Source: Deltaproteobacteria bacterium RIFOXYD12_FULL_55_16
Lineage (GTDB): Bacteria > Desulfobacterota > Desulfobulbia > Desulfobulbales > Desulfurivibrionaceae
Direction of reading: 5' to 3'
NCBI GenBank assembly: GCA_001799255.1
Contig: MGTC01000035.1
Location: forward strand, 1-33,353
Length of the DNA stretch: 33,353 nucleotides
Below the pieces are notes generated by a model. That model worked only from the letters and a program-made list of their open reading frames with translations, searched no databases and was not told the origin of the DNA. This document shows positions 1 through 33,353 of this stretch, piece after piece; positions within the stretch are counted from its first letter, which is position 1, and each line of letters opens with the position of its first letter. A program made the translations under genes and the position numbers.

Positions 1-210
1 TGGGATGCGACCACGCCCAGTGGCACTGTTGTGCCTGATGGTCAGTATACTTACAGCGTGGTTGCCATGAACGCTTTGGGGCAGCAGGTTGCCGTTGATT
101 CCCGGACAACCGGTAGGGTAACCGGGGTAAATTTCAGTGGCGGCAAGGCGCAGGTAACGGTGGATAAATCCATCACCATGAATGTCGCTGATATTCTGGT
201 GGTCAAGTGA
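1..210 (+). CDS. flgD: C-terminal part of flagellar hook-capping protein FlgD (truncated by window edge)
   Basis: Frame 1 is open from the window edge: WDATTPSGTVVPDGQYTYSVVAMNALGQQVAVDSRTTGRVTGVNFSGGKAQVTVDKSITMNVADILVVK*, typical of the FlgD C-terminal Ig-like/tudor region, and lies immediately upstream of flgE. Confidence 0.8.
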   Translation, partial: WDATTPSGTVVPDGQYTYSVVAMNALGQQVAVDSRTTGRVTGVNFSGGKAQVTVDKSITMNVADILVVK

Positions 211-251
211 TTTCAACAAAAAACAAAGCATAGAAAAACAGGAGGTAGGCT

Positions 252-2669
252 ATGGGCGTTTCAAGTTCGTTGTACGCAAGCATAAGTGGTCTCAGCACCA
301 TGGGCAACGCCATGAGTGTACTCGGTGATAACGTTTCCAACGTGAACACCATCGCCTTCAAGTCGAGCCGGGCGACCTTCCAGGATGTTCTGTCCCAGAG
401 TGTGGCCACTGCGGCGGGCGCGGCCCAGGTCGGGCGCGGGGTGACCATGACCACGATTGACGGCATCTTTGCCCAGGGCTCCTTTGAGTCTACCTCCACC
501 GCCACCGATCTGGCCATTGGCGGCCAGGGCTTTTTCATGCTCCGGGCCGCAGCCAGTGCCGAGGCGGATATGTATACCAGGGCCGGGGAATTCCGTTTCG
601 ACAAAGAGGGTTATCTGGTCAACCCCACTGGTAACTTTGTCCAGGGCTGGACCCTGGACACCACCTCCGGCGAGAGGCAGGGCACCATCGGCGATATCAA
701 TCTGGGCAAGACCACCCCGCCGGTTGCGACCACCAGTGTCCAGGTCATTGCCAATGTGGATTCCCGGAAGAACAACGAAACCAGCGAGCTAACTCTTTTC
801 GACGCCTGGAATGGCACCAATGCCGCCCTGACGGTGCCGACCTCTCCCATCGACGCCAACGCCTATGAATACACGACCGCTATCAAGGTCTACGATTCTG
901 TGGGGGCAAGCCATGATATCACCGTGTATTTCGACCGCACCACCAGGGATAATCAATGGGAGTTCCTGGTTACCAGCTCGCCCAGTGAAGATCAGCGGAT
1001 ACTGAGCACTGGCCGCGACATCACGGGCGCCCTGGACGGCAGCAATGACGAGGCCTCAATCTACACGCCAAACACTACCTACAACTACGAGAACCACAAG
1101 GGCGCAGGCGCCCTGCTCTACGGGAAGATAGATTTTTCCACCTCAGGCGCGATCAACAATATAACCGCCTGGAAAGTGCCGCCCGATGGCGTGGTAGATC
1201 CGGCCCAGAGTACCAATCTGATTGTCCTGGGAAATTCTGACCAGTACTATTCCTTTGCCGCAAATTTTACCGGCGATACAATCAATCAGCAGATCGAGCT
1301 GAATCTCGGCGCCATTTACAGCGGTCAGGAAACTGCGGTAAGTCAGGTGCTGGTAAGCGGCGGCGCGGCCTATGCCACCCCGGGGACCTCGACGCCAATT
1401 ACCAAGGAAACCTTGTGGAGTACGGTATATGACAGCGCCGGCACCCTGGTTGATACAGTGGCGCCTGTTGATACCGTCAGTTTCAGCGGCTACAATCATG
1501 ACGGGGTGGCTGTCAGCGGCACCTATCTTCTTGCCGCTGGCGATAAGGTGCAGGACTTGCTTGACGCCCTTAACACCACCTTTAACTGCACCAGCACCAT
1601 TGACATCGCCGGCCGGATCCGGATGACCGATGAAACCGGGGGGCCCAGTGCCCTGGCCATAACCACCTTTACCTTTGCCGGCGGAGCCGGGGTGAACCCC
1701 TTTGGCGCCAGCAATGCCACCACCAACACCTTCAATGTCACCACCGCCAAGCGGCAGGTTGTGTCCACAGCCAGAGGTCTTACCACTGCGGGCGGCCCAA
1801 CCCCGATCAGTTCCAGCACCCTTCTGACCAGTGTCTTTGATTCTGCAGGCACAGCCCTTACTGCCACCGACACCCTGGCTTTTGTCGGGGTTCGTGGAGA
1901 CGGCACCGCCGTAACCTCCAGTTTTGTAGCAGGCACCAGCTATGGTTCGCCGCTCACCGCAGCCAACAGCCCGCCAACCATGCAGGATCTTCTTTTCTGG
2001 GCGGAGGAGCAATTCCAAGCAGAGGCCACTGTTGATAGCGCGGGGCGCCTGGTACTTACCGACCGGGTGGCCAACGTGGTCGGCGGTTATCAGAGCCAAT
2101 TGGCGATTACCACAATAACCAACGCCGCAGCTGGCATTTCTTCTCCTTTCGGGGCCACGGCATTCACCACCATTGCCGCAGACACCAGCGGAGATGACGG
2201 CAGCCGGGTCGGGGACACGATGAGCCTCAGCTTCAGCACCGAGGCACTCTCCACTACCCAGTACGCCAACAGCTCCACCACCATCTTTCAGGATCAGAAC
2301 GGCTTTGCCGCTGGCTTTCTCCAGTCGGTTTCCGTAGACACCGACGGGGTTATCACCGGCAACTATTCCAATGGGCAGGTGCTGGAAAGGGCTCAGGTGG
2401 CCCTGGCCAGCTTCAACAACCTGGCAGGGCTCAACAAGGAGGGCGGCAATATCTTCCGGGAAACCAGCGCCTCTGGCGCGCCCATTACCGGCCCGCCGGC
2501 GACCAACGGTCTGGGCACAATCTCGCCCAACTCTCTGGAGCAGTCCAACGTGGATCTCGGCGCGGAGTTTGTCAAGCTGATCACCACCCAGCGCGGATTT
2601 CAGGCCAACTCCAAGATCATCACCACCGTTGACGATATGCTTAACGAACTGATCAACATCAAACGGTAA
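252..2669 (+). CDS. flgE: Flagellar hook protein FlgE (805 aa)
   Basis: N-term MGVSSSLYASISGLSTMGNAMSVLGDNVSNVNTIAFKSSRATFQD and C-term NSLEQSNVDLGAEFVKLITTQRGFQANSKIITTVDDMLNELINIKR are hallmark flagellar hook/rod motifs; RBS AGGAGG upstream. Confidence 0.95.
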   Translation: MGVSSSLYASISGLSTMGNAMSVLGDNVSNVNTIAFKSSRATFQDVLSQSVATAAGAAQVGRGVTMTTIDGIFAQGSFESTSTATDLAIGGQGFFMLRAAASAEADMYTRAGEFRFDKEGYLVNPTGNFVQGWTLDTTSGERQGTIGDINLGKTTPPVATTSVQVIANVDSRKNNETSELTLFDAWNGTNAALTVPTSPIDANAYEYTTAIKVYDSVGASHDITVYFDRTTRDNQWEFLVTSSPSEDQRILSTGRDITGALDGSNDEASIYTPNTTYNYENHKGAGALLYGKIDFSTSGAINNITAWKVPPDGVVDPAQSTNLIVLGNSDQYYSFAANFTGDTINQQIELNLGAIYSGQETAVSQVLVSGGAAYATPGTSTPITKETLWSTVYDSAGTLVDTVAPVDTVSFSGYNHDGVAVSGTYLLAAGDKVQDLLDALNTTFNCTSTIDIAGRIRMTDETGGPSALAITTFTFAGGAGVNPFGASNATTNTFNVTTAKRQVVSTARGLTTAGGPTPISSSTLLTSVFDSAGTALTATDTLAFVGVRGDGTAVTSSFVAGTSYGSPLTAANSPPTMQDLLFWAEEQFQAEATVDSAGRLVLTDRVANVVGGYQSQLAITTITNAAAGISSPFGATAFTTIAADTSGDDGSRVGDTMSLSFSTEALSTTQYANSSTTIFQDQNGFAAGFLQSVSVDTDGVITGNYSNGQVLERAQVALASFNNLAGLNKEGGNIFRETSASGAPITGPPATNGLGTISPNSLEQSNVDLGAEFVKLITTQRGFQANSKIITTVDDMLNELINIKR

Positions 2670-2698
2670 GCCGTTGCCTGGCCAGATTTAAACCTGCT

Positions 2699-2736
2699 CC
2701 GGCGGTTCGGTAGATTCCGAACCGCCGGATTTTTTG
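2699..2736 (+). terminator. Rho-independent terminator after flgE
   Basis: CCGGCGGTTCGG-TAGATT-CCGAACCGCCGG perfect 12-bp stem followed by ATTTTTTG. Confidence 0.9.
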
Positions 2737-2761
2737 TTTCAGAAAAGGGCCGCAGGAAGGA

Positions 2762-3520
2762 TCAGTTCAGGAACTCGCTGAAGATGGCAAAGGCCTTTTT
2801 CACCACCGGCACCGAATCGGCCAGATCGAGATAGGATTTGCCCGCAATCTCCTGGGCTACCAGTTCGTTGCTTGCAGGCAGCAGGCCACCCAGGGGCAGA
2901 TCGGTGGAGTCCACCGCCTCCCTGATTTTGGCCAGCAACTCTTCGCTGGCCGGTTCCGGCACCCGGTTGACGATGAGACATTTTTTCTTGATCCGTATCC
3001 CTAAGGGGCCGGTGAGCTCAGCAATCCGTTTGGCGGTCATGATGCCTCGGGCCGAGGGATCTGAAACCACGAGGAGATAGTCAATATCCCTCAGATTCAT
3101 GCGGCTCAAATGCTCCATACCCGCCTCGTTGTCCACCACGATGTACTGGTAGTTGTCGGCCAGATGATCCATGGTCATGGCCAGATGCTGATTGGCCGCG
3201 CAATAGCAGCCCGGCCCGTCCGGCTGGCCCATGGCCATGAGGTCGAAGCCGGTGGCCTCCACCAGAGCCTGATGCACCTTCATCTCCATGTACTGGTCTC
3301 TGGTCATGTTGGGTTGCATCTCGCCCTTGAGTTCCTTCCTGATCTGGCCGATGGTTATGCCAAGTTCCAGCCCCAGCAACTCGTTGAGGTTGGCGTTGGC
3401 ATCGGCATCCACGGCGAGAATGGGGGTCATCTTTTTTTCGCTCAGGTATTTAATGAGCAGGGCGGAGATGGTGGTCTTGCCGACCCCGCCCTTGCCCGCC
3501 AGGGCAATAATTTTTGGCAT
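2762..3520 (-). CDS. CooC/MinD-family P-loop ATPase (CO dehydrogenase maturation factor-like)
   Basis: MPKIIALAGKGGVGKTTISALLIKYLSEKKMTPILAVDADANANLNELLG: deviant Walker A GKGGVGKTT and CooC-like DADANANL; VDNEAGMEHLSR motif. Confidence 0.85.
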   Translation of the reverse strand: MPKIIALAGKGGVGKTTISALLIKYLSEKKMTPILAVDADANANLNELLGLELGITIGQIRKELKGEMQPNMTRDQYMEMKVHQALVEATGFDLMAMGQPDGPGCYCAANQHLAMTMDHLADNYQYIVVDNEAGMEHLSRMNLRDIDYLLVVSDPSARGIMTAKRIAELTGPLGIRIKKKCLIVNRVPEPASEELLAKIREAVDSTDLPLGGLLPASNELVAQEIAGKSYLDLADSVPVVKKAFAIFSEFLN

Positions 3521-3586
3521 GAGATTTCTCCAGAGGAGGATTTTTGCACGAATTCAGTGGATTCGCGATAACCTGAAATAATGGAT

Positions 3587-3668
3587 TCGTCATTCCGGCG
3601 AAGGCCGGAATCCAGTCTTTTCGAGCAGTTACATCGAGGCTTGACCCCGGCCTTCGCCAGGGTGACGA
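3587..3668. repeat. REP-like inverted pair (TCGTCATTCCGGCGAAGGCCGGAATCCAG ... CTTGACCCCGGCCTTCGCCAGGGTGACGA)
   Basis: The two arms are diverged reverse complements of each other, each with an internal palindrome (CCGGCGAAGGCCGG / GGCGAAGGCC); intergenic. Confidence 0.7.
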
Positions 3669-3823
3669 GCTGTTGCTAATCCAGTATTTTTTGACGAACC
3701 TACTATAGGAACCAGGTCGGGAAATGTCAAACCCAAAGCCGATTGGCAGAGCGAACCACCCGGAATCCCAGCTGTTTTACCTTGCAACTTGCGGGTGAGC
3801 TGGTATGTTTGTCAGCTTGATTT

Positions 3824-3851
3824 CAGCACTAAGCACTCAGCACTAAGTAAC
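3824..3851. repeat. Short heptamer array CAGCACT-AAGCACT-CAGCACT-AAGTAAC upstream of ileS
   Basis: Three consecutive 7-mers (reverse complement AGTGCTG/AGTGCTT), same family as the array at 7148-7259; ends 15 bp before the ileS ATG. Confidence 0.75.
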
Positions 3852-3866
3852 ATACGGAGATCACCC

Positions 3867-6659
3867 ATGGATTATAGGGCGACATTGAACCTGCCCCAAA
3901 CCGATTTCAAGATGAAGGCCAACCTCTCCCAAAGGGAGCCGGAGTTTCTCAAGGCCTGGGAGGAGGGCAAGCTCTACGCCAAGGTGCAGGCGCAGACTGC
4001 GGGCCGCCCCCTCTACCTTCTGCACGATGGCCCTCCCTACGCCAACGGCCATATCCACATGGGCCACGCCTTGAACAAGATCCTGAAGGACATCATCCTC
4101 AGATCCAGGCGCATGGCAGGTTTTCACTGCCCTTATGTGCCGGGCTGGGATTGCCACGGCCTGCCCATCGAACTTAATGTGGACAAGGAGCTGGGCGCCA
4201 AGAAAAAAGAGATCGGCAAGATTGCCTTTCGCTCCGCCTGCCGGAATTATGCCGGGAAATGGGTCAAGCGGCAGAAGGATGAGTTCAAGCGCCTCGGGGT
4301 GCTGGGTGATTGGGATACTCCGTATCTGACCATCGATTATAAATACGAGGCGAGCATCACCCGCGAGTTCAACCGTTTCCTCCTCTCCGGCGCGGTGACC
4401 CGCAGCAAGAAGCCGGTACACTGGTGCTCCTCCTGTCAAACCGCCCTGGCCGAGGCCGAGGTTGAGTATTACGACCACACCTCGCCCTCTATCTATGTGA
4501 AATTCCCGGTGGCCGAAGACTTGGGTGGGGTTATTCCCGCCCTGGCCGGTGAGAAGGTCTCCGCCGTAATCTGGACCACCACCCCCTGGACTCTGCCCGC
4601 CAACCTGGCTGTGGCCTTCCATCCTGATTACCCCTATGCCGCAGTGCGGGTGGCGGGCGAGGTGCTTATCCTGGCCGAAGGGCTGGTGGAGCAGGCCCTG
4701 GCCGAATGGGGCCTCAGCGATTATGAGATTCTGACCACCTTTTCCGCCCGGCTGCTTGAGGGCAAGAAATGCAGGCACCCCTTTCTGGAGCGCGAGTCGC
4801 TAATGGTTCTGGCCCATTATGTGACCCTCGACACCGGCACTGGCTGCGTGCACACCGCCCCTGGGCATGGCCGGGAAGACTATCTGACCGGGATCAACTA
4901 CAATCTGCCCGTCCTTTCGCCGGTGGGCAGCGATGGCCGTTTCACCGAGGAGGCTGGCCCCTATGCCGGGCTCTTCATCTTCGAGGCCAACCCGCTGATC
5001 AATGCGGATATGGCCCATCAGGGCGCGCTGATCAAGGAGGCCAAGCTCTCCCACAGCTATCCCCATTGCTGGCGCTGCAAGAAGCCGGTGATCTTCCGGG
5101 CCACCGAGCAGTGGTTCATCTCCATGGAGGCCAACGGCCTGCGCGATAAGGCCCTGACCGCGATCAAGCAGGTGAGCTGGATTCCCCAATGGGGCATGGA
5201 GCGCATCCACGGCATGGTGGAAAACCGGCCGGACTGGTGTCTTTCCCGCCAGCGCGCCTGGGGGGTGCCGCTGACCGTGGTCTACTGCGGCCAATGCGGC
5301 GAGGTACTCAATGACGAGACCATCATGGAGCGCATCACCGCTCTCTTTGAAAAAGAAGGGGCAGACGCCTGGTTCAGCCATGAGCTGGCCGATTTCATCG
5401 GGCCGGAGGCCAGGTGCCGAAAATGCGGCAGCACCGAGTTCATCAAGGAAGAGGACATCCTCGATGTCTGGTTCGATTCCGGGGTGAGTTATGCCGCTGT
5501 CTTGGAAGAGCGTCCCGAGCTTGCCGCCCCGGCTGATCTGTATCTGGAAGGCAGCGACCAGCATCGCGGCTGGTTTCAGAGCGCGCTCCTGGCCTCGATT
5601 GGCACCCGGGGCATCCCGCCCTACAAGAGTGTCCTCACCCATGGCTTTGTTGTGGACGGCCAGGGCAAGAAGATGTCCAAGAGTATCGGCAACGTCATCG
5701 CGCCCGAGGAGATCATCAAGAAATACGGGGCCGAGATCCTCCGCCTGTGGGTGGCCTCCGAGGATTACCGCGACGATATCAAGATCTCCGACACCATTCT
5801 CCAGCAACTGGCCGACGCCTACCGCAAGATCCGCAATACGGTGCGCTTTATCCTTGGCAACCTCTACGATTTCGACCCGGTTTGCGACACGGTGCCGGAC
5901 AGCGAAATGGACGAGCTGGACCGCTGGGCCCTTTACCAGTTTGAGCTGTTGAAGATGAAGGTGCTTAAAGGCTATGAGGGGTTTGAGTTCCATCCCGTGT
6001 TCCACGGCCTGACCAATTTCTGCACCGTGAGCATGAGCGCCCTCTATCTGGATGTGCTTAAAGACCGGCTCTACACCCTGCCCGCCAAATCACGGGAGCG
6101 GCGGGCCGCCCAGACCGCCTTGTATGAAATCGTCGATGGCCTGACCCGGCTCATGGCCCCGGTGCTTACCTTCATGGCGGCGGAGGTTTGGGATTTCTTG
6201 CCTGGCAAGGCCCAGCGCGAGGATAATGTCTGTGTCGCCCTCTTCCCGGAACTGAAACCGGCCAGGGTTGGCGACAAGGCGCTGACCGAGAAATGGGACA
6301 GGGTCTTGCGGGTGCGGGGCGAAGTGACCAAGGCGCTGGAGATTGCCCGGCGCGACAAGGTTATCGGCCATTCCCTGGAGGCGGAGGTGGTAGTGGCGGC
6401 TGGCGGCGAGCTGGGCGACTTTTTAGCGGCCAACTGGGAAACCCTGCAAGGGGTGGCCATTGTTTCCCGGATGGAGCTGCTGCCGGAGCTGCCGGAGCCG
6501 GGCTTTGTCAGCCCGGAACTGCCGGAGCTTTCGGTGCTGGTGCGCCCGGCCAGAGGTGAAAAATGTGCGCGTTGCTGGCTGCGTTCCGAGGCTCTGGGCA
6601 GCGATACCGAGCATCCCAGCCTCTGCCCGCGTTGTACCAGCGTAGTGGTGGAGCATTGA
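3867..6659 (+). CDS. ileS: Isoleucyl-tRNA synthetase
   Basis: Class I signatures (DGPPYANGHIHMGHALNKILKDI, HIGH-like; KMSKSIGNVI, KMSKS), editing domain, C-terminal zinc motif CARCW...CPRC; preferred start ATG 3867 (MDYRATLNLPQTDFKMKANLSQREPEFL) preceded by CGGAG. Confidence 0.97.
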   Translation: MDYRATLNLPQTDFKMKANLSQREPEFLKAWEEGKLYAKVQAQTAGRPLYLLHDGPPYANGHIHMGHALNKILKDIILRSRRMAGFHCPYVPGWDCHGLPIELNVDKELGAKKKEIGKIAFRSACRNYAGKWVKRQKDEFKRLGVLGDWDTPYLTIDYKYEASITREFNRFLLSGAVTRSKKPVHWCSSCQTALAEAEVEYYDHTSPSIYVKFPVAEDLGGVIPALAGEKVSAVIWTTTPWTLPANLAVAFHPDYPYAAVRVAGEVLILAEGLVEQALAEWGLSDYEILTTFSARLLEGKKCRHPFLERESLMVLAHYVTLDTGTGCVHTAPGHGREDYLTGINYNLPVLSPVGSDGRFTEEAGPYAGLFIFEANPLINADMAHQGALIKEAKLSHSYPHCWRCKKPVIFRATEQWFISMEANGLRDKALTAIKQVSWIPQWGMERIHGMVENRPDWCLSRQRAWGVPLTVVYCGQCGEVLNDETIMERITALFEKEGADAWFSHELADFIGPEARCRKCGSTEFIKEEDILDVWFDSGVSYAAVLEERPELAAPADLYLEGSDQHRGWFQSALLASIGTRGIPPYKSVLTHGFVVDGQGKKMSKSIGNVIAPEEIIKKYGAEILRLWVASEDYRDDIKISDTILQQLADAYRKIRNTVRFILGNLYDFDPVCDTVPDSEMDELDRWALYQFELLKMKVLKGYEGFEFHPVFHGLTNFCTVSMSALYLDVLKDRLYTLPAKSRERRAAQTALYEIVDGLTRLMAPVLTFMAAEVWDFLPGKAQREDNVCVALFPELKPARVGDKALTEKWDRVLRVRGEVTKALEIARRDKVIGHSLEAEVVVAAGGELGDFLAANWETLQGVAIVSRMELLPELPEPGFVSPELPELSVLVRPARGEKCARCWLRSEALGSDTEHPSLCPRCTSVVVEH

Positions 6660-7162
6660 AAAAGCCGGACTCGCCCCTTATTCCTCTGGCCTGGCTGCTG
6701 GGGGTGGTTGTTCTCGATCAGGCGACCAAGGCTCTGGTTATGGCCAATTTTGCCATGTTTGAGCTGCAGCCCGTTATCCCCGGCCTGTTCAATCTGACCT
6801 TTCTCACCAATGCGGGGGCGGCCTTCGGCATTCTCGCCGGGTTCAAGAGCGTCTGGCGGCAGGTGTTTTTCGTCGGCGTGGCCCTGGCCGCCCTGGGGGT
6901 CATGTTTTTTTCCTATCGCCAGTTATGCCGCCAGGGCAGAATTTTTGCCCACGCCATTGGCCTGATCGCCGGGGGCGCGGCAGGTAATCTCCTTGACCGG
7001 CTCCGCTTTGGCGCGGTGGTTGATTTTCTGGATTTTTACCTTGGCAGCCACCACTGGCCGGCCTTCAATGTGGCGGATTCGGCTATTACCGTGGGGGTGG
7101 GTTTGTTTATTCTGGGTAGTATTTTGTATCCGGACGAGCAGGGGAAGAGTGTTAAGTGCTGA
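6656..7162 (+). CDS. lspA: Lipoprotein signal peptidase (signal peptidase II), probable TTG start overlapping ileS stop
   Basis: DQATKALV, TNAGAAFGIL, GGAAGNLLDRLRFGAVVDFLDFYLGSHHWPAFNVADSAITVGV: canonical LspA catalytic Asp motifs. The 6563 ATG in the ORF track would add a non-homologous N-terminus inside ileS; TTG at 6656 overlaps ileS TGA (TTGA). Confidence 0.93.
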   Translation: MKKPDSPLIPLAWLLGVVVLDQATKALVMANFAMFELQPVIPGLFNLTFLTNAGAAFGILAGFKSVWRQVFFVGVALAALGVMFFSYRQLCRQGRIFAHAIGLIAGGAAGNLLDRLRFGAVVDFLDFYLGSHHWPAFNVADSAITVGVGLFILGSILYPDEQGKSVKC

Positions 7163-7259
7163 GTGCTGAGTGTTGAGTGCTGAGTGCTGAGTGCTGAGTG
7201 TTGAGTGCTGAGTGTTGAGTGCTGAGTGTTGAGTGCTGAGTGTTGAGTGCTGAGTTAAG
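7148..7259. repeat. Heptanucleotide tandem array (AGTGYTG), about 15 units, spanning lspA 3' end and lspA-fabD gap
   Basis: Direct reading: AGTGTTA AGTGCTG AGTGCTG AGTGTTG AGTGCTG x3 AGTGTTG AGTGCTG AGTGTTG AGTGCTG AGTGTTG AGTGCTG AGTGTTG AGTGCTG AGTTAAG, no register slips. Confidence 0.95.
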
Positions 7260-7280
7260 AGTAAAAGTTGAGGAGTGATC

Positions 7281-8222
7281 ATGACAGAGCAAAAGATAGC
7301 GGTTCTTTTTCCGGGGCAGGGCTCCCAGTTTCTGGGGATGGGCCGGGAATTTCTTGACACTGACCCTGCGGCCCGCGCGCTCATGGCTATGGCGGAAGAG
7401 ATCAGCGGCTTTCCGCTCAGCCGTCTCTGTCAGGATGGCCCTATGGAGGAGTTGACCCGCACCGTGCATCTGCAACCGGCCATGACCGTGATGAATCTTA
7501 TCTGCTGGCAGGCCTTGGCCAAGGCCGGGGTGAGACCGGCATTTTTTGCCGGGCACAGCCTGGGCGAATACGGGGCGCTTGCTGCCGCCGGAATCCTGAG
7601 CCCGGAGGATACCCTGGCCCTGGTCACCGAACGCGGTCGCCTCATGGAGCGGGAGAGCGAGAGAAACCCAGGTGGGATGCAGGCGGTGGTGAAATTGCCC
7701 ATCGAACAAGTCCGCATGATTGTCGAAAGTGCGCAGGCCCAGGGCAGACTTACCGTGGCCAACCATAATTCCGCAGAGCAGATCGTGATCTCCGGCGAGG
7801 TTGCCGCGCTTGAGGCGGCGGCAGAGCTGGTGAAAAAGGAGGGCGGCAAGGCGATCCCTCTCAAGGTGAGCGGCGCCTGGCACAGCCAGTTGATTCAGGG
7901 CGCGATCCCGGATTTTGAGACGGCAATGGCGAAGATTTCCTTTAGCGCTCCGCAGACCCCGGTGCTGTTCAACGTGACGGCGGCGACAGAAAGCGACCCG
8001 GAGGCGATCCGCCGGATCATGGCCCGACAGATCGCCTCCACAGTGCGCTGGTTTGAGATTATCCAGCAGATGATGGCCGAGGAGGTGCGGGTCTTTATCG
8101 AGGTCGGCCCGAAAAATGTCCTGACCGGGCTGCTGAAAAAGATCATCCCCTCCGAGTACGAGCATCGCTGTTTTCAGTTCGACACCCCCGAGGGGTTGAC
8201 GATGCTGCTTAAAGAATTATAA
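7281..8222 (+). CDS. fabD: Malonyl-CoA:ACP transacylase
   Basis: MTEQKIAVLFPGQGSQFLGMGREF; active-site GHSLGEYGAL; QIASTVRWFEII; VGPKNVLTGLLKKI. ATG 7281 preferred, GAGGAG upstream. Confidence 0.95.
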   Translation: MTEQKIAVLFPGQGSQFLGMGREFLDTDPAARALMAMAEEISGFPLSRLCQDGPMEELTRTVHLQPAMTVMNLICWQALAKAGVRPAFFAGHSLGEYGALAAAGILSPEDTLALVTERGRLMERESERNPGGMQAVVKLPIEQVRMIVESAQAQGRLTVANHNSAEQIVISGEVAALEAAAELVKKEGGKAIPLKVSGAWHSQLIQGAIPDFETAMAKISFSAPQTPVLFNVTAATESDPEAIRRIMARQIASTVRWFEIIQQMMAEEVRVFIEVGPKNVLTGLLKKIIPSEYEHRCFQFDTPEGLTMLLKEL

Positions 8223-8307
8223 AGAAATAATAGATACCGGATTGCTCTTCGTCCAAGTTCTCACCTGGTGCTGAGACGCAACAAACTGATTTTTTTGAGA
8301 AAGATTG

Positions 8308-8748
8308 ATGGAAATGTGGCTTGGCCCTTCTGATTTCAACGAAATACTCGCGGATGGCGAGGGGATGCACGTAGCGTTCAAGGACGCCCGCAGCTGGTCG
8401 CCTGATTCATTTTTCCGTACAATCTGCGCCTTTCTGAACACCTTTGGCGGCACCATCTATCTTGGGGTTAACGCTGAGGGCACGGTTATCGGGGTGGCTC
8501 CGCAGGCCGTGGCCCAGATAAAAAAAGAGATCGTCAAGCTTGCCCGCAACCGGCGGTTGCTTGATCCGCACTTTCCGCTCTCTCCCCATGAGTTTGCCTT
8601 TGGCGACAAGATTGTCATCGCGGTGCAGGTGCCGCTCAGTTCCCAGATTCATCGGCATGGCAGAAGAATCATCTTCCGCAGCGCAGAGGGGGATTATCGT
8701 CTGCGCGAGACACCCCTTAAATCGCCGGGCTGTCCACCCAGAGATTGA
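8308..8748 (+). CDS. Small AlbA_2/Schlafen-like (divergent AAA_4) putative nucleic-acid-binding domain protein
   Basis: GEGMHVAFKDARSW...TICAFLNTFGGTIYLGVNAEGTVIGVAP...: resembles the AlbA_2 pattern (GEGxxxEFK, FLNTxGGxxxxGVxxxGxxxG); only this domain is present. Confidence 0.6.
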   Translation: MEMWLGPSDFNEILADGEGMHVAFKDARSWSPDSFFRTICAFLNTFGGTIYLGVNAEGTVIGVAPQAVAQIKKEIVKLARNRRLLDPHFPLSPHEFAFGDKIVIAVQVPLSSQIHRHGRRIIFRSAEGDYRLRETPLKSPGCPPRD

Positions 8749-8753
8749 GGGAA

Positions 8754-8782
8754 TTGCGCAGGCAAGCTGCTCAACCCAGCTT
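8754..8782 (+). repeat. Dispersed 29-bp repeat, copy 1 (TTGCGCAGGCAAGCTGCTCAACCCAGCTT)
   Basis: 28/29 match to the reverse complement of 17635-17663. Confidence 0.8.
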
Positions 8783-8885
8783 CAACCCGGGTTCACCCTA
8801 TTTCACAGCAAAAACACTCGCTTCCTGCCTGCCCACACTGATTGCAGATTGCCAAAGTATCCCCCGGCTGGTAGTATCATGCCCC

Positions 8886-11564
8886 ATGAACCAGCCGGAA
8901 CCTGTTTATCTCATCGACGCCAGCGCCTATATTTACCGGGCTTACCACGCCATCGCCCCGCTCACCAACAAGAGCGGTCTGCCCACCCATGCCGTTTACG
9001 GGTTTACCAATATCCTCCTTAGGGTTCTCCGGGAAAAGGCGCCCCGGTTTCTCGGCATCGCCTTTGATGCGCGGGGGCCGAACTTTCGCCATGAAATGTA
9101 CCCGGCCTATAAGGCAAACCGCCCCGCCATGCCCGACGACCTTGCCTGCCAGATCCCCTACATCAAGGAGATCGTCGCCGCCCACAATATCGCCAGCCTG
9201 GAACGCCAGGGCTACGAGGCTGACGATCTGCTGGCCTCTGCGGCCAGAAAACTCGCGGCCCATGGCCATCCGGTGATCCTGGTCTCAGGAGACAAAGACT
9301 TGCTGCAGCTGGTTTCAGAGCAGATCACCGTCTGGGATCCCATGCGGGACGTGTTCATGAGCCCGGACGCGGTGCGGACGAAATACAATATCCCACCCCC
9401 GCAGCTTCTTGATTTTTTCGCCCTGGTGGGCGACAGCTCGGACAACGTGCCAGGGGTGGCGGGCATCGGCCCGAAAACTGCGGAAAAGCTGATCAATCAA
9501 TATGGTACGCTGGAAGGCTTATATCAAAAGATTGAAACGATCCCTCAGGCAAAGCTCAAGGAAAGGCTCCTGGCCAATCGGGAAAACGCCTTTCTCTCCC
9601 GGCGGCTCATTGCCCTCAGGGAAGATCTTGCCTCCCCGGAGCTGAAGGAGTACGAGACCTCTGAAGCCAACGAGGAAAAACTCCAGGAGCTTTACGGCCT
9701 TCTCGATTTCAGCCGTCTGCTGAAGGCCAGGCCCTCCGTGGCCGTTGCCCTGGAAAGCAAGGGGTTCCAGCTGATCACCACGGAAAGCCAGCTTGAGAAG
9801 GCCTGCCAACAATTGGCCCAGGCCCCCTTGCTGGTGCTGGATACGGAAACTACCTCGCTTGATCCGCGGCTGGCCGAACTTGTGGGCCTCTCCCTCTGCG
9901 GCGCCACCGAGGAAGCCTGGTATCTGCCCATTGGCCATCGGGATGCTGCCGGAAACCTCGTGCCCAACCAGTTGCCCCTTGCCCTGGTTCAAAAACATCT
10001 GGCCCCGCTTTTTTCTGATCCCCAGCTGCCAAAGCTTGCCCACAACCTCAAATTCGATCTGCCTATCCTGGAAAATCATGGCCTCCGCCTGCGCGGCCCC
10101 TTGTGGGATACCATGATCGCCTCCTATCTTCTTGACCCCTCTCGCCGTTCCCAGAAGCTCGACGACCTGTGCCTGGAGCTGCTAGGCCTGCGGTTGACCA
10201 GTTTTGCTGAGGTTACCTGCGGCGACAAGCGGCCAGACAGTTTTGCCTATGTCGCCCCGGAGGCGGCCAGAGATTATTCCTGTGAGGATGTGGCAGGCGC
10301 CTTTCTCCTCTGGCAACAGTTTCGGCCCCAGTTGGAACAGCTTGGCCTCTGGGAGCTTTTCTCCGACCTGGAGATGAAGCTGGTTCCCATTCTGGCCCAG
10401 ATGGAACAGGCCGGGATCACCGTGGATCAGGCCCAGCTGCGCTGCCTGTCTGTGGATTTCGGCCAGCAACTGGCCGAGCTGGAAAAGACCATCTATGCCC
10501 TGGCCGGGGAGGAGTTCAACATCAATTCCACCCGTCAGCTCGGTGAGATCCTTTTTGCCAAACTGGGTCTGCCCCAGGGCCGCAAAACCAAGACCGGTTA
10601 TTCCACCGATATCAAGGTACTGGAAGGTCTGGCCAGACAGCACGATCTGCCTGCGGCGATCATGGCCCACCGGAACTTAAGCAAACTCAAGAACACCTAT
10701 GTGGACAGGCTGCCGGAGCTGATCCATCCCAGTACCGGACGGGTTCACACCTCTTTCAACCAGACCGTTACCGCCACTGGCCGCCTGAGCAGCAGCAATC
10801 CCAATCTGCAGAACATCCCGATCCGTACCCCAGAGGGCCAGAAAATCCGGGCCGCTTTCGTGGCCGCGCCTGGCCAGCTCTTTTTGTCGGCGGATTATTC
10901 GCAGATCGACCTGCGGGTCATGGCTCATTATGCCCAGGATCCGGCTCTGCTTACCGCCTTCCGTGCCGGCAGCGACGTCCACAACCAGACTGCGGCCGAG
11001 ATCTTTCGGATCAATCCGGCCTTTATCTCGCCGGAGATGCGGCGGGTGGCAAAAACCATCAACTTCGGGATTATTTACGGGATAAGCGCCTTTGGTCTTG
11101 CGGCCCAGCTCAACCTGAGCCGCAAGGAGGCGGCCACCTTTATCGACCGTTACTTCGCTCACTATGCCGGGGTGAAACGCTTCATGGAAGAGATTGTCGC
11201 CAAGGCCCGGCAGGATGGTTTTGTCACCACCCTGCTCAATCGCCGCCGCCTGTTGCCCGACATTAACAGCGCCAACAAGGCCAGTCGCGAATTTGCCGAG
11301 CGCACCGCGATCAACACCCCTATCCAGGGCACGGCTGCCGACATCATCAAGCTGGCCACCATCGCCGCCACCCGACGGCTCAGCGAGCAAGGCCTTGGTG
11401 CCAGGCTCCTGCTCCAGATTCATGACGAGCTGGTTTTTGAGGTTCCGCTCTCAGAAATCGAGGCAACCGGGGCCGTGGTCAAGGAGGCCATGGAAGGAGT
11501 CATGCGCCTTGACGTACCTCTGGTGGTGAACACGGTGGTGGGGGAAAACCTGGCCAAGGTGTAA
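8886..11564 (+). CDS. polA: DNA polymerase I
   Basis: 5'-nuclease N-term (YLIDASAYIYRAYHAI), 3'-5' exonuclease (LVLDTETTSLDP), polymerase motifs (SADYSQIDLRVMAH, RRVAKTINFGIIYGIS, LLQIHDELVFEVP). ATG 8886 preferred over 8745. Confidence 0.96.
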   Translation: MNQPEPVYLIDASAYIYRAYHAIAPLTNKSGLPTHAVYGFTNILLRVLREKAPRFLGIAFDARGPNFRHEMYPAYKANRPAMPDDLACQIPYIKEIVAAHNIASLERQGYEADDLLASAARKLAAHGHPVILVSGDKDLLQLVSEQITVWDPMRDVFMSPDAVRTKYNIPPPQLLDFFALVGDSSDNVPGVAGIGPKTAEKLINQYGTLEGLYQKIETIPQAKLKERLLANRENAFLSRRLIALREDLASPELKEYETSEANEEKLQELYGLLDFSRLLKARPSVAVALESKGFQLITTESQLEKACQQLAQAPLLVLDTETTSLDPRLAELVGLSLCGATEEAWYLPIGHRDAAGNLVPNQLPLALVQKHLAPLFSDPQLPKLAHNLKFDLPILENHGLRLRGPLWDTMIASYLLDPSRRSQKLDDLCLELLGLRLTSFAEVTCGDKRPDSFAYVAPEAARDYSCEDVAGAFLLWQQFRPQLEQLGLWELFSDLEMKLVPILAQMEQAGITVDQAQLRCLSVDFGQQLAELEKTIYALAGEEFNINSTRQLGEILFAKLGLPQGRKTKTGYSTDIKVLEGLARQHDLPAAIMAHRNLSKLKNTYVDRLPELIHPSTGRVHTSFNQTVTATGRLSSSNPNLQNIPIRTPEGQKIRAAFVAAPGQLFLSADYSQIDLRVMAHYAQDPALLTAFRAGSDVHNQTAAEIFRINPAFISPEMRRVAKTINFGIIYGISAFGLAAQLNLSRKEAATFIDRYFAHYAGVKRFMEEIVAKARQDGFVTTLLNRRRLLPDINSANKASREFAERTAINTPIQGTAADIIKLATIAATRRLSEQGLGARLLLQIHDELVFEVPLSEIEATGAVVKEAMEGVMRLDVPLVVNTVVGENLAKV

Positions 11565-11609
11565 GGGCTTACTAAATTGGTTGACGGCATTGCGAAAAAA
11601 AATTAGTAA

Positions 11610-11656
11610 GTTAAAAATTATTTTCTGCATTTTGGGGCAGAAAATAATTTCGTTAA
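11610..11656 (+). other. Long AT-rich hairpin after polA
   Basis: GTTAA-AAATTATTTTCTGC-ATTTTGGG-GCAGAAAATAATTT-CG-TTAAC: 14 bp + 5 bp stem with 2-nt bulge; no following T-tract of classic terminator type. Confidence 0.75.
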
Positions 11657-11753
11657 CGCATTTATCCCGTTTATCGGGGTTAGGATAACGCTCTTTTTTG
11701 TAGTCAAAACAGCCTTCTCATTCGGAGCTGGAAAGAAACGTAAACTACGAACC

Positions 11754-11878
11754 GTAACTGTTCAGCAGTGCCGCAGATGCTTACCCCTACGGGGCATAAA
11801 ATCCAGAGGCCCGCGAAGTGTGCTATTGCACATGAGCGGGCTGATGACAACGCAGATGTGGTGCTGCTGGACAGTTAC
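11754..11878 (+). ncRNA. Candidate structured RNA domain / leader of the ppiD-like gene
   Basis: 21-bp closing stem 11754-11774 / 11858-11878 (17 WC + 4 G-U pairs), internal hairpins ATGC-tta-CCCC-tac-GGG-GCAT (11777-11797) and GCCCGC-gaa-GTGTGC-tatt-GCACAT-ga-GCGGGC (11809-11841). Confidence 0.6.
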
Positions 11879-11892
11879 CATACAGGTGACAC

Positions 11893-13362
11893 ATGCTCGA
11901 CTTTATGCGCCGCAAGGCCCAATCGACCTATATCCAGGCCGCCATTCTGATGATTGTCCTGGTCTTTGTTTTCTGGGGGGTGGGGCAAAGTCAGAAAGGC
12001 GGCCCCAATGCCATTGCCACGGTTAATGAGCAAAGCATTTCCGCGCAGCAGTACCAGCGGGTCTACAGCCAGACCCTTGGCCGGTATCAGGAAAAATTCG
12101 GCGGCGCCATACCCGCAGGATTGATTGAGTCTCTGAACCTGAAGCAGCAGGTGCTGAACCAGATGATTCAGGAGCTGGTCATGCAGCAGGGGGCAAAGGA
12201 AGCCGGTCTGATAGTGGGCAGCGATGAGGTGCGCAAGGTTATCCAGGGGATGGAGGCTTTCCGGGAAGAAGGGATCTTCAAGCTCGACCGTTACAAAAAG
12301 CTGCTGGCCTCCTCAAGAATGAACACGACTGATTTTGAAAACAATGTGCGCAACGACCTGCTTCACAGCAAGATTCTGGCCCATCTTTCCCGGTTCGCCA
12401 GGATCTCGGACAGCGAGCTCAAGGAACGTTTCGCCTTTGACCACGATCAGCTAAAACTGGAATATGTCGCCTTGACCGCAGATGATTTCCGGGCTTCAGG
12501 CCCGGTTGCCGAGCAGGGACTGGTTCCTTTTTTTGCCGCCCGCAAGCAGGCCTACCTGACCGAGCCGCAGGTCAAGCTCAGATACCTCACCTTTCTTGAG
12601 GAACAGGCCATACCCGGCCGCCCGTTGAGCGAGCAGGGCAAGGATCTTGCTTTCCAGCGGGCAAACAAGGCCTACGAGGGGATCATCCAGGCTGGCAGCC
12701 TGGATAAGTATGCGACAAGCGCGGCAACCCAGGTACAGACAACCGATTACTTTACCCAGACCAATCCTCCCAAGGCCCTGGCTGAACAGCCTGTGCTGCT
12801 AAAAACCATCTTTGGCCTGAAAAAGGGCGAGCTGAGTTCATTGCTTGAGATCAAAGGCGGCTACGCCATTTTCTTCCTTGACGAGGTGAAGGATCCCCAG
12901 GTGCCGCCGCTGGCTGAGGTTCGCGCCAGGGTGGAAAAGGATTTCCTTGACGATCAGGCCCAGACCCGAGCCAAGGAGGCCGCCTCTGGTATGCTGGCCC
13001 AGGCAAAAAAAGAAGGCTCCCTGGCCGTTGCGGCGGAAAAGAGCAAAAGCCACGTCCTCACCACCTCTTTTTTCAGCAGAAGCCAGCAGGAGACCAGCGA
13101 CCTGCCCGGCCCTCTTGCCGCGCAAGGCCTGAAGCTCAGTGCCGCCTCACCCTACCCCGCCGAGATTATTGAAAATGGCGGAACTTTCTATGTGCTTCAT
13201 TTCAAGGAAAGCGCCCCGGCAAGCGAAGAGGTCTTTGCCAGTCAGAAAGAAGCGCTCCGGAAAATGCTGATTCAGGAAAAACAACAGCAAGTCATGAGCG
13301 ACTGGCTGGCTTACCTGCAAGGCAGGGCCAAGATCACCACCGACAAGAAATTCATGGAATAA
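11893..13362 (+). CDS. SurA N-terminal domain / PpiD-like periplasmic peptidyl-prolyl isomerase
   Basis: MLDFMRRKAQSTYIQAAILMIVLVFVFWGVG (single N-terminal TM), SurA_N-like FINGE-type segment, parvulin-like middle (EQPVLLKTIFGLKKGELSSLLEIKGGYAIFFLDEVKDPQVPPLAEVRARV). Confidence 0.85.
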   Translation: MLDFMRRKAQSTYIQAAILMIVLVFVFWGVGQSQKGGPNAIATVNEQSISAQQYQRVYSQTLGRYQEKFGGAIPAGLIESLNLKQQVLNQMIQELVMQQGAKEAGLIVGSDEVRKVIQGMEAFREEGIFKLDRYKKLLASSRMNTTDFENNVRNDLLHSKILAHLSRFARISDSELKERFAFDHDQLKLEYVALTADDFRASGPVAEQGLVPFFAARKQAYLTEPQVKLRYLTFLEEQAIPGRPLSEQGKDLAFQRANKAYEGIIQAGSLDKYATSAATQVQTTDYFTQTNPPKALAEQPVLLKTIFGLKKGELSSLLEIKGGYAIFFLDEVKDPQVPPLAEVRARVEKDFLDDQAQTRAKEAASGMLAQAKKEGSLAVAAEKSKSHVLTTSFFSRSQQETSDLPGPLAAQGLKLSAASPYPAEIIENGGTFYVLHFKESAPASEEVFASQKEALRKMLIQEKQQQVMSDWLAYLQGRAKITTDKKFME

Positions 13363-13363
13363 A

Positions 13364-13466
13364 TCCCCCTCCCTTGACGGGAGGGGGCCAGGGGGTGGGT
13401 GAAGTCGCAACTTGCCGTTCTAATCATTCCCCCCCACCCTGACCCTCCCCCGCAAGGGGGGGGAAC
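13364..13466. repeat. C/G-rich nested inverted-repeat intergenic element
   Basis: Left arm CCCCCTCCCTTGACGGGAGGGGGCCAGGGGGTGGGTGA and right arm CATTCCCCCCCACCCTGACCCTCCCCCGCAAGGGGGGGGA are imperfect reverse complements, each with its own hairpin. Confidence 0.7.
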
Positions 13467-13535
13467 TTTGACGAATTTTGCAAGAGACTCTTCTGAATTC
13501 TTCCAGAAAGATTAATCGCTTAAGCCCCTTGACTC

Positions 13536-14159
13536 TCAACGCTGGTCAGGCGCGCCCTGATCCGGCGGCTCTTTTCTCCAGCTTTTTTCTTTGTGCTGCA
13601 TGAGCCGCACGATGTTCTCCCGGTGTTTGCCCCAGATCAAAACACCAATCCCCAAAGCCAGTACGGAGTTGCTTATCGAGCCGGTCAGCAGCCAGACCAG
13701 GCCCGGCATCATCAAGGCGGCGGTGAGCGAACCCAAGGAAACATAGCCCCAGTTGTAGACCACCCCGGCAAAGATCAGCAGATCAAGGCCCGCGGCCACC
13801 GGCGCCAGATAGAGAAAGATGCCCAGCGCCGTTGCCACACCCTTGCCGCCCCGAAACCTCAGATACAGCGGGTAGAGATGCCCCAGAAAGGCCGCGCCGC
13901 CGCAGAGTGCCACCCATAGTTCCAGGTTGGCGCCGGGGGAAAGCGCCCGCCTTGCGATCAGCATTGGCAGAATGGCCTTAAGCGCATCGCAGATCAGGGT
14001 AAGCCCCCCAAGCTTTTTGCCGACCAGGCGGGCAACATTGGTGGCCCCGATATTGCCGCTGCCCGACTCGCGTACGTCAATACCGGCAACCTTCCCCAAG
14101 ACCAGGCCAAAGGGTATTGAGCCGATGAAATAAGAGCCAATAACCAAGAGATATTCCAT
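13536..14159 (-). CDS. plsY: Glycerol-3-phosphate acyltransferase PlsY
   Basis: MEYLLVIGSYFIGSIPFGLVLGKVAGIDVRESGSGNIGATNVARLVG...FRGGKGVATALG: PlsY signatures (SGNIGATN, GGKGVAT). Start at 14159 or 14174; ORF track start 14240 unlikely. Confidence 0.95.
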   Translation of the reverse strand: MEYLLVIGSYFIGSIPFGLVLGKVAGIDVRESGSGNIGATNVARLVGKKLGGLTLICDALKAILPMLIARRALSPGANLELWVALCGGAAFLGHLYPLYLRFRGGKGVATALGIFLYLAPVAAGLDLLIFAGVVYNWGYVSLGSLTAALMMPGLVWLLTGSISNSVLALGIGVLIWGKHRENIVRLMQHKEKSWRKEPPDQGAPDQR

Positions 14160-14331
14160 ACCGCCTCTGTTCATTATTAATGAATAAAAAAAGACACCTT
14201 GTGCGGCTACTAATCTAAACCTCAAGGCGACATTTTTCATGTTTATTTTTTGCTGTCAACTGCCAGTCTGCGGTTTTAAGCCGTAGCCAGTGAAAAGAAA
14301 AAAACAAGTCGGATAAAAATTATCTTTCTTC

Positions 14332-14345
14332 TTGATTTAAGTCAA
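14332..14345. promoter_or_regulatory. Candidate CRP/FNR-superfamily operator upstream of hcp
   Basis: TTGATTTAAGTCAA, 14-bp near-palindrome (TTGAY-TTAA-RTCAA) about 90 bp before the hcp ATG; FNR-like core TTGAT-N4-ATCAA with one difference. Confidence 0.55.
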
Positions 14346-14435
14346 CGCCAGGGGAGATAATTGCCGATATAGTCTGCAAAACAAACGTACCAATACGGGT
14401 TACCTCAACCTTTACCTCAACCAAGGAGAATCGTA

Positions 14436-16067
14436 ATGTTTTGCAACCAATGTGAACAGACTGCCAAGGGAACAGGATGCACCGCCATCGGAGTCTGTGG
14501 CAAGAATGAAGCTGTCGCGGGCCTTGAAGACCTGCTGACCCATGCGGTTCAAGGCCTGTGCCTGGTGGCCGCCGCTGGCCGCAAGGTCGGGATTATTGAC
14601 CACGCTGTTGACCGCTTCACCTGCGAGGCGATTTTTTCCTGCCTCACCAATGTGGATTTTGACCCGGCCCGCTTTGAGGCTCTGATCAACAAGACCGTTG
14701 AACTGCGCGAATCCCTGAAGGCAAAAGTAAAGGCCGCAGGCGGCGCGGTTGAATTCACCGCCCCGGCAGCCACCTTTACCCCTGCCATTTCACGTTCCGG
14801 CCTTGAGGCCCAGGGCGCGGCCCTGAACTTCATCAACACCCTGGACGCCAACCCTGACCTGCAATCATTAAAGCAGATCACCATGTACGGCCTGCGCGGC
14901 CTGGCCGCCTATACCGACCATGCCGCCATCTTGGGCCAGGAAGACGAGACAGTTTACGCCTACATCCATGAAGCCATGGGCGAGCTGACCCGCAAGGATC
15001 TGGGTCTTGAGCAGCTGGTTGGCCTGGCCCTGAAATGCGGCGAGGTAAACCTCAAGGCCATGGAGCTGCTCGATGCGGGCAACACCGGCACCTACGGCCA
15101 TCCGGTTCCTACTCCGGTGCCGCTGGGGCATATCCCCGGCAAGTGTATCCTGGTAACCGGTCATGATCTCAAAGATCTGGCCATGCTCCTTGAACAGACC
15201 AAGGGCAAGGGAATCAATATTTACACCCACGGCGAGATGCTTCCCACCCACGGCTACCCTGAGCTGAAAAAGTACAGCCATTTTTACGGCCATTTCGGCA
15301 CGGCCTGGCAGAACCAGCAGAAGGAGATGCCCGAATTTCCTGGGGCCATCCTCTTTACTACCAACTGCATCCAGAAGCCAAGCGACTCGTACAAGGCCAA
15401 TGTCTTTACCACCGGCCTGGTCGGCTGGCCGGATGTGGCGCACATCGGCGCGGACAAGGATTTCAGCCCGGTTATCAATCGGGCCCTGGCCCTGCCCGGC
15501 TTCACCGACACCCTGGACAAGGACTCTGTTCTGGTCGGCTTTGCCCGCAACACCGTGCTGGGAGTGGCCGACAAGGTTATCGAGGCGGTCAAGGCCAAGG
15601 CCATCCGCCATTTCTTCCTGGTGGGCGGCTGTGACGGCGCCAAGCCCGGACGCAACTACTATACCGAACTCGTGGAGCAGATCCCGGCAGACTGCATGGT
15701 TCTGACCCTGGCCTGCGGCAAGTTCCGCTTCTTTGACAAGAAACTGGGCGATATCGGCGGCATCCCCCGCCTGCTCGATGTGGGCCAGTGCAACGATGCC
15801 TACTCAGCCATCCAGATCGCCGTGGCCCTGGCCGGGGCCTTTGAGTGCGGGGTCAATGACCTGCCGCTCTCCCTGGTGCTTTCCTGGTACGAACAGAAGG
15901 CGGTGGTCATCCTCCTGACCCTGCTGAATCTGGGGATCAAGAACATCCGTCTTGGGCCGACCCTACCCGCTTTCATCACCCCCAACGTGCTGAATGTGCT
16001 GGTAGAAAACTTCGCCATCAAGCCGGTTACCACCCCGGCCGAGGATCTGAAGGCTATTCTCGGCTAA
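14436..16067 (+). CDS. hcp: Hybrid cluster protein (hydroxylamine reductase)
   Basis: MFCNQCEQTAKGTGCTAIGVCGKNEAVAGLEDLL; HGEMLPTHGYPELKKY; NCIQKPSDSYKANVFTTG; GGCDGAKPGRNYYTE; DVGQCNDAYSAIQIA: Hcp cluster-ligand motifs. Confidence 0.97.
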   Translation: MFCNQCEQTAKGTGCTAIGVCGKNEAVAGLEDLLTHAVQGLCLVAAAGRKVGIIDHAVDRFTCEAIFSCLTNVDFDPARFEALINKTVELRESLKAKVKAAGGAVEFTAPAATFTPAISRSGLEAQGAALNFINTLDANPDLQSLKQITMYGLRGLAAYTDHAAILGQEDETVYAYIHEAMGELTRKDLGLEQLVGLALKCGEVNLKAMELLDAGNTGTYGHPVPTPVPLGHIPGKCILVTGHDLKDLAMLLEQTKGKGINIYTHGEMLPTHGYPELKKYSHFYGHFGTAWQNQQKEMPEFPGAILFTTNCIQKPSDSYKANVFTTGLVGWPDVAHIGADKDFSPVINRALALPGFTDTLDKDSVLVGFARNTVLGVADKVIEAVKAKAIRHFFLVGGCDGAKPGRNYYTELVEQIPADCMVLTLACGKFRFFDKKLGDIGGIPRLLDVGQCNDAYSAIQIAVALAGAFECGVNDLPLSLVLSWYEQKAVVILLTLLNLGIKNIRLGPTLPAFITPNVLNVLVENFAIKPVTTPAEDLKAILG

Positions 16068-16133
16068 GAAAAACCGGCGCGGGCGGCGGTCTCTCCCTCC
16101 GCCGTCCGCGCCGTACCCTATAAGGAGATTGTT

Positions 16134-16865
16134 ATGCAATGCCCAGGACAGGACAGCCGCTACTGGGATGCCAATGCCGTATTCGAGGCAGCCTGCCCCA
16201 AATGCGGGAGCAGCGTCGAATTCTTCAAGGACGATTCCAGTCGCAAGTGCAATAAATGCGGCACCAAGATGCTCAATCCCCACAACGATTTCGGCTGTGC
16301 CTCTTACTGCCCCTATGCCGCGCAATGCCTGGGCTCGTTGCCGCCAGAGCTGCTGGCCAAGAAGCAGGAGGTACTCAAGGAACGGGTGGCGGTGGAGATG
16401 AAACGCTACTTTGCAGACGATTTCCGCCGCATCGGCCATGCCAGCCGGGTGGCCCGCCATGCCCTGGCTATCGCGGAAAAAGAGGAGTGCAATCCGGCGG
16501 TCGTTGAGATCACCGCCTACCTGCACGACATCGGGATCAAGGAAGGAGAACGCAAATACAACAGCTCCTCCCCCAGGCACCAGCATGTGGAGGGGCCGCC
16601 GGTGGCCAGGGATATGCTCATCGCCCTGGGTGCGCCGCAGCCGCTCATTGAAGAGGTTTGCGATATCATCGGCCATCACCATCTGCCCAGACCGGAAGAG
16701 ACCATGAACTTCAAGGTTCTCTACGACGCGGATCTGATCACCAACCTGGAAGAAAAACAGAAGGATGCGCCCACCCCGGCAGAGCATCTGCAAAAGATTA
16801 TCGAGCGCTCCTTCCTCACCAGGGCAGGAGCCGCCCTGGCCGCCAAGGTGCTGCTCAAGGGATAA
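16134..16865 (+). CDS. Zinc-ribbon plus HD-domain phosphohydrolase-like protein
   Basis: N-term CPKCGSSVEFFKDDSSRKCNKCGTKM and C-rich FGCASYCPYAAQCLG; HD motifs (GHASRVARHALAIAE, ITAYLHDIGIKEGERKYN, IIGHHHLPR, VLYDADLITNLEE). Confidence 0.85.
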   Translation: MQCPGQDSRYWDANAVFEAACPKCGSSVEFFKDDSSRKCNKCGTKMLNPHNDFGCASYCPYAAQCLGSLPPELLAKKQEVLKERVAVEMKRYFADDFRRIGHASRVARHALAIAEKEECNPAVVEITAYLHDIGIKEGERKYNSSSPRHQHVEGPPVARDMLIALGAPQPLIEEVCDIIGHHHLPRPEETMNFKVLYDADLITNLEEKQKDAPTPAEHLQKIIERSFLTRAGAALAAKVLLKG

Positions 16866-16878
16866 CGGAGACCAAGCC

Positions 16879-17646
16879 ATGAAAATAATGCGAAAGATCA
16901 TCGAGATAGACGAGTCCTTGTGCAACGGCTGCGGCCAGTGCATTATTTCCTGCGCGGAAGGCGCCCTGCAGCTCGTGGATGGCAAGGCCAGGATGCTGGC
17001 GGAAAAATATTGCGACGGCCTGGGCGCCTGCCTGGGCGAGTGTCCCACCGGCGCCCTGCGTATCATTGAGCGGGAGGCTGATGATTTTGACGAAGCAGCG
17101 GTGGAAGAGCTGCTCAGCAAAAGAGGCCCGGCAAAGATCCACCAAGCCCCACCCGCTGGCGGCTGTCCTTCCGCAAGATTGCAGACCTTCGCCCCGGCCA
17201 GCCCCTGCCAGTCGGCCAATGCCCCGACTTCGCTTGGCGCGGCCACAGGTTCAGCCCTGAGCCACTGGCCGGTGCAGATTCGCCTGGTGCCGCCCACCGC
17301 GCCCTTTCTCAAAGGCGCCGACCTCCTGATTGCGGCTGATTGCGTGCCGGTAGCCTATCCGGACTTTCACCGCGAGCTGCTGAGCGGCAAGGTCGTCATG
17401 CTGGGTTGTCCGAAATTTGACGAGGTGGAAAGCGCCATTCTGAAATTCACGGAAATCTTTGCCACAGCCGGAATCAAGAGCATCACCATGGCCATCATGG
17501 AGGTGCCCTGCTGCGGCAACATGCGCCATATTGTTTCTCAGGCCCTTTCCCGCTCCGGCATGACCATTCCCGTACAGGAGGTGGTCATCTCCACCCGTGG
17601 GGAGCGTCTTTGCCAGGGGAATGCGCCTTCTTTAAAGCTGAGTTGA
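16879..17646 (+). CDS. 4Fe-4S ferredoxin-domain iron-sulfur protein
   Basis: IDESLCNGCGQCIISCAEGALQLVDGKARMLAEKYCDGLGACLGECPTGALRIIEREADDFDEAAV: two CxxCxxCxxxC-type clusters plus C-terminal domain with MLGCPKFD and EVPCCGNM. Confidence 0.85.
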   Translation: MKIMRKIIEIDESLCNGCGQCIISCAEGALQLVDGKARMLAEKYCDGLGACLGECPTGALRIIEREADDFDEAAVEELLSKRGPAKIHQAPPAGGCPSARLQTFAPASPCQSANAPTSLGAATGSALSHWPVQIRLVPPTAPFLKGADLLIAADCVPVAYPDFHRELLSGKVVMLGCPKFDEVESAILKFTEIFATAGIKSITMAIMEVPCCGNMRHIVSQALSRSGMTIPVQEVVISTRGERLCQGNAPSLKLS

Positions 17647-17663
17647 GCAGCTTGCCTGCGCAA
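17635..17663 (-). repeat. Dispersed 29-bp repeat, copy 2 (inverted relative to copy 1; overlaps CDS stop)
   Basis: AAGCTGAGTTGAGCAGCTTGCCTGCGCAA; reverse complement matches 8754-8782 at 28/29. Confidence 0.8.
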
Positions 17664-17920
17664 ACGAAACTTGATGAACTCGTAACAACCTGAAAAGCTC
17701 ACAGGCCCACCACAGTAAATCAAGCACTTACCTTAATACCCGTTGTAATCGGGGCTTTCTGCTGGCCTTTTTTAAAAGCAAAACCCACCCTGAAGCACCA
17801 CCTGTGCTATCATGAGAAATCAAGGAACTGATCTGAACCGATCACGAAGAAACCCTGGCCTGAAGCAACCGGCACGGCGCGCAGGCTGACACCCAATCCC
17901 CATACCTCTGGAGGAAAGAC

Positions 17921-18160
17921 ATGACCGACAAGAAATGCACCCCAACGGAAGAGATCGAGACCACCCTGGCCTGCTCCGCTTTCGCGGAAGAAGGCGTACC
18001 CTGCCCGCTTTGCAGCGGGAAGAAAGAAGAGTCTGCCGCCAAAGATGCTTCGACAACCGGGGAAAAATCCATACTGGACTCGATTGAAGATGCCTTTGCC
18101 TGCACGGCCTTCCATGACCAGAATGAAGAATGTCCTGTCAGCGGCAAAAAGAAAGAATAA
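17921..18160 (+). CDS. Small Cys-containing protein with internal repeat (79 aa), unknown function
   Basis: Strong RBS (TGGAGGAAAGAC-ATG); two copies of motif LACSAFAEEGVPCPLCSGKKE / FACTAFHDQNEECPVSGKKKE. Confidence 0.75.
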   Translation: MTDKKCTPTEEIETTLACSAFAEEGVPCPLCSGKKEESAAKDASTTGEKSILDSIEDAFACTAFHDQNEECPVSGKKKE

Positions 18161-18177
18161 CGACCAGGAGCGGCATT

Positions 18178-18732
18178 ATGAAGGAAGCGATTGAAATGGC
18201 GGCGCAACTCATGGCGGTATCGGCGCGCACCGCCCCCAAGGCTGGCGGCAAGGACTTTCTGGAAATTGTCGTGCTCACCCAGAACGATGATTTGCGAAAG
18301 ATCGCCGAAGCCATGAAGGAATATGCCCCCAGGAGCACCAACGAGGCCTTCTGGCTCAGGGATGCCGCCAACATCGAAAACTCACAGGCTCTGCTGCTCG
18401 TTGGCCTGAGCAAGCCGGTGACCGCCGGTTATGACTGCGGGGCCTGCGGCTCCCCAACCTGCGCGGAATTCGCCAGGAACAGAAAACTCACCGACAAGGA
18501 GATGGGTTATACCGGCCCCCACTGCGTCATGCGGATGATCGACATCGGCGTGGCTCTCTCTTCGGCGGCCAAGACCGCCAGCCTGTTAAACGTGGACTGC
18601 CGGGTGCAGCAGCGGGTCGGGGCGGCAGCTCGAGCCGTTGGCCTTATCAAGGGCGAGGTGGTCATGGGCATCCCCCTGAGCGTTACGGGAAAAAGCATTT
18701 ACTTCGACAGAAAAGCGCCTGCCAAGACCTGA
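18178..18732 (+). CDS. DUF2148-type ferredoxin-domain protein
   Basis: MKEAIEMAAQLMAVSARTAPKAGGKDFLEIVVL...YDCGACGSPTCAEFARNRKLTDKEMGYTGPHCVMRMIDIGVALSSAAKTASLLNVDCRVQQRVG: matches remembered DUF2148 pattern; ATG 18178 with CAGGAG RBS. Confidence 0.8.
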   Translation: MKEAIEMAAQLMAVSARTAPKAGGKDFLEIVVLTQNDDLRKIAEAMKEYAPRSTNEAFWLRDAANIENSQALLLVGLSKPVTAGYDCGACGSPTCAEFARNRKLTDKEMGYTGPHCVMRMIDIGVALSSAAKTASLLNVDCRVQQRVGAAARAVGLIKGEVVMGIPLSVTGKSIYFDRKAPAKT

Positions 18733-18739
18733 GGAAAAG

Positions 18740-19945
18740 ATGAAGTTTCTCTCCCCGTTCACCGCGCTCTGCACCGTGGGCTTCTTTGCCCGGCTTTCCT
18801 ATGCCCTGGCCAGAAGCCCGGTGCTGCCGCTGTTCGCCCTCTATCTCGGAGCAGGCCCCGAGGCGATCGGCTTTGCCGTGGGGATCTCCACCGTAACCGG
18901 GATATTTTTCAAACTGCCCTCCGGGGCGCTGTCCGACGTAATCGGCAGGAAAAAAACGATGCTGCTCGGCCTGATCGTCTTCGCGGTTCTGCCGTTTGCC
19001 TATCTATTCATCGACAACTATCAGGCCCTCATCGTGGTTCGCTTCATCCATGGCCTGGCCACCGCCATTTACGGGCCGGTGTCGATGGCCGTGGTCGCCG
19101 ATGTGGCCGGGACACGCAAGGGCGAGCTGCTTTCCTGGTTTTCCTCGGTAACGATCATCGGCAACCTCCTCGGCGCCCCGCTGGGCGGTTTTATCCTAAG
19201 CACCCCCGGCGCCGCTGGCCCGGCAATGGGCGATTTTCAGATCGCTTACCTGGCCAGCGGCCTAGCCGGGGTCATGGCCCTGGTTCTGGCCCTGGGCGTG
19301 CTGAAAGACGGCCAGAAGGTGGAAAAGCACCAGAGCCTTAAAGAGGCATACGCACGTTTCATCTCCGGAATCAGAGAGGTTGCCAGCGACCGGCGGGTTA
19401 TCATCACCTCGAACATGGAAGGCCTGCAGAACATGACCGTCGGCGCGCTGGAGGCCTTCCTGCCCATCTATGCGGTAACGGTGGCCGGGCTCACTGCCTT
19501 TCAGGCGGGCCTGCTCTGGGGGGTGCAGGTGGTGGCCACCATTGTCTCAAAACCCATCATGGGCAAGACCTCGGACAGCCACGGGAGAAAGCCGCTGATC
19601 TCCCTCGGCATGCTCCTGTGCGCCCTATCCTTTGCGGCCATTCCCCTCCTGACAAATTTTTATCTTCTCGGCCTTGCCGCAGTAGTCTTCGGCCTTGGCG
19701 AGGCCCTGGTGACCTCCTCGTCTGCGGCCCTGATTATCGATGTCTGCAAGGAAAAGCACTTTGGCGCGGCCATGGGCGCCTTCGGCACCATCTTCGATAT
19801 CGGCCACGCCTCCGGCCCCATCCTGGCCGGCCTCCTGATCGCCCGGCTTGGCTACCTGCCGACATTCTGGCTGATGGCCGCCATGCTTCTCGCCGCGATC
19901 CCGCTGTTTATGGCAACGGTGAAAATCAATAAAGATGCGGCATGA
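18740..19945 (+). CDS. Major facilitator superfamily transporter
   Basis: About 12 hydrophobic segments; MFS loop motif GALSDVIGRKKTML and GKTSDSHGRKPLISLG. Confidence 0.88.
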   Translation: MKFLSPFTALCTVGFFARLSYALARSPVLPLFALYLGAGPEAIGFAVGISTVTGIFFKLPSGALSDVIGRKKTMLLGLIVFAVLPFAYLFIDNYQALIVVRFIHGLATAIYGPVSMAVVADVAGTRKGELLSWFSSVTIIGNLLGAPLGGFILSTPGAAGPAMGDFQIAYLASGLAGVMALVLALGVLKDGQKVEKHQSLKEAYARFISGIREVASDRRVIITSNMEGLQNMTVGALEAFLPIYAVTVAGLTAFQAGLLWGVQVVATIVSKPIMGKTSDSHGRKPLISLGMLLCALSFAAIPLLTNFYLLGLAAVVFGLGEALVTSSSAALIIDVCKEKHFGAAMGAFGTIFDIGHASGPILAGLLIARLGYLPTFWLMAAMLLAAIPLFMATVKINKDAA

Positions 19946-20043
19946 CAACCACCCCGCTCCCTTTTTTGCCTTCGTAGCCATAGACCTGCCGCCTGAATCT
20001 CCCTCCGTCTCCCCAAAAACACCAGAATTATTTCAGGGATTTC

Positions 20044-20077
20044 TTGAGAGAACAACAAATCGTTGTTACTATCTCAA
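20044..20077. promoter_or_regulatory. Candidate operator/leader hairpin upstream of serine acetyltransferase
   Basis: TTGAGA-G-AACAAC-AAATC-GTTGTT-ACTA-TCTCAA nested inverted repeat. Confidence 0.45.
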
Positions 20078-20135
20078 ACCATATATCGCTGTTTAATCCT
20101 TTCCCTGTTTTTGCGTAATAACCGGAGGACACACC

Positions 20136-21122
20136 GTGAGCCTGACCCCCAGAATTCCTCTTGTCCAAAATGATGCCTGCCCCAAGGAGCATCCAGCCAC
20201 CGCCGACTTCCGCAGCCGACTGCCGCAGCTGGTTGATCAGGTGGTGGACACCTGCTACAATAACATCTGTTTTGAGCACATCGAAGCAAACCCCCTGCCC
20301 AGCCGCCAGCACGTCATCGACATCCTGGAATCCTGCCGCGACATCCTCTTTCCCGGTTATTTCCGCAACCAGGGCATCGACCGGATCAGCCTCAAATACC
20401 AGTTGGGCCTGGAAATCTCCGGCCTCTATGAAAAACTGACCAGGGAAATCACCAACGCCATCCGCCACGAGTGCCTCCGCCATGGCACCAGCTGCCAGCA
20501 TTGCGAAGACACGGGCAAAGAAAACGCCTTCAAATTCATCACCTCCTTGTCGGCCCTGCGGGAGATTCTGGCCACGGACGTGCGGGCGGCCTACGAAGGC
20601 GATCCGGCCGCCGGCAGTTTTGACGAAATCATCTTCAGCTATCCGGGCATTCACGCCATCATGGTCTACCGGGTCGCCCACGAACTCTACAGCCTGGGGG
20701 TTCCCATCCTGCCGCGCATCATGAGCGAATACGCCCATGGCATTACCGGTATCGACATTCATCCCGGCGCCACCATCGGCGCCTCATTTTTCATCGACCA
20801 CGGCACCGGCGTGGTTATAGGGCAGACCAGTGTCATCGGCCAGCGAGTCAAGCTCTATCAGGGCGTGACCCTGGGCGCCATGTCCTTCAAACGGGACGAT
20901 TCCGGGGATCTTGACCGGCAGAGTAAACGCCACCCCACTATTGAAGACGAGGTCACGGTCTATGCCGGCAGCACTATTTTAGGCGGCGACACCATTATCG
21001 GCGCCCGCTCGGTCATTGGCGGCAATACCTGGCTGACCCAGTCTGTGCCGCCCGACACCAAAGTCTTGCTCAAATCCCAGGAGCTGATCATGAAAACCAC
21101 GCAAAACCAGCCGGTAAAGTAA
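20136..21122 (+). CDS. cysE: Serine O-acetyltransferase (GTG start)
   Basis: Hexapeptide-repeat region: GIDIHPGATIGASFFIDHGTGVVIGQTSVIGQRVKLYQGVTLGAMSFKRD...KRHPTIEDEVTVYAGSTILGGDTIIG, SAT hallmark; GGAGG RBS then GTG. Confidence 0.93.
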   Translation: MSLTPRIPLVQNDACPKEHPATADFRSRLPQLVDQVVDTCYNNICFEHIEANPLPSRQHVIDILESCRDILFPGYFRNQGIDRISLKYQLGLEISGLYEKLTREITNAIRHECLRHGTSCQHCEDTGKENAFKFITSLSALREILATDVRAAYEGDPAAGSFDEIIFSYPGIHAIMVYRVAHELYSLGVPILPRIMSEYAHGITGIDIHPGATIGASFFIDHGTGVVIGQTSVIGQRVKLYQGVTLGAMSFKRDDSGDLDRQSKRHPTIEDEVTVYAGSTILGGDTIIGARSVIGGNTWLTQSVPPDTKVLLKSQELIMKTTQNQPVK

Positions 21123-21365
21123 AATAAAAACTGGATATTATTGAAAACTTCGTTTAAATTATTCAGTTCGGTAAGAAGAGCATGCGGTTGCAATCTTTTA
21201 ACCCCTCGTATTTATACGTAAATAATTGTCTGTAGTTTTGTTTTCCACCTGTCCATAACAACGTTATTCTGGGTGCGCCTCATTTCTGCCCCGCGCACAA
21301 CGGGGTGCAGCCCTTAACAGCTTTATACTATTATCAACCCAAGCAGAATTGAAGGAGATGAGTCT

Positions 21366-24300
21366 ATGTCCCGGAAAATGGTCACCATTGATGGTAATCA
21401 GGCATGTACCCATGTGGCCTACGCCACCAGCGAGATCATCACGATCTACCCCATCACCCCCTCTACTCCAATGGCAGCGGAGTCCGACACCAAGGCAACC
21501 GCCAAACAGGAAAACATCTGGGGCTCCATTCCTGTTGTTACCCAGATGCAGTCAGAAGGCGGTGTAGCCGGGGCCCTGCACGGCAGTCTGACTACCGGCG
21601 CGCTCTGCACCACCTTCACGGCCTCGCAGGGTCTCTTGCTGATGATTCCCAACATGTACAAACTGGCCGGCGAATTGACCCCGACCGTTTTCCATATCAC
21701 CGCCCGTTCCATCGCCTGCCAGGGTCTTTCCATCTTCGGCGACCACGGCGATGTCATGGCCGCCCGCCAGACCGGCTGGGCCATGCTCTGCTCCCAGAAC
21801 GTCCAGGAATGTCAGGATATGGCCCTGATTTCCACCCAGGCCGCCTTGCAGAGCCGCATCCCGTTCATGCACTTCTTCGATGGCTTCCGCACCTCTCACG
21901 AGATCCAGAAGATCGAGCAGCTCACCTTCGACGATATGCGCAAGATGGTCGACGAGGATCTGGTCGTTGCCCACCGCGAACGCGGCCTCTCCCCGGATCG
22001 GCCCATGATGCGCGGCACCGCCCAGAACCCTGATGTTTATTTCACTGGCCGTGAGACAGTTAACAAATTCTACAACGCCACCCCGGCCATCGTCCAGAAA
22101 ACCATGGACAAGTTCGCCAAGCTCACTGGCCGCAAGTACCACCTCTTTGATTATTTCGGCGCTCCGGATGCCGAGGATATCGTCATCATGATGGGTTCAG
22201 GCGCGGAAACCGTGGCCGCCACCATCGAACATCTGGCCAAGAAAGGCAAGAAGGTCGGCATGGTCATCGTCCGCCTGTTCCGTCCCTTTGACTCCGCCGC
22301 CCTGGTCAAGGCCCTGCCTAAGCAGGTCAAGCGCATCACGGTACTCGACCGCACCAAGGAGCCGGGCAGCGCTGGCGAGCCCCTCTACCTCGACATCCGC
22401 ACAGCAATCGGCGAGGCAGTGGAGGCCGGAACCCTCAAGGCCAGCCCCAGCATTCTCGGCGGCAGGTTCGGCCTTGGCTCCGCCGAATTCACTCCGGCCA
22501 TGGTCAAGGCGGTCTTCGACAACATGGCGGCCAAAAAATCGAAGAACCATTTCTGCGTCGGCCCCGACGACGATGTGGCCGGCACCAGCCTCAAGTACAA
22601 CCCCTCCTTCGATATCGAGGGCAAGGACGTCTACCGGGCCATGTTTTACGGTCTGGGCGCGGACGGCACCGTAGGCGCCAACAAGAACACAATCAAGATC
22701 ATCGGCACCGAGACCCCCAACAATGCCCAGGGCTACTTTGTCTACGACTCCAAAAAATCGGGCTCCATCACCACCAGCCATCTGCGTTTCGGCAAGAACA
22801 AGATCATCGCCCCCTATCTGATCAACAAGGCGAACTTCGTGGCCTGCCACAACTTCACCTTCCTCGACAAGTACGACATGCTGGGCAACCTGGAAACCGG
22901 CGGCACCTTCCTGCTTACCACCACCTTCAACAAGGATCAGGTCTGGGATCAGCTGCCCTCCTCAGCCCAAAAGGATCTGCTCGACAAGAAGGCCAAATTC
23001 TACATCATCGACGCCCTCACCCTGGCCGAGGCCATCGGCCTGGGCGCTCGCATCAACATGATCATGCAGACCGCCTTCTTCCTGATCTCCGGCATTCTCA
23101 CCAAGGAGGAAGCGATCACGGCCATCAAGGGCGCGATCAAGAAAACCTACGGCAAGAAAGGCGACAAGGTCGTCAACATGAACTACGGCGCGGTGGATGT
23201 GGCGGTGAACAACATCGTTGAGGTCAAGATGCCCAAGAGCGCCGATGGCCATGAAAGGCCGCCGGTCGTTTCCGCTGACGCCCCGGCCTTTGTCAAGGAG
23301 GTCACCGCCAAGATGATCGAGGGCAAAGGCGACCAGATCAAGGTCTCTCAGATGCCCTGCGACGGAACCTGGCCCACCGGCACCACCCAGTACGAGAAAC
23401 GCAACATCGCGGTGCAGGTGCCAGAGTGGCTGCCGAGCAACTGCATCCAGTGCGGTCGTTGCTCCCTGGTCTGCCCCCACGCCTCTATCCGGATGAAGAT
23501 CGTCAAGGCTGCTGAGCTCAAGAAACAGCCCAAGAGCCTGAAGAGTGTCGAGGCGGTCGGCGCCCAGTTCAAGGGAAGCAAAACCATCATCCAGGTCTTC
23601 ACCGAAGACTGCTGCGGCTGCACCCTCTGTGTCGATGTCTGCCCGGCCAAGGAAAAGGCCCTGAAGATGATCGAAAACAGCGAACAGCTCCGTACCCAGG
23701 AAATCCCCAATATCAAATATTTCCTGAGCCTGCCCGAGGTCGCAAACAAGGAGATCGATCCTTCTACGGTCAAGGGCAGCCAGCTGATCCGGCCCCTGTT
23801 CGAGTTCTCCGGGGCCTGCGCCGGTTGCGGCGCAACCCCCTACATCAAGCTTGCCACCCAGATGTTCGGCGACCGGATGCTGATTGCCAACGCTACGGGC
23901 TGTTCCTCGATCTATGGCGGCAACCTGCCCACCACCCCGTACTGCAAGCGGGCCGATGGCCGCGGGCCGGCCTGGGCCAATTCCCTGTTTGAAGACAACG
24001 CAGAATTCGGCCTTGGCATGCGCAACACCGCCAACAAATTCGCGGAGCAGGCAGCGGAACTGCTGGCAAAAGCAGTGACGGAAAAAATCATCACCCAAAA
24101 AATGGCGGGCGAGATTACCTCCGCCGCCCAGAAAACCCAGGACGAGATCGAAGCCCAGCGCGGCCGGGTTGCCAAGCTGAAAGTAGCGCTCACCGGCAGC
24201 ACCTCGGTAATCGCCAAACGGCTCCTGCCGGTAGCGGATTATCTGGTAAAAAAATCTGTCTGGATCTTCGGCGGTGACGGTTGGGCCTACGACATCGGTT

Positions 24301-24908
24301 ACGGCGGCCTGGATCATGTGCTGGCCTCCGGCGAGAACGTCAACGTCCTGATCATGGACACCGAGGTGTACTCCAACACCGGCGGCCAGATGTCCAAGTC
24401 CACCCCGCGCGCGGCCACGGCCCAGTTTGCCGCAGGCGGCAAGAAGATGCCCAAAAAAGACATCGGCATGATCTTTTCCACTTACGGCAACGTCTATGTG
24501 GCCAAGATCGCTCTCGGCGCCAACCCCACTCAGGTGGTCAAGGCCTTTGCCGAGGCAGAGGCCTACGAGGGCCCCTCCCTGATCATTGCCTACGCCCACT
24601 GCATCAACCACGGCATCAACATGACCAAGGGCTTTGACCAGCAGAAGAAGGCGGTTGCCAGCGGCCACTGGCCTCTCTACCGCTATAACCCGGAACTGGA
24701 GGAACAGGGCAAAAACCCCCTGACCATCGACAGCAAGGCGCCGTCCATTCCCTTTGCGGAATACGCCTTGAACGAGAACCGCTACCGCGCCCTGAAGATG
24801 ATGAATCCAGAGCACGCCGAAGAACTCATGGCCATGAGCCAGAAGGATGTGGAAAAGGGCTGGAAATTCCTGGAAGGTCGGGCCAAGGCTCTGGAGCCAA
24901 GCAAGTAA
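21366..24908 (+). CDS. nifJ: Pyruvate:ferredoxin (flavodoxin) oxidoreductase, single-chain
   Basis: 1180 aa; YPITPSTPMAAESD, GGVAGALHGSLTTGALCTTFTASQGLLLMIPNMYKLAGEL, two 4Fe-4S motifs (CIQCGRCSLVCPHASIR, CCGCTLCVDVCPAKEKA), TPP site GGDGWAYDIGYGGLDHVLASGENVNVLIMDTEVYSNTGGQ. Confidence 0.97.
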   Translation: MSRKMVTIDGNQACTHVAYATSEIITIYPITPSTPMAAESDTKATAKQENIWGSIPVVTQMQSEGGVAGALHGSLTTGALCTTFTASQGLLLMIPNMYKLAGELTPTVFHITARSIACQGLSIFGDHGDVMAARQTGWAMLCSQNVQECQDMALISTQAALQSRIPFMHFFDGFRTSHEIQKIEQLTFDDMRKMVDEDLVVAHRERGLSPDRPMMRGTAQNPDVYFTGRETVNKFYNATPAIVQKTMDKFAKLTGRKYHLFDYFGAPDAEDIVIMMGSGAETVAATIEHLAKKGKKVGMVIVRLFRPFDSAALVKALPKQVKRITVLDRTKEPGSAGEPLYLDIRTAIGEAVEAGTLKASPSILGGRFGLGSAEFTPAMVKAVFDNMAAKKSKNHFCVGPDDDVAGTSLKYNPSFDIEGKDVYRAMFYGLGADGTVGANKNTIKIIGTETPNNAQGYFVYDSKKSGSITTSHLRFGKNKIIAPYLINKANFVACHNFTFLDKYDMLGNLETGGTFLLTTTFNKDQVWDQLPSSAQKDLLDKKAKFYIIDALTLAEAIGLGARINMIMQTAFFLISGILTKEEAITAIKGAIKKTYGKKGDKVVNMNYGAVDVAVNNIVEVKMPKSADGHERPPVVSADAPAFVKEVTAKMIEGKGDQIKVSQMPCDGTWPTGTTQYEKRNIAVQVPEWLPSNCIQCGRCSLVCPHASIRMKIVKAAELKKQPKSLKSVEAVGAQFKGSKTIIQVFTEDCCGCTLCVDVCPAKEKALKMIENSEQLRTQEIPNIKYFLSLPEVANKEIDPSTVKGSQLIRPLFEFSGACAGCGATPYIKLATQMFGDRMLIANATGCSSIYGGNLPTTPYCKRADGRGPAWANSLFEDNAEFGLGMRNTANKFAEQAAELLAKAVTEKIITQKMAGEITSAAQKTQDEIEAQRGRVAKLKVALTGSTSVIAKRLLPVADYLVKKSVWIFGGDGWAYDIGYGGLDHVLASGENVNVLIMDTEVYSNTGGQMSKSTPRAATAQFAAGGKKMPKKDIGMIFSTYGNVYVAKIALGANPTQVVKAFAEAEAYEGPSLIIAYAHCINHGINMTKGFDQQKKAVASGHWPLYRYNPELEEQGKNPLTIDSKAPSIPFAEYALNENRYRALKMMNPEHAEELMAMSQKDVEKGWKFLEGRAKALEPSK

Positions 24909-24933
24909 CAGATCAGCAGCTTGGTGAACAAAC

Positions 24934-24972
24934 AAAAGGCCTCACCCCGGCATCCTGGGTGAGGCCTTTTTT
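24934..24972 (+). terminator. Rho-independent terminator after nifJ
   Basis: AGGCCTCACCC-CGGCATCCT-GGGTGAGGCCT perfect 11-bp stem followed by TTTTTT. Confidence 0.95.
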
Positions 24973-25254
24973 AATCCTGAAGAGTTATGGAGTTCTCTCA
25001 TTTCAGAATCTGGTGGCAACCACCAGGTAACGGATCACGAAACCTAGCTGCGGCCAGCGGCATCCAGACCAAGTGATACTTGCATTTCCACCTGGTATGA
25101 TTTAGACTTTGCCCGTCATCTCCGGGGAATATTCTTTTCTTCAACTTTTCTCTGTTCAGAACGGGATTCCCCTTGTTATTCCTGGAATCGTTAAACTTTG
25201 CGCAGCCACCAGCAAAACCGGCGGTTTATCTGGCTCAGCTTACAGGAGGAAAGT

Positions 25255-26505
25255 ATGCCGCAAAACAAATTCATCTCCATCCCGCATTTTGAAAGTGTAA
25301 AAAATATAGAACACGATAACACCTACTATCAGTTGATTAAAAACTCATCCCAAGAATTCAAGAATGAAATCCACGATATTTTCTTCGGAAAGATTTTTCG
25401 CTACAAATATCATGAGCGTGACAAAAGATATTGTAATCCGATGGGAGTTGAGGCCACGGATGCACAAGTGGACAGTTTATTCAGAATACAGGATGAATTG
25501 GGCATAGAGATTTCTCTTACGATAAACAGCATTGAAACCCCGCACGAACTATTACTTGATGGAAATGTAACCAAAGAATTTATAAAATTTATAAAATCAT
25601 TTTACGACCGAGGTTTGCGAAGCTGCACCATAGCTTCCCCACACTTGATAAGATCAAGATTATTACACGATAATTTCCCAGAGATGCGCTGGAAAAACAC
25701 TGTGAATCATCGGGTTGCCGACGCGCAACAAGTTATGAATTATATTTTTTGCGGCTATGACACTATTTTGCTGGATAGAAGTATCAGCAGGAATTTAAAC
25801 GAGTTAAAACAGATCAGAAAAGCCGTTGATTATTATAACAAAACATATAAGCCGGCCAAAAAAATCCTCACCAGCCTGTTGATCCAGGAAGGCTGTCTCT
25901 ATAGTTGCCCCTTCAAGAAAGAACATGACTCCATGGGGGAATATATCAGCGGGCAGTACTTCGAGACAATAAGCAAATTAACCTGTGACAACTGGAGATT
26001 CAACGAGCCATTTGGTAAATTACCAAGAAATGCTATTGATTTTATCGTTTCAGACAAAGAGACATTTAACGAGATTGCCGAGCTGAATGATATTTTTAAA
26101 TATTCCGGCAGATTCAGTGCTTTTACTTTTCCGCCAGGTGAGGCTAAAAGCAAAAAAGCTTGCTGGCTTTTTGAGCATCAAAAAAAATATAGATTTGATT
26201 ATACTCCCTGTGCCCCGGATGAAATTATCTATGCCAATAATTTTGCTGATATAATTAAGGACAACATCATGCCTTTACACTGGTGGAATTTTGCCTGGGT
26301 TGATGCTGATTATTTCAAAAATGATTATAAGCATAAATTAAAAAGACTAAAAACAATGCCTAACTTTTGGAAAACAGTTAAAGGGCAACGCCTTGCTAAG
26401 ATATTAAAAAATTGCAAAGCCCAATGTTGGGATTGTCATGAGTGCGAAAAAGCCTTCGAAACGCCACACTTTGATTCGGCTTTGCAATTACGTGGTCAGA
26501 AGTGA
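25255..26505 (+). CDS. U32-peptidase-like protein (UbiU/V-like fold), AT-rich gene
   Basis: Strong RBS AGGAGGAAAGT-ATG; FPEMRWKNTVNHRVADAQQVMNYIFCGYDTILLDRSISRN, IQEGCLYSCPFKKEHD and C-terminal CKAQCWDCHECEKAF Cys cluster reminiscent of U32 family. Confidence 0.6.
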   Translation: MPQNKFISIPHFESVKNIEHDNTYYQLIKNSSQEFKNEIHDIFFGKIFRYKYHERDKRYCNPMGVEATDAQVDSLFRIQDELGIEISLTINSIETPHELLLDGNVTKEFIKFIKSFYDRGLRSCTIASPHLIRSRLLHDNFPEMRWKNTVNHRVADAQQVMNYIFCGYDTILLDRSISRNLNELKQIRKAVDYYNKTYKPAKKILTSLLIQEGCLYSCPFKKEHDSMGEYISGQYFETISKLTCDNWRFNEPFGKLPRNAIDFIVSDKETFNEIAELNDIFKYSGRFSAFTFPPGEAKSKKACWLFEHQKKYRFDYTPCAPDEIIYANNFADIIKDNIMPLHWWNFAWVDADYFKNDYKHKLKRLKTMPNFWKTVKGQRLAKILKNCKAQCWDCHECEKAFETPHFDSALQLRGQK

Positions 26506-26709
26506 TACTCATATCACGAACCTGTTGGCTTTTTCCTTTTTTGCGAGGGCCTCAATTCATTTTTTGACGCAGGGGCGCAAAGCCACAAAAGTTTAATCCT
26601 TTTATTTCAGCATGTTGTCTTTTCGCCTCTACGTTTTGGCGTTACGTTTTTTATATACAAGGCCATCAATATTCATCTGACACGGTCAATCTCCCTCCAC
26701 AACCTGATC

Positions 26710-28767
26710 TCATTGACCTGCTCCATTGAGTAAATTGGCTAACTGCGCGGCCAGCGCGGGGTCGAGACGAGATAGCACGGCAAGTTCATTTCGCGCGGAT
26801 TCCAGGTTCCCCAGGAATACATACGCCACCCCCAGGTTAAACCTGACCTCCACCCGCTTCCCCAGCCAATTAAGATTGCGCTCCAGCAATATGACGGTTT
26901 CTTGAAACCTTCTCTCCCGATTCAGGGCAGCTGCCAGGTTTGCGTAAGCCTCGCCGAAATCCGGTTTGAGCCAGACCGCTCTCTCCAGATTTGGCACCGC
27001 CTCGGCATTACGATCGGCAAGGATATAGGAACGGCCAAGATTGTACCAGGCCTCGGAATGATCCGGCTTGATCCTTACCGCCTGCAAAAGAACCACCATG
27101 GCCTCCTCCAGACGATTGGCATCGTTTAAGGCCGCACCCAGGTTATTATACGGCCTGACCTTTGCCGGGGACTTCAGGGCCGTATCCTGCCACAAAGTGA
27201 TGCTGTCTCCCCAGACCTGATTGCGCTGCACTGTCGCCCAACCAAAACCAACGATGATCAAGGCGGCCAGCAGTACCGGGACTGTAGTTCCTGCTCCCGA
27301 AAAAAATCGCTTAAAGAGCAGAAAAAAAGCTGCAGCGCAGGCCAGTACTGCCCCGACCATGGGTAGATACAACCGGTGCTCAAAGATAACATCGGCAATC
27401 GGGATCAGGCTGGACTCAACGGACAGAGTCATGAAGAACCAGAGAATACCGAAGGAGATCAGGCGAAGAAAAGGCTGAAGGCTGAAGGCTGAAGGCTGAA
27501 GGTTGAGGGCTGGGGGCTGAAGGCTGAAGGCTGAGGGCTGAGGGCTGAAGGCTGAGGGCTGAGGGTTGGGGGTTGAGGGCTGAGGGCTGAGGGTTGAGGG
27601 CTGAGGGGAAAGTACTGAGTGCATAGTGCTAAGTGATCGAAACTCAGTGAGTCCACCTCGTCCACCCCGTCCACAAAAGGCTGTGGCCTGAAAGCGACCG
27701 GAGCGGATGAACAAATAAACAGCAAGGGAGAAAAGGGCCGCCAGCAGCAAAAAGGAGAGAAAAACCGGCGGCGTGAAAAAGGTGGTGTAAACCGGGTAAT
27801 CGTAGTCGAGGTTCTGGTTGACCGGCAGAATCAGCAGCCGCAGATAGGTGACAATCACCCGAAGCTGGGTAAACAGATAATGGGGGCGTGATAAATCCGT
27901 CTGCACCCGAAACTGCTCGGTCACGTCCGAAAGCACTTCGCCGGCCGACGAGCCAGTCGCTTCTCCGGTCAGATAGATGCCCAAGGGGACAATGGGGATC
28001 GTCAGCAGGAGCGGCAGCAGGAAGAGCAAGCGCCGCCGCCAGTCCCCCCTGAAAAAGGAGAACTCCAAGAGGAACACGACAAAAGGAAGGGTGACGGACA
28101 ACTCCTTGGTCTTCATCGCCAGCATTGCCGCAAGTACGGAACCCGCAATCAGCAGCCCCTGTTTCCAGACCCCGACCTCAGGCCTTTCAGCTTCAAACTG
28201 CACCCTTACCCACACATACAGCACCACCGCCAGCAGGTAAAACATCGTGGCCATAGAAGCCAGGCGCTGATAGATATAGGTCACAGCCTGGGTCTGCACC
28301 GGGTGCACGACAAAAAGCAGCGCCGCAAACAAGGCCAGCATTGCCGAGCCAGACCCTTCAACCTTGCCTGGCTCCTGGCTCCGGAAGTATGGGGTGAGGA
28401 AGATAAGTTGAACCAGGGAATAGACAAGCAAGGCATTGGCGATATGGATCAACAGGTTAACTAGATGATAGCCGATGACATTCAACCCGCCGAGTTGATA
28501 GTTCAAGGCAAAGGTGAAAAAGCAGACAAAACGGTTGGGGTTGCTTACATTACTGAAATAATTGGCCAACCCGTGCACCGCACCATTATCACGAATATGT
28601 TCCAGATCGTCAAAAATGAACGGTACATGGAAAGTGTTCCCGTAGCAGATGACCGCGAGAATGGCAATCAGCAGAACATGAAACAGCGGCTTGTGCAATA
28701 ATTGCTGCCAGCCGGTTCTTTCCCTTGAGTTTTCAATGCCTGTCGGCAGTGGGGAAGACATAATCAT
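26710..28767 (-). CDS. Multi-TM TPR protein (O-mannosyltransferase/PMT-like topology) with in-frame heptamer-encoded SPQPSAL repeat region; paralog A
   Basis: Many N-terminal TM segments, QTQAVTYIYQRLASMATMFYLLAVVLYVW motif typical of this family, C-terminal TPRs (AWYNLGRSYILADRNAEAVPNLERAVWLKP). Start MIMSSPLPTG at 28767 by alignment to paralog B. Confidence 0.85.
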   Translation of the reverse strand: MIMSSPLPTGIENSRERTGWQQLLHKPLFHVLLIAILAVICYGNTFHVPFIFDDLEHIRDNGAVHGLANYFSNVSNPNRFVCFFTFALNYQLGGLNVIGYHLVNLLIHIANALLVYSLVQLIFLTPYFRSQEPGKVEGSGSAMLALFAALLFVVHPVQTQAVTYIYQRLASMATMFYLLAVVLYVWVRVQFEAERPEVGVWKQGLLIAGSVLAAMLAMKTKELSVTLPFVVFLLEFSFFRGDWRRRLLFLLPLLLTIPIVPLGIYLTGEATGSSAGEVLSDVTEQFRVQTDLSRPHYLFTQLRVIVTYLRLLILPVNQNLDYDYPVYTTFFTPPVFLSFLLLAALFSLAVYLFIRSGRFQATAFCGRGGRGGLTEFRSLSTMHSVLSPQPSTLSPQPSTPNPQPSAFSPQPSAFSLQPPALNLQPSAFSLQPFLRLISFGILWFFMTLSVESSLIPIADVIFEHRLYLPMVGAVLACAAAFFLLFKRFFSGAGTTVPVLLAALIIVGFGWATVQRNQVWGDSITLWQDTALKSPAKVRPYNNLGAALNDANRLEEAMVVLLQAVRIKPDHSEAWYNLGRSYILADRNAEAVPNLERAVWLKPDFGEAYANLAAALNRERRFQETVILLERNLNWLGKRVEVRFNLGVAYVFLGNLESARNELAVLSRLDPALAAQLANLLNGAGQ
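27471..27638. repeat. 24 contiguous heptamers inside paralog A CDS
   Basis: 19 units of RRGGYTG, then AGGGGAA, AGTACTG, AGTGCAT, AGTGCTA, AGTGATC; 168 bp = 56 codons. Confidence 0.95.
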
Positions 28768-28900
28768 GACTCCTGCTCCGTATCGGGAAAACATTTCATC
28801 CGCAATCTGTCATCTCCAGGTGGCAGAGAACCCTTGAAAACCTGCAAGACGATCCAACACAAGCAGTAAATACACCGCAAACGATCCCCGCAATCAGAGC

Positions 28901-31081
28901 TCATTGCCCGGCTCTCTCCAGTAACCCGGCCAACTGTTCAGCCAACGCAGGATCGAGACGATATACTACGGCAAGTTCTTTTCGCGCAGACTCCAGGTTC
29001 CCCAAAGATACATACGCCACCCCCAGGTTAAACCGAACTACCACCCGCTCCCCCAACCAATTGAGCTTTTGCTCCAACAGCGTGACGGTTTCCTGAAATC
29101 GCTTTTCCCTGTTCAGGACATATGCCAGGTCGGCATAAGCTTCGCCACAGTCAGGCTTGAGCTGGATCGCTCTCTTCAGGCTCGACACCGCCTCGGCATC
29201 ACGCCCCCCGGTAAGAAGATAAGAATGGCCGAGGTTGTACCAAGCCCACCAGGCCCCAGGATGATCCGGCTTAAGCAGTACCGCTCTTTCCAGACTCAGC
29301 ACCGCTTCGACATTACGCCCGACAAGGAGATAAGAATAGCCGAGGTTGTACCAGGTATCAGGATAATCCGGCTTGATTTTCATCGCCTGGACAAGAACCA
29401 CCAAAGCCTCCTGCGGACGACCGGCATCGCTCAGGGCTGCCCCCAGATTGTTATGCGGCCGAACATTGTCCGGGGACTTCAGAGCCGTATCCCGCCACAA
29501 AGTGATGCTGTCTCCCCAGACCTGATTGCGCTGCACTGTCGCCCAACCAAAACCAACGATGATCAAGGCGGCCAGCAGTACCGGAACTGCAACTACGGTT
29601 CCAGAAAAAAAACGCTTGGAAAGCAAGAAAAAAGCCGCAGCGCAGGCCAATACTGCCCCAACCATGGGTAGATACAGCCGGTGCTCAAAGATAACATCGG
29701 CAATCGGGATCACACTCGACTCAACGGACAGGGTCATGAAGAACCAGAGAATACCGAAGGAGATCAGGCGAAGAAAAGGCTGAGGGTTGAGGGCTGAAGG
29801 CTGAAGGTTGAGGGCTGGGGGCTGAAGGCTGAAGGCTGAGGGCTGAGGGCTGAGGGTTGGGGGCTGAGGGCTGAGGGTTGAGGGCTGAGGGCTGAGGGCT
29901 GAGGGCTGAGGGGAAAGTACTGAGTGCATAGTGCTAAGTGATCGAAACTCAGTGAGTCCACCCCGTCCACCTCGTCCACCCCGTCCACAAAAGGTTGAGG
30001 GTTGAAGACGGCCAGAACGGATGAACAGATAAACAGCCAGGGAGAAAAGGGCCGCCAGCAGCAGGAAAGAGAGAAAGACCGGCGGGGTGAAAAAGGTGGT
30101 ATAAATCGGGTAATCATAGTCGAGGTTCTGGTTGACCGGCAGAATCAGCAGCCGCAGGTAAGTGACAATCACCCGAAATTGGGTGAACAGATAATGAGCG
30201 CGTGATAACTCCGTCTGTACCCGAAACTGCTCGGTCACGTCCGAAAGCACTTCGCCGACCGATTCTCCAGTCGATTCGCCGGTCAGATAGATGCCCACGG
30301 GAACAATGGGGATCGTCAGCAGGAGCGGCAGCAGGAAGAACAGGCGCCGCCGCCAGTCCCCCCTGAAGAAGGAAAACTCCAAGAGGAGCACGACAAAAGG
30401 AAGGGTAACAGAAAATTCCTTGGTCTTCATCGCCAGCAGCGCGGCAAGGACGGAACCCGCAATCAGCAACACCTGTTTCCAGGCCCCGGCCTCAGGCCTT
30501 TTAGCTTCAGCCTCTAGCCTTCCCCACACATACAGCACCACCGCCAGCAAGTAAAACATCGTAGCCAGCGAAGCCAGGCGCTGGTAGATGTAAGTCACCG
30601 CCTGGGTCTGCACCGGGTGCGCGACAAAAAGCAGCGCCGCGAACAGGGCCAGCCTTGCCGAGTCCTGCCCTTGAACCCTGCCTGGCTCCTGACTCCAGAA
30701 GTATGGGGTACGAAAAATAAGCTGAACCAGGGCATAGACGAGCAGGGCATTGGCGATATGGATCAGCAGGTTGACCAGGTGATAGCCGATGACATTCATC
30801 CCGCCCATCTGATAGTTCAGAGCAAAGGTGAAAAAGCAGATAAAGCGGTTAGGATTGCTTACATTGCTGAAATAATTGGCCAGTCCATGCACCGCGCCGT
30901 TATCGCGGATATGCTCCAGATCGTCAAAGATGAACGGCACCTGAAAGGTGTTCCCGTAGCAGATCCCCGCGAGAATGACGATCAGCAGGACATGAAACAG
31001 AGGCTTCTGCAATAATTGCGGCCAGCCGTTTGTTTCTCTTGAACTTTCAGTGCCTGTAGGCAGGGTGAAAGACATAATCAT
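28901..31081 (-). CDS. Multi-TM TPR protein, paralog B, with in-frame heptamer-encoded repeat region
   Basis: Near-identical to paralog A across the TM region; one extra TPR unit and one extra RGG. Confidence 0.85.
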   Translation of the reverse strand: MIMSFTLPTGTESSRETNGWPQLLQKPLFHVLLIVILAGICYGNTFQVPFIFDDLEHIRDNGAVHGLANYFSNVSNPNRFICFFTFALNYQMGGMNVIGYHLVNLLIHIANALLVYALVQLIFRTPYFWSQEPGRVQGQDSARLALFAALLFVAHPVQTQAVTYIYQRLASLATMFYLLAVVLYVWGRLEAEAKRPEAGAWKQVLLIAGSVLAALLAMKTKEFSVTLPFVVLLLEFSFFRGDWRRRLFFLLPLLLTIPIVPVGIYLTGESTGESVGEVLSDVTEQFRVQTELSRAHYLFTQFRVIVTYLRLLILPVNQNLDYDYPIYTTFFTPPVFLSFLLLAALFSLAVYLFIRSGRLQPSTFCGRGGRGGRGGLTEFRSLSTMHSVLSPQPSALSPQPSTLSPQPPTLSPQPSAFSLQPPALNLQPSALNPQPFLRLISFGILWFFMTLSVESSVIPIADVIFEHRLYLPMVGAVLACAAAFFLLSKRFFSGTVVAVPVLLAALIIVGFGWATVQRNQVWGDSITLWRDTALKSPDNVRPHNNLGAALSDAGRPQEALVVLVQAMKIKPDYPDTWYNLGYSYLLVGRNVEAVLSLERAVLLKPDHPGAWWAWYNLGHSYLLTGGRDAEAVSSLKRAIQLKPDCGEAYADLAYVLNREKRFQETVTLLEQKLNWLGERVVVRFNLGVAYVSLGNLESARKELAVVYRLDPALAEQLAGLLERAGQ
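29776..29943. repeat. 24 contiguous heptamers inside paralog B CDS
   Basis: 19 units of RRGGYTG, then AGGGGAA, AGTACTG, AGTGCAT, AGTGCTA, AGTGATC; also exactly 168 bp. Confidence 0.95.
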
Positions 31082-31129
31082 GACTCCTGTTCCGTTCCGA
31101 AAATACCTTTCATCCCTGCAGCTCCGCCT

Positions 31130-31918
31130 TCATTTACGCGGCTTCATCACCAGATAGTAGACAAGGGTTCGCAAGGAGAGCAGGCGATGCAACAGCAGCA
31201 TCATCCGGCCCCTGACCCCGTACTCCCCGGCATAGGCCCGCGCCGTTGCCTGCGCGTCGGCAAGCTGCTCCCGAATTTGCACGCTGCCCTTGGCCGCAGC
31301 ATGAATCCTCATGTCGGCAAGCTCATCTGCTAAAACCGTCGGATTGGAAACTCCGGCAAAGCGCAGCCAGAGATCATAGTCCATATCCAGATGCCGGTTG
31401 ACATCCAGGGTTCCCGCCTTGTCCCACATGCTCCGGTTCCAGAAGGTCGCCTGCTGGGGGACAAAATTCTCGCTCAGCAGCTTAAGCCGCGAGAAACGGC
31501 GTGATTGCCAGTTTTTGTACCAGGCAACCAGATTCATGCTCCGCGCCCCCACAGCGTCGATCATCCCAGCCCGCCCGTAAAGCCAGGCCGGCTCCTCCCG
31601 CGCGAGAAACGGGGCCACCTTGGCCAGGGCTCCGGGCCGCAACACGTCATCGGAGTTGAGCCAACCCAACACCTGACCGCGCGCCCGAGCCATCCCGCAG
31701 TTGACCGCATCCGACTGACCTTGATCTTTTGCAAAACAGAGGACCAGTCGGCCACCGTATTCCTTGTGCAACTCCAGCAACAGTTCCCGTGAACCATCTT
31801 CGGAACCGGGATCCATGACCAGCAGTTCCACCTCCACCCCCCGCTGGTCCAGAACGGATCGTACCGCCGCCTCCAGAAAAGCGGCCTGCTGATAGCAGGG
31901 CATAACGATTGAGATCAT
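31130..31918 (-). CDS. Family 2 glycosyltransferase
   Basis: MISIVMPCYQQAAFLEAAVRSVLDQRGVEVELLVMDPGSEDGSRELL...GWLNSDDVLRPGAL: GT-A fold with DxD-type NSDD. Start M at 31918 is better than 31954. Confidence 0.92.
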   Translation of the reverse strand: MISIVMPCYQQAAFLEAAVRSVLDQRGVEVELLVMDPGSEDGSRELLLELHKEYGGRLVLCFAKDQGQSDAVNCGMARARGQVLGWLNSDDVLRPGALAKVAPFLAREEPAWLYGRAGMIDAVGARSMNLVAWYKNWQSRRFSRLKLLSENFVPQQATFWNRSMWDKAGTLDVNRHLDMDYDLWLRFAGVSNPTVLADELADMRIHAAAKGSVQIREQLADAQATARAYAGEYGVRGRMMLLLHRLLSLRTLVYYLVMKPRK

Positions 31919-31984
31919 GCTGCTTAAATTCCTTTTTCTAACCAAGACTAACAACCAGATGGGTTGCCAACCCCATAGGCAACT

Positions 31985-33163
31985 TCATTCGAGACTGTCT
32001 TTAATGACTGTACTCTCTGTATTCCTCGTTTTCAGAAAAAGGATAGAAAACATGAAGCAATTAAAAACACCTTGAACCGAAATGGTCATCAGGGTCAGGG
32101 CGGGCACGACCTGCCGCATGGTCACATAGATATCGAGGGCGGGATACCCCTGCGAGTACCAGCCCCAGAAGTTGCCAATAAAGATACCCAGCCCGATCAG
32201 CCCCACCCCCGCGAAGGCAAGGAGAAATTTCTCCAGAGAGAATTTTTTAAGACGCTCAATGAACTTCGAGGTGATGGGCAAAAGACCGATGAGATGGGCA
32301 TAAAGATTGATGAAAAGCCCGGCGTAAATCACCTGGATGCCAACGATGGCCATAAAGGCCATGGTCAGCAGCGAATGCACCCCGAGATTGGCGGAGCCGA
32401 TCTGCACCTGCCCCCGAATGAGCAGGACACCCAAGATGAGCGCCGTGGCCACAAGGGCCGTGCCCGGATAGACAAACAGCCAGTTGGGCGCATGCAGCAG
32501 CATGAACCTGAGGTGCCGCCAGCCATCGTGCCAACGGCGCAGGTGCGGCGGGCGATTGCGGCCATCCTTATACAGGATGACGGGAACTTCCGTCATCCGC
32601 AGACCATTCAGCCTGCTCTTGATGACCATTTCTGAGGCCCACTCCATCCCGGTCGTCACCAGACCGATGGCCATCACCTTGTCGCGGCGAAAGGCGCGTA
32701 GGCCACAATGAAAATCACTGGTGGCGATATTGAAGAAAAGTCTGCCGACAAAGGTCAGCAACGGGTTGCCAAGCAATTGGTTCAAGGCGGGCATGGCGCC
32801 GGGCATGATCTTGCCCTTGAGCCTTGTCCCCATACAGATATCATAGCCTTCCTCAAGTTTCTCCAGCATGGGGTAGGCTTCATCGAAATGGTAACTGTCA
32901 TCACAGTCGCCCATAATGATAAACTTACCCTTGGCTTGCTGAATTCCGTATTGCAGGGCCGCGCCATACCCGCGCCTTGGACAGTGAACAACCCGCGCCC
33001 CCAGAGAGGCGGCAATTTTCTGGCTGCCGTCTGTCGAGCCATTATCGGAAATCAGCACCTCTCCATCGATCAGGTGTGTGGCAAGCAGCTCCTTCGCCCT
33101 GCCAATACAGACCGGCAGAGTAAGCGCCTCATTGAGGCAGGGCATAACGATGGATAGTTTCAT
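31985..33163 (-). CDS. Family 2 glycosyltransferase with C-terminal TM helices (DPM1/DPS-like)
   Basis: MKLSIVMPCLNEALTLPVCIGRAKELL...LISDNGSTDGSQKIAASLGARVVHCPRRGYGAALQYGI...IMGDCDDSYHFDE; TM segments near C-terminus. Confidence 0.92.
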   Translation of the reverse strand: MKLSIVMPCLNEALTLPVCIGRAKELLATHLIDGEVLISDNGSTDGSQKIAASLGARVVHCPRRGYGAALQYGIQQAKGKFIIMGDCDDSYHFDEAYPMLEKLEEGYDICMGTRLKGKIMPGAMPALNQLLGNPLLTFVGRLFFNIATSDFHCGLRAFRRDKVMAIGLVTTGMEWASEMVIKSRLNGLRMTEVPVILYKDGRNRPPHLRRWHDGWRHLRFMLLHAPNWLFVYPGTALVATALILGVLLIRGQVQIGSANLGVHSLLTMAFMAIVGIQVIYAGLFINLYAHLIGLLPITSKFIERLKKFSLEKFLLAFAGVGLIGLGIFIGNFWGWYSQGYPALDIYVTMRQVVPALTLMTISVQGVFNCFMFSILFLKTRNTESTVIKDSLE

Positions 33164-33353
33164 GGGCGGCTTCGCTTTTGGCTGGTTGTCTGAAAATGGG
33201 CGCGGTTATGGAAGGCGTCAAGAGCATGAGGATTATGCGCCACTCCGCCATTTTTTTCCAGTGGAATTTTCCAGATGTTGCCCATTGCCCGCGCAAAGAA
33301 CCGCGATAACTTCGACGGCAGGCCAGAGCGAACGCGGCCAGTCGAAGCGACGG
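33160..33353 (-). CDS. C-terminal part of an unidentified CDS (truncated by window edge), stop overlapping the GT2 start (ATGA)
   Basis: Open minus-strand frame ...LSRFFARAMGNIWKIPLEKNGGVAHNPHALDAFHNRAHFQTTSQKRSRP* ending TGA at 33162-33160, overlapping ATG 33163-33161. Confidence 0.45.
   Translation of the reverse strand, partial: VASTGRVRSGLPSKLSRFFARAMGNIWKIPLEKNGGVAHNPHALDAFHNRAHFQTTSQKRSRP

Follow-up and report, generated by a model that had tools for sequence, protein, structure and literature searches.

What is the long hairpin that sits in the spacer between polA and ppiD, on the coding strand and 14 nt before the ppiD ATG? In the window, by which we mean the whole stretch of 33,353 nucleotides analysed here, a sequence-only reading had taken it for a cis-regulatory leader of the PpiD/SurA-like gene and had named a MITE as the alternative. 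Our analysis indicates that the hairpin is very probably a copy of an IS66-type MITE that inserted before ppiD and is now truncated. The features of the region are:

8745–11564, + strand: DNA polymerase I (polA), the upstream neighbour, assigned by Pfam.
11724–11753, + strand: remnant of the MITE left arm; the outer left terminal inverted repeat (GTAACTATCCAG-type) and the left target duplication are gone from this copy.
11754–11775, + strand: inner left repeat, the 5' arm of the long hairpin, defined by sequence, fold and the alignment of 31 copies from the same genome.
About 11782–11800, + strand: optional 19-nt module with a CCCC/GGGG hairpin, defined by alignment and absent from the short core form.
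11808–11842, + strand: apical hairpin GGCCCGC-GAA-GTGTGC-TATT-GCACAT-GA-GCGGGCT, conserved in the family, with compensatory changes.
11857–11878, + strand: right terminal inverted repeat, the 3' arm of the long hairpin, defined by the fold and ending ...GGACAGTTAC at the insertion boundary.
11879–11892, + strand: original target sequence with the ribosome-binding site CAGGTGAC, common to the empty sites in the alignment.
11893–13362, + strand: PpiD/SurA-like peptidyl-prolyl isomerase (SurA_N_3, Rotamase_2), the downstream neighbour, assigned by Pfam.

The left boundary near 11724 is accurate to +/- 4 nt and was obtained by aligning empty sites of congeners with the filled sites of two of them, G011 and G013. 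The right boundary at 11878 was set by the empty sites and by the 8-bp duplications of other copies.

The fold of the hairpin is far above chance and asymmetric between the strands. Its arms, GTAACTGTTCAGCAGTGCCGC (11754–11774) and GTGGTGCTGCTGGACAGTTAC (11858–11878), form 21 pairs, four of them G-U, and one added A-U pair extends the helix to 22 bp. The minimum free energy of the + strand RNA is -75.1 kcal/mol, against -39.2 +/- 3.4 kcal/mol for dinucleotide shuffles (z -10.5), whereas the - strand reaches -54.3 kcal/mol (z -4.9). Sequence and fold thus bear out what had been described at 11754–11878: the 21-bp helix with its four G-U pairs on the + strand, the strand asymmetry, and the inner hairpin (our apical hairpin, 11808–11842) with its GAA/GA internal loop. 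A further hairpin reported at 11777–11797 does exist as a stem, but it is a 4-bp CCCC/GGGG pairing within the optional 19-nt module, which most family members lack. The long hairpin itself had been placed exactly, but the left arm was overlooked, and the inserted unit begins about 30 nt further to the left. A scan of the spacer for consensus promoters and terminators found none. The same spacer contains a perfect 14-bp inverted repeat, AAATTATTTTCTGC / GCAGAAAATAATTT, at 11615–11650, in a stretch that is missing from the congeners read.

If the hairpin were a dedicated leader RNA of the PpiD/SurA-like gene, riboswitch-like or autoregulatory, its position before the ATG on the coding strand and its strong + strand fold would be as expected. 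The Rfam scan gave no match to the element, either at the gathering score or at E<=5; this agrees with the earlier remark that no known riboswitch class was recognised in it, and it speaks against a leader. The sequence-only reading had also called for a search for further genomic copies. BLAST against the window's own genome (G000) found at least 40 scored places, spread over many contigs, and a covariance model, R1, gave 113 hits there, which correspond to about 85 distinct loci after removal of opposite-strand duplicates. These copies adjoin unrelated genes in both orientations, a result that points to a MITE and not to a leader.

The family extends well beyond this genome. R1 is positive in 17 of 17 genomes of the genus, with 20–147 hits in each of the 16 congeners, and at E<=1e-5 in 73 of 97 genomes and 38 of 46 genera across the order. 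At the stricter E<=1e-9, 6 of 148 genomes of a phylum sample are positive, the window's own included. Exact matches to the core among named records come from Desulfobulbaceae, Desulfurivibrio and Deltaproteobacteria MAGs. The copies are dispersed, have no coding capacity and measure 106–300 bp overall, the longest being about 300 bp. The hairpin family is apparently an undescribed, order-wide, high-copy family of IS66-type MITEs.

The history of the ppiD site bears on the leader reading as well. We read the spacer before ppiD in 16 genomes of the genus, counting that of the window. The site is empty in 13 of them, reading ...acagccttctcatt..tacacaggtgacac-ATG with small variations and no insert; these include G012, the nearest relative of G000, and G005, the sister of G013 (support 100/99). 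It is filled, at the same place, only in the window's genome, G011 and G013. The shared occupancy would be compatible with a leader, but an element absent from most relatives is not a required one. We regard the gene-specific reading as already refuted by the copy number and the empty sites, and give a dedicated leader very little probability.

The filled sites are instead those of an insertion. The copy in the window has a core of the longer type, has lost its outer left repeat and starts near 11724. In G011 and G013 the left arm reads ATTCGAAACCGGAAAGGATCGTAAACAACAAAAC. These two inserts probably descend from one event, since a T to G change in the right arm is private to them and their left arms are nearly identical. 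The flanks of the G013 insert, CATTAATA / CATCATCA, look like a decayed duplication. Because filled G013 is sister to empty G005, loss of the element or exchange of alleles has probably occurred at this site. The downstream protein also varies within the genus: it has 489 aa in G000 and G012, and most other congeners have a form of about 631 aa. Matches to it by tblastn break near residue 250, and about 135–140 aa of the middle are absent in G000 and G012.

Where does an intact element end? From the flanks of all copies in the window's own genome, the true left terminus of intact copies lies about 45 nt outside the inner left repeat. Intact copies are about 150–210 bp long and carry GTAA...TTAC terminal inverted repeats; the outer left repeat reads GTAACTATCCAGCTTAATGCCGG... 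and, in a second subfamily, GTAATCGTTCACC.... The MITE alternative was therefore correct in proposing a non-autonomous element with terminal inverted repeats, but the 21-bp repeat that it took for the left end is the inner one. Measured from the outer end, an 8-bp target duplication with at most one mismatch is present in 43 of 186 distinct copies and is perfect in 23 (for example CTTTGCCT, CTGTAATA, ATACCATA and AAGGTGTT), against an expectation of about 0.2 in 186 copies (shifted control, 0.0011 per element). The remaining 143 copies have no intact duplication, which counts against the MITE reading. The window copy is among them: its own left end is lost, and terminal repeats with a duplication are ascribed to it through the family. 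The sequence-only reading had named multiple genomic copies with target-site duplications as a finding that would refute the leader, and this is what the family displays. In a few copies (the 106-bp form, e.g. L164, GTTTACTT) the duplications lie at the inner repeat, which may occasionally be used as an end. In G101, which belongs to another family, all four 154-bp copies examined have perfect duplications (tgcgaatt, accggaat, cttttttg and actcgttt) and look recent. We also considered integron attC sites and dropped them, as the copies have 8-bp duplications and are dispersed, not arrayed.

The GTAA ends and the 8-bp duplications point to IS66. The IS66 transposase domain PF03050 is present in 104 of 245 genomes of the order, and classical IS66 members there have GTAAGCG... 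ends and perfect 8-bp duplications. As a parent, classical IS66 was rejected: it has the GTAA and the 8-bp duplications in common with the MITE, as well as a CATCT motif around position 20, but it lacks the 15-nt end. For this reason the single-ORF group was sought, and it matched. ISDge4, an active IS66 member of the ISBst12 (single-ORF) group, has ends GTGACTACTCAGCA / GTAACTGCTCAGCA and an 8-bp repeat (PMC12898284), and GTAACTGCTCAGCA is verbatim the end of MITE copies such as L041. Within the order, shorter-ORF IS66 members have ends GTAACTATTCAGC, GTAACTACTCAGC or GTAACCGTTCACC, several with perfect 8-bp duplications. A close counterpart, L313, is a 1729-bp (1.73-kb) element in G046, a distant genome of the order. 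It has ends GTAACTATCCAGCTT and GTAACTATCCAGCTC, an 8-bp duplication GAATATTT and one 475-aa ORF that encodes an IS66 transposase (NF033517 transpos_IS66, 3.4e-86; PF03050, 5.7e-47), and its end is identical to that of the MITE over 15 nt. G046 also holds 94 exact matches to the 15-nt end and true R1 copies of the MITE. A second miniature element in this genome (L319, L322; about 195 bp) combines the GTAACTATCCAGCTT end with an interior that is G+C-rich and unlike that of the MITE; several unrelated miniature elements seem to make use of a single set of IS ends.

The MITE thus shares terminal repeats of GTAACTATCCAGCTT or GTAACTGCTCAGCA type, and 8-bp duplications, with single-ORF elements such as ISDge4 and L313, which we call ISBst12-like on the basis of the single ORF and the end sequence, not of transposase phylogeny. 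It differs from them in having no transposase gene and a length of 106–300 bp, and the IS loci tested do not contain its palindromic core. No large autonomous element with MITE ends was found in about 1 Mb of loci examined or at the leftover left ends in G000. Against the IS66 assignment, PF03050 was found in none of the 17 genomes of the genus; these are mostly drafts, which makes the absence provisional, and the present mobiliser is missing from the genus, lost or unassembled. A literature search, mostly outside subscription papers, found no IS66-derived MITE.

A long hairpin with strand asymmetry might also suggest a REP/RAYT-like or other single-strand (Y1/HUH) palindromic element instead of a DDE-transposase MITE. 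The terminal inverted repeats, which run to the very ends, the 8-bp target duplications and the ends in common with an IS66 element argue against this reading, and we consider it hardly credible. Y1 transposition is not known to make target duplications.

The core of the element is unusually RNA-like. The G-U-only pattern noted for the single hairpin is real and family-wide in the copy alignments, and so is covariation. Among 102 distinct rows, pairs with a Watson-Crick majority have 121 minority G-U cells and 44 A-C cells, and wobble-majority pairs are all G-U on the + strand, with none A-C. In 180 of 184 copies the + strand gives the better fold, with a median of -66 kcal/mol against -47 kcal/mol for the - strand. 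Compensatory changes are found both in the ends and in the apical hairpin, which lies outside the terminal inverted repeats. Where a copy has both left repeats, its right end is closer to the inner left repeat in 22 cases and to the outer terminus in 5, with 15 ties (p 0.0015). The copies behind these counts are related, not independent, and the counts are uncorrected for relatedness. Since the right end follows the inner repeat in this way, the covariation is mainly that of the hairpin and not of the pair of transposon termini. A long conserved core with internal compensatory changes exceeds what transposition alone should need.

These features would be explained if selection also preserved the MITE core as a folded RNA (or as single-stranded DNA), with the + transcript serving the element or its host, for example through RNase III-type processing, mRNA insulation or stabilisation. 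The retained G-U pairs favour selection on the folded + strand to some extent, and there are other bacterial MITEs that are transcribed and exert their effects through folding of the RNA (PMC3733652). Against this, correction of one palindrome arm by the other during replication can yield compensated pairs without selection. Two copies, L032 and L038, are partly turned into perfect palindromes, which gives some support to such palindrome-templated correction. Between co-directional genes, antisense copies outnumber sense copies 28 to 13 by crude ORF calls, an excess that speaks against a general read-through role. On balance we lean against selection on the fold, while treating it as a serious possibility. 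The more specific proposal remains tentative and, in our judgement, rather unlikely. It holds that the core of this order-wide IS66-type MITE is kept as a strand-specific folded RNA, and that the element survives because G-U pairs let its + transcript fold perfectly although the DNA is an imperfect palindrome; the inner left repeat and the right end would coevolve as the two arms of a helix, independently of the transposon termini.

Returning to the window, the insertion of a MITE suggests the following course of events. An IS66-type transposase would cut and insert the MITE in trans, as the shared ends suggest. The copy would have entered the polA-ppiD spacer just upstream of the ppiD ribosome-binding site, and its outer left end was presumably lost after insertion. 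It may have been tolerated before ppiD because the ribosome-binding site was left free and because the element lies in its strongly folding orientation in the probable 5' untranslated region. A ppiD mRNA that starts in the conserved stretch upstream of the insertion would contain the element in the stable orientation, with CAGGTGAC free. Folding of other bacterial MITEs is reported to affect neighbouring mRNAs (PMC3733652), and by analogy the element may alter the processing or stability of the ppiD mRNA; such an effect on ppiD is plausible.

In size, intergenic dispersal, terminal inverted repeats, long hairpin and gene-adjacent positions, the family is similar to ERIC, NEMIS, YPAL, RUP, bcr1 and Nezha (PMC3733652). 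It differs from them in sequence, ends and host range, and in having two nested left ends, swappable hairpin modules and no Rfam match. The Chunjie MITE of Geobacter uraniireducens, as summarised in PMC10969869, is 178–235 bp long and intergenic, with many partial copies; it is similar to our family in size range, partial copies and intergenic location, a comparison made with the summary description. The present family adds a high-copy and apparently unreported MITE to an order of the former Deltaproteobacteria (Desulfobulbaceae/Desulfurivibrio-type records), together with its likely parent IS group. It also carries a warning: a hairpin that covaries and precedes a gene can be an inserted element, and the first things to check are copy number and empty sites. 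With hundreds of copies of known polarity, the family is well suited to telling selection on RNA folding apart from palindrome-templated mutation.

The copies also vary in their modules. Alignment of 31 copies from the window's genome resolves a 106-nt core and optional modules, which are either the 19-nt CCCC/GGGG hairpin (window type, 10 of 31 copies) or a TGTCAATCGTCGGCAG...GCCGAC hairpin on either side of the apical hairpin. Copies differ in whether the module TGTCAATCGTCGGCAGnAGTGCCGAC lies on the left or on the right side of the apical hairpin (L033, L038 and L045 compared with L019, L024 and L025), and the module occurs as tandem variants in L046, as if this hairpin were itself a small mobile or recombining unit. 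Longer copies of about 230–280 bp (L263, L265, L266 and L268) have GAGCTATAGCTGAGTTGAGCAGCTTGCCTGCTCAAACGAAACTTATACCC... in place of the apical hairpin, and this sequence is also found near ppiD in G014 (L062). At one locus of G000 (L260, C24:32369), a lone MITE left arm of about 45 nt, lacking both core and right end, lies immediately before an ORF.

Follow-up and report, generated by a model that had tools for sequence, protein, structure and literature searches.

The heptanucleotide array carried by gene A of the window, i.e., the whole stretch of 33,353 nucleotides analysed here from contig MGTC01000035.1 of Deltaproteobacteria bacterium RIFOXYD12_FULL_55_16, is probably a tolerated, frame-constrained repeat insertion in the loop between membrane helices TM8 and TM9, with occasional off states. 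According to this reading, one local member of a dispersed period-7 family that is found mostly between genes would have become part of the disordered TM8-TM9 loop, which would itself be dispensable, the reading frame being the sole strong constraint. As the coding-strand units present no stop triplet in any frame, any unit number would yield the same SPQPSAL linker, and selection would retain only those unit numbers for which the final membrane helices and the TPRs stay in frame. A change by one or two units, in either direction, would occasionally switch the gene off, as in one homolog, and such a change may revert. Tolerance of the insertion would stem from the disorder of the loop and its position inside the cell. 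We infer that units change by slippage, that the array is tolerated rather than selected as a linker, and that switching is both infrequent and reversible.

The array and the protein that carries it

Table 1. Features of the window discussed in the text.
Feature	Position	Strand	Remarks
Intergenic array, CTCAGCA/CTCAACA units	7147..7255	-	lspA-fabD spacer
Gene A, 11-TM membrane protein with C-terminal TPR, 694 aa	26710..28794	-	
TM9, residues 440-463	27406..27477	-	AlphaFold; directly after array loop
Clean array of gene A, 19 YYCARCM heptamers	27473..27605	-	Cut into units on coding strand
Degenerate units, about 5, period-7	27606..27638	-	Coding-strand 5' side of clean array
GTGGACGRG nine-base repeat, <3 copies	27651..27675	-	Belongs to composite loop insert
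TM8, residues 342-364	27703..27771	-	AlphaFold; directly before array loop
Gene B, tandem paralog of A, 726 aa	28901..31081	-	85% identical to A
Array of gene B, 19 clean units	29778..29910	-	Unit-variant order unlike A
GT2 glycosyltransferase	31130..31954	-	Upstream, same strand run; profile match below curated cut-offs
GT2 akin to polyprenyl/dolichyl-phosphate sugar synthases (AglJ-like)	31985..33163	-	E 1.5e-32, below curated cut-off

The first-pass annotation had described 168 bp of 24 uninterrupted heptamers (Table 1). Their extent and register hold, while their purity does not: beside the clean units stand the degenerate ones (which read TTAGCAC, TATGCAC, TCAGTAC and TTTCCCC), TRF reports a period-7 array at 27473-27607 with 19.3 copies and 88% matches, and the longest perfect 7-periodic run reaches 32 bp in array A and 34 bp in array B. 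Both arrays are interrupted by variants, and thus lack the pure units of neuO-type contingency genes. On the coding strand, the unit types CTCAGCC, TTCAGCC and CTCAACC encode SPQPSAL-type peptide repeats, and the second overlapping ORF with the same peptide, reported earlier at 27459-27725, is indeed present. The composite insert is ordered as the nine-base GTGGACGRG repeat (at 29956-29988 in paralog B, according to TRF), the degenerate units and the clean heptamers. On the opposite strand, runs of GGGCTGA/GGGTTGA give rise to G-quadruplex motifs at 27520-27605 and 29778-29910.

Arrays A and B are equal in length, and both genes are in the ON frame, as had been stated. An ungapped alignment of the two arrays shows nine mismatches, none of which leaves the variant alphabet of the repeat family; alternatively, the arrays can be aligned with two compensating two-unit shifts and four substitutions. 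Under either alignment, the turnover looks like unit exchange, and the net length of the arrays has been kept since the duplication, over which most flanking windows diverged by 7-25%.

The length of gene A is counted from its first ATG, but translation may begin instead at an ATG at 28767 (MIMSS), like in paralog B. In the AlphaFold model (39 homologs; mean pLDDT 83), residues 365-439 form a disordered loop (pLDDT mostly <50) that coincides with the composite insert. The order of the helices and the Pfam TPRs match the plan of TMTC proteins, i.e., 11 TM helices followed by a TPR domain. Since the human TMTC proteins have 11 TM helices, a cytoplasmic TM8-TM9 loop and luminal TPRs (PMC7801869), the array loop is predicted by analogy to be cytoplasmic, with the TPRs on the outer side. 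The first outer loop carries acidic residues, D63 being invariant and D62 nearly invariant in the 39 homologs. Because Foldseek results for the full model were dominated by the TPRs, the membrane part was modelled separately; its top matches were PglB, ArnT, OST and Pmt4, with probabilities of 0.72-0.99 but E-values of at least 0.1. Neither DUF1736 nor PMT of Pfam matched (E up to 10 for the full proteins, up to 1 for the membrane part), a sequence search of the PDB with a profile of the membrane part returned no match, and PF13231 (PMT_2) was not found in the genome itself. With such weak E-values and no relevant Pfam match, the fold matches make a TMTC-like GT-C membership of gene A a good lead that falls short of proof. 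The first-pass annotation had spoken of a surface-glycosylation-type gene; the gene is plausibly related to glycosylation, given the GT-C-like fold matches and the adjoining GT2 genes, and its product may act as a glycosyltransferase. The AglJ-like GT2 could plausibly make the donor for a GT-C enzyme. Elsewhere in the window, on the plus strand, a 416-aa ORF (25255-26505) with cysteine motifs has a GC content of about 42%, unlike its surroundings, and matches no NCBIfam model. Contamination of the contig was considered and rejected, ileS being single and 91-93% identical to that of congeners, which places the contig within the genus.

A dispersed period-7 family

Three successive YYCARCM units match 106 times in the genome, against no match for a reversed-pattern control, while the 124-kb contig holds 21 period-7 tracts, compared to one tract each for periods 4, 5, 8, 10 and 11, and 1-2 once period 13 is included. 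These controls indicate that the array is not a product of chance. Among the 21 tracts, only those of genes A and B are intragenic; the others are intergenic or at gene edges, and one is a C/N run. The array of the lspA-fabD spacer is missing from the corresponding spacer in 10 congeners, and several of these have no more than short seeds such as AGTGAAAAGTGA. Together with the dispersed copies, this absence points to a repeat family with species-level expansions. Dispersed heptameric repeats are also known in Cyanobacteria, where they are termed STRR, and the family described here resembles them in having many copies of one heptamer class, mostly in intergenic positions.

Reading frame across the array and in homologous loops

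The first-pass annotation held that the array is open in every frame of the coding strand and that a change of one unit would shift everything downstream, which simulated unit changes bear out: the additions of one or two units and the loss of one unit lead to a stop after residues 461, 449 and 442, respectively, instead of 694, in each case only beyond the array and with the loss of TM9-TM11 and all TPRs. Together with a Nitrospirota homolog pair described below, these simulations indicate that the gene can be turned off through the number of its units. When A is compared to B, dN/dS is about 0.17 upstream of the array (0.064/0.372), 0.19 in the membrane part after it (0.047/0.245) and 0.20 in the downstream TPR part (0.162/0.800), so that purifying selection acts on the downstream sequence as read in the annotated frame. 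Homologs devoid of the array continue across the site; in the Desulfobulbaceae UBA5628 homolog (L058, L145), for instance, a 12-residue loop occupies this site and both flanks align unbroken. The coding sequence was thus rightly taken to span the array, and gene A, by comparison, appears to be translated through it.

To survey the TM8-TM9 loop, the conserved segments before and after it were matched separately, and the initial search motifs both precede the loop, which means that the frame was not preselected. Most homologs have a short loop at the array site. Among the 211 loops sampled (from Desulfobulbales, Geobacter-type bacteria, Nitrospirota and others), 27 distinct ones carry heptamer tracts, while the control periods 4, 5, 8, 10, 11 and 13 yielded 0, 0, 4, 0, 1 and 1 loops, respectively. 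The heptamers of the homologs, found in at least two phyla, are unlike each other (TTCACGA, TATCAGC, GTTCACT, GGAGTGC, CCTCAGT and others). All but one of the 27 loops are in frame (binomial p 7e-12 against an expectation of 2/3 out of frame), with the caveat that the loops are partly non-independent, many coming from paralog-rich Nitrospirota genomes. The OFF share among species and paralogs is therefore 1/27, far from the substantial share of neuO-type genes, in sequences that are consensuses of species representatives and MAGs, where minority OFF variants would be hidden. Out-of-frame cases are not significantly in excess in heptamer loops compared to other loops (1/23 vs. 2/136; Fisher p 0.38).

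The single out-of-frame case belongs to the Nitrospirota genome G036, in which gene 1 of L121 stops shortly after the loop, its remainder being intact in another frame, while the paralog L274 shares the composite insert and is in frame. The two loops are set apart by an in-frame insertion of 42 bp and by a single GTTCACT unit, neither more nor less, the out-of-frame gene having the extra one; all remaining indels within the well-aligned coding part have lengths divisible by three. At the sequence level, L121 and L274 are a natural ON/OFF pair, one heptamer apart. Three further candidates were discarded: L277 (G036:C214), proposed as a second heptamer OFF state, has a frameshift and a lost TM8 end beside its TATCAGC tract; L233 is a distant, repeat-free homolog whose frame is broken; and one pairing in L108 had been falsely joined to the following gene. 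A third paralog, C (L056), on the same contig as A and B, has the landmark ACTGAGTTYCGATCAC in common with them but 3 units instead of 23; between C and A/B, the part that precedes the units measures 61 or 70 nt (1 mod 3) on one side and 66 nt (0 mod 3) on the other, which compensates. The unit number hence underwent a change by a non-multiple of three during evolution, with the overall frame restored.

Across 49 homologous genes, all the real period-7 tracts (41/41) fall within five cytoplasmic loops, i.e., TM2-3 (9 tracts), TM4-5 (16), TM6-7 (2), TM8-9 (12) and TM10-11 (2), with loop boundaries padded by six residues, sidedness set by analogy to TMTC and one hit to a run of N set aside. No such tract was found in the outer loops, the TM helices and the TPR part of these 49 genes, which make up 79% of the codons. 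Inverted heptamer pairs are frequent within a single cytoplasmic loop (TM4-5, TM2-3, TM8-9), as in L089, L091, L092, L096 and L257, and an mRNA hairpin at the loop codons is therefore possible. Other interspersed repeats, of the CCCCTTTGACAAAGGGG, CCTGCCTACCGGACAGGCAGG and SPSPHRGEGRGEG types, occur in the TM8-TM9 loop of L121 (1460-1560), L110, L090, L093 and L101, which indicates that this loop accepts various repeat elements. In G038, a Nitrospirota groundwater MAG (genome of L128), the pre-loop segment has 35 matches, corresponding to about 35 gene copies; five of these copies have an identical 78-nt heptamer loop, which suggests gene conversion or recent duplication.

Alternative readings and known heptamer systems

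The first-pass annotation had proposed a candidate three-state slipped-strand switch. In the strong form of this proposal, a selected contingency locus similar to neuO, frequent mispairing would leave a subpopulation without the full-length glycosyltransferase-like protein. The mechanics of this proposal stand: 7 equals 1 mod 3, the frames are open, the truncation occurs before the last helices and the TPRs, one homolog is OFF with one heptamer more than its in-frame paralog and an otherwise intact downstream part, and frameshifting heptanucleotide repeats are known in ORFs, such as neuO (PMC13001214) and hmw1A of PittAA (PMC2651432). Frequent switching is not supported: 26 of the 27 heptamer loops are in frame, whereas neuO is ON in about a third of genomes, the units are interrupted by variants, which limits the longest perfect run to 32 bp, and A and B have arrays of equal length despite a 7-25% difference in most flanking windows. 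Taken together, the bias towards in-frame loops, the impurity of the units and the identical lengths of the paralog arrays disfavour frequent three-state switching, and we consider a selected locus of this kind unlikely. An assembly artefact or a pseudogene, i.e., a mis-assembled array length or a decayed gene, is highly improbable: the source genome is a draft in 90 pieces, and tandem paralogs with arrays beyond short-read length would be hard to assemble, but both genes have intact reading frames of 694 and 726 codons, and dN/dS stays close to 0.2 before and after the array.

It is also conceivable, yet in our view quite unlikely, that the repeat is functional as DNA, RNA or linker, be it through a template-strand G-quadruplex, an mRNA structure pacing membrane insertion or a proline-rich linker for a partner. 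Canonical G4 motifs on the plus (template) strand have 7 starting points in array A and 10 in array B, Xanthomonas and Nostoc are known to carry heptameric G4 repeats (PMC4692102), and the tracts of the homologs are confined to cytoplasmic loops, with inverted pairs in several of them. Yet the sister array in the lspA-fabD spacer is devoid of canonical G4 motifs, Rfam has no match anywhere in the window, and the heptamers vary in sequence among homologs and are missing from most, which is more in keeping with tolerance than with a specific function. The recurrence of heptamers in loops across phyla could nevertheless mean a useful linker or DNA/RNA repeat, and not mere tolerance. A frame-constrained insertion tolerated by the TM8-TM9 loop thus remains our preferred reading.

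Heptamer repeats inside genes have mostly been described as switches of pathogens. In the present case, a switch-like geometry is found in uncultured environmental bacteria; it occurs in a single membrane-protein family, spans at least two phyla and occupies sites defined by membrane topology. Moreover, the natural ON/OFF pair allows mutation supply (slippage) to be told from selection on frame, and contingency-type loci can be concretely tested in free-living anaerobes. More broadly, it is possible, though doubtful, that bacterial TMTC-like GT-C/TPR glycosyltransferases offer, in their cytoplasmic loops, a cross-phylum niche for unrelated in-frame heptamer families, which would turn the whole protein family into slow, evolvable frame switches of surface glycosylation. 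In the literature searched, from which subscription journals were mostly absent, the recurrent placement of heptamers in the cytoplasmic loops of one membrane-protein family is not described. Heptanucleotide ORF switches and dispersed heptameric families are already known. Rickettsia palindromic elements are likewise a repeat family tolerated in frame within protein genes, but they are palindromic, while the array of the window is a direct heptamer repeat.

Among the ORF switches, neuO, the capsule O-acetyltransferase gene of E. coli K1, carries an AAGACTC repeat and is OFF in 65.6% of genomes (PMC13001214). As in gene A, the heptanucleotide array lies inside the coding sequence and the unit number modulo 3 sets full-length translation (PMC13001214), but the units of neuO are at the 5' end, whereas those of gene A are impure and sit in a mid-protein membrane loop of a family whose heptamer loops are nearly all in frame. 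In H. influenzae, hmw1A of PittAA has (AATTTTG)14 and an HI1369 homolog has (AACAACC)n; both are heptanucleotide tracts of frameshifting length in ORFs (PMC2651432), yet reported as single tracts in adhesin/receptor genes and not as copies of a dispersed family. Such families include the GGGNATC repeats of Xanthomonas and Nostoc (PMC4692102), the TAACTGA repeats of Beggiatoaceae (PMC4679880) and the four-unit heptanucleotide elements of Geobacter metallireducens (PMC2700814). They share with ours genome-wide, mainly intergenic arrays of one family that occasionally enter ORFs, and differ in their unit sequences. In genome G000, most heptamer arrays are found on one contig (G000:C35:56000-96000; L064-L066), many of them in the gaps between the genes of a cluster for polysaccharide and multihaem cytochromes, and several form inverted pairs (59880-/60058+, 83184-/83308+, 95370-/95509+).
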